Of a stretch of DNA of 41,679 bases, positions 1 through 41,679 are shown in pieces; position 1 is the stretch's first letter; each line of letters opens with the position of its first letter. Origin of the DNA: Bullifex porci (GTDB lineage: Bacteria > Spirochaetota > Spirochaetia > Sphaerochaetales > Sphaerochaetaceae); NCBI RefSeq assembly GCF_009695635.1, contig NZ_VUNN01000020.1:1-41679 (forward strand), given 5' to 3'. The position numbers and the translations under genes are program-made. The notes beneath the pieces were generated by a model. It did not search any database and was not told the DNA's origin. It worked only from the letters and a program-made list of their open reading frames with translations.

Positions 1-7
1 TGAATTT

Positions 8-120
8 CCTGGTGACCATAGAGAAGTGGAAACACACGTTCCCATCCCGAACACGACAGTGAAACGCTTCTTCGCCGATGGTACTGCGGCTTGTCCGTGG
101 GAGAGTAGGTCGTTGCCAGG
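8..120 (+). rRNA. rrf: 5S ribosomal RNA, copy 1
   Basis: This is the 5S rRNA of the large ribosomal subunit. It shows the conserved core (GAAACACACGTTCCCATCCC, then CGAACACGA and GGGAGAGTAGGTCG). Its ends close a 9-bp helix I: positions 8-16 pair with 112-120. A run of seven T follows directly and could act with that helix as a terminator. The rest of the rRNA operon must lie upstream of the window. A second, diverged copy lies 75 nt downstream. Confidence 0.95.
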
Positions 121-195
121 TTTTTTTATGTCTTTTATTTATTATTAAATAGATAATTCATATGACCTTTAATACTTAAAGCTCCTTATGAATTT

Positions 196-308
196 GCTGG
201 TAGCCATAGAGAAGTGGAAACACACGTTCCCATCCCGAACACGACTGTGAAACGCTTCTTCGCCGATGGTACTGCACCTTGTGTGTGGGAGAGTAGGTCG
301 CTGCCAGT
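196..308 (+). rRNA. rrf: 5S ribosomal RNA, copy 2
   Basis: This second 5S rRNA gene has the same 113-nt length as copy 1 and sits 188 nt further along. It differs at about ten positions. Most of the changes fall in paired regions and keep pairing: 275-277 (CAC) pairs with 283-285 (GTG), where copy 1 has CGG with CCG. In helix I, two pairs are also exchanged. A T-run follows immediately. The pairing-preserving pattern indicates a functional gene rather than a relic. Confidence 0.94.
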
Positions 309-416
309 TTTTTTTATTATTTTTATATCTAATAAAATATAAAACTTTGAATTAATTTTATAATAATTTAATTGTTTTAAATTAATTATTATATATTAAT
401 TGTATAACTTTTATTT
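309..416. other. AT-rich gap after the 5S genes
   Basis: This stretch is almost pure A/T. It contains only an imperfect AT-only inverted repeat around 359-393, which could help end transcription of the GH2 gene arriving on the minus strand. I see no gene or other signal. Confidence 0.6.
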
Positions 417-2090
417 TTAAATACTTATTATCTTATTTAGTTCCTCTATAGATGATTTTATGACCTTTCTATCGAAAGTAATAAATCCATTACTTTCCTC
501 TTCAACATCACTAATTTGTGTATAGATACTTCCTGTTAAGCCCTTTTCCTTTTGTATTTTTATATTATTAAATTGTTCTTTAAGCCTCTGAAGAAATTCC
601 TCTTCTGTTTCTATTTTCTTATATATAAAATCCTTTTCATTATAAACATGATCTTTAATTCTAAATATATTACCGCCAAACTCTGATAATACAGTTGCTC
701 TTTCTTTTTTATCCTTTTTAAATTTATATTCCTGGAAATAGTAGTGATATGATGCTATTTCTCCATCACCTTGGTCATGCCAACCCGATGTTTTATCGAA
801 AAATCTAGTTTTATCAAGATTTCTGAGGTGTAAATATACATCAGTGCTATTAAATTGTCCCCAGCCTTCGTTAAAGATTGTCCAAAGGATGATACATTTA
901 TAATTATTTAAAGCTTTAATAGTTTCTTCAGCACTTTGGATAAACTCATCCTTACCCTTTTGCTCCTTCCTGCCAAAAAGTGCATGGTGGTCTTTATCTA
1001 TTAGCTTAAAGCTCTGCATAACAGCTGGTAAGCTTGCAGCAACGATTGTTGGATTCCCTCCAGATACCATATCCTGCCATACACAAAGACCTATTTTGTC
1101 ACATAGGTAGTAAAACATTGGAGGCTCAACCTTAATATGCTTTCTTAAAGAATTAAATCCTAATTTCTTAATTAATGTTAAATCGTTTTCAATTTCCTCT
1201 TCATTCATTGTTAAATAACCAATAGGTGAATATCCTTGATCTAAAACACCATTAGAGAAGAATTTTTGGCCATTTAACATGAATCTATTATCATCGCTAT
1301 AAGATAGATATCTGAATGTAAAGTATGAAGAAACTCTATCTTCCTTGAAGGCTACTTTAACTGGATAAAGCTTAGGATTATCAGGACTCCAAAGCTCAAG
1401 CCTGGAGATATCAATCATACATTCTTTATTTGTTTCAACACTTATCTTTGAAAATCCAAAATCTATAGTAGCAATATCATTTGATGTAGCACTAATAATT
1501 ACTATAGCTTTATCCTTATTTAAGGTTTCAGTGTAAATATCTTTTATATATTCGTTAGATCGTTCTTCTATATATACACTTTGCCATATTCCACTTTGAC
1601 AGCGATACCACATTCCATGAGGCTTTAATGTTTGCTTTCCTCTGCAGTAAGGCTGGGTATCACTAAAGTCGTGTACCTTAACTTCAATTATGTTTTCACC
1701 TTCATTTAAATACTTAGTAATATCTGCTTCAAAAGGTGTATAACCACCCTCATGAATAGCTACTAGAGCTTTGTTTACAAATAATACAGCTCTCCAATCA
1801 ACAGCAATAAAGTGTATAAAAGTTTTTTTATTGCTCATTTTATATATGTATGACCTTCTATACCAAAGCTCATCATCTGGTAGTAATGTATGTTTAACAC
1901 CACTTCTTTCTGTTTCAGGAGAGTAGGGTACAGTTATTTTCTTAGTATACTTAGGAGGATTATATTTTAGCGTTACTTCATTTTGTGAATTAAATGATGT
2001 ATCAACCTTAGGAGCCTTAATTATTTCACAATCCCAAATTCCATCAAGTAATTCTATTGGTCTTTCAAGCTTTTTATTTGGATGAAGCAT
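417..2090 (-). CDS. Glycoside hydrolase family 2 (beta-galactosidase/beta-glucuronidase type)
   Basis: This is probably a cytoplasmic beta-glycosidase that splits sugars brought in by the MFS transporter encoded just upstream; there is no signal peptide. It is 557 aa and compact for GH2. The layout is a sugar-binding jelly roll (about 1-175, ending in the family-like GIWQSVYIE), an immunoglobulin-like domain (about 180-265) and a TIM barrel (about 270-557). The acid/base is expected at Glu408 in FNEGWG and the nucleophile at Glu470 in SEFGG. The ATG at 2090 overlaps the end of the transporter gene by 17 nt and has a strong Shine-Dalgarno (AAAGGAGG) inside it, so translation is likely coupled. 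The exact substrate cannot be told from sequence. Confidence 0.9.
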   Translation of the reverse strand: MLHPNKKLERPIELLDGIWDCEIIKAPKVDTSFNSQNEVTLKYNPPKYTKKITVPYSPETERSGVKHTLLPDDELWYRRSYIYKMSNKKTFIHFIAVDWRAVLFVNKALVAIHEGGYTPFEADITKYLNEGENIIEVKVHDFSDTQPYCRGKQTLKPHGMWYRCQSGIWQSVYIEERSNEYIKDIYTETLNKDKAIVIISATSNDIATIDFGFSKISVETNKECMIDISRLELWSPDNPKLYPVKVAFKEDRVSSYFTFRYLSYSDDNRFMLNGQKFFSNGVLDQGYSPIGYLTMNEEEIENDLTLIKKLGFNSLRKHIKVEPPMFYYLCDKIGLCVWQDMVSGGNPTIVAASLPAVMQSFKLIDKDHHALFGRKEQKGKDEFIQSAEETIKALNNYKCIILWTIFNEGWGQFNSTDVYLHLRNLDKTRFFDKTSGWHDQGDGEIASYHYYFQEYKFKKDKKERATVLSEFGGNIFRIKDHVYNEKDFIYKKIETEEEFLQRLKEQFNNIKIQKEKGLTGSIYTQISDVEEESNGFITFDRKVIKSSIEELNKIISI

Positions 2091-3342
2091 TCTTTTCCTC
2101 CTTTAATCTGATACAAACTAACAAGCAAAGTGGTATAAGGATAATAGCAGTCGCTAAGAATAGTATTGGAGTTGGAACATCCTTTATCACTCCTAATTCT
2201 GTATAGGTTCTTCCTGAATTCTTAATTAATGTATTTCCAATAAATGGACCTATTATCATAGGAATGGCAACTGTAAAAACCATTCTAATACCTTGGAATG
2301 AGCCTGTTAAATTCTTTGGTGTTGTATCTCTTAGATTTGCATTTATACAGGATACTGTAGCAAGATAGCCAGACATAACAAGTAGCGCTGCTATAGTACA
2401 TAAAGCATAGCTTCTAAAGAAATACATTAATATAGAACCAATAAACATTACAGCTATTGCAATAATGGCAGTTTTACTTTTTCCAAAGCTATCTGCAAAT
2501 CTTCCTGCTAATATTGAAATTACTGAAGCACTAGTTAAAACTATTGCAAGCATTAATGCGTAATCCTTAAAGCCAAGATATTCTTGAATATAAATAATTA
2601 AATATGGAAGAAATACCTGTAGTGATGTTGATATTAAAAGGATATTAATTAAATCAAGGTATCGTGTTTTATTCTTTTTTATCTCAGAAATAGCTAATAA
2701 GGAGATAACTCCTTTAATAACATGACTTTCTTTTGTTATGTTAGATTTATCATCCTTAAGCAGGAATAAAGAAAGTATTCCAGTTGCAATGTTAATAATT
2801 CCAAAGATAGCGAAGAAGGTTTTCCATTCTCCTCTTTGTGTAAAGCCATCAAATAAACCAAATATGATTAGCATTGAGATTAAAGATAAGGAAGATAATA
2901 CACCTTCAATTTTGCCTCTATTACTTTCATCACTTTGGTCTGTTACATAGGCGTTAAATGCTGTATCATTAGCTGTTGATCCAAAGAAGGTCATAAGGCA
3001 ATCAAGAGCAACAACTAAGGCTGCTGCTGTAGTAGCAGTTTTAACTAGATTATTATTAACAAAGCCAAAGGCAGCAGTAGAAAGACCCCAAAGAATATAA
3101 CCAAAAGAGATAAATGCCTTTCTTTTACCCACCTTATCTGAAAGAATACCCATCAAAAAGGTAGTAAGTGTAGCTGTAATAGCAGAAAGACTAACCATTG
3201 AAGCTATATAGGATGTGTTTTGAATTATTGTATTGTACAAGAACACATTTAAATACATGTTCTCTATAGACCATGCTAATTGTCCTGCTAAGCCAATTAA
3301 TATAAATGAAAGCCATAATCTTTTTGATAACTTATTTTTCAT
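2074..3342 (-). CDS. MFS transporter, probable sugar/glycoside importer
   Basis: This 422-aa protein has about twelve hydrophobic segments. The MFS loop motif is at 65-74 (GILSDKVGKR), with a weaker second-half copy (AGRFADSFGK). The start, GQLAWSIENMY, resembles transporters found beside glycosidase genes. It is first in a two-gene unit with the GH2 enzyme, whose start it overlaps, which suggests uptake of an oligosaccharide or glycoside followed by hydrolysis. No Shine-Dalgarno precedes the ATG. A consensus TATAAT ends 7 nt before it, so the mRNA may be leaderless. Substrate and coupling ion are unknown. Confidence 0.85.
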   Translation of the reverse strand: MKNKLSKRLWLSFILIGLAGQLAWSIENMYLNVFLYNTIIQNTSYIASMVSLSAITATLTTFLMGILSDKVGKRKAFISFGYILWGLSTAAFGFVNNNLVKTATTAAALVVALDCLMTFFGSTANDTAFNAYVTDQSDESNRGKIEGVLSSLSLISMLIIFGLFDGFTQRGEWKTFFAIFGIINIATGILSLFLLKDDKSNITKESHVIKGVISLLAISEIKKNKTRYLDLINILLISTSLQVFLPYLIIYIQEYLGFKDYALMLAIVLTSASVISILAGRFADSFGKSKTAIIAIAVMFIGSILMYFFRSYALCTIAALLVMSGYLATVSCINANLRDTTPKNLTGSFQGIRMVFTVAIPMIIGPFIGNTLIKNSGRTYTELGVIKDVPTPILFLATAIILIPLCLLVCIRLKEEKNASSK

Positions 3343-3349
3343 AACAAAG

Positions 3350-3355
3350 ATTATA
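3350..3355 (-). promoter_or_regulatory. -10 box of the MFS-GH2 unit
   Basis: On the minus strand there is a perfect TATAAT followed by 7 nt (CTTTGTT) and then the ATG. The -35 region (TTCTCT at 17-bp spacing) is weak. The spacing predicts transcription starting at or next to the start codon. Confidence 0.5.
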
Positions 3356-3419
3356 AACTCAGATAGGTGCTTAGAGAAAATTAAATATTAATAATACATA
3401 ATATTAAAATACGTCTATA

Positions 3420-3448
3420 TTGACACATTTGTAAAAATTGTATTTTAT
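3420..3448 (+). promoter_or_regulatory. Promoter of the SCP2-like gene
   Basis: A consensus TTGACA (3420-3425), a 17-bp spacer and TTTTAT (3443-3448) end 6 nt before the ATG at 3455. No Shine-Dalgarno is present, which fits a leaderless transcript. Confidence 0.55.
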
Positions 3449-3454
3449 AAAGTC

Positions 3455-3958
3455 ATGAGTAATATTCGTTTATCTAAGAAACTATTAATCAAATTAAAAT
3501 CAATAATTAGTAATATTGTTCTTGTTTTTTTATATAGAGCTATTAAGGTTCTTGCAAAGGAAGATAGTAATATAAGAAAGGAATTTGAATCTTGGGAAAA
3601 TGGCCTTTCAGTTGCCTTAAAATGCTCAATACATGGACCATCTCTTTATTTGATTAAGAATGGTAATAAGCTTTCTAAGGTTAATAAGCTTGAAAGTGCT
3701 GATATTATTATCACATTTAAAAGTCTTGATGCAGCTTTCTTAGTATTAACTGGTCAAATTGGGATATCTAGAGCCTACTCAGAGCATAGATTTATGTTAA
3801 CAGGTGATATATCAAAAACTATGAGCTTAGTAAGAGCTATAGATATTACTGAGGCTTATCTATTTCCATCAATTATGTCAAAAAGAATACTCAAGGCTTT
3901 ACCTGAAAAAAAGAGAAGCTCTTTGACAATATACAGAAAAGTAATATTTGGAGTTTAA
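3455..3958 (+). CDS. SCP2-like sterol/lipid carrier domain protein
   Basis: This 167-aa protein resembles the SCP2 sterol-carrier fold, with a short hydrophobic N-terminal stretch (about 17-34) and then an alpha/beta domain. The middle segment (ADIIITFKSLDAAFLVLTG) and the following helix (LTGDISKTMSLVRAI) match the usual SCP2 pattern of a strand followed by helices that line a lipid tunnel. It is followed by an iron-type alcohol dehydrogenase gene with one nucleotide between them, so the two are surely cotranscribed; a hydrophobic alcohol or aldehyde substrate is possible but unproven. The family call rests on pattern only. Confidence 0.65.
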   Translation: MSNIRLSKKLLIKLKSIISNIVLVFLYRAIKVLAKEDSNIRKEFESWENGLSVALKCSIHGPSLYLIKNGNKLSKVNKLESADIIITFKSLDAAFLVLTGQIGISRAYSEHRFMLTGDISKTMSLVRAIDITEAYLFPSIMSKRILKALPEKKRSSLTIYRKVIFGV

Positions 3959-3959
3959 T

Positions 3960-5135
3960 ATGTATTTTGAGTTTTCTAATCCTGGCAAAATATTAAGTGG
4001 TACATATGCACTAGAAAATATAGCTTCTGAATTAAAGCTTTTAAATTGCTCAAGAGCTATGGTTTTATCAGATAAGGTATTAAACGATATTGGTAGTGTA
4101 AAAACACTATCTGATGCTCTAGTAACTGGTGGAATAAAAATTGCATCTATTTATACAGATATTCCTGCTGATAGTGATATTTTGGTAGTAAATAAAATTG
4201 CTAACGAATATAGAAAAGTAAATGCAGATTCTATTATTGCTCTTGGCGGTGGTTCTGTTATTGATACAGCTAAGAGCTTGAGAATGCTAATTAGTCAGGG
4301 TGGTAATGATATTTTATCATTTGTAGGGTGTGAAGTACTTCCAAAGGGACAAAGCGTCCCATTAGTTGCAATCCCAACTACAAGTGGCACCGGTAGTGAA
4401 GCAACTCAAATTGCTGTAATAAAGAATAATGAAAAGCATGTTAAGATGGAATTTGTAAGTCAATTTTTACTTCCTGACCTTGCTGTTATTGATCCAAGAT
4501 TTTGTACTAGTATGCCAAAAAGAGTTACAGCAATGACAGGCCTTGATGCTTTAACTCATGCTTTAGAATCATTTTACTGCTTGCAAAAGAATATTGTTAG
4601 CCAAAGCTATGCCTTAGCTGCTGTTCAATTAATTAAAGATAATCTAATTAATGCTATAACTAACGGCTCTGATAAGAAAGTTAGACTTAACATGGCTAAT
4701 GCTTCTTTATTAGCTGGAAGTGCATTTTCAAACTCTATGGTTGGGTTAGTTCATGCTATTGGTCATTCATTAGGTGGTATTGCTAAGGTTCCACATGGGC
4801 TTGCAATGGCTATTTTGCTTGTACCATGCTTGCGTTTTAATTTAGATTACTGCAGAGAAGAGTATGAGAGATTATTCTTAGCATTTGTTGGAGCTGAAGA
4901 GTATGTAAAGGTTGAAAAGAGTAAGAGAGCTGAAGCCTTTATTGATGCGATAGAGGACTTTTTAAGCTCTGTTAGTAAGAAGGCTGATATGAGCTTAAAG
5001 CTTTCTAGCTATAATGTTGATCCTAAATGCTTTGAAGCTGTTGCAGCTTTATCAATAAATGATGGAGCAATTATTGTAAATCCTAGAGAGTGCTCAAAGG
5101 ATGAAATAATAGAAATTCTTAAGCAGTGCTTATAA
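3960..5135 (+). CDS. Iron-containing (group III) alcohol dehydrogenase
   Basis: This NAD(P)-dependent alcohol/aldehyde oxidoreductase is 391 aa from the ATG at 3960. I prefer that start to the TTG at 3948 because GGAG lies 6 nt ahead of it and the TTG would lie inside the previous gene. Visible motifs are the nucleotide-binding GGGSVID (96-102) and TTSGTGSE (140-147). The metal ligands expected by comparison with FucO are Asp196, His200, His265 and His279 (DALTHALE, HAIGHSLGG, PHGLAMA). The length is normal for the family. Its operon partner is the SCP2-like protein upstream. The physiological substrate is not evident. Confidence 0.9.
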   Translation: MYFEFSNPGKILSGTYALENIASELKLLNCSRAMVLSDKVLNDIGSVKTLSDALVTGGIKIASIYTDIPADSDILVVNKIANEYRKVNADSIIALGGGSVIDTAKSLRMLISQGGNDILSFVGCEVLPKGQSVPLVAIPTTSGTGSEATQIAVIKNNEKHVKMEFVSQFLLPDLAVIDPRFCTSMPKRVTAMTGLDALTHALESFYCLQKNIVSQSYALAAVQLIKDNLINAITNGSDKKVRLNMANASLLAGSAFSNSMVGLVHAIGHSLGGIAKVPHGLAMAILLVPCLRFNLDYCREEYERLFLAFVGAEEYVKVEKSKRAEAFIDAIEDFLSSVSKKADMSLKLSSYNVDPKCFEAVAALSINDGAIIVNPRECSKDEIIEILKQCL

Positions 5136-5157
5136 TTAATAAATAGTTCTCGCGATA

Positions 5158-5197
5158 CCCCAATATTAGGAAGTGTAATATTGGGGTAAAAGTTTTT
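5158..5197 (+). terminator. Rho-independent terminator after the alcohol dehydrogenase gene
   Basis: A perfect 11-bp stem (CCCCAATATTA, 5158-5168, with 5176-5186) closes a 7-nt loop. It is followed by TAAAAGTTTTT. Confidence 0.85.
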
Positions 5198-5258
5198 AAT
5201 ATTAACCTCAAAACTTTATCTATAGTAAAGAATAAGATAAAAAAATATGTGATAGTAG

Positions 5259-5287
5259 TAGTCATATTTGCGCTATTGTGATATTTT
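5259..5287 (+). promoter_or_regulatory. Possible typA promoter
   Basis: TAGTCA (5259-5264), a 17-bp spacer and TATTTT (5282-5287) end 9 nt before the typA ATG. Both hexamers match at 4 of 6 positions. There is no Shine-Dalgarno. This is a weak assignment. Confidence 0.35.
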
Positions 5288-5296
5288 TCCATTGCA

Positions 5297-7132
5297 ATGT
5301 TAAAACGTAATGAGAATATAAGAAATATCGCTATAATAGCTCACGTTGACCATGGTAAAACTACATTGGTTGACGCACTGTTTAAGCAGAGTGGCTTAGT
5401 TGGTAAGGGCATGGATGTAGATAGAGTCATGGACTCTGGTGATATCGAAAGAGAAAGAGGTATCACAATTAGTGCTAAAAACTGTGCAATTAACTATAAG
5501 GGTGTAAAGATTAATATCATTGATACTCCGGGACACGCAGATTTCGGAGGAGAAGTAGAAAGAGGACTCAGCATGGTAGACGGTGTAGTTCTACTTTGTG
5601 ATGCAGCTGAAGGACCTCTTCCTCAAACAAGATTCGTATTAGAGAAAGCACTTGGTAAGAATCTTCCTGTCATAGTTGTAATTAATAAAATAGATCGTGC
5701 TGATGCAAGAGCTGAGGATGTTTTAAATGAGGTCTATGATCTTTTATTGGAGCTTAGCTCTGATGAAAGTATTCTAGAGGTTCCTGTATTCTATGCTAAT
5801 GGTAGAGCAGGTGTTTGTGGCACATCGTTAGATGATATTAAGGATAACCTCTACCAGCTATTAGATTGTATTGTCTCTTACATTCCTGCACCTGAATATG
5901 ATGATGAGGAACCTTTCCAGATGCTTGTAAGTGATTTATCATATTCAGATTTCCTTGGTCGTTTAGCTGTTGGTAAGGTTATAAACGGAAGCGCTAGTAC
6001 AAATGATTCTCTAGTATGTTTAAAGGAAGATAGAGAAGAAAACCTTAGAGTAACTAGACTCCAAGCCTATGATGGTCCTGTATTTAAAGAGGTACCTTCT
6101 ATTTCTGCAGGTGATATAGTAGTTCTCTCTGGTGTAAGTGATGTATCAATTGGTGATACTATTTGTACTAAGGAAGAGAAAAAAGCATTACCAAGAATTA
6201 AAGTTGATGAACCAACTGTTTCTATGCTCTTTTCAAAGAATATCTCACCTTTAGCTGGTCGCGACGGTAAAATTGTTACAAGCGCTAAAATTTGGGAACG
6301 CTTACAGAAGGAAGCCTTAAGAAACGTTTCAATTAGAATTGAGAAAAATATGGATGATACCTTTACTGTAAAGGGTAGAGGTGAATTCCAAATGGCTATT
6401 ATCGTTGAGGAGATGAGAAGAGAGGGCTTTGAGCTTTGTGTTGGAAGGCCTCATATCATCTTTAAAACCGATAGTGAGGGTAGAAAAACAGAGCCTATCG
6501 AGGTTCTATTAATAGATTGCCCTGAAGAATCTAGTGGCGTTGTTATGGAGAAGCTTGGAAAGCGTAAGGCAATAATCAGTGATATCACCTATACAGCTGG
6601 TGATAGAGTAAAGATAAGATTTGAAATACCTTCACGTGGACTCATTGGCTATAGAGATGAATTCCTAACAGATACTAAGGGCTTTGGCATAATGAATAGC
6701 TATATCAAGGGCTATGAACCATATAAGGGGGATTTCCCTGACAGATTCTCAGGCTCTCTTATTTGTGATAGAGCTGGTACAGCTGTAGCTTATGGTATAT
6801 GGGAGCTTGAGGATAGAGGTAGAATGTTCATTGTTCCTGGTGATGAGGTATATGAAGGTGAAGTTGTAGGTGAGAGAAATAGAGAAGGGGATCTAATGCT
6901 TAATCCTACTAGAACTAAAAAGCTTACAAACCTTAGAGCTGCGGGAAAGGATGAGGCTGTTGCTCTTACACCTGTTGTAAAGCCTTCTCTTGAGCAAGCT
7001 ATACAGTTTATTAAGGATGATGAATTAGTAGAAGTAACACCTAATGCTATTAGAATGTGTAAGAAGATCTTGGATACTCAAAAACGAAAGATATTTAATA
7101 ATCGTGGTGAGATCCCAGAATACTTAAACTAA
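5297..7132 (+). CDS. typA: Ribosome-associated GTPase TypA/BipA
   Basis: This translational GTPase of the EF-G/LepA superfamily binds ribosomes and helps 50S assembly and stress adaptation. It is 611 aa, normal length. G-domain motifs are G1 AHVDHGKTT (15-23), switch I RGIT (54-57), G3 DTPGH (76-80) and G4 NKID (130-133). The C-terminal half carries the EF-G-like domains and the TypA-specific end ([16 protein letters not shown]). The gene stands alone between two hairpin terminators. The ATG at 5297 is the only sensible start, since the conserved N-terminus begins at once, yet no Shine-Dalgarno precedes it. Confidence 0.96.
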
Positions 7133-7147
7133 CCTTATAAGAATAGT

Positions 7148-7180
7148 AATGGCCATAAAGCGAAATACTTTATGGTCATT
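7148..7180. terminator. Bidirectional terminator between typA and xth
   Basis: A 13-bp stem with one G-T pair (7148-7160 with 7168-7180) closes a 7-nt loop between two convergent genes, with short A/T-rich tails on both sides. It probably serves both. Confidence 0.75.
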
Positions 7181-7204
7181 ATTTTAATTAAACCGTTAAG
7201 TAAG

Positions 7205-7951
7205 TTAAATTGTAATGCCAACAGGACAGTGGTCACTACCCATTACCTCATTAAGAATGTATGCATCCTTAATTTCACTCATAAAGCGATTTGAAACTAC
7301 AAAGTAATCAATTCTCCATCCTGTATTCTTTTCTCTTGCTTTAAACTTGTAGGACCACCAAGAGTATTTAACTTCATCTGGATATAATGCTCTAAAGGAA
7401 TCAGTAAATCCTCTAGAAAGTAATCTAGTAAAGTCATCACGTTCTTCAATAGTAAATCCTGCATTTCTTAAATTTGTTTTAGGGTTCTTAATATCAATCT
7501 CTTTATGAGCTACATTTAGATCACCACAAAATAGAACAGGCTTAGTCTTATCAAGATTAACTAAATATTCTTCTATTACGCTATTAAAAACTCTTCTGTA
7601 ATCAAGGCGTTTTAATTCTGTTTGACTATTAGGTATATATGCACATACTAAATAGAAGTTTTCGTACTCTGCCGTTATAACTCTTCCTTCATGGTCATGC
7701 TCATCAATTCCAATGCCATAGCTAACATTAAGTGGTTTTACCTTACTTAATATTGCAGTACCACTATACCCCTTTTTATCTGCATAGCAGAAATACTGTT
7801 CATATTCACTTAAATTTAAATCTATTTGACCCGCTTGGATCTTTGTCTCTTGTAAGCAGAGAATATCAGGATTGAATTCATTTATAAAATCATAAAAGTT
7901 CTTTCCAGTTATTGCTCTAAGACCATTTACATTCCAACTAACAATATTCAT
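7205..7951 (-). CDS. xth: Exodeoxyribonuclease III
   Basis: This AP endonuclease/3'-5' exonuclease of base excision repair belongs to the exonuclease-endonuclease-phosphatase fold. It is 248 aa, normal length. Motifs in order are NVNGLRA near the N-terminus, LQETK (metal-binding Glu), GDLNVAH (catalytic Asp and Asn), WWSYKF, WRIDYF and the C-terminal GSDHCPV (catalytic Asp-His). The ATG at 7951 has no Shine-Dalgarno; TAGAAT ends 6 nt ahead of it, suggesting leaderless translation. It converges on typA with a shared hairpin between them. Confidence 0.95.
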   Translation of the reverse strand: MNIVSWNVNGLRAITGKNFYDFINEFNPDILCLQETKIQAGQIDLNLSEYEQYFCYADKKGYSGTAILSKVKPLNVSYGIGIDEHDHEGRVITAEYENFYLVCAYIPNSQTELKRLDYRRVFNSVIEEYLVNLDKTKPVLFCGDLNVAHKEIDIKNPKTNLRNAGFTIEERDDFTRLLSRGFTDSFRALYPDEVKYSWWSYKFKAREKNTGWRIDYFVVSNRFMSEIKDAYILNEVMGSDHCPVGITI

Positions 7952-7957
7952 AAAAGT

Positions 7958-7963
7958 ATTCTA
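7958..7963 (-). promoter_or_regulatory. -10 box of xth
   Basis: TAGAAT on the minus strand is followed by 6 nt and the ATG. No convincing -35 is seen. Confidence 0.4.
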
Positions 7964-8550
7964 GCATTTGATTAAAACAATCTCTAGTAATAAAATTTGG
8001 AATATAAATTATATAAAATAAATATAATAATAATTTGATTAACATAAAATATAATATAAAAATTAATATTAATTATTATATTTTTAATGAAATTATATAA
8101 AACATTAATAAAAAAATATAAATATATCTATAAATTATATATAATAATTATATAGATAAACTATATAAATAATATATTTAAATATTGAAATAATTTGTAA
8201 TAATTTAAATTATTAATTAGATTATTTAATAAAGATATCTTTTTTAAATACTATATTATAACTTTGTTATAATAAATATATTAAAACTAATACTAACTGA
8301 GATTATCATGGTAACTTTGCTCGGAAAACACATTTAGAAAATAAGCCATGTAATTTATTATATTGAGTATTCTCGCTCATCAGCCCTATTTGTATCAACT
8401 TTAGCATCATCCTATCTCATATAAACTCCACCTAGTTCTATTAATATAATCTCACCATTAGCACCATTAATCATCGCAATTAAACAGCATAAAAAATTAT
8501 AATATCATTACAAGCATTCTCCCCTTAGAATTTCATTTCAGGCTTTTGAA
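7964..8550. other. AT-rich gene-free stretch
   Basis: Positions 7964-8280 are extremely A/T-rich, with no open frame or clear hairpin. From about 8290 base composition rises and short gene-like patches appear, but all frames are broken. They may be the lost front part of the same decayed element that leaves an istB relic just after; I could not identify any product here. Confidence 0.5.
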
Positions 8551-8959
8551 ATTATGGCTGCTAATAGCATTTCTGGTTGCGGTAAGTCTTTTATCGCTTG
8601 TTTCATTGGTACAATGGCTTGCTCTCAAGAAAAAAAGATGGCTCTATTATTGCTTACCCGACCTTTGTACAGACTTTGATTGTCTAAAGTTAGCCCAACA
8701 GAGTAGGAGGTTTGTTTCAAAACTGGTTAAAATGGAACTTTTGATTCTTGATGAGTGGTTTGGAATTACACTCTCTGATAAACACATAAACCTCATCTTT
8801 TAAATTGTCTAAAAACGCACTGAAGTGCATTCAACAAAATCTATTATCAATATAAACCTCAAGTGGTATACACGCTTTGTTGAATCTAATCAATATGAAA
8901 GCATTTTTAATCGCATCTTCTCTGAACTCTGTATGATACACGTAGAGACATTAATATAA
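8551..8959 (+). pseudogene. Decayed IS21-family istB (helper ATPase) relic
   Basis: Three pieces in three frames line up with one IstB protein. 8551-8679 reads up to a stop and contains SGCGKSFIACFIGTMACSQ, a Walker A region. After a frameshift, about 8665-8803 reads KLVKMELLILDEWFGITLSD, a Walker B region with the IstB-typical LDEW. After another shift, 8822-8959 reads WYTRFVESNQYESIFNRI, matching the IstB C-terminus. The uninterrupted 85-aa frame at 8546-8803 is a chimera of out-of-frame and in-frame parts, not a real gene. The relic differs from the intact IstB at 12640, so it comes from another IS21-family element. Confidence 0.65.
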
Positions 8960-9014
8960 GAGATTATTATTCTGCTTCTATACTTATTATCTAATTAGTT
9001 CTGAAGTTGTTACT

Positions 9015-9050
9015 AGCACTGGTGCTCTCTTTTAGATTACCGGTGCTTTT
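9015..9050 (+). terminator. Terminator-like hairpin downstream of the istB relic
   Basis: A 9-bp stem with one wobble (AGCACTGGT 9015-9023, ACCGGTGCT 9039-9047) has a 15-nt loop and a TTTT tail. It may be the old terminator of the decayed element. Confidence 0.5.
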
Positions 9051-9677
9051 AAATAAGAATTATCAGTAAGCCATAGAGATTTTTCCTAAATAACTAAAAG
9101 TATATGAGAAGCTAATTAACAAGCTAACAACCATATATTAAATATTTAACTTGAAATCTACCATTGCTCCTAGTTGAAGGTGTAATAGCAATATCATAAT
9201 GATTACCACATAATGTTACTTTCTTAGTTAAACTGAAGAATACTATAAAAAGAATGTGTTTAATTATATTAATTATTAAATTCTAATACTCTTACTCTAT
9301 TTAAAAATCATGGTTTTAAAGCCCAAATTTTAAAAGCACTATATATTATGCTTATATATTAAAATAATATGATACTTAGACTGTTATAATTAATGTTTTT
9401 AAAGAAATTATAGTATAATTCGTTATAAACTATTATAACTAATATTTTATTTAATAAAAATAATATAATAATTATAAATATTCATATAAAAATGATATTT
9501 CATAAACATAATTATAATTTGAAATAATATAATTATATTGAATATTATTAATAAAAAAATATTTTAATTATATAAAAACAATTTATATACATTTATTATT
9601 AATATAAGAAATATAATATTCTATTATTAAAATAATAATTATTTCTGTTAAAATAAATTATAATAGATATCATAATT

Positions 9678-9785
9678 ATGGATAAAATATTAAAATTTTC
9701 ATTTTTTATATTTATGTGTGAGATTATTTTCAGAATACTAGAATATTCAAGCAATATTAATTTTAAGAAAACTTATCTGAAGTAA
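9678..9785 (+). CDS. Possible 35-aa small ORF (uncertain)
   Basis: ATG at 9678 opens 35 codons ending TAA at 9785. The N-terminal half is hydrophobic (FSFFIFMCEIIF), and the final codons lie inside a near-perfect hairpin. No Shine-Dalgarno is present; TATCAT lies 4 nt upstream. In DNA this A/T-rich a frame of this size can occur by chance. I record it because short hydrophobic ORFs beside stable hairpins are sometimes toxin genes or leader peptides. No homology is recognised. Confidence 0.15.
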   Translation: MDKILKFSFFIFMCEIIFRILEYSSNINFKKTYLK

Positions 9786-9796
9786 GTTTTCTTAAA
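9762..9796. repeat. Near-perfect 14-bp inverted repeat with 7-nt loop
   Basis: The arm TTTAAGAAAACTTA (9762-9775) pairs exactly with TAAGTTTTCTTAAA (9783-9796) around TCTGAAG. There is no T-run on either strand, so it is not an ordinary terminator. It could be a protein-binding palindrome or an RNA stem. Confidence 0.7.
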
Positions 9797-11017
9797 GAAT
9801 GCTGCAAGTAACTATAAGAGAGTCTTTGGTTCAAAATATATGTTTTAACCAATTGCTAATTCTTCTGTGTTTCCTAATCTCAACAAAAGTGCTTCTATTA
9901 CTAATTAGAAGCAGCATTAATATTTTATGGAACTAAATAAGTTAATTATTTCATTAGATCATCTAAGAGCATCATGGAATGCTCAATGAAGATTTTTTTT
10001 TAGAATTGAAAAAATAATAAGAAGAAAAAAGTTTCTAAGAGTTAGCTGTATCATACTAAAAAACTATAGGAAGTTTTCATAAATAATTTGTCAGTATTCT
10101 AACAATGTTAGTTAATGATACATATAGAATAAAACTATAACTTAAATGTGTAATATTAGTTATAGTACTAGCATTCGTAACATCTTAAGAAGCACTAAAA
10201 TAATAAGCAGTAAATAACTGATATATACAACATGTTCTACTTATCGCAATTGATTATAAAAATACCTGAGTTATAGTTTAACTTTTCATTTAGTGTAAAC
10301 TAAAGAGAGAAACCTGTCATAATGAAAACAGTGGAGATATTATTAGATTGTTGAATTTTCTTATCTGTATATCTCAACTTTTATGAATATAAAATGAACT
10401 CGGTTTTATTATGCTTTTTCAAATCCGTTCAGAAATAATAAGTTGATAAATTATTTTAAAACTAATTTATAAGATATTAAAAAGAAATCTGATTGTATAA
10501 AAGTCATGCAGCTACAAGTCTACAGAATAAGGCAGCAGTCAAAGAATTATTTGAAGTTTAAATGATTTTAGGATGAAGCAGCCTCAAATATTGTTTTATA
10601 GTGGTGCTAATACTAAGATAATAAATAAAACTAATAGTGCTTAGGATAATAGTTAGAGATCTACTAGTTACGACAATTGGTGCTAATTATTCTATTACTA
10701 TTTTTACTTATAATTATGTAATAGGGGAGTTTCTAGAAAATTTACTATATTGTCGTGTCTAATTCTTTCATTGCTATTTCTAATATTTATTAAATTAAAA
10801 ATATTTTAGAAAAGGAGTTTGATATTTTAGTTAATGAATAGCTCTAGATTTACCAAAATAATGCATATAGCGTAAGCTAACGGCCTACTTTGCAGAGCCA
10901 AACGGTCGAAATGCGAAGCCAAACGGTCGCCTATTCTTTTATTAATAGCTATGTCTCCATGATAATGGATGTATTCATTCTAAAGGATGAAAATACATTT
11001 ATTAAGGAGGATAATGT

Positions 11018-12640
11018 ATGCTTGATTACAAGGATATCATTATCAAACACTATGCACTTTCACTATCTGGAAGTGAAATTGCCCGACAATTGGGCGTAAG
11101 TAAATCTGGGGTTAATGACTTCTTAAGAGCATTTGACAAATGTGAATCTATTTCCTACCCCCTTCCGCCTGGTATCACAAATTATGGAATCGCAGAGCTT
11201 GTGTATGGTTCCGTACCTGGATCAGGAGGAAGAAATGAAAGTATAGAGTATCCAGACTATGAAGCAGATGCTAGACTCATGGCAACAAGAAAAAACATGA
11301 CTTTGGTTTTTCTTTGGAACAGATACTCTAAAAAATGTGCGGAAGAAGGAAAGCGCTTCTACCAATACCGTCAGTACTGTGAACTCTACAACAAATGGTG
11401 CGAAGAGAATTATGAGACTGCCCACTTTGATGCTGTAATAGCTCAGAAGATGGAGGTTGACTTTGCTGGTCAAACCTTCAACATGACAGATCCTCTTACT
11501 GGGGAAATCATGACTATCGTTGTCTTTGTGGCAATACTTCCGTATTCTCAGTATATTTATGCAGAAGGAATGCTCTCCACAAAAGAACCACAGTGGATTG
11601 AGGTCAATAATCATGCCCTCGATTACTTTGGTGGAGTTCCTGCTTTAGTTGTCTGTGATAATTGTAAACAGGCTGTCACTGTCAATCGGGACTGGATTGA
11701 ACCTGAGTTAAATAAGGATTATGCTGACTGGGCAGAGCACAATGGCACTGTTATTCTTCCAGCAAAGGTTCGTAAGCCGAAGTTCAAAAGCTCTGTAGAA
11801 AATGCAGTGGGCATTCTTGAGAAAGGGTTATTTCACAAACTTGAAGAGCATCAGTATTTTTCGTTGGAACAGTTTAATAGAGATCTCTGGAAGGAACTGG
11901 AGGCTCTGAATAAAGAGCCGTTTAAGAAGAAAGAATACAATAGATACTTCTATTGGGAAGAGGAAAAACTTGAATTGATGCCGCTTCCTTCCATGCATTA
12001 CGAGTACATGGAGAGAAAAACGGCAAAGGTATCAAGCGACTTCCACGTACGCTTTGACAATGCTTATTATAGCGTAGACAAAGCATATCTTCACAAGAAA
12101 GTATCTATCAAGGCTTCTTCAACTGTTGTTCGTATTTATTCTCTTACCGGAGAGTACCTTTGTGAATGGCCTAGAGCAACCCGTAAAGGACAGTGGTCAA
12201 CCAATCCTAATCACTTGCCTGACACATATAAAGGATTTAGCCAGTGGAATGGCCCTTACTTTATACAAAAAGCTCAGCTTGTCGGCAAGAATACTGAGTC
12301 TGTTATTCGCACAATCCTAAAATCTAGACCTTATGAGGTTCAGACTTATCGTATGTGCTTAGGCATACTAAACTTTACAAAAAATTATAGTAATAAAGCA
12401 CTTGAAGAGTGCTGTAAGCAGGCGATTGCACTTAACAAGCAGAAATACACTTTTATCAAGAATACGATATCTGTTATTGCTGATGATCTTGGAGTCGCTG
12501 GATATCGTCACTCCGTACCGTCAAAGAAAGAACTGGTACGAGGTGGATTTGTAATGCCTCCAGAAGCTTCCAGTATTGATACCCTTTTATCACGCAGCAA
12601 ATTTCTTGCTGATCAGATGCGAGAGGAGGTCGATAAATAA
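11018..12640 (+). CDS. istA: IS21-family transposase IstA
   Basis: This DDE transposase cuts and joins the IS ends together with IstB. It is 540 aa. The N-terminal helix-turn-helix (about 16-40, SGSEIARQLGVSKSGVNDFLR) binds the ends. The catalytic core has Asp148 (VDFAG), Asp214 (VCDN) and Glu261 (SSVENAVG), the DDE triad. The C-terminal part carries the beta-barrel domain usual in IstA. The ATG at 11018 has a strong Shine-Dalgarno (AAGGAGG) at 10 nt; the longer upstream frame in another phase is spurious. It joins istB by a TAATG stop-start overlap, so translation is coupled. All key residues are present, so it is probably functional. Confidence 0.94.
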   Translation: MLDYKDIIIKHYALSLSGSEIARQLGVSKSGVNDFLRAFDKCESISYPLPPGITNYGIAELVYGSVPGSGGRNESIEYPDYEADARLMATRKNMTLVFLWNRYSKKCAEEGKRFYQYRQYCELYNKWCEENYETAHFDAVIAQKMEVDFAGQTFNMTDPLTGEIMTIVVFVAILPYSQYIYAEGMLSTKEPQWIEVNNHALDYFGGVPALVVCDNCKQAVTVNRDWIEPELNKDYADWAEHNGTVILPAKVRKPKFKSSVENAVGILEKGLFHKLEEHQYFSLEQFNRDLWKELEALNKEPFKKKEYNRYFYWEEEKLELMPLPSMHYEYMERKTAKVSSDFHVRFDNAYYSVDKAYLHKKVSIKASSTVVRIYSLTGEYLCEWPRATRKGQWSTNPNHLPDTYKGFSQWNGPYFIQKAQLVGKNTESVIRTILKSRPYEVQTYRMCLGILNFTKNYSNKALEECCKQAIALNKQKYTFIKNTISVIADDLGVAGYRHSVPSKKELVRGGFVMPPEASSIDTLLSRSKFLADQMREEVDK

Positions 12641-13377
12641 TGCTTACAGGAACCTCACTAATTAACGAGCTCGTTGATGAACTAAATGAACTAAAGCTTT
12701 CAAAAATGGCTGCTACTTTGGATGATCTGTATCATAAGCCAGGGTTTCTTGAAATGGATCGACTTACTCTTATTGCTGAGTTGATTGGGCCACAGTTTCA
12801 TGAAAAGATCAGTACGACACTTAAGAACCGACTGACAGCAGCACATCTTAAAGGTTCTCCAGAGGAACTATCAGACTGTGTTGATTCTGATAAACGTGAG
12901 TATTTGCCCTCAGGTATAACAGAAGTACTTTCTTCTCTTGATTTCATTGAAAGAGGTTACAATCTATGCATCCTTGGTGAATCAGATGCGGGGAAGTCAT
13001 ATCTTGCAAAAGCAATTGGCATTAAAGCCTGTAATCGGTATAACGTTGGTTACTTCCATAGTGAAGAGTTTTTGGAAAGCATGGTAGCTCTTAAAGAGCA
13101 GGATTACGAGAGATATGCTCGAAAGATGAAGAAGTATCTCAAATGGGAACTGATTATTCTTGACGATTTCCTGCTCCACACAATCATGGATGAGCGGGAG
13201 ATTAAAATCCTTTTTGAGCTATTAGAAAAACGTAACGAACAGAGGAAAAGCACTATTGTTTGTTCTCAGCGGGATCCGGATAACTGGAAGGCTATGATAC
13301 TCAACGATGAGGTATCAGCAAACTCCATTATGAAGAGAGCTACAAAACACTACACAATCAAGATCAATACCCGATAG
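12640..13377 (+). CDS. istB: IS21-family helper ATPase IstB
   Basis: This AAA+ ATPase related to DnaA/DnaC assembles on target DNA and activates IstA. It is 245 aa, the usual length. Walker A is GESDAGKS (113-120), somewhat unusual in its DA where GTG or GCG is common; Walker B is LIILDD (171-176). The sensor region STIVCSQRDPDNW and the C-terminal SIMKRATKHY match the family. The start codon shares one base with the istA stop. It looks intact, in contrast to the istB relic 3.7 kb upstream. Confidence 0.93.
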   Translation: MLTGTSLINELVDELNELKLSKMAATLDDLYHKPGFLEMDRLTLIAELIGPQFHEKISTTLKNRLTAAHLKGSPEELSDCVDSDKREYLPSGITEVLSSLDFIERGYNLCILGESDAGKSYLAKAIGIKACNRYNVGYFHSEEFLESMVALKEQDYERYARKMKKYLKWELIILDDFLLHTIMDEREIKILFELLEKRNEQRKSTIVCSQRDPDNWKAMILNDEVSANSIMKRATKHYTIKINTR

Positions 13378-13472
13378 GTTATGGTCAAATAACAAAAATG
13401 AGCGGCTGTTATGCTCTGCAAAACGGCCGTTCTAAAACGCATTTGCGACCGTCAAATGACGCAAACTGCAAA

Positions 13473-13797
13473 TAATACTAAATGTAGAATATTTTAAATA
13501 AATTCTGTGTTAAAGTTAAATGAAAAAGCATACTAATAAAATAAAATGTATTATTTATTAGTATAGGAATTAGTAAATCGATAATTGTAAATAAAAAACA
13601 AATATACCAAATTAGGATTATTAATAAATATTATTAAATATGATGAAAATTATTATAGAAAATTTTTTATTACTAAACTGTAAAATAATTATATATTATT
13701 TGTAGTGAAAATATTAATAAAACTATAAATATTATATAAAAACAATAGCATTAATAAATCATTTTTTAATCATAGATAATTTATTTGATTTTATTTA
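13473..13797. other. AT-rich spacer between IS21 and parA
   Basis: There is no gene. A perfect 11-bp inverted repeat (ATACTAATAAA 13530-13540, TTTATTAGTAT 13554-13564) is the main structured item; the rest is A/T-rich sequence of low complexity. Confidence 0.6.
13530..13564. repeat. 11-bp perfect inverted repeat upstream of parA
   Basis: The arms at 13530-13540 and 13554-13564 are separated by 13 nt. It lies about 230 bp before the parA promoter and could be a partition or operator site, or a chance AT-rich palindrome. Confidence 0.4.
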
Positions 13798-13826
13798 TTG
13801 TAGCTTTTGATATTTAAGTTTATAAT
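13798..13826 (+). promoter_or_regulatory. parA promoter
   Basis: TTGTAG (13798-13803), a 17-bp spacer and a perfect TATAAT (13821-13826). The transcript would have a roughly 12-nt leader carrying the GGAGG Shine-Dalgarno. Confidence 0.55.
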
Positions 13827-13845
13827 TTTAATTTGTGGAGGATTT

Positions 13846-14610
13846 ATGGCTAAGACTGTCGCATTTCATTTGCAGAAAGGTGGGGTAGGTAAAACAACTA
13901 TATCTGGAACCCTTGCATGTCAGTCTGCGCTTGGTGGTCATAAAACATTAATTGTTGACTGCGATCCTCAAGGTAATATTTCATCTTGGTTTTTAAAAGA
14001 ACCTCCTAAATATGAACTTGCAGATGTCTTACAGGGAAAATGCTATGTTAATGATGCAATAGTGAAAGTACCTGCTGTAGATAATTTATATATTTTACCT
14101 ACCTTTGGTATTGGTGGGACTTTAAAGCTTTATTCTGAAACTAAGCTTGCTGAAGAGCCTTTTGTTTTACAGGACTTAATTGCAGAAGCAAGCGCTGGAT
14201 TTGAGAGAATAGTTCTTGATCTTTCACCAGGCCTTGGCAGATTAGAAAGAAGTGCACTTATTGCTAGTGATGAAGTAGTTTCGCCAATGATAAGTGAAGT
14301 GTTTAGTTTAGATGGTCTTGAAATCTTTATTCATGAACTTGTTAAGATTCGAAAGAATATGAGAGCGAGTGTTAAGCATAACAAGGTTATCATTAATTCT
14401 TATGACTCACGAATTAAGCAGCACAGAGATATATATGCCGCGGCACTAAAGGCAAAGAATTATGAAGTATATTTAATTCCTGTTGACCCTATATTTAGAA
14501 AATGTCAGGAAGCAGGAAAGGCACCTCAGGGTTTTAAAATCAAAGGCCGAGGTATGAAGGACTCTACAATTGCGGCTTTTGAAAAGCTCGATAAAGATAT
14601 TTGGAAGTAA
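13846..14610 (+). CDS. ParA/Soj-type partition ATPase
   Basis: This P-loop ATPase of the ParA/MinD class moves DNA or other cargo. I take the ATG at 13846 (254 aa) because GGAGG lies 4 nt upstream and the conserved sequence starts at once; the frame can be extended to 13807 but without support. The deviant Walker A is KGGVGKTT (11-18), with DCDPQGN as the A' motif and IVLDLSPG as Walker B; the usual DTPP is replaced by DLSPG. A small gene for a candidate partner follows 18 nt later. No replication gene is near, so this may be a plasmid or phage leftover, or a chromosomal orphan pair. Confidence 0.85.
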   Translation: MAKTVAFHLQKGGVGKTTISGTLACQSALGGHKTLIVDCDPQGNISSWFLKEPPKYELADVLQGKCYVNDAIVKVPAVDNLYILPTFGIGGTLKLYSETKLAEEPFVLQDLIAEASAGFERIVLDLSPGLGRLERSALIASDEVVSPMISEVFSLDGLEIFIHELVKIRKNMRASVKHNKVIINSYDSRIKQHRDIYAAALKAKNYEVYLIPVDPIFRKCQEAGKAPQGFKIKGRGMKDSTIAAFEKLDKDIWK

Positions 14611-14628
14611 TAAGGAGAAACAATAAAT

Positions 14629-14871
14629 ATGGCTTTAAAAAAATCAGGTAATGATAATTTGTCAAATGAGTTTTTTAGTCCAAGTGAAACAAAGGCTAAG
14701 GAGGTCTTTGCTTCTGCTCGCCAGGATAAGGAAAAGAAAATATTAACAACCTTTTCTATTGAGCCTTCCTTTAAAACAGAACTAGAAGATCTTTTCGCTG
14801 ATTTAGGTTTAGGTTGGGCTGCTGGTATTAGATTTGCATTGAAAGAGTTTGCAAAGAAATATAAAAATTAA
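14629..14871 (+). CDS. Small 80-aa partner of ParA, possible DNA-binding protein
   Basis: This 80-aa protein follows parA after 18 nt, with AAGGAG upstream of its ATG. The first 45 residues are polar and probably disordered. Residues about 46-80 (FSIEPSFKTELEDLFADLG, then GWAAGIRFALKEF) form a strand-helix-helix pattern reminiscent of ribbon-helix-helix proteins. That fits a small ParB-like centromere-binding and autoregulatory protein of the kind found beside small ParA proteins. This is inference from position and pattern; I recognise no named family. Confidence 0.6.
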   Translation: MALKKSGNDNLSNEFFSPSETKAKEVFASARQDKEKKILTTFSIEPSFKTELEDLFADLGLGWAAGIRFALKEFAKKYKN

Positions 14872-14971
14872 TTATTTTTTTTCATATAAAATTGATTGAT
14901 TAATATTATATGAATTATATAATTTTTAATTAATTTAAATATTATTTTGATTTAAAATAAATATCATAACA

Positions 14972-15433
14972 ATGAAAGCTTTATATAAGTATATTACAGA
15001 AGGCTATTCTGGCGCAGGAATTATAATTACTTATAAAGATGAGGTACTTTTTCAATTAAGAAAGCATCCTCTTTCTTGGGCTTTTATTGGGGGTGGCTAT
15101 GATAAAGCTAAAGATAATAGCTTTTTAGATACTGCTATTAGAGAGCTCTATGAAGAAAGCGGTATTAAAATAAATAAAGAAGAAATTGATAAAAATCCAA
15201 TTCATAGCCTTGGTTTTGGAAAATATAAATGGATTCTTTTTCATATAAGCTTAACAAATCGTCCTACTATTAATGGTGATAAGGAGTACTCCGACGAGTA
15301 TATAAAATATAAATGGGTAAAGATAAATAATTATCGCCAAGAGCTAAATAATAGAGAAAAGAAGCACTATCCACTGTACTTCTTTGTCTCATATCAAATG
15401 AAAGAATTAAAAAGAAGAATTACTTTTTCCTAA
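14972..15433 (+). CDS. Nudix hydrolase
   Basis: This 153-aa protein of the Nudix fold probably hydrolyses a nucleoside diphosphate derivative; the substrate is unknown. The Nudix box is recognisable as GGGYDKAKDN...RELYEESGI (about 40-65), with Arg57, Glu58, Glu61 and Glu62 in place. The first box glutamate is replaced: the aligned residue is Asn49, or Asp48 if one residue is inserted. The catalytic metal ligands REXXEE are kept. No Shine-Dalgarno is seen before the ATG; TAAAAT lies 13 nt upstream. The 3' end overlaps the convergent uvrD gene by 14 nt. Confidence 0.82.
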   Translation: MKALYKYITEGYSGAGIIITYKDEVLFQLRKHPLSWAFIGGGYDKAKDNSFLDTAIRELYEESGIKINKEEIDKNPIHSLGFGKYKWILFHISLTNRPTINGDKEYSDEYIKYKWVKINNYRQELNNREKKHYPLYFFVSYQMKELKRRITFS

Positions 15434-17420
15434 GCTTTTCAAGCATAGCACTTAATGCTGCAAGCTTATCTTCAGTTGAGGTTTCCTCCTCTCCTGCAAC
15501 CTTATTACTTATCAATTGATTAGGAATTTCCTCAATGAATCGGGATGGAAGACAGAGATGGTTTTCTCCCATTCTATCCTTTCTATTTTCACAATAGGTA
15601 ATAGTTAGCTCCTTTTTTGCTCTAGTAACTGCAACATAGAAAAGCCTTCTTTCTTCCTCTATATTTGCCGGATTTTCCTCTAATGCACGGCTAGAAGGGA
15701 TAATATTATCTTCTATTCCTGCTAAATATACAGTATTAAACTCTAGGCCCTTAGCTGCGTGCATAGTCATTAAATTTACTTTACCTTTCTCCACATCACT
15801 ATTTTCTTCACCTAAGATCATAACAAGATTTAGGTAATCACGAAGAGAGGTATCAGGATTAGATTTTTCATAACGACTTATTCTTTGTCTTAAGAATTCT
15901 AATGACTGCATTTTATAGTCAACACTTTTAGGACTATCAGGGTAGTCCTCATGTAGCTTTTCTCTATAGGAAATATCGTCAATAATTGTTGATAGCAAGC
16001 TAGCCTTTTGATTATTTTCAGCTAAATTTTGCCAACCAATTACCATTTGGACAAAGTTTTTTAAAGCCTCTTTTGTCTTTCCACTTACAGGAGCATCGGC
16101 AGCATAAGCAAAATCTGATAGTGCATCAAAAAGAGAGGTTTTCTTTTTATCTGCATGCTGACGAAGCTTTTCAATTGTAACTCTACCAATACCTCTTCTA
16201 GGAGTATTGATAATTCTCAAAAGTGAAACATCGTCATCAATATTTACTATAACCTTTAAATAGCATAGTAGATCACGAATTTCCTTTCTATCAAAGAAGC
16301 TTTGGCCACCAGAAACCTGAGTTGGGATAGAGTTTTCCATCAAGGCTGTTTCAAGCTTTGATAATAATCCATTTGTTCTTACTAGAACTGCAAAGTCAGA
16401 GTAGGCAAGACCCTCCTTTCTAGAGCGATCTTTTATATGCTGAGCTATGTAATATGCTTCCTCTTCCTCATCCTCGTTACTAGTTACATATATTTGACTT
16501 CCCTTAGAGTCCTCTGTCCAGAGCTTCTTTTCCTTTCGCTTTTCATTATGAGTAATTATCGTATTTGCAGCCTCAAGTATATTACCACTACAGCGATAAT
16601 TTCTTTCTAGCTTGAACTCCTTAAGAGTAGGGAAATCATGTTCAAAATTAACAATATTTTGATAGTTAGCGCCACGCCATGAATAAATCGATTGGTCATC
16701 ATCACCAACAACAGCAATATTTTGATATTTCTTTGCTATTAAAGTAATAAACTTATACTGAAGTAAAGAAGTATCCTGGAACTCATCAACTAGAATATAT
16801 TTATAGCGTTCCTGAACAATATTTAATACGTCAGGACGTTTTTCAAATATTTTAATTGGAAGTAAAATTAAATCATCAAAATCTACAACGTTATAGGCCT
16901 TTTGAGTTGCTATAAATTCATTGTAAATCTCTTCTAAGGCGCTATCCTTATTTTGTATTTCCTTATGTCTTTCACACTTTATATCTGAAAAAAGAGCTAA
17001 TAGAGAGCTTATATTATAATTTGAGAGGTCATAGCCAAGTGTTACGATAACATTTCTTAAAAGAGATGTATTATCGTTTGTATCATAAACTGTAAAGTTA
17101 TTTTTATAACCTAAGTACTGGATATATTGCTTTAATAAGCCAAGACCAAAGGAGTGGAAGGTCGTTGCAGTAATGTGTTTATAATTACCCTTAGTTAGCT
17201 CACTAATACGTTCCTTCATCTCCTTAGCTGCTTTATTTGTAAAAGTTAAAGCCAAGATTTCTCTATCCTGGATACCTTGCTCAAGCATATATGCAATTCT
17301 ATAGGTCAGCATCCTAGTTTTACCAGAACCTGCCCCTGCAATTATTAATGAAGGACCATTTATATTCGCTGCAGCTTTTGCCTGCTCACTATTAAGCTCT
17401 TTAACCAAATCTATTGACAT
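15420..17420 (-). CDS. uvrD: UvrD/PcrA/Rep-type superfamily 1 DNA helicase
   Basis: This 3'-5' DNA helicase acts in repair and replication restart. I start it at the ATG at 17420 (666 aa), because a TTGATA-17 bp-TAGCTT promoter overlaps the alternative TTG start at 17459. Motifs in order are the Q-motif region LNSEQAKAA, motif I GAGSGKT, Ia TFTNKAAKEM, II VDEFQDT, III GDDDQSIYSWRGA, IV LERNYRC, V MTMHAAKGLEF and VI EERRLFYVAVTRAK. It is somewhat shorter than E. coli UvrD and closer in length to Rep. It converges on the Nudix gene. Confidence 0.93.
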   Translation of the reverse strand: MSIDLVKELNSEQAKAAANINGPSLIIAGAGSGKTRMLTYRIAYMLEQGIQDREILALTFTNKAAKEMKERISELTKGNYKHITATTFHSFGLGLLKQYIQYLGYKNNFTVYDTNDNTSLLRNVIVTLGYDLSNYNISSLLALFSDIKCERHKEIQNKDSALEEIYNEFIATQKAYNVVDFDDLILLPIKIFEKRPDVLNIVQERYKYILVDEFQDTSLLQYKFITLIAKKYQNIAVVGDDDQSIYSWRGANYQNIVNFEHDFPTLKEFKLERNYRCSGNILEAANTIITHNEKRKEKKLWTEDSKGSQIYVTSNEDEEEEAYYIAQHIKDRSRKEGLAYSDFAVLVRTNGLLSKLETALMENSIPTQVSGGQSFFDRKEIRDLLCYLKVIVNIDDDVSLLRIINTPRRGIGRVTIEKLRQHADKKKTSLFDALSDFAYAADAPVSGKTKEALKNFVQMVIGWQNLAENNQKASLLSTIIDDISYREKLHEDYPDSPKSVDYKMQSLEFLRQRISRYEKSNPDTSLRDYLNLVMILGEENSDVEKGKVNLMTMHAAKGLEFNTVYLAGIEDNIIPSSRALEENPANIEEERRLFYVAVTRAKKELTITYCENRKDRMGENHLCLPSRFIEEIPNQLISNKVAGEEETSTEDKLAALSAMLEKLRKK

Positions 17421-17430
17421 ACAAGGATGA

Positions 17431-17459
17431 AAGCTATCAATTAATTTGTTTATTATCAA
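17431..17459 (-). promoter_or_regulatory. uvrD promoter
   Basis: On the minus strand: TTGATA (17454-17459), a 17-bp spacer and TAGCTT (17431-17436), ending 10 nt before the ATG. The same TAGCTT -10 appears before the hemolysin III gene. Confidence 0.45.
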
Positions 17460-17669
17460 GTAGTGCTTGTAGAGAGAAAAAGCTCTTAGCTTTATCTATT
17501 TTGTAGTTAAATAAAGGGTTATCTAAGTTAAGGTTTTTTATAAAATCTTTTAAAAATCCTTGAGCTTTTAAATGTCACTTTTTAAATTATTTATATAATT
17601 TAATAGATTTTCTTCATACAATACACAAAGTGTATCTAATCTTCATTTAATACTATTCATTCTTCAGCT
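17460..17669. other. Intergenic region between uvrD and the tolC remnant
   Basis: A/T-rich DNA between divergent transcription units. I see no gene and no stable hairpin; only the flanking promoters are recognisable. Confidence 0.6.
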
Positions 17670-17697
17670 TTGATTCATCAAAAAAGAAGCTTAATAC
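17670..17697 (+). promoter_or_regulatory. Possible promoter of the old efflux operon
   Basis: TTGATT (17670-17675), a 16-bp spacer and TAATAC (17692-17697) lie 32 nt before the tolC-like ATG, leaving room for its AGGAGG site. Confidence 0.4.
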
Positions 17698-17729
17698 GAA
17701 TAAAGTTCTTAAGCTAGGAGGGATTAAAG

Positions 17730-18155
17730 ATGAAAAAGATAATCATATTATTGTTTATCACTCTATCCTTAGGTTCTTTATTTGCTAAAGAGGTTACTAT
17801 TAATGATGCAATTGAAAGTACAAAGCTTAATAGTATTTCTCTTGCTATTGAAAAAGAACAATTAGAGCAAAGCCTTCGTTCTGCGTCGGTATTATCATCG
17901 TACTTGCCAAATATTTCCTTAACGGGTACAGCTACAACTACTGGATCTGCTATTACAGGAACCTTTACACCACTTAGTGCAAATGTAAATGCAGGTATAA
18001 GCTGGAGTATAGGAACATCTTTAATCGGGAAGAAAGAAAGTGCTGCTATACAAAGAACTCTTGCAGAGCTAACATATAGTAGTAGTGCTCAATCTGTTGA
18101 GTCAGCTGCAGTATCGTCCTATCTTTAACTTGCAAGAACATTAGTTAACAACCTT
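17730..18155 (+). pseudogene. 5' remnant of a TolC-family outer-membrane efflux gene
   Basis: An ATG with a strong Shine-Dalgarno (AGGAGG) opens a secretory signal peptide (MKKIIILLFITLSLGSLFA) and the start of a TolC-type protein (VTINDAIESTKLNSISLAIEKE, then LPNISLTG). After 132 codons a TAA at 18126-18128 interrupts the frame, but the same frame continues after it with LARTLVNN, the helix expected next in TolC proteins. So the stop is a nonsense mutation in a formerly open gene. About ten codons later homology jumps to an RND pump. A full TolC needs over 400 residues; this fragment cannot form a barrel. Confidence 0.8.
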
Positions 18156-18790
18156 ATCTGTAGATGAAACCTATTCTGTTGTAGTAAAGCTTCGTGATGA
18201 GGATGTGTCATCTCTTACAGATATTCTTGCATTAAGAATACCTGCAAACGGTAGTACTATTGCTCTTGAAGAGCTAGTTACAATCGAGGAGTATACAGCA
18301 CCAGCAAGAATAAGTAGAGAAAATAAGGAGAGAGTAAATCACGTAACAGCAAATGCTAAGGATGGTTATTCTGCTTCTTATGCACAAAATGAAGTTAATA
18401 GAATATTAGATTCCTATTTAATTCTTCCTGATGGAGTAAAGCTAGTGCAGGCTGGTGAGATGAATGATTTTGCAAGCTATATGCCATATATAATAACAGT
18501 AATAATACTAGCTCTATTCTTAGTATATGCTGTAATGGCAGGACAATTTGAGAGCTTAAAGAACCCATTTATTATCTTTGCAACTATACCTCTACTCTTA
18601 ATTGGTGTAATTTGGATTCACATATGGACAGGAAATGATTTTACTCTCTTTTCTATAGTTGGTATTGTTGCCCTAATTGGTGTAGTAGTAAACAATGGTA
18701 TTGTACTAGTTGATGCGATAAACAGATTATTAGACGAAAAGGATTATCCAGTCTTAGAGGCATGCTTAAGAGCTGCTAAGGGAAGATTAC
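18145..18790 (+). pseudogene. Internal fragment of an RND efflux pump gene
   Basis: From about 18145 to 18790 the frame encodes the second porter domain and transmembrane segments of an AcrB-type RND pump: VVVKLRDEDVSSLTDI, then LPDGVKLVQAGEMND, then GIVALIGVVVNNGIVLVDA, the conserved TM10-11 region. It lacks the whole first half and the C-terminal part. It runs straight on from the tolC remnant with no membrane-fusion gene between, so one deletion removed the tolC 3' part, any adaptor gene and the pump 5' half. The 3' side ends abruptly in the TnpB element at ...AAKGRL, where pumps normally continue RPIL. Confidence 0.85.
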
Positions 18791-18863
18791 AAATTAACCG
18801 CCGAGAAAACCCACGCGCCTTGACCGTGAGATGAAAGGCGGTAATGCGTAATGCCATAAAATG

Positions 18864-18872
18864 TGCTATAAT
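18864..18872 (+). promoter_or_regulatory. Extended -10 promoter of tnpB
   Basis: TGCTATAAT, an extended -10, ends 6 nt before the ATG at 18879. No -35 is needed for this class. The frame extension upstream to 18861 would overlap this promoter and is rejected. Confidence 0.55.
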
Positions 18873-18878
18873 GATGTC

Positions 18879-20012
18879 ATGCGAACACTGACAGTAAAAC
18901 TGTATGGCAGCGATGACTTCGGATACCTTAGTGATATGATAAATATCGCCGGAATCATATACAACACGGCACTGACAATCATACAGGACCACTATACCGA
19001 AACAGGGAAGCTTTTGGATAAATATGAACTCCAGAAACAGCTCCGTAACCTTCGTAACGTGGATGAAAACCGTCACTGGCGATATGTAGGAAGTCAGGCG
19101 GTACAGGAGATAACCGACAGGATATACAGGGCGTACCGGCTGTTTTTCACTAACAGGGAGAATGGAGTCAAATGTTCGCCACCCCGTCGTCGCAAGGTTA
19201 AAAAGTACAAAAGCGTCACCTACAAACAGGCGGGATACAGATTCCTTACTGGCGGACGTATCAGCATAAACGGACACATCTACAGATACTGGGACTCCTA
19301 TGACGGACTCCTGGAACGGATCAAAATCAAGACCATAACAGTAAAGCGCAACATACTCGGAGAGTTTTTCGTCTACGTCACCACAGACAGCCCCGTCACC
19401 ATGCGTGAAACCAGGGACGGACGCGGTGAGGTCGGCATGGACTTCGGACTCAAGATGTTTCTTACGCTGTCGGACGGCAGTGTGATCAGGTCCCCAGAGT
19501 TTTTCAGACAAGGAGTAAACGAAGTCCGAAAAGCGAATCGTGCCCTGAGCCGTAAGGTGATGGGGAGCAACGGATACGAGCGTGCACTGAAGGCACTGTA
19601 CCGCAGGCACCAGGACATCGCGAACAGACGCAGGGACTGGTTTTGGAAGCTAAGCCATGAACTCTGTTCAAGGTACGGCGTCATAGCCATAGAAGACCTT
19701 AATATCAAGGGTATGGCGAGGATGTGGGGACGCAAGGTCCACGACTATGCGTTTTCGGAGTTTGTGGAAATCCTGGAGTGGTGTGCCCGAAAGTACGGGA
19801 CCAGGGTCATCAGGATTGGACGGTACTACCCGTCGTCCCAAACCTGCTCTGCATGCGGACATGTGTGGCCGAGCACCAAAGACCTCAGTGTCCGTGAGTG
19901 GACCTGCCCGGAATGCGGGGTGTATCACGACAGGGACGTGAATGCCGCGGTGAACATACTAGCTGAGGCAAAGCGTATCATGAATCGAATGGAACAGGCG
20001 AAGGACGCCTAG
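18879..20012 (+). CDS. tnpB: TnpB RNA-guided nuclease
   Basis: TnpB proteins are RNA-guided DNA endonucleases, ancestors of Cas12, that use an RNA from the element's right end. It is 377 aa from the ATG at 18879. The RuvC-like catalytic residues are Asp188 (GMDFG), Glu272 (AIEDLNIKG) and Asp353 (DRDVNAA). The zinc ribbon has Cys323, Cys326, Cys343 and Cys346. The N-terminal part carries the wedge/REC region with basic clusters (PPRRRKVKKYKS). All active-site residues are present, so it is likely functional. Base composition is far from the host's, indicating recent transfer. A large open frame on the opposite strand is a shadow of its GC-rich codons. Confidence 0.93.
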   Translation: MRTLTVKLYGSDDFGYLSDMINIAGIIYNTALTIIQDHYTETGKLLDKYELQKQLRNLRNVDENRHWRYVGSQAVQEITDRIYRAYRLFFTNRENGVKCSPPRRRKVKKYKSVTYKQAGYRFLTGGRISINGHIYRYWDSYDGLLERIKIKTITVKRNILGEFFVYVTTDSPVTMRETRDGRGEVGMDFGLKMFLTLSDGSVIRSPEFFRQGVNEVRKANRALSRKVMGSNGYERALKALYRRHQDIANRRRDWFWKLSHELCSRYGVIAIEDLNIKGMARMWGRKVHDYAFSEFVEILEWCARKYGTRVIRIGRYYPSSQTCSACGHVWPSTKDLSVREWTCPECGVYHDRDVNAAVNILAEAKRIMNRMEQAKDA

Positions 20013-20130
20013 ATCATAAGGCGAGGCCGGACGGGTCTCGCGGGCCAGAGACAGTGTAAGACATCCTTCGGGACGCAACCGTCGTTACCATGGCCAGATT
20101 CCCATGGGCTTGCCCGTGGGAGTACGTCAA
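19960..20130 (+). ncRNA. Putative omega RNA (TnpB guide RNA scaffold)
   Basis: The 118 nt after the tnpB stop are structured and non-coding: a stem CGAGGCC (20022-20028) with GGTCTCG (20034-20040), a TCC-TTCG-GGA hairpin, and the terminal right-end hairpin at 20101-20120. In known TnpB systems the scaffold RNA overlaps the 3' end of tnpB and runs to the right end, and the guide is the flanking DNA. By that rule the guide would start at 20131. The 5' limit given is approximate. Confidence 0.5.
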
Positions 20131-20236
20131 TTAGAAACCAGCTAAGAGAATATGATTTAACTAATAAATAAAATGATAGGGGACTTACCTGTGACCTTCT
20201 AGTTGGACCAATAATCTAATTAGGAGGTTAATTTTT

Positions 20237-20598
20237 ATGAAAGTAAAGGAAGAGAAGATAAAAAGGCGCTTTTAAGTTATATTAATAGTGAAGAGGCCTT
20301 TAAGAACCTTGATTATAAAACTGCTAAGTTATTAGAAACAATAATGAAGGTAGATATTCCAAATGATGGAGGATATAACATGTGTAAGGCAATTGAAGAT
20401 ATAAAAAATGATGGTAAGCTTGAGGGCAAGCGTGAAGGCAAGCGTGAGGGTAAACGCGAAGGAAAACGTGAAGGAAAGTGTGAAACTCTATATGAGTTAA
20501 CCCGTGATGGAATAATTACAAAGGAAATAGCTGCTAATAAGCTTAATATTACTGCTGAAAAGTTTGAAAAGGATATGAAGGCTTACTTTGCAAAGTAA
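20237..20598 (+). pseudogene. Rpn-family (PD-(D/E)XK) nuclease remnant
   Basis: TAGGAGG and an ATG at 20237 start a frame that stops after 12 codons. In another frame, from about 20248 to 20598, the DNA reads REDKKALLSYINSEEAF, then YKTAKLLETIMKVDIP, then GGYNMCKAIEDIKNDGK, the C-terminal part typical of Rpn recombination-promoting nucleases. The whole catalytic N-terminal domain is missing. The most likely history is an internal deletion that joined the first codons out of frame to the C-terminal part. An 84-codon frame from the ATG at 20344 remains open. It encodes six imperfect GKREG-type repeats. Confidence 0.7.
20413..20484 (+). repeat. Six imperfect 12-bp tandem repeats (G-K-R-E)
   Basis: Six in-frame 12-nt units of the type GGC AAG CGT GAA encode a charged repeat (mostly Gly-Lys-Arg-Glu). 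Third-position differences between units show the array is not freshly expanded. Such charged linkers are common in Rpn C-termini. Confidence 0.85.
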
Positions 20599-20607
20599 TA
20601 GCTTTAG

Positions 20608-20634
20608 AGGGCTATTAAATTTTTTAGTAGCCCT
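20608..20634. terminator. Hairpin between the Rpn remnant and mntP
   Basis: A 10-bp stem with one wobble (AGGGCTATTA 20608-20617, TAGTAGCCCT 20625-20634) closes a 7-nt loop between convergent genes. T-runs are weak, so terminator function is likely but not certain. Confidence 0.55.
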
Positions 20635-20667
20635 ATTATGCAAAAATCCTCAAATCAAGCAGAGGGG

Positions 20668-21243
20668 CTAAAAGAAGCTAGAAATAAATATCTCTAAGCC
20701 GATAGTTATTAAAATAATACCGCCAAATATATTGGCTTTTCTTCCGAGCTTTGAGCCCGCCTTTTTACCAATTATTAAGCCAAATGTACATATTATAAAG
20801 GTTACTATCGCGATAATATTACTTGCTGTTATAGCGTAAAACCAATTATATTCTGCAATCGTAAAGCCAACAGATAGAGCATCAATACTAGTCGCTATAC
20901 CTTGTATAATTAGCTTCTTGAAGCTAAGAATAGTACACGCTTCATGCTCATCCTCTTCCTCTTTTTCTAAGAACATTGAAATACCAATATATGATAACAA
21001 TGCTAAAGCAATATATGGGATTATCTTCTCTAGTGCTTTAAAATAATTAATAATAGTATGAACACATACCCATCCAATCATTGGCATTAAGGCTTGGAAG
21101 AATGCAAAGGTAAAAGCAATTAAAACAAGCTTTTTCTTTGTCATTTTGCACTCATGTAAGCCATTTGCTAATGAAACAGAGAATGCATCCATCGCAAGTC
21201 CAATACCTAGTGCAATGCTATTAACAAAAAACACACTATTCAT
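20668..21243 (-). CDS. mntP: Manganese efflux pump MntP
   Basis: This inner-membrane exporter protects against excess Mn(II). It is 191 aa with six hydrophobic segments arranged as two similar halves. Each half has the signature with an acidic residue in the membrane: GLAMDAFSVS (Asp19) and GIATSIDALSVG. A charged loop with EKEEEDEHEAC lies between the halves. The start codon shares one base with the stop of the upstream DUF362 gene (TAATG), so the genes are translationally coupled. No manganese riboswitch can be placed in front, since there is no leader. Confidence 0.9.
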   Translation of the reverse strand: MNSVFFVNSIALGIGLAMDAFSVSLANGLHECKMTKKKLVLIAFTFAFFQALMPMIGWVCVHTIINYFKALEKIIPYIALALLSYIGISMFLEKEEEDEHEACTILSFKKLIIQGIATSIDALSVGFTIAEYNWFYAITASNIIAIVTFIICTFGLIIGKKAGSKLGRKANIFGGIILITIGLEIFISSFF

Positions 21244-22346
21244 TATTTATCCTTCTCAATTGTTATAGCAGCTACTGGACACATTTCATGACAGCAATAG
21301 CATCTTACACACTTTGTTTCCTCAAGTGTTACAACATTATTTTTTAAGCTAAGTGCTCGTGCTGGACATATATCGATACAGCGCTTACACCTAATACAAA
21401 GCTTTTCATCAAAATTTGGAGTAGGGCGTTTTTGAGCCTTCTTTCTATCAGAACCACGTGTTAAGAAAGGAATTAATAGAGATTTAATAAGACCTTCCTT
21501 TTTAGCAACATCTACAATCCTATAATCCTTAATTATTAAGTCATTTGGATCTAATAATGTCCAAGTTGGTGTTAAGCTAGTTAATCCCTTTCTCTTTCCT
21601 TCATTTAATATTGGAATGTCATCCTGCTTGTATGACATGATTATTCTCATCGCTTCATCTACCTCGAAGCAATCAGAGGAACCAATTAATAAGCCAATTT
21701 GTCTTAGTGTTCCATTAGCAGGTCCAGGTCCTTCCATACCAATAATTCCATCAACGATACCATAGTTACAATGGCTTTCCTTGAAGATATCACAAATTAG
21801 AGCTGCAAACTTCTCTCTTGATGCAGCTTTAATGTGGCATGGACTTTTATTTAAACCAGGAAGAGTTCCAAACATATTTTTTACACACCCAGTTAAATAC
21901 ATAAGCTCATGAGTTTTAAACTTTGCAATTGAGATAACGACATCAACCTCATCTAAAACTCTAGCCATATTAAGCTTAGTTTTTCTATTTACCTTATGTG
22001 TCCTAGGATTATCAGCAAAGTTAACCCAAGTTGCATTAGTTCTTTCACAAACAGCTGCTATTCCACAGTTTTTTCCATGAAATTGAGGCGTATGCAGACC
22101 TGGAGAGTCACCAACTAGGACCTCTCTTGCTCCCTTACTTTTAACTATGTTAACCATTGCTTCAACAACTACAGGGTTAGTAGTTATACCTAGCTCAGGC
22201 TTACTATCAGATAAAATATTTGGCTTTAAGAGTACTCTTTTATTCTCAACAGCTGGAAAATCTGAATTCTCAATAATATTTATAAGAGAACTATAAACTA
22301 AATCATATTCATAGGTTTGACACCTTTGTATTGCAACCTTACTCAT
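21243..22346 (-). CDS. DUF362 protein with two 4Fe-4S clusters
   Basis: This 367-aa protein has a DUF362 domain (about 1-290; landmarks LLKPNIL, NPVVVEAMV, GDSPG and FKTHELMYLTGCVKNMFG) and a C-terminal bacterial ferredoxin-like segment. The two Cys motifs there are CIRCKRCIDICP and CVRCYCCHEMCP, enough for two 4Fe-4S clusters. It is presumably a cytoplasmic electron-transfer or redox protein; its reaction is unknown. It overlaps the RNA methyltransferase gene upstream by 8 nt and mntP downstream by 1 nt, forming a tight three-gene unit. Confidence 0.88.
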   Translation of the reverse strand: MSKVAIQRCQTYEYDLVYSSLINIIENSDFPAVENKRVLLKPNILSDSKPELGITTNPVVVEAMVNIVKSKGAREVLVGDSPGLHTPQFHGKNCGIAAVCERTNATWVNFADNPRTHKVNRKTKLNMARVLDEVDVVISIAKFKTHELMYLTGCVKNMFGTLPGLNKSPCHIKAASREKFAALICDIFKESHCNYGIVDGIIGMEGPGPANGTLRQIGLLIGSSDCFEVDEAMRIIMSYKQDDIPILNEGKRKGLTSLTPTWTLLDPNDLIIKDYRIVDVAKKEGLIKSLLIPFLTRGSDRKKAQKRPTPNFDEKLCIRCKRCIDICPARALSLKNNVVTLEETKCVRCYCCHEMCPVAAITIEKDK

Positions 22347-23145
22347 CTTTCTTCCTTATTAAACAGGCATATAAAGGACCTAAATTATTCGCACTATCTG
22401 GAAGGATAATCCTACCATAGGCTCTCTCCTCGCTAAACTCTAAATCGAAATTAATAATATCAAATAAAGACTCTTTTCGTTTTATAAGCTTCTCAATTAC
22501 CTTTTCATCCTCTTCTGGATTAATTGAGCATGTAGAGTAGAGAATATACCCACCTTTTTTTACAGCATCAAAGGCACTTGCTAAAAGTGCATATTGCTCT
22601 ATAGCAAGCCTTTTTGGTCTAGATGGTGACCACATTGCTAAATGCTTTTCACTTTTTATTACATGGCGCTCTGAAGAGCATGGTGCATCGAGTAAAATAG
22701 CATCATATACTTCCTTTTCATGTAAGCCCCAAGTAGAAGCATCGTAGCAGGTAGTTTTAATTCTCTCCTGCCATTGCTCAGGTATGTGTGATCTAATAAC
22801 TTCGTCCAAGCGTTGCTTTCTATCTCTCGATCTATCATTAGCTGTAAGGTAAATATTTCCATTCATTTTTGAGAGCATCACTAAGGTTTTTCCACCAGGA
22901 GCTGCACACATATCGAGTACATTATCACCTTCCTTAAGTGGAAGTAGTTGAGCAACTAAAATGGATGCTCTATCAAGGAAATATTCGCTTATTAGATTTT
23001 GAGAAAAGCTAACAGCCTCATTATCCTTTAATAGAGCTTCTTTAAGTTTTATATATCTGTCCTTATAGATAGCACTATAGTAGTTATCAAAAGCTTCAAG
23101 ACGTTTAATTCTTTCTTTTTCTGCCTTTTCCTGTTTCTTACCCAT
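22339..23145 (-). CDS. RsmB/NOP family RNA (cytosine-5) methyltransferase
   Basis: This SAM-dependent RNA m5C methyltransferase, of 268 aa, lacks the extra N-terminal NusB or PUA modules. SAM-binding motif I is DMCAAPGGK (79-87). The two family cysteines are in DAPCSSE (Cys156, product release) and STCSINPEE (Cys206, nucleophile). The target (rRNA or tRNA) cannot be told from sequence. It starts 21 nt after the hemolysin III gene on the same strand, with TATCAT 8 nt before the ATG and no Shine-Dalgarno. Confidence 0.88.
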   Translation of the reverse strand: MGKKQEKAEKERIKRLEAFDNYYSAIYKDRYIKLKEALLKDNEAVSFSQNLISEYFLDRASILVAQLLPLKEGDNVLDMCAAPGGKTLVMLSKMNGNIYLTANDRSRDRKQRLDEVIRSHIPEQWQERIKTTCYDASTWGLHEKEVYDAILLDAPCSSERHVIKSEKHLAMWSPSRPKRLAIEQYALLASAFDAVKKGGYILYSTCSINPEEDEKVIEKLIKRKESLFDIINFDLEFSEERAYGRIILPDSANNLGPLYACLIRKKDE

Positions 23146-23166
23146 AGAAACATATGATAAAAAAAA

Positions 23167-23823
23167 TTATAAAAGTGTTCTATATAGTCCGATATAAAAC
23201 CATAACGATCCTGCTAGAACAAATAGATGCCAAATAGCGTGGTAGTGAGGTATTTTCTTAATTGCATAGAACACAACTCCAATAGAGTAGGTTAAGCCAC
23301 CTCCAATTAGATAATAAATTAATTCATGTGGAACATAGGGAACAACGTCGTTCCAAAATAGTACAAGACACCAGCCCATTAATAGATATAAAATAGGGTG
23401 AAGAGGCTTTAAGCGTCCCCAGAATACTAGTGTAAAGCAAACTCCTATCAAAGCTAAAAACCACATGAAGAAGGTTAAGTAAATACACTTTGTACTTCCT
23501 ACATACAAAAGTATTGGTGTATAGGTTCCTGCTATTAAGAAGTAGATATTACTATGGTCAAGGATTCTACAAATTCTTTTCGCATTACCTTTTTCTAAAT
23601 AGTGGTATAGTCCCGATGCTGTGTAGAGCAAAACATTGGATAGTGCAAAGATAATAAACCCAATTTTAAGTGATATTTCAGTTGTGCTTTTAAATTTTAA
23701 GACAACTAAAAATAATCCAATAATAGATAAGAAGGAGCCAAAGAAATGTGTGTAAGCATTTTCTCTTTCTGCCTTTTTATCATCATAGTTTTGAAGTGTA
23801 ATATGTTTTTCTAACCAATTCAT
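23167..23823 (-). CDS. Hemolysin III/PAQR-family membrane protein
   Basis: This 218-aa protein has seven predicted membrane segments. PAQR/HlyIII signatures are ENAYTHFFGS near the N-terminus, SGLYHYLEKGN (His74), RILDHSNIYFLIAGTYTP (Asp89, His90) and PHYHAIWHLFVLAGS (His195, His199); the last set forms the zinc site in the family. Bacterial members have been linked to membrane lipid hydrolysis or homeostasis; true hemolytic activity is doubtful. The promoter is TTGACG-17 bp-TAGCTT ending 6 nt before the ATG, and repeated GATTATTAA sites lie just upstream. Confidence 0.88.
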   Translation of the reverse strand: MNWLEKHITLQNYDDKKAERENAYTHFFGSFLSIIGLFLVVLKFKSTTEISLKIGFIIFALSNVLLYTASGLYHYLEKGNAKRICRILDHSNIYFLIAGTYTPILLYVGSTKCIYLTFFMWFLALIGVCFTLVFWGRLKPLHPILYLLMGWCLVLFWNDVVPYVPHELIYYLIGGGLTYSIGVVFYAIKKIPHYHAIWHLFVLAGSLWFYIGLYRTLL

Positions 23824-23829
23824 AGGAGT

Positions 23830-23858
23830 AAGCTACAATTTTAATTAATAATCGTCAA
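23830..23858 (-). promoter_or_regulatory. Promoter of the hemolysin III gene
   Basis: On the minus strand: TTGACG (23853-23858), a 17-bp spacer and TAGCTT (23830-23835), then 6 nt to the ATG. The -35 is one base from consensus. Confidence 0.5.
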
Positions 23859-23904
23859 AGATGATTATTAACTGAATAGTTTTTCTCCCTAGTGATTATT
23901 AACT
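23845..23904. repeat. Three GATTATTAA copies at the hemolysin III promoter
   Basis: TGATTATTAACT occurs as exact direct repeats at 23862-23873 and 23893-23904, 31 bp apart. The core GATTATTAA also occurs inverted at 23845-23853 in the promoter spacer. The first two lie upstream of the -35 about three helical turns apart, as expected for a regulator-binding site. Confidence 0.45.
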
Positions 23905-23905
23905 A

Positions 23906-24385
23906 TTAGATGATTAGGTATGTTCCTACTATACCAACTAGTAAGCCTAATACAAGGCCAGCAAGAACCTGTGAGAAGGAGTGTCCTAGCATTGTTTTTA
24001 AGTGCTCTTGGTTAAATAATCCATCCTCATGGATTTGAGAAAGGATTTTAGACCACTCATTTATTACCTCTGCCTGCTTTCCTGCCTCCTGTCTAACTCC
24101 CATAGCATCATGCATTACAATAAATGCAAATACTAGGCTAATTGCAAAGGCTACAGAGCCAACACCCTGCGAAATAGCTATTGAGGTAGTAAGTGCAGTT
24201 ACTGTTGATGAGTGAGAGGATGGCATACCTCCTGTAGTTATAAACATATGCTTATCAAATTTATATCCCATAACTACAGCAATAAATGGCTTTACCACCT
24301 GTGCAAGCACGCAGGCAATAATAGCACAGATTAGTGGTGCGTTATGGAGAAAATCATCATTTACTATTTTTATTATATTATTCAC
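23906..24385 (-). CDS. Divergent PAP2-family membrane protein (DUF212, YuiD-like)
   Basis: This 159-aa membrane protein belongs to the divergent acid phosphatase/vanadium peroxidase-related family. Motifs are GGMPSSHSS, HDAMGVRQEAGKQA and LGHSFSQVLAG, with four to five hydrophobic segments. Related enzymes remove phosphate from lipid pyrophosphates, but this subgroup lacks a proven substrate. The start is GTG at 24385, in line with a TTGCAA-17 bp-TAAAAT promoter ending 8 nt upstream. No Shine-Dalgarno is visible. Confidence 0.85.
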   Translation of the reverse strand: MNNIIKIVNDDFLHNAPLICAIIACVLAQVVKPFIAVVMGYKFDKHMFITTGGMPSSHSSTVTALTTSIAISQGVGSVAFAISLVFAFIVMHDAMGVRQEAGKQAEVINEWSKILSQIHEDGLFNQEHLKTMLGHSFSQVLAGLVLGLLVGIVGTYLII

Positions 24386-24393
24386 GAATAAAG

Positions 24394-24445
24394 ATTTTAT
24401 AATCCATTTAGTTTTCTTGCAATATAAAAGAGATAATGGTATTTT
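24394..24445. promoter_or_regulatory. Divergent promoters sharing one -35 (PAP2-like gene and acn)
   Basis: The palindrome TTGCAA (24417-24422) can serve as -35 on both strands. To the left, 17 bp away, is TAAAAT (minus strand, 24394-24399) for the PAP2-like gene; to the right, 17 bp away, is TATTTT (24440-24445) for acn. Confidence 0.45.
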
Positions 24446-24472
24446 TTTTGGTAAATTATAGGAGATGACGAA

Positions 24473-26416
24473 ATGGGATACTCAATAACAAGAAAGATTT
24501 TAAAAGAGCATTTCATGGGTGGAAGTCTTAAGGCTGGTGAAAGCCTAGACCTTAGAATCGACCAAACCCTCACTCAGGATGCAACTGGTACAATGGCTTA
24601 TCTTCAATTTGAAGCTTTAGGGCTTGATAAGGTAAGAAATGAGCTCGCTGTTAGCTATGTTGACCACAATACTATCCAGGTTGGCTTTGAAAATGCAGAT
24701 GACCATAACTATTTAAAGAGTGTTGCTGCTAAGAAGGGCGTAGTATTCTCTCGTCCTGGAAATGGTATTTGTCACCAAGTCCATCTTGAACGTTTTGGAG
24801 TCCCAGGTAAGACTCTCTTGGGTTCAGATTCCCATACTCCAACTGGAGGTGGTATTGGTATGCTTGCAATAGGAGCTGGTGGTCTCGATGTTGCATTAGC
24901 TATGGCAGGTGTTCCTTTTACAATTATTGCACCAAAGGTAATTGAGATTAGACTACACGGAAAGCTTAGACCTTTCGTATCTGCAAAGGATGTTATATTA
25001 AAGGTTTTAGAGCGTTTCACAACTAAAGGTAATGTAAATACTATTTTTGAATATACAGGAGAGGGTGTTAAGACACTATCCGTTCCTGAAAGAGCAACAA
25101 TATGTAACATGGGTGCAGAGTGTGGAGTTACTACATCTCTATTCCCATCAGATGAAGTAACATATAGCTTCCTTAAGGCTCAGCATAGAGAGGAGTGCTT
25201 TAGAGAGCTTTCTTGTGATAGTGATGCTGAATTCGATGGTCTTTTTGAAATTGATTTATCAACACTTGAGCCTCTAACAGCTTGTCCTCATTCACCAGGT
25301 AATATTAAGAAGGTAGCAGAGCTTGCAGGTAAGAAGATCGACCAAGTATTAATTGGTTCCTGTACTAACTCCTCCTACCAGGATTTAGTAAAGGTTGGTC
25401 AAATATTAGATGGTAACCATGTAGCTGAAAATGTTTCCTTAGGTATTGCTCCTGGATCAAGAGAGGTTCTTGAGATGATAAGCAGTGACGGAACATTATC
25501 TAAAATGGTTAAAGCTGGCGCAAGAATTCTTGAAAGTGCTTGTGGCTTCTGTATTGGTAACCACTTTAGCCCATGTACAGATGGAGTCTCATTAAGAACT
25601 AACAACAGAAACTTTGAAGGAAGAAGTGGCACAAAGAGTGGACAGGTATATCTTGTAAGCCCTGAAACAGCTGCTATTTCAGCAATAACTGGTGTATTTA
25701 CTTCTCCACTTGAACAAAACATTGTCTCAAGTGTTGAAAACGTTAATGCAGAGAATTTCTATACAGATGATTCAATGCTTATCTTCCCTCCAACGGATTC
25801 AAGCGATGTTACAATCGTAAGAGGACCAAATATTGGCCAGCCACCACACAACGTACCACTTAATGATAAAATTTCCGGTAAGGTTGCTATCAAGGTTGGT
25901 GATAAAATTACTACTGACCACATAATGCCAGCAGGTGCAAGATTAAAGTACCGCTCAAATATTCCTCTCTACTCAACCTTTGTATTTGAAGGTGTAGATA
26001 AAGATTTCTCAGCTAGATGTGCAGCAAGGAGAGATAGTAATATTGCGAACCTCATTGTTGCGGGCTATAGCTATGGTCAGGGCTCCTCACGTGAGCATGC
26101 TGCACTTTGTCCAATGTACCTTGGAGTTAAAGCAGTTCTTGCACTCTCTATTGAAAGAATTCACCAAGCAAACCTTTGTAATGCTGGTATCATCCCTTTA
26201 ACACTCATGAGTGAAGATGACTACAATAAAATTAATAGTGATGATGATATTGTAATTGAAAATGCAATTGAGCAGATTAAGAGTAGTGATTTAGTTAGCG
26301 TAACAAATAAGACACAGGGATATACCTTTACTTGTAAGCTTGATGTTACTCAAACTCAGAGAGATATGCTCTTAAAGGGTGGAAGACTTAACCAAATCAA
26401 GGAGAGCTTAAAATGA
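24473..26416 (+). CDS. acn: Aconitate hydratase
   Basis: This enzyme isomerises citrate to isocitrate with a 4Fe-4S cluster. It is 647 aa, the short type common in anaerobes, not the roughly 890-aa AcnA or AcnB. Cluster ligands are Cys297 (GSCTNSS), Cys357 and Cys360 (ACGFCIG). Other landmarks are [11 protein letters not shown] near 117-127 and [11 protein letters not shown] in the swivel domain. A Shine-Dalgarno (AGGAGA) precedes the ATG at 24473. The stop overlaps the icd start by 4 nt (ATGA), so the two enzymes that act in sequence are translated together. Confidence 0.95.
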
Positions 26417-27588
26417 TTGAAAGAGAGGTTGTTTATATCGAAGGTGATGGAGTAGGAAAAGAGATTACTCCTATGATGATTAAGGTCCTTGATGCTGCTA
26501 TGGCTAAATGCTATGGAGATGAGAAAAAAATTAAGTGGACCGAAGCTTATGCAGGTGGAAAGGCTGAGGAGTTATTTAATACAAATCTTCCAGAAGAGAC
26601 CTTAGAAAAGATTAAAGAGGTTGGCCTTGCTATTAAGGGCCCTCTAATGACTCCAGTTGGAAAGGGTGCGAGAAGCTTAAATGTTGCTTTAAGACAGATG
26701 CTAGATTTATATGTTTGTCTGCGTCCAGTTAAGTACTTCTCAGGTGTTCCTTCTCCTGTAAAGCACCCTGAAAAGGTTGATATGGTTGTATTTAGAGAAA
26801 ATACAGAGGATATCTATGCTGGAATTGAGTGGGCTAGTGGAACCGCTGATGTAAAGAAGGTAATTGACTTCTTACAGCAGGAAATGGGAGTTAAAAAGAT
26901 TAGATTCCCAGAAACCTCTGCTATTGGAATTAAGCCAGTTAGTAAGGAGGGTAGTGAGAGACTAATTAAAGCTGCTATCGATTACGCAATTGCTAATAAG
27001 AGAAGAAGTGTTACCTTAGTTCATAAGGGTAATATCATGAAGTTTACTGAGGGTGGCTTTAGAAATTGGGGCTATGAGCTTGCAAAGCGTGAGTATGGTG
27101 GCTATGAGAAGGATTCTAGAGTCTTTATCCCTGCAAAGCATGGTGATATCGAGATAAAGGATTGTATCTGTGATGCTTTCCTACAGAATATTTTGCTAAA
27201 GCCAGAAAACTATGATGTAATTGCTACCTTAAACTTAAATGGTGACTATGTATCAGATGCATTAGCTGCGGAGGTTGGTGGTATTGGTATAGCACCAGGT
27301 GCAAATATTAACTACACAACTGGCTGTGCAATCTTTGAAGCAACTCATGGAATTGCTCCAGATATTGCAGGAAAGAATATAGTTAATCCTCTATCAATTA
27401 TTCTCTCTGGTGAAATGCTACTTAGATATGCTTCTTTCGAGGAGGCAGCTGATTTAGTTCTAAAAGCAGTTGATAAAACTATTGCATCAAGAAGAGTTAC
27501 TAGAGACTTCTATGTCTTAATGGACAAGGATAATGCAACAGAGCTTTCAACCTCAGATTTTACAGCTGAATTGATAAAAAATATGTAA
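26413..27588 (+). CDS. icd: Isocitrate dehydrogenase, predicted NAD-dependent
   Basis: This enzyme oxidises and decarboxylates isocitrate to 2-oxoglutarate. It is 391 aa. Substrate-binding residues matching E. coli Icd are Ser88, Arg94, Arg104, Arg128 and Tyr135. The residues that grip the 2'-phosphate of NADP in E. coli (Lys344, Tyr345, Tyr391, Arg395) are here Asp317, Ile318, Arg364 and Val368. Asp-Ile at the first two sites is the established NAD-type signature, so NAD is the likely cofactor. It is cotranscribed with acn and ends in a terminator shared with the convergent gltA gene. Confidence 0.92.
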
Positions 27589-27596
27589 TAAAAAGT

Positions 27597-27625
27597 AAAG
27601 GCGGAGGCACGAAGCTTCCGCCTTT
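27597..27625. terminator. Bidirectional terminator between icd and gltA
   Basis: A 12-bp stem with one G-T pair (27597-27608 with 27614-27625) has a 5-nt loop. A-rich and T-rich flanks let it work on both strands. Confidence 0.85.
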
Positions 27626-27629
27626 TTAA

Positions 27630-28949
27630 CTAAGCTAAAGTATTTTCCGCTGTTCTTAAGCTAAGTGGAATAACCTTTCTAGTCTCAGGTCCAGCATAGA
27701 TTTGTCTTGGACGACCAATCTTTTGATATGGATCATGTCTCCACTCAAGGTAGTGAGCTATCCAACCAGGTAATCTACCCATAGCAAATAGTACTGTGAA
27801 CATCTGCTGAGGAATTCTCATTAGATGGAATATAATACCTGTGTAGAAGTCGATATTTGGATATAGATTTCTTTCGATGAAATAATCATCATGGATCGCA
27901 ATATCCTCAAGCTCTAATGCAACCTCCATTAAGGAGTCATGCATGCCTTCAACATTTAATACTTCCTGACACATCTGCTTTGCAATTCTAGCTCTAGGAT
28001 CAAAGGTTTTATAAACTCTATGTCCAAAGCCAGATAATCTAAAGGTATTACTCTTATCCTTAGCCTTTTCAACTATTTCCTTAACAGATAAGCCTTCCTT
28101 GATAATCTTATTAAGCATCTCAATTACAGCTTGGTTTGCACCACCATGCTTTGGTCCCCAAAGCGCACAGCATCCTGCTGCAACAGATGCATATAGATTT
28201 GCTTCCGATGATCCAACTAATCTTACTGCACTAGTTGAGCAGTTCTGCTCATGGTCTGCATGTAAAATTAATAGCTGGTTTAGAGCCTTTACATGTACAG
28301 GATCTGGATGGTAATCCAATACTGGAGAAGAGAACATCATATTTAAGAAGTTCTCACAATAGGAGTAATCATATCTTGGATCAACAAAGTCATATCCAAT
28401 TGATTGTCTATATGAGAATGCTGCAATAGTTCTCATCTTTGATAGGAGTCTTGTAACAGTTAAGTCGATGTTATCCTCAGGATCCTTTTCCTCCATCTCT
28501 GGGTAGAAGGCAGATAGAGATGCAACCATACTAGCTAGAATTGCCATAGGGTGGGCATCATGTGGGTATGATCTGAAGAAGTTTCTCATATCTGTATGGA
28601 GCATTGAATGCTTATTTAATAGACGTGCATAGTTACTTCTTTCATCCAGGGTAGGTAAAACTCCCTTAACAAGAAGATATGCAACCTCAATAAAGTCACA
28701 ATTCTGGACTAAATCAGCGATATCATAGCCACGATATCTTAAGATACCCTTTTCGCCATCGATATAACAGATAGATGACATACATGAACCTGTATTGATA
28801 AAGCCTGGATCATAGGTTATATACCCTGTATCCTTTCTAAGAGATGCAATATCAAGACTTTTATGGCCCATGCTATCTGTGATAACGCCTAATTCTACCT
28901 TTTTATCCCCAGGTAGAATGAGAGTGGCTCGTTCGTCTTCTCTTATCAT
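27630..28949 (-). CDS. gltA: Citrate synthase (type II, hexameric class)
   Basis: This enzyme condenses acetyl-CoA and oxaloacetate to citrate. It is 439 aa with the N-terminal beta domain (ITYDPGF...GILRYRGYDI) seen in E. coli-type citrate synthase. Catalytic residues by comparison are His268 (GPKHGGAN), His310 (GFGHRVYK) and Asp367 (NIDFYTG); the substrate-binding His is in LHADHEQN. The ATG at 28949 has a strong Shine-Dalgarno (GGAGGGG) and begins 15 nt after a 3-hydroxyisobutyrate dehydrogenase-type gene, so the two form a unit. It converges on acn-icd. Confidence 0.95.
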   Translation of the reverse strand: MIREDERATLILPGDKKVELGVITDSMGHKSLDIASLRKDTGYITYDPGFINTGSCMSSICYIDGEKGILRYRGYDIADLVQNCDFIEVAYLLVKGVLPTLDERSNYARLLNKHSMLHTDMRNFFRSYPHDAHPMAILASMVASLSAFYPEMEEKDPEDNIDLTVTRLLSKMRTIAAFSYRQSIGYDFVDPRYDYSYCENFLNMMFSSPVLDYHPDPVHVKALNQLLILHADHEQNCSTSAVRLVGSSEANLYASVAAGCCALWGPKHGGANQAVIEMLNKIIKEGLSVKEIVEKAKDKSNTFRLSGFGHRVYKTFDPRARIAKQMCQEVLNVEGMHDSLMEVALELEDIAIHDDYFIERNLYPNIDFYTGIIFHLMRIPQQMFTVLFAMGRLPGWIAHYLEWRHDPYQKIGRPRQIYAGPETRKVIPLSLRTAENTLA

Positions 28950-28964
28950 ACAACCCCTCCATAT

Positions 28965-29852
28965 TTAGAAAAGTTTTTCTCCAATTAAGCTCTCAAGAGC
29001 CTTTACAAGCGCTTGAGTACCATTTCTTCCATAGCCCTGTGAAATTAAAGCAGTATATAGCTGCTTTACGAGAGAAAGTCCTGGAAGTGCAAGACCCATA
29101 TTCTCAGCTTCCTCTAAGGCAATCTTCATATCCTTTACAAAGTGTTCAATCATAAAGCCCGGATCAAAGTTACCTTTAACTACTCTAGGAGCTAGGTTAT
29201 CGAGAGTCCAGCATCCTGCTGCACCCTTAGAAATAGTATTTAACATAGTATCTAAATCGAGATGTGCCTTTGCTGCATATACTAATGCTTCACTAACACC
29301 AATCATTGTTCCTGCAATAGTAATTTGGTTACACATCTTTGTATGCTGTCCAGCACCAACCACGCCATTGTGGTTTATTGTCTTTCCCATTATAGAAAAA
29401 TATGGGTAAAGTGCTTCATATGTATCATCCTCTGCACCTACCATAAAGGAGAGAGTAGCATTTCTTGCTCCTACATCTCCACCTGAAACTGGAGCATCTG
29501 CAAATGAAACATTATAAGGCTTAAAGGCATTCGCAATCTTTACCATTAGTGATGGCTTAGTAGTTGTCATATCACAGCAAATTAATCCATCATGAAGAGC
29601 TTCAATAACACCATTTTTACCTAAATAAACCTCTTCAACATCATTTGGAAAGCCAACAATAGAAAATAGAATATCAACATTTTTGGCAACTTCCTTTGGG
29701 CTATCACACCAAATAGCGCCATTATTAATTAAAGCATCAGCCTTGCTTTTTGTTCTGTTATAAACAAATAGCTGTAAGCCACTTTTTTGTAGATGTGCAC
29801 TCATAGAGGCACCCATTACACCTAAACCAATGAATCCAATCTTCTTTTCCAT
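28965..29852 (-). CDS. 3-hydroxyisobutyrate dehydrogenase-family oxidoreductase
   Basis: This NAD(P)-dependent beta-hydroxyacid dehydrogenase is 295 aa from the ATG at 29852. The longer frame to 29891 would include the promoter and is rejected. Motifs are the Rossmann GFIGLGVMG (6-14), substrate-binding DAPVSGG (119-125) and catalytic Lys172 in GAGQHTKMCNQ. Members act on tartronate semialdehyde, 3-hydroxyisobutyrate, 2-(hydroxymethyl)glutarate or succinic semialdehyde; which applies is unclear. It is first in a unit with gltA and divergent from an ArsR-type regulator gene that may control both. Confidence 0.88.
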   Translation of the reverse strand: MEKKIGFIGLGVMGASMSAHLQKSGLQLFVYNRTKSKADALINNGAIWCDSPKEVAKNVDILFSIVGFPNDVEEVYLGKNGVIEALHDGLICCDMTTTKPSLMVKIANAFKPYNVSFADAPVSGGDVGARNATLSFMVGAEDDTYEALYPYFSIMGKTINHNGVVGAGQHTKMCNQITIAGTMIGVSEALVYAAKAHLDLDTMLNTISKGAAGCWTLDNLAPRVVKGNFDPGFMIEHFVKDMKIALEEAENMGLALPGLSLVKQLYTALISQGYGRNGTQALVKALESLIGEKLF

Positions 29853-29858
29853 GACCCG

Positions 29859-29887
29859 ATAATAGGAAAATTTAAAAGATTTGTATA
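29859..29887 (-). promoter_or_regulatory. Promoter of the dehydrogenase-gltA unit
   Basis: On the minus strand: TATACA (29882-29887), a 17-bp spacer and TATTAT (29859-29864), then 6 nt to the ATG. No Shine-Dalgarno. Confidence 0.5.
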
Positions 29888-29892
29888 GCACA

Positions 29893-29916
29893 AAATTATT
29901 TCATGGAATATGATTT
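29893..29916. promoter_or_regulatory. Possible ArsR-type operator over the regulator's -10
   Basis: The imperfect dyad AAATTAT (29893-29899), 10 nt, ATGATTT (29910-29916) overlaps TATGAT (29909-29914), the likely -10 of the regulator gene, which ends 6 nt before its ATG. Autoregulation is inferred from position. Confidence 0.35.
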
Positions 29917-29920
29917 GTTC

Positions 29921-30223
29921 ATGAGTGATCCTATTTTAGAAGAAGAATTAATTGATATTGCAGATTTCTTTAAGGTTTTTGCTGATCCAACACGATTAAA
30001 GATTCTATTTCTTTTGAATGAAGGTGAGTGTAGTGTTAATACTATTGCAGAGCGCTTAGAGATGAATCAAAGTGCAATTTCTCAGCAATTAAAGACTCTA
30101 AGAAGCTCTAGACTAGTTAAATTTAGAAAAGAGGGTAGGAGCATAATCTACAGACTAAATGATGACCACATTACTAAAATACTAACTCTAGGAAGGGAGC
30201 ACTACGAGGAGCTAATTGGTTAA
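29921..30223 (+). CDS. ArsR-family winged-helix repressor
   Basis: This 100-aa transcriptional regulator has a winged helix-turn-helix (about 15-85): FADPTRLKILFLL, then SVNTIAERLEMNQSAISQQLKTL as the recognition helices, then VKFRKEGRSIIYRL as the wing. The usual metal-binding CVC in helix 3 is absent (LLNEGECSVN has a single Cys), so the signal may not be a metal. I prefer the ATG at 29921 over 29903 because TATGAT ends 6 nt before it. It is divergent from the dehydrogenase-gltA unit, its most likely target. The 3' end overlaps maf by 12 nt. Confidence 0.85.
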   Translation: MSDPILEEELIDIADFFKVFADPTRLKILFLLNEGECSVNTIAERLEMNQSAISQQLKTLRSSRLVKFRKEGRSIIYRLNDDHITKILTLGREHYEELIG

Positions 30224-30826
30224 TAGCTTTAGTAGTGCTTCCACAGGACAGCCTATAACATTAGTCCAGCTACCCTCTATACTCTTTACAAGCTTATAGC
30301 CACTCTTTTGAATTCTATATCCACCTGCAGCCCCAATGTACTCTCCAGTATTTAAATACCATTCAATTACATCCTCAGTTAAGGCCTCAAATACAACCTT
30401 TGAAACATCATAGGTTGAAAAAATACCCTTATTTGGTAAATAAGCGCTAAGTCCTGTTAAGACCTCCTGCTCTTTATCAGAAAAGGAGGAGAGTATAGCC
30501 TTTGCATCCTCCCTTGAGTGTGGCTTTCCAATTAAAGTTGAATTAAATAATACTAATGTATCTAAGCTAATAGCAGGAAGAGTAGGTATAAATTCATCAC
30601 TCTTTAAATAGCTATCAAGCTTTTGCTTTGAAAGAGTTGTGACTACTTCCTTTGGCTCTGTTAGGCCACATAGCTCATTAATATCTTGAGGTCGTTGAAT
30701 AACATTTATTCCCATATCTGTTAATAATTGTTTTCTGTTCTCACTAGCAGAAGCAAGAATAATAGTTGGACATGCCTTTTTAAGAGCTTTTATTAAATAG
30801 CTTTCAACAATTGGTTTTTCTATCAT
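30212..30826 (-). CDS. maf: Maf-family nucleotide pyrophosphatase
   Basis: Maf proteins hydrolyse non-canonical or modified nucleoside triphosphates (dTTP/UTP or m7GTP types). It is 204 aa. Motifs are ILASASENRKQLL (about 22-34, phosphate binding), the acidic SLDTLV, GKPHSREDA, and EYIGAAGGYRIQ with IEGSWTNVIGCPVE near the C-terminus. The family's usual first motif is S-x-SPRR; here Ser-Glu-Asn-Arg changes the Pro-Arg part. The start overlaps the end of the ABC-F gene by 4 nt, so the two are cotranscribed. It overlaps the convergent arsR-type gene at the 3' end. Confidence 0.85.
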   Translation of the reverse strand: MIEKPIVESYLIKALKKACPTIILASASENRKQLLTDMGINVIQRPQDINELCGLTEPKEVVTTLSKQKLDSYLKSDEFIPTLPAISLDTLVLFNSTLIGKPHSREDAKAILSSFSDKEQEVLTGLSAYLPNKGIFSTYDVSKVVFEALTEDVIEWYLNTGEYIGAAGGYRIQKSGYKLVKSIEGSWTNVIGCPVEALLKLLTN

Positions 30827-32757
30827 AGTAGCTCTGCCTTACTATTTTCTAATCTTTCAGAGGCTTCGAACCAGCTTTCCTCTAAGCTATCAAGAGCCTT
30901 TTCCTTCTCTTCCTTTTGTTTTACAAGCTCAGATATTTTTGCTGCATTGGAATAAATAGCAGGGTCTGCCATCCTTTCCTCTAAGGCTTTAATTTCGTTT
31001 TTTAGCTTATCGCAAGAAAGAAGTAAGTCATCACACTCTTTTTCAAGCTTTTGAATCATATTACGTTTAGCCTTTTGCTCCTGATGTGATTGAGATTTGT
31101 TCTCAATAACATCACTTTTCTTCTTTTCGCTTTGTAGGAATTTATTTTCCTTTTCCTCAAGCTTATATGCAAAGTAGTCGTAATCACCCTCGAAGAACTC
31201 TGGCTTATCATCTGAAAGGTATAAAATCTTAGTTGCAAGATTTTTAATAAAGTGTGTATCGTGGCTTACAAAAATTACAGTACCATCATATGCTTTTATT
31301 GCCTCTAAAAGCATCTCCTTAGCATTGATATCGAGGTGGTTTGTAGGCTCATCGAGTAATAGTAAATTACATGGATGAAGTAATATCTTTAATAGTGATA
31401 ATCTAGATTTCTCACCACCAGATAGAACACTAACCTTCTTAAAGACATCATCACCATTGAATAAAAAGGCTCCTAAAAGAGATCTTAAGCGAGGTATATC
31501 CTTTGTATCTGCGATGCTCTCTACCTCCTCAAGGACTGTATTATTATCATTTAGTGTTTTTTCATTATCCTGTGCAAAATATCCCTTCTTAACACCTGCA
31601 CCATCTCTTACTACGCCTTTAAAGTCATCATCGACTCCAGCAAGAATTCTTAATAGTGTTGATTTACCTTCACCATTACGACCTGTAATTGCAAGTCGTT
31701 CCTTCTTCCTTACAACGAAGGAAAGGTCCTCAAAGATAACATTACTACCATAGGCCTTAAAGAGCTTTTCAATTACTAATACATCGTTACCACTATGTGG
31801 TGCCTCTGGAAATGAAAATGAAAGCTTCTTTAAATGGTCAGGTATTTCAATAAGCTCTGTTTTCTCTAAGCTCTTAATTCTTGACTGTACCTGCTTTGCT
31901 TTAGTTGCTTTATATCTAAAACGCTCGATAAACTCTTGAGTCTTTTCTATCTCAGCTGCCTGCTGCTCATAGGCCTTTTCAAGCATCTGGATTTCTGCCT
32001 CTCTTTGCTTTAAATAAGAGGTGTAGTTACCTGAGTAGCGAGTGAGGTTACCCTTAAATAATTCATAAACACAATCAACTGTATCATCTAGAAAGCCTTG
32101 GTCATGGCTAACAAGAATAACACCACCATCAAAGGCCTTTAAATAGTTCTTTAGCCAAACCATAGCTTCAATATCGAGGTAGTTAGTTGGCTCATCGAGT
32201 AATAGAATATCTGGGTCCTCGACAAGAATTCTAGCTAGAGCTATTCTCATTTGCCATCCACCAGAGAAGGTAGAGGAGGGTGAGCTTAGGTCACTCATCT
32301 TAAACCCAAGTCCTTGAAGAATTTGTTCTATCCTACTTCTTCTATGGTAGTAGCCAACATCATCAAGAATTTCATTTATCTCATTCATCCTTGAAAGAAT
32401 GTGTGAGTATTTATCCTGTTGACCTATGCCATCAAGCTCCTTTGCAATTTCCTCATACTCATTAACTAAAGCTTTGTACTTATCATAGCCCTCCTCAGCA
32501 ACCTCATAAACACTCTTTTGAGGAAGTAGAATATCTGCTTGAGGTAGGTAGCTGACAGTAATACCCTTAGTTTTGGAAATATTAATTCCATCGGCAGGTA
32601 TTATCCCTGTTATTACCTTTAAAAGTGTAGATTTTCCACACCCATTAGCACCAGCTAGGGCTGCTCTAGTTTTTTGATCTATAGTAAAGCTTACATCATT
32701 AAGTATTTTCCTATCTGCAAAGCTTAGACAGGCATTCTGAATTTGCATCGTGAACAT
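30823..32757 (-). CDS. ABC-F family ATPase
   Basis: ABC-F proteins have two ABC domains and no membrane part; they act on the ribosome in translation control or antibiotic protection. It is 644 aa. Walker A motifs are GANGCGKST (36-44) and GRNGEGKST, signatures are SGGWQMR and SGGEKSR, and Walker B/H-loop parts are LLLDEPTNYLD and LLLDEPTNHLD. The linker between domains is charged and helical, and the C-terminus is a coiled coil (EKECDDLLLSCDKLKNEIKA), as in Uup/YdiF types. The ATG at 32757 follows a TTGTAC-17 bp-TATTCT promoter by 8 nt; the ATG at 32748 is an alternative. Confidence 0.92.
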   Translation of the reverse strand: MFTMQIQNACLSFADRKILNDVSFTIDQKTRAALAGANGCGKSTLLKVITGIIPADGINISKTKGITVSYLPQADILLPQKSVYEVAEEGYDKYKALVNEYEEIAKELDGIGQQDKYSHILSRMNEINEILDDVGYYHRRSRIEQILQGLGFKMSDLSSPSSTFSGGWQMRIALARILVEDPDILLLDEPTNYLDIEAMVWLKNYLKAFDGGVILVSHDQGFLDDTVDCVYELFKGNLTRYSGNYTSYLKQREAEIQMLEKAYEQQAAEIEKTQEFIERFRYKATKAKQVQSRIKSLEKTELIEIPDHLKKLSFSFPEAPHSGNDVLVIEKLFKAYGSNVIFEDLSFVVRKKERLAITGRNGEGKSTLLRILAGVDDDFKGVVRDGAGVKKGYFAQDNEKTLNDNNTVLEEVESIADTKDIPRLRSLLGAFLFNGDDVFKKVSVLSGGEKSRLSLLKILLHPCNLLLLDEPTNHLDINAKEMLLEAIKAYDGTVIFVSHDTHFIKNLATKILYLSDDKPEFFEGDYDYFAYKLEEKENKFLQSEKKKSDVIENKSQSHQEQKAKRNMIQKLEKECDDLLLSCDKLKNEIKALEERMADPAIYSNAAKISELVKQKEEKEKALDSLEESWFEASERLENSKAELL

Positions 32758-32765
32758 AGTTATTT

Positions 32766-32794
32766 AGAATACTAGAGAAAAAAGAAAGGTACAA
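32766..32794 (-). promoter_or_regulatory. Promoter of the ABC-F/maf unit
   Basis: On the minus strand: TTGTAC (32789-32794), a 17-bp spacer and TATTCT (32766-32771), then 8 nt to the ATG. Confidence 0.4.
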
Positions 32795-32828
32795 CTAATA
32801 GAATAAAAAGAATACAAAATGCATATTA

Positions 32829-32855
32829 TTGCAGTTTTTTGTATAAACGTATAAG
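32829..32855 (+). promoter_or_regulatory. Possible aroDE promoter
   Basis: TTGCAG (32829-32834), a 15-bp spacer and TATAAG (32850-32855) lie 26 nt before the ATG, leaving a leader that carries AGGAG. Confidence 0.4.
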
Positions 32856-32881
32856 ATTACTAAATCATGAGGAGATGATTA

Positions 32882-34318
32882 ATGATTTGTCTTACACTGT
32901 CTGACTCTACACTTGAAGAATGCGTAAAGACTACAGAGAAAAATTCAAAATGGATTGATGCCGTAGAATTAAGACTTGATTACCTTAAAATTGAAGATCG
33001 TGAAAGAGCAAATCTTTTCCCTTCAATGGTTAATTTCCCAGTTATTTGTACACATAGAAGAGTACAGGATGGTGGTAGATTTGAGGGCAGTGAGAAACAA
33101 AGAAAGGCAGAAATACTCAAGGCTCTAGATGGTGATTTCAAATATGTTGATATCGAGGATGATATCAAAAAGTGCGAAATTGACGAAAAAGCAAAGGAAA
33201 AGGGAATAAAAATTATACGTTCCTTCCATGACTTTAATGGAATCCCTAATGATATTTACTCTAGAGTTATTACACTAAAGAAGAGGGGAGATATAGCAAA
33301 AATTGCTGTTACTCCTAAGGGAATATTAGACACTATTACACTCTTTAATGCTCAAAAGGAATTAAAGGATGTTGAGAAGATAATTATTGGAATGGGGCCA
33401 TATGGAGTTGCTACTAGAATTCTATATAAGAGAATGGGTTCAATCTTAACATTTGCTTCAGATAACCAAGCAGCTCCAGGTCAGCTTAGAGCTAGGGAGC
33501 TAAAGGAGCTATATCAGGCAGATAAGGTTAATGATAAAACTGCAATCTATGGAATCATTGGAAACCCAGTAGAGCATTCAGCATCTCCATTAATTCATAA
33601 TCTAGGCTTTAAAGCTATACATTACAATGCAATATATGTACCTTTCCTAGTAGATAACGCTAGAGCCTTCTTTGCACTTGCAGAAAATCTACAAATGAGA
33701 GGCTTTTCAGTTACTGTACCTCATAAGGTTGAGGTTTTAACATACCTTGGAAATATTACTAGAGAAGTTAAGCAAATTGGAGCTTGTAATACTGTTGTTA
33801 GAACTCCTGGTCTATGGAAGGGTATGAATACCGATTACTATGGCTTTTTAATCCCAATTCTTTCTGATATCGAGAATGGTAGAATAAAGAATGCTTTAGT
33901 AATAGGTGCAGGTGGTGCGAGCTATGCTATTGTATGGGCACTTAGAAACTGGGGTGTTAAGGTTACTATTTTAAATAGAACTCTATCTCATGCAGAGAGG
34001 ATTGCTAAGATAAATATCTGTGCCTTTGACAAGCTTGAAAATGCAAAGAACTATGAAGGTCAGGTTGACTTAATCGTTCAAACAACCTCTGTAGGTCTTT
34101 CTACCTTTGAAAGTCCTATTGAAGGCTTTAAGTTTACAGGAAAGGAAATAGCATATGATATTGTCTACAAGCCTCATATGACTAAGTTCTTAACAGATGC
34201 TAAGGCGGCGGGCTGTAAGCTACATTTTGGTGATGAAATGCTCTTTGAACAGGGTAAGCTACAGTTTGAGGCCTTTACTGGCTACCACTATCCAAAGAAT
34301 TTAAAGCCTGAGCTTTAA
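32882..34318 (+). CDS. aroDE: Bifunctional 3-dehydroquinate dehydratase (type I)/shikimate dehydrogenase
   Basis: This fusion catalyses steps three and four of the shikimate pathway. Residues 1-212 are a type I dehydroquinase: Glu29 and Arg31 (VELRLD), catalytic His116 (SFHDF), Schiff-base Lys140 (IAKIAV), Arg184, and Gln201 in APGQ. Residues about 220-478 are shikimate dehydrogenase: GNPVEHSASP (shikimate binding), Lys282 (VPHK) and Asp318 (NTDYYGF) as the catalytic pair, the glycine-rich GAGGA (342-346), and NRT for NADP. Fusions of this order are known in plants and Chlamydiae. A Shine-Dalgarno (AGGAG) precedes the ATG. It converges on the helicase partner gene with a 4-nt overlap. Confidence 0.94.
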   Translation: MICLTLSDSTLEECVKTTEKNSKWIDAVELRLDYLKIEDRERANLFPSMVNFPVICTHRRVQDGGRFEGSEKQRKAEILKALDGDFKYVDIEDDIKKCEIDEKAKEKGIKIIRSFHDFNGIPNDIYSRVITLKKRGDIAKIAVTPKGILDTITLFNAQKELKDVEKIIIGMGPYGVATRILYKRMGSILTFASDNQAAPGQLRARELKELYQADKVNDKTAIYGIIGNPVEHSASPLIHNLGFKAIHYNAIYVPFLVDNARAFFALAENLQMRGFSVTVPHKVEVLTYLGNITREVKQIGACNTVVRTPGLWKGMNTDYYGFLIPILSDIENGRIKNALVIGAGGASYAIVWALRNWGVKVTILNRTLSHAERIAKINICAFDKLENAKNYEGQVDLIVQTTSVGLSTFESPIEGFKFTGKEIAYDIVYKPHMTKFLTDAKAAGCKLHFGDEMLFEQGKLQFEAFTGYHYPKNLKPEL

Positions 34319-35877
34319 TCGAGCTCACTAACCTTAAAGATTTTATCGACTAAAGCTATTTTCTCTTCACCCTTGATGGTGAGTAATTTAATATTTGGAA
34401 GCTCGACCTTTAGAGGAAGAGCTTTTATTGTTTCATCCTTAAACTTAAGCTCAAGAAAGCGTATGTTACACATGGACACTAAATAACTAAGCTTCTTTTG
34501 GTAATCAAGTCCCCAAATAGCTTCATGCTCACAGCTCTTCTTTATTCCCTTTGCCATCTTGCTTGTTAAGATTTTATCATCATCTATTAAAGAGTGAATT
34601 GAAGGATTACTAATGCTCTTTAAATATTCTTTATATCCTTCATCAAAGCAAATAGCTCTATCTAATAGATTAAGAGAGCCTTCATATTTTTCTAATACAA
34701 TAGGCTTTGTGTCATCACTATCAGAGATATAAGAAAGCTCCTTTTGACATAGCATATCAAAGCCACTGCGCTTTAAGATCTCAATTACTCTTTTATCTCT
34801 TTTAAAGATAAAGGAGTAGGTTCCTACCTTCTTAATAATAAATGGCTTAAGCTCTTCAACTGCTTCAATAACTAATGCTAGCTGCTTAGAGGTTTCTAAA
34901 TAGAGAGAGTCATGAAGCTTAGTCATCTCATACTCCTCTCTCCAAGCAGATAGTCTAGATTCAAATATAGAGTTATTTACTCCATAGCTTCTAAGCTTTG
35001 ATAATATAGTTTGCTCTGTTAATCCATTATCAAAGGCATAGCGTATACTTGATTTAGTAATCTTATATACACAAATTCTATCAATAGTTACTGGCTCAGC
35101 AATTTGATAAATTAGCTCATCCTCTGTATCACCTTCAAAGTAAACAAAGAGCTCTCCTGTTATTGTATAGCTTGGCTTCTTTTTCTTATCTTCAAGGACA
35201 AAGCATAGCTCAGATGAATTAAGCTGACTTATAAATAGCTCCTCTATTGAGGTGCTATAAGAGAGTAGGTGATATAATACCTCAAGCTGGGAAAGCTGTA
35301 GGATTTTTTTAGCTTTATCAAAATCGATATAGGAATTATTAATTAAGCTATCTCTTTCACACATTGCTTTAAAGTGTGAGATTAAAATAGCTAAATTTTC
35401 TTGACTAATATTAGTAAAGATTTCGCTAAGCTTAGCCTCTATACCTTTACCACTGACACTTGGTCTAATACCCTTACTTGAGATTAATGCAAATAAAGCT
35501 CTTAAAAAGCATTTAATATCAATTCTATTTGAAGAATCCTCATATATTCCCTTTAATGAGTTTAGCTCAGAAGCAATTTCAGGTATTACCTTTTCATCAT
35601 ATAGATAAAAATCATAGAGCTTTTCATTTGTCCTAGGGATATAGCAAGCTAGATTTAATTTTCTCTTTAAAAGTAAATTATATTCACTATCAGAGAGAGC
35701 TTTAATTAAATCCTTAATATTCTCTTCATTACTATAGAAGCTTAAAATTCTTTTCTTTTTTTCTTCTAAGGAAAATTGAATATCCTTCCTCTTAAATAGA
35801 ACCTCGTAACGATATTCAATCATCCTTTGTGATTGATTATTAATCCAGCTATCACATATCTGGGCTTTCGATTTCAT
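34315..35877 (-). CDS. XPB N-terminal-like helicase-associated protein
   Basis: This 520-aa protein of unknown exact role is encoded directly after an XPB-type helicase gene, overlapping it by 26 nt. From position and general character it resembles the helicase-associated proteins (XPB/Ssl2 N-terminal-like domain) that accompany bacterial XPB genes. It is largely alpha-helical and charged in the first 300 residues, with a C-terminal part rich in beta strands (LSYLVSMCNIRFLELKF). No catalytic motif is visible. It probably binds or regulates the helicase in DNA repair or transcription; this is inferred from context. A weak AGGGA lies before the ATG. Confidence 0.6.
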   Translation of the reverse strand: MKSKAQICDSWINNQSQRMIEYRYEVLFKRKDIQFSLEEKKKRILSFYSNEENIKDLIKALSDSEYNLLLKRKLNLACYIPRTNEKLYDFYLYDEKVIPEIASELNSLKGIYEDSSNRIDIKCFLRALFALISSKGIRPSVSGKGIEAKLSEIFTNISQENLAILISHFKAMCERDSLINNSYIDFDKAKKILQLSQLEVLYHLLSYSTSIEELFISQLNSSELCFVLEDKKKKPSYTITGELFVYFEGDTEDELIYQIAEPVTIDRICVYKITKSSIRYAFDNGLTEQTILSKLRSYGVNNSIFESRLSAWREEYEMTKLHDSLYLETSKQLALVIEAVEELKPFIIKKVGTYSFIFKRDKRVIEILKRSGFDMLCQKELSYISDSDDTKPIVLEKYEGSLNLLDRAICFDEGYKEYLKSISNPSIHSLIDDDKILTSKMAKGIKKSCEHEAIWGLDYQKKLSYLVSMCNIRFLELKFKDETIKALPLKVELPNIKLLTIKGEEKIALVDKIFKVSELD

Positions 35878-37516
35878 AGCTATATCCCTGTTCTGCTAAG
35901 AACTTCTGTCTATTTTGTGCAAAGTCCTCCTCGCTAGTGAACTTAGTCACAATAGTGTAGAAGTGGCTATCCTTTTCCTTTGGTCTTAGAATTCTTCCAA
36001 GTCTCTGTGCTTCCTCCTGTCTTGAGCCAAAGGAGCCAGATAGCTGGATAGCAACAGATGCATCTGGAAGGTCAATTGCATAGTTTGCAACCTTACTTAC
36101 AATAAGTACATTTTCCTTACCACTTCTAAAGGCGTCATAGAGTTCATCTCTCTTTTTATTTCCTGTAGAGCCTGTGATCATAGGAAAGCCAAAGCGCTTT
36201 TTAATCTTTTCAAGCTGATCAAGATATTGAGCTATGATTAAGATTCTATCACCCTCATGCTTATTTAAAAGCTCCTCAACTACCTTTTCCTTGAGAGGAT
36301 TTTCAGCTGCTATTCTATATCGTCCAGCAGCTCCCTTAGCTGTTGCATATTCAACTGCCGCCTCCTCAGAGAGAGGAATTCTTATCTCATGGCAATAGGC
36401 CTTTGCAATGAAGCCTTGACGCTCAAGTACAGACCAAGGAGTATCATAGCGCTTTGGACCAACAAGTGAAAAAACTTCAGCCTCTCTATGATCCTCTCTA
36501 ACTAAAGTTGCTGTAAGTCCTAAGCGGTACATCGATTGTATCTCTGCTGTGACTTTAAAGCATGTTGCAGGAAGCATATGAACCTCATCATAAATTACTA
36601 AGCCCCAAGGATGGTCTGTCATCAAGGAGAAATGCTTATACTCATCACTCTCAGTAGTTCGATAAATTAGGATTTGATATGTAGCAATAGTAATCGGCTT
36701 TACTTCCTTAAGCTCTCCAGAGTACTCTCCGATCATATCCTCAGTTATATCTGTTTTATCGAGTATCTCTCTCTTCCATTGATGAACAGAGGTAACATTA
36801 GGACATAAAATTAATGTATGTGTCTTAAGCTCACACATAGCATGGATACCAACTACAGTTTTACCTGATCCACAAGGAAGTATTATGTTTCCATATCCCT
36901 TTTCATTTTCTCTTGACCCTAAGAAGGCTTGTACTGCCTCTCTTTGATAAGGTCTTAGTGAAAAGCTCTTTTTTGAAAGAGTTACATCTCTTTCATTTAT
37001 CTCTAGCTTTTCACCCTTTTTAAGTGGAATTAAATCATCTGTTGGAAAGCCAAGCTTTATTAATTGAATCTTTATCTCACCTCTCTTATACCAAGGAACT
37101 AGAAACGAGTCCTCGCTAAAGGGCTGAAGGATAGCCATAAGAGTCTTTGAGGAGATAATTTGAGCCTTAAATAGGGAGCCCTTAACAGTTAAAAGATGAT
37201 AATCATTATCATATGGGGTAAGCTTTATTGCACCAAATCTATCTAAATTATCCTTAATAAAGAAGAGTAGGCTTTGAGGGATTTCAAAACGAGATAAATC
37301 CTCAAGAGTTGAGATAATATCCTCATAGCTTTTCCCCATAGCTGCTGCATTCCAAATACTGATATTTGATACTTGATAGGTGTGCATATGCTCAGGACTT
37401 TTCACAAGCTCTGCAAATTGTGAAAGCCTTACACGTGCCTCCTCCGCTCTAGGGGAGTGCACATCTAAAAGCATAGTTTTATCAGATTGTACAAACAGCG
37501 GTTTATCTTGATTCAT
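35852..37516 (-). CDS. XPB/Ssl2-type superfamily 2 DNA helicase
   Basis: This 3'-5' helicase/translocase is related to the TFIIH subunit XPB and is found in spirochaetes and actinobacteria among bacteria. It is 554 aa from the ATG at 37516, chosen because GGAGAG lies just ahead; the TTG at 37531 is rejected. After a damage-recognition-like N-terminal part come Walker A PCGSGKT (214-220), DEVH (310-313), TAT (335-337), the XPB-specific RED triad (Arg340-Asp342) and motif VI (QEEAQRLGRILRP, 500-512). It overlaps aroC upstream by 14 nt and its partner gene downstream. It probably acts in nucleotide excision repair or stalled transcription. Confidence 0.93.
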   Translation of the reverse strand: MNQDKPLFVQSDKTMLLDVHSPRAEEARVRLSQFAELVKSPEHMHTYQVSNISIWNAAAMGKSYEDIISTLEDLSRFEIPQSLLFFIKDNLDRFGAIKLTPYDNDYHLLTVKGSLFKAQIISSKTLMAILQPFSEDSFLVPWYKRGEIKIQLIKLGFPTDDLIPLKKGEKLEINERDVTLSKKSFSLRPYQREAVQAFLGSRENEKGYGNIILPCGSGKTVVGIHAMCELKTHTLILCPNVTSVHQWKREILDKTDITEDMIGEYSGELKEVKPITIATYQILIYRTTESDEYKHFSLMTDHPWGLVIYDEVHMLPATCFKVTAEIQSMYRLGLTATLVREDHREAEVFSLVGPKRYDTPWSVLERQGFIAKAYCHEIRIPLSEEAAVEYATAKGAAGRYRIAAENPLKEKVVEELLNKHEGDRILIIAQYLDQLEKIKKRFGFPMITGSTGNKKRDELYDAFRSGKENVLIVSKVANYAIDLPDASVAIQLSGSFGSRQEEAQRLGRILRPKEKDSHFYTIVTKFTSEEDFAQNRQKFLAEQGYSYEIESPDM

Positions 37517-38573
37517 ATGCTCTCCAAACAAGGTATCTATCTGCTAAAACAATAGCTGTCATAGCTTCAACTACAACAACAGCACGTGGAACGATACATG
37601 GGTCGTGTCGTCCCTTAATTTGAATTTTTACATTCTCTAAGCTTTTATTAATTGTCTCCTGCTCCTTATAGATACTAGGAGTAGGCTTAAAGGCGGCACG
37701 GAAGATGATATTATTTCCATTTGAAATTCCACCTAAGATTCCACCAGCATTGTTTGTATCAAAGGTTACTTTGCCATCCTTAACGTGCATTTTATCATTA
37801 TTTTGGCTGCCATATAGCTTAGCACTCTCAAAACCTGAGCCTATTTCAAAGCCCTTACAAGCTCCAATAGATAAAATTGCATGTGCAAGTAGTGCATCAA
37901 GCTTATCAAAGCAAGGGTCCCCAAGACCTGGAAGCATACCACTTACATGACACTCAATAATACCACCAATACTATCTAAATTATCCTTAGCGTCTTTAAT
38001 TTTATCGCGCATTAGGATAGCTGCTTCCTCATCTGGACAGGAAAGCTCATTATTAAAAGTATGGTCAAAGTCAAGCTTCTTTGCTTTTACATCACCAATT
38101 TGGATAGTACCAGCTTTGATATTAATTCCGATCTCCTTTAAAAGAAGCTTAGCAACAGCACCCGCTGCTACTCTCATACTAGTCTCTCTACCAGATGATC
38201 TTCCGCCACCTCTATAGTCTCTTATTCCAAATTTCTCAGTATATGTATAATCGGCATGACCTGGTCTAAATACATCCTTAATAGCAGAGTAGTCCTGACT
38301 CTTTTGTGAGGTATTTTTAATAATCATGGTAATAGGGCAGCCTGTAGAGTAGCCTTCAAAAACACCTGAGATTACCTCTATTTCATCACCCTCATTTCTA
38401 GTTGTTCCAAGAGAGTTTGCTCCAGGACGTCGTCTATTCATCTCACTTTGAATAAAATCTAAATCAAATTTAATTCCTGCTGGAAGACCATCGATGGTTA
38501 CTCCTAAAGCAGGTCCATGTGACTCACCAAAGGTATTTACGCTAAATAAGGTTCCAAAAGTATTACCTGCCAT
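37503..38573 (-). CDS. aroC: Chorismate synthase
   Basis: The last shikimate-pathway enzyme, FMN-dependent, turns EPSP into chorismate. It is 356 aa from the ATG at 38573, supported by TTGGAGG 7 nt upstream; the longer frame (to 38636) lies inside aroK and is rejected. Signatures are NTFGESHG (13-20) with its catalytic His, RRPGANSLGTTRNEGD, and the block RPGHADYTY...RDYRGGGRSSGRE...RVAAGAV (103-140). The start overlaps the end of aroK by 11 nt, and the end overlaps the XPB gene by 14 nt. Confidence 0.96.
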   Translation of the reverse strand: MAGNTFGTLFSVNTFGESHGPALGVTIDGLPAGIKFDLDFIQSEMNRRRPGANSLGTTRNEGDEIEVISGVFEGYSTGCPITMIIKNTSQKSQDYSAIKDVFRPGHADYTYTEKFGIRDYRGGGRSSGRETSMRVAAGAVAKLLLKEIGINIKAGTIQIGDVKAKKLDFDHTFNNELSCPDEEAAILMRDKIKDAKDNLDSIGGIIECHVSGMLPGLGDPCFDKLDALLAHAILSIGACKGFEIGSGFESAKLYGSQNNDKMHVKDGKVTFDTNNAGGILGGISNGNNIIFRAAFKPTPSIYKEQETINKSLENVKIQIKGRHDPCIVPRAVVVVEAMTAIVLADRYLVWRAYESR

Positions 38574-39087
38574 ATGTTTCCTCCAAAATTGAAATAACCC
38601 TTCTCTCTGTTTCATCCTTTGAGCTATAAGGTCCAAGAGCGATTTCTAAATCCATGTATGATCTATAAATAGCATCACGTCGTAAAAATAGCTCATGGAA
38701 GGTTTTTCTTGGGTCAGGAGTATCTAGAAAGGGTGGTAAACCCTTTTGCATTATTTTATCAAAGATTAGTCCTTCATCTCGTGTTAAATAAATAATTTTT
38801 CCACTGCTCTTCATTAAAGACATAAGTGGTGTGTTATCACAAACACCACCTCCGAGTGAGAGTACAAAGCCATTATTTTTCTCAATAAAATCCTCTACAG
38901 CCTTTCTCTCTTCTATAATAAAAGCCTCTTTACCATATTTTTTATAGTATTCTCTAACTGTAAGCGGTTTAATATTTTCTAAAACAAGATCATCACTATC
39001 GGCCCAAATTAAACCCTTTGCAGCTGCAACACGTTTAGCAAAGGTTGTTTTTCCAGAATGCTTCATTCCGGTGAAGAAAAAGTTCAT
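38563..39087 (-). CDS. aroK: Shikimate kinase
   Basis: This enzyme phosphorylates shikimate with ATP. It is 174 aa, normal length. The P-loop is GMKHSGKT (7-14), the shikimate-binding acidic cluster DSDD follows at 30-33, and LSLGGG (77-81) is the conserved glycine motif. The LID region contains PPFLDTPDPRKT. The usual F-R-x-x-E of the shikimate site reads FIIEE here, which is unusual. A Shine-Dalgarno (AGGAG) lies 6 nt before the ATG, with TATAAT at 39112-39117 upstream. It leads an overlapping chain: aroK, aroC, XPB helicase, XPB partner. Confidence 0.9.
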   Translation of the reverse strand: MNFFFTGMKHSGKTTFAKRVAAAKGLIWADSDDLVLENIKPLTVREYYKKYGKEAFIIEERKAVEDFIEKNNGFVLSLGGGVCDNTPLMSLMKSSGKIIYLTRDEGLIFDKIMQKGLPPFLDTPDPRKTFHELFLRRDAIYRSYMDLEIALGPYSSKDETERRVISILEETYGR

Positions 39088-39111
39088 ACATCACTCCTGT
39101 ATTGAGCGATG

Positions 39112-39140
39112 ATTATACTATTTATCTGAAATTTTTAGAA
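39112..39140 (-). promoter_or_regulatory. Promoter of the aroK-aroC-XPB unit
   Basis: On the minus strand: perfect TATAAT (39112-39117) with TTCTAA (39135-39140) 17 bp upstream. This gives a leader of about 17 nt that includes AGGAG. The -35 lies in the end of the upstream gene, which may read through as well. Confidence 0.5.
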
Positions 39141-39598
39141 CTAGGATTATCAAAAAGAGTTAAATTGCATTCATCTTTTCTATATAGCTTTGGCTCATAT
39201 GCGCCATTCTCTAATATCTCTTTTTTTCTTTTTGAGAACTTAATAAACTCTCTTCTTTCAATCTTCTCAAGGAAAAGTGCTTCTTGATAGTTCTTCTTCT
39301 GGTCATTAGAAACTCTATTTCTTAGAACACCTCTTTTTAGAGCATAGTGAAAGGTAATAACCATGAAATACCAAAAGGCAGCTAGAAATACAGGGAAGGC
39401 TAATACTACCTTTGGATATGAAAAGAAGGACATTTGAGGATATAGTAAAATAAAAAAGTTATTTAAGGTTAATAAAACCGATAACACAAATGGAATAATC
39501 CAGAAAAAGCCTTGCCTTGAGAACACAAAACGTAAGCAGGATAGTGTTGATAAAAATGTTAAAAGCAATGCAACTAGTGGAATTACGTATTCACTCAT
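39122..39598 (-). CDS. Unrecognised 158-aa membrane protein
   Basis: I do not recognise a family. Three hydrophobic segments are visible (about 5-26, 30-53 and 63-86), followed by a highly charged, probably cytoplasmic tail (87-158) rich in Lys, Arg and Glu (KKNYQEALFLEKIERREFIKFSK is split by no break). It sits 34 nt before aroK on the same strand, and its promoter (TTTTCA-17 bp-TATTAT) ends 7 nt before the ATG with no Shine-Dalgarno. It is divergent from dgt. It may be cotranscribed with the aro genes, but nothing ties its function to them. Confidence 0.7.
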   Translation of the reverse strand: MSEYVIPLVALLLTFLSTLSCLRFVFSRQGFFWIIPFVLSVLLTLNNFFILLYPQMSFFSYPKVVLAFPVFLAAFWYFMVITFHYALKRGVLRNRVSNDQKKNYQEALFLEKIERREFIKFSKRKKEILENGAYEPKLYRKDECNLTLFDNPSSKNFR

Positions 39599-39605
39599 AG
39601 CTAAT

Positions 39606-39634
39606 ATAATATCATCATTGGCATACTTTGAAAA
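39606..39634 (-). promoter_or_regulatory. Promoter of the 158-aa membrane protein gene
   Basis: On the minus strand: TTTTCA (39629-39634), a 17-bp spacer and TATTAT (39606-39611), then 7 nt to the ATG. Confidence 0.5.
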
Positions 39635-39641
39635 ATGGTTC

Positions 39642-39670
39642 TTTATATTAATCTTTCTCTGTTTTATTAT
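39642..39670 (+). promoter_or_regulatory. dgt promoter
   Basis: TTTATA (39642-39647), a 17-bp spacer and TATTAT (39665-39670), then 7 nt to the ATG at 39678. It lies back to back with the promoter of the divergent gene. Confidence 0.5.
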
Positions 39671-39677
39671 TTATTTT

Positions 39678-40826
39678 ATGGAAAAGCTATTTAATGACAT
39701 TGACTTAGAGCTACTTGTAAAAAGAAAGAATTCTAGAAAGGAAGATTTTCGTGGTGCCTTTTATCGTGATACCACCGCAATAATACACTCATCTCCATTT
39801 AGAAGATTAAAGCATAAAACTCAAGTATTCTTTGCCCCTTCAAATGACCACATCTGTACTAGAATGGAGCATGTTTTACATGTTTCTTCGATTGCTTCAA
39901 CAATTTGTAGACCTCTTGGGTTAGATACAGAGCTTGCCTGGGCAATTGGAATGGGCCATGATTTAGGTCATACTCCATTTGGCCATGTGGGTGAGGTGAT
40001 TATGGATAAGATAAGCCAAGCTAAGGGCTTTGGCTGCTTCGAGCACGAGGTTAATTCTCTTAGAGTAGTTGATAAGCTATCTGATAATGGAAAGGGCTTA
40101 AACTTAACCTATGCAGTAAAGGATGGAATAGTAAGCCACTGTGGAGAGCACTTTGTACAAAGAATCATCCCTTCCTTCGAGATAAAGGATTTAGATAGTA
40201 TAAAAACTAGAAGGAGCTTGGTTCCAACAACCTTTGAAGCAACAGTAGTTCGTTTCTCTGATTCCATTGCATATCTTGGTAGAGATTTTGAGGATGCAAC
40301 ACGCTTAGGTATTTTATCCGAGCCTCTTCCTGAGGATGTAAAGAGTGTTTTAGGCTCTACTAATGGCGAAATAATAAATACACTTGTCACAGATATAATT
40401 GAAAACTCCTCACAAAGTGAGGGAGTCGGCTTCTCTGATAAGGTTTATAAGGCTGTAGAGAGGATGAAGGATTATAATTATAACTACATTTATCGCTCAG
40501 ACATCCTAAAGGGCTATACATCCTACTTTGAAAGATTATTAAAGCTTATTTACTCATATATTGAAGGCTTATTTAAGGATGGTGTTGATATCAAACAGTC
40601 GTGTGAAGCAGAGAAGAATATGCTTGCTGCGGGCTTTTATGCTCACTATGCAGAGATGAAGGATGTATATGCTTCAATGAATGAGGGTGTAGATAGATTA
40701 ATATTTGACTATGTTGCAGGTATGAGTGATAACTTTGCACTCGATTGTGCAAATGAAATTCTTAAGCCTGAACACTTAAATGATAAAATTGAGTTAAGCC
40801 AAAGAGGTAAGTGGTTCGACGCTTAA
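39678..40826 (+). CDS. dgt: Deoxyguanosinetriphosphate triphosphohydrolase (dGTPase)
   Basis: This HD-domain enzyme hydrolyses dNTPs, chiefly dGTP, to the nucleoside and triphosphate, tuning dNTP pools. It is 382 aa from the ATG at 39678. The apparent extension to 39618 (MAYFEKWFFILIF...) reads through the promoter and would add a false membrane segment. Metal ligands are His65 (TRMEHVLHV), His94-Asp95 (GHDLGHTPFGH) and Asp195 (RFSDSIAYLGRD). The substrate motif FRRLKHKTQV (41-50) is clear. It converges on nrdR, whose stop codon overlaps its own by 4 nt. Confidence 0.93.
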   Translation: MEKLFNDIDLELLVKRKNSRKEDFRGAFYRDTTAIIHSSPFRRLKHKTQVFFAPSNDHICTRMEHVLHVSSIASTICRPLGLDTELAWAIGMGHDLGHTPFGHVGEVIMDKISQAKGFGCFEHEVNSLRVVDKLSDNGKGLNLTYAVKDGIVSHCGEHFVQRIIPSFEIKDLDSIKTRRSLVPTTFEATVVRFSDSIAYLGRDFEDATRLGILSEPLPEDVKSVLGSTNGEIINTLVTDIIENSSQSEGVGFSDKVYKAVERMKDYNYNYIYRSDILKGYTSYFERLLKLIYSYIEGLFKDGVDIKQSCEAEKNMLAAGFYAHYAEMKDVYASMNEGVDRLIFDYVAGMSDNFALDCANEILKPEHLNDKIELSQRGKWFDA

Positions 40827-41293
40827 GAATTCTTTACTTGGTTTGCAATGTGTTCTATTTCCTCGATGAACATATCTAAGTCGTCGAAGGCACGATAAAC
40901 AGATGCAAATCTAACATAAGCAACTGGAGATAGTGTGTAGAGCTGCTTTAAGGTTTCTTCACCTATCTCTGTACTTTTAACAACCTTTTTATTCCTAGCA
41001 ATTTCTCGAACATTATCCTCAATCCTTTGAAGGATTTTCTCTATATCCTCATGATTTATTTTGAGCTTATCTGTACAAGTTAAAATACCTCTCTCAACCT
41101 TTTTAATATCAAAAGGCTGCTGAGAACCGTTTTTCTTAATAACTATGATTGGCTTTTCCTCAATCTTCTCATAGCTAGTAAAACGATACCCACAGTTGAG
41201 GCATTCTCTTCTACGCCTAATCGTTGTCGAGTCTCTGTTTTGCCTTGATTCAAGGACTTTATCTTGTTCATGGCTACATCTAGGACATTTCAT
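40823..41293 (-). CDS. nrdR: Transcriptional repressor NrdR
   Basis: NrdR binds ATP/dATP and represses ribonucleotide reductase genes. It is 156 aa, normal length. The N-terminal zinc ribbon has Cys3, Cys6, Cys31 and Cys34 (CPRC...CLNC) with the typical SRxxRDSTTIRRRREC. The ATP-cone follows (about 49-139: IVIKKNGSQQPFDIKKV). The ATG at 41293 has no Shine-Dalgarno; TAGAAT ends 7 nt upstream. No nrd gene is in the window, so its targets lie elsewhere. It faces the dgt gene, another dNTP-pool gene. Confidence 0.96.
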   Translation of the reverse strand: MKCPRCSHEQDKVLESRQNRDSTTIRRRRECLNCGYRFTSYEKIEEKPIIVIKKNGSQQPFDIKKVERGILTCTDKLKINHEDIEKILQRIEDNVREIARNKKVVKSTEIGEETLKQLYTLSPVAYVRFASVYRAFDDLDMFIEEIEHIANQVKNS

Positions 41294-41300
41294 ATTAGAT

Positions 41301-41306
41301 ATTCTA
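41301..41306 (-). promoter_or_regulatory. -10 box of nrdR
   Basis: TAGAAT on the minus strand ends 7 nt before the ATG. No good -35 is found at 17 bp. Confidence 0.4.
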
Positions 41307-41350
41307 CTATATTTTTTTCATTAAGTGGGAAGAAAAAATAAAAAGAGTTG

Positions 41351-41379
41351 TTGAAATGGTAACATTTTGTGTTTAATAT
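41351..41379 (+). promoter_or_regulatory. Promoter of the 57-aa gene
   Basis: TTGAAA (41351-41356), a 17-bp spacer and TAATAT (41374-41379), then 7 nt to the ATG at 41387. It is among the best-matching promoters in the window. Confidence 0.55.
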
Positions 41380-41386
41380 AACATAT

Positions 41387-41560
41387 ATGGTCAATTCAAT
41401 ATCATCATGTGTAAAAACAATAATTAATAGAACTCCTTTCATAAATGAGATGCTTATCCAAGATGTGATAAGCTATTCTAATTTGGCAAAGAATATTCAT
41501 AAAAAGGTTGAAGCAATGTATTGCTATCCAGTGAATAATAGCGCAATAGTCATGGTATAG
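41387..41560 (+). CDS. 57-aa protein, probably the truncated start of a longer family
   Basis: From the ATG at 41387 the protein reads MVNSISSCVKTIINRTPFIN, then a helix (SYSNLAKNIHKKVEAMYC), and ends in NSAIVMV. The pattern (ISxxVKxIIxxxPFIxE, then SxLAxxI and AIVM) recalls the N-terminus of a longer helix-turn-helix/ACT-type protein that I remember from other bacteria, where the chain continues. Here TAG stops it. The following 119 nt are A/T-rich, with no clear continuation before the window ends. Either this is a decayed gene or a real short version. The strong promoter suggests it is transcribed. Confidence 0.4.
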   Translation: MVNSISSCVKTIINRTPFINEMLIQDVISYSNLAKNIHKKVEAMYCYPVNNSAIVMV

Positions 41561-41679
41561 ATAGCTATTTTATATATAGATAATCTAGTCAAAATAATCA
41601 AAATAAATGAAGATAGATAACCAACAATAAGACTAAGAACTAGTCAAAATATTTGAAAATGAAAGAGTAAAAAATATGA

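Follow-up and report, generated by a model that had tools for sequence, protein, structure and literature searches.

The locus examined here raises the question of how the beginning of a tolC gene came to stand directly before a fragment of an RND pump, and of when the efflux operon to which both would have belonged was lost. The window, by which we mean the whole stretch of 41,679 nucleotides that was analysed, is contig C13 of the Bullifex porci draft genome (G000; 2.42 Mb in 67 contigs, 96.69% complete) and has a GC content of 35%. The remnants lie between a divergent gene for a UvrD-type helicase upstream (15420-17459, minus strand) and a convergent gene for an MntP-like manganese efflux protein downstream (20668-21243, minus strand); these two neighbours anchor the synteny with the related genomes G006 and G004. 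Elsewhere in the window, two tandem 5S rRNA genes stand at the contig start (8-121 and 196-309; Rfam RF00001), and two consecutive frames of 540 and 245 aa (11018-13377) presumably represent the IstA and IstB of an IS21-type element. A region of 3 kb that has few frames otherwise contains, at 8471-8803, what we take to be a degraded IstB-like sequence.

The plus-strand sequence from 17730 to 18125 encodes, in 132 codons, the signal peptide and N-terminal region of an outer membrane efflux protein. It matches the Pfam family OEP (PF02321) with an E-value of 4.2e-8, and it was aligned with the TolC N-termini of relatives (10 rows in one alignment, 9 rows in another). In these alignments the in-frame TAA at 18126-18128 falls in the N/Y/T column of a motif that reads YWNL, YYNL or YWTI in the relatives' TolC. 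A weak resemblance to tolC continues over the codons for LARTL (18129-18143), at the end of which the frame changes, and the resemblance to an RND pump begins with LTTLS at 18145. The following piece (18145-18790, plus strand) corresponds to pump residues ~747-962 of 1051; its part 18145-18789 matches positions 755-963 of the 1021 of ACR_tran (PF00873; E 9.1e-44) and is 62% identical to the best congener's pump. The closest named matches to this fragment come from an uncultured Spirochaetaceae bacterium (L029) and an uncultured Spirochaetales bacterium (L030). The first-pass annotation of this DNA, which had described a TolC N-terminus running through a nonsense codon into an RND piece, is thus borne out. 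It had expected the junction at 18145-18160; we place it at ~18141-18147, at or just upstream of that interval.

To measure what is missing at this junction, the tolC-adaptor-RND operons of eight relatives were used, including G013, in which the pump is split into two frames; the set did not include G014, with its operon on two contigs, or G011, whose tolC frame is short. From one break point to the other the eight operons have 4,059-4,139 bp, and the corresponding gap of ~4.1 kb reaches from tolC codon ~138 to pump codon ~747, thereby taking in the remainder of tolC, the gene for the adaptor and the 5' part of the pump. A single event is the simplest reading of this loss. As the nearest sisters yielded no intact copy, the exact junction base and any repeat at the junction cannot be read.

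The pump piece ends at an inserted element. Immediately after a TTAC at 18787-18790 (plus strand), which lies within the codons for the pump's RLRP motif and serves as the left target, an IS200/IS605-type element of 1340 bp runs from 18791 to 20130 (plus strand) and ends in TCAA. It carries tnpB only (18861-20012, plus strand; 383 aa), whose product matches PF01385 (E 1.6e-19) and PF07282 (E 6.7e-24). Besides this copy, the genome holds eight further full-length ones (nine in total) at ~94-96% identity, and the right end is ..GTCAA in 9/9. The left flank is TTAC in 12 of the 13 copies for which it was printed and TGAC in the remaining one, two short left-end pieces (C2:23277 and C8:40945) standing outside this count. 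Six further pieces of ~120-225 bp consist of the right end only and keep it exactly (C2:78334, C35:416, C7:59005, C10:46361, C16:8172 and C24:156). Hairpins predicted near both element ends did not reach significance, with z-scores of -1.28 and -1.31 and with 18 and 20 of 200 shuffles folding equally well.

For IS608 of H. pylori, the target TTAC and the right cleavage site TCAA have been described (PMC5934647). The window's element resembles IS608 and the IS200/IS605 group in its insertion 3' of TTAC, in its right end and in a TnpB of the OrfB_IS605/Cas12f1-like type. Unlike them it showed no tnpA (the gene of a Y1 HUH transposase) among its long plus-strand frames, of which tnpB is the sole one in 18791-20130. 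A second difference is that DNA downstream of the target is missing, both at the pump and at one permease gene (see below). The genome as a whole is not unusually rich in TnpB, with 13 PF07282 matches against 0-14 in 15 others.

That the pump simply ended at the element was ruled out by what lies beyond it. Directly to the right (20131-20171, plus strand), in the pump's frame, follow the last 13 codons of the same pump and its stop codon, which read (L)RNQLREYDLTNK and TAA (20169-20171); a congener's pump ends in TLENQLREYDMRKMDLIDDYL. The alignment score of this tail is 40, and none of 200 dinucleotide-preserving shuffles reached it (maximum 27). Measured on 10 of 10 relatives, 70 codons (210 bp) are absent between the pump piece and the tail, and the gap falls exactly at the element's right end. 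Two features of the first-pass annotation are adjusted by these data. The RND part, which it had taken for the second half of the pump, is indeed a pump piece, and consists of residues ~747-962 plus the last 13 codons after the element. Its loss of several kilobases is borne out, as what remained of tolC, the adaptor gene and the pump's first part are gone; the element with its 210-bp loss had been missed. Two other repeat families of the genome follow directly after the pump stop on the plus strand: a 68-bp repeat (20187-20254), which recurs at four more genomic places, and a degraded EGKREGK-repeat gene (~20253-20605), which recurs at eight or more.

An assembly artefact, which the first-pass annotation had set against a genuine fusion, could take the form of a chimeric tolC-RND join or of a misjoin across the repeated element, and a draft in many contigs with nine full-length copies of the element gives some reason to consider it. 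We regard it as very improbable. The stretch 17600-18782, which spans the tolC-RND junction, has no second match in the assembly, and neither the rest of tolC nor the first three quarters of the pump was found elsewhere in it by a search that admitted matches up to E 1. The sequences flanking the repeated element are parts of one gene, in one frame, which makes a misassembly there unlikely. Moreover, a separate assembly, that of G006, likewise has an eroded operon at this place.

The 210-bp loss can be compared with one further copy of the element. When 17 element pieces were compared with the loci taken from other genomes, both flanks were matched only for the copy at C1:222113-223458 (L046), which stands where a uracil/xanthine permease gene ends; for one right-end-only piece there was a match on 127 bp of one side. 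At the permease site G006 and G004 are free of the element (L106 and L109) and show a TTAC, then the end of the permease gene, then a second TTAC directly before the sequence that forms the right flank in B. porci. In B. porci the element follows the first TTAC and is itself followed by the DNA that comes after the second; 119 bp present in G006 have no counterpart. At the pump, the G006 tail shows TCAC, one base off TTAC, at the matching place. Both copies that can be compared with an element-free relative fit a loss from site to site (TTAC/TTAC and 119 bp at the permease, TTAC/TCAC and 210 bp at the pump). The DNA missing at the element in the pump was probably lost from one TTAC-like site to another, either as the element inserted or through slippage or recombination in its vicinity. 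An independent insertion that hit the end of an older deletion exactly by chance is possible and not likely; the pump and tolC remnants contain 7 TTAC and 9 GTAA sites.

One possible, though doubtful, explanation is that the element can insert while replacing the interval between two target-like sites, with its left end joined to one TTAC and its right end to the DNA beyond the other site; single-strand "peel and paste" would then give exact site-to-site deletions. The same picture would also be produced by slippage between TTAC repeats, by recombination of two neighbouring copies, or by a transposase that links two target sites. Two copies do not make a rule, and another full-length copy (L040), which lies within a frame that its flanks, once joined, leave uninterrupted, may have inserted cleanly and to that extent counts against deletion as a rule. 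A literature search established no paper as describing element-linked deletions of this kind; we make no claim that none is in print.

The first-pass annotation had proposed to locate the junction, and any short repeat used for the deletion, on an intact operon in a sister strain. No such operon stands at this locus in either relative that shares the synteny. In G006, the nearest relative seen (its UvrD protein is 92.6% identical over the alignment), the order uvrD, tolC remnant, mntP is the same as in B. porci. Its tolC has lost one base early, a frameshift that is absent from B. porci, and runs at contig position ~2590 into the last ~30 codons of the pump, a tail that is itself broken by a stop; the tail scores 47 against a maximum of 31 in 200 shuffles (0/200). 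The deletion between tolC and the RND tail is thus larger in G006 than in B. porci, has another junction and is without an element. In G004 no recognisable trace of the operon was seen between uvrD and mntP, which are separated by 190 bp between DNA matches and ~90 bp between protein matches. At the uvrD of six congeners (G001, G007-G010 and G012), queries with tolC and mntP gave no match, two of these stretches ending within the neighbouring gene.

A tolC-to-RND fusion at the same locus in both species could mean that the deletion seen in B. porci preceded the split from G006, which later lost more, and the missing stretch of G006 does cover the place of the B. porci junction, so that one deletion may be nested in the other. 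We consider such a shared ancestral inactivation rather improbable. In the tolC stretch common to the two genomes pN is 0.176 and pS 0.740, a ratio of 0.237 (bootstrap 0.151-0.362) that comes from 79 codons only, with synonymous sites near saturation; the differences are distributed as 19/10/44 over the three codon positions, most of them thus in third positions. Neutral drift since the split should have brought pN near pS. Among 36 pairs of nine relatives the tolC ratio ranges from 0.15 to 0.77, and for UvrD the comparison of B. porci with G006 gives pN 0.047 and pS 0.631. No lesion common to both remnants was found either: the G006 frameshift is its own, and the TAA of B. porci lies beyond the break in G006 and is not comparable. 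The tolC constraint points to selection having acted on the gene during most of the period after the two lineages parted, and makes independent losses the simplest account, as support and not as proof.

With a neutral divergence of 15%, the probability of finding a single stop in ~350 codons is 0.02, and with one of 10% it is 0.10, which argues against a long neutral decay. At positions invariant in relatives, the window has changed 3 of 12 in tolC (0-1 of 12-13 in eight of nine relatives, 6 of 18 in the other) and 6 of 78 in the pump (0-13 of 78-91 in the relatives), so that some damage may already have accumulated. Relative to the species divergence, then, the tolC constraint and the UvrD comparison agree with the earlier view of the loss as recent.

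The operon from which the remnants descend can be recognised in the genus. An orthologue of this pump is present in 9 of the 15 other congeneric genomes (52-62% identical over the fragment), adjoined by tolC and an adaptor gene in the order tolC (423-454 aa), adaptor gene (where complete, 310-332 aa) and pump (~1,050 aa); the operon of G014 lies on two contigs, and those of G011 and G013 include broken or short frames. The window's neighbours were not seen around these operons in the stretches fetched, for which the G002 contig is uninformative, as it holds little beyond the operon. Homology, order and strand all agree with descent from the tolC-RND operon of the congeners. The families are those of a tripartite RND efflux operon (TolC/OEP, membrane fusion protein and ACR_tran pump), with tolC followed by RND on one strand. 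Unlike a functional operon of this type, the window keeps only the 5' end of tolC, one pump segment and the pump tail, and the adaptor is gone; the outer membrane factor is reduced to 132 codons and a TAA. Other RND-like sequences in the genus appear damaged as well: a pump split into two frames in G013 (L092), a fragment with a stop at G001:C60:42647-43240, and a weak match with seven stops at G006:C159:10-561, which may be a SecD-like gene instead.

The rest of the B. porci assembly was searched with the proteins of a relative. The whole pump matched this remnant and, with 27% identity, a frame of 569 aa, which we take for SecD from its length; a search with the ACR_tran family added an 836-aa frame below the curated cut-off, and the sole long ACR_tran match is the remnant itself. 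TolC and adaptor, used as one query, led to the remnant, to a frame of 372 aa that is 25-28% identical and, at E 0.66, to a frame of 704 aa. No adaptor (membrane fusion protein) gene was found at the locus, the best match elsewhere being the 372-aa frame on contig C2, and no OEP match at E <= 0.001 was found in the assembly besides this remnant. Full-length RND pump and OEP matches are present in 15 of the 15 other congeneric genomes; among the 16, the B. porci assembly is the only one that yielded neither a full-length RND pump nor an intact TolC-family protein, although a gap in the draft could hide another pump or TolC.

It could be argued that the RND fragment is made and useful as a reduced protein, as it is open over 215 codons and so few of its invariant positions have changed. 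This can hardly be credited. The fragment is not in frame with tolC, a TAA lies upstream, and its first listed start codon is a GTG at 18205, inside the piece. It represents part of a pump only, and neither an adaptor nor a partner in the outer membrane was found for it; the element separates it from its tail, and G006 has lost the very same stretch.

Taken together, these results very probably describe a dead tripartite RND efflux operon (tolC, adaptor and pump) that decays in place between uvrD and mntP. It would still have been intact when B. porci and its sister species separated, each lineage would then have lost it by separate deletions, and no product of the locus is likely to work today. 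The 4.1-kb loss, the nonsense codon and the IS-split pump make this a pseudogene and a case of ordinary gene decay. Efflux operons are pseudogenised in other bacteria too, by deletion, nonsense codon and IS insertion as here; what sets this locus apart from them is that a sister species has lost the same operon, in the same place, through a different deletion. On the loss of RND and TolC in spirochaetes our literature search established no report, which is not to say that none has been printed.

The erosion of the same operon in G006 by a different cut offers a natural case of apparent parallel loss. Should deletions bounded by target-like sites prove general, they would be an added deletion-forming route for IS200/IS605 elements. 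For B. porci itself, the apparent lack of a full-length RND pump and of an intact TolC would predict an unusual sensitivity to toxic compounds.
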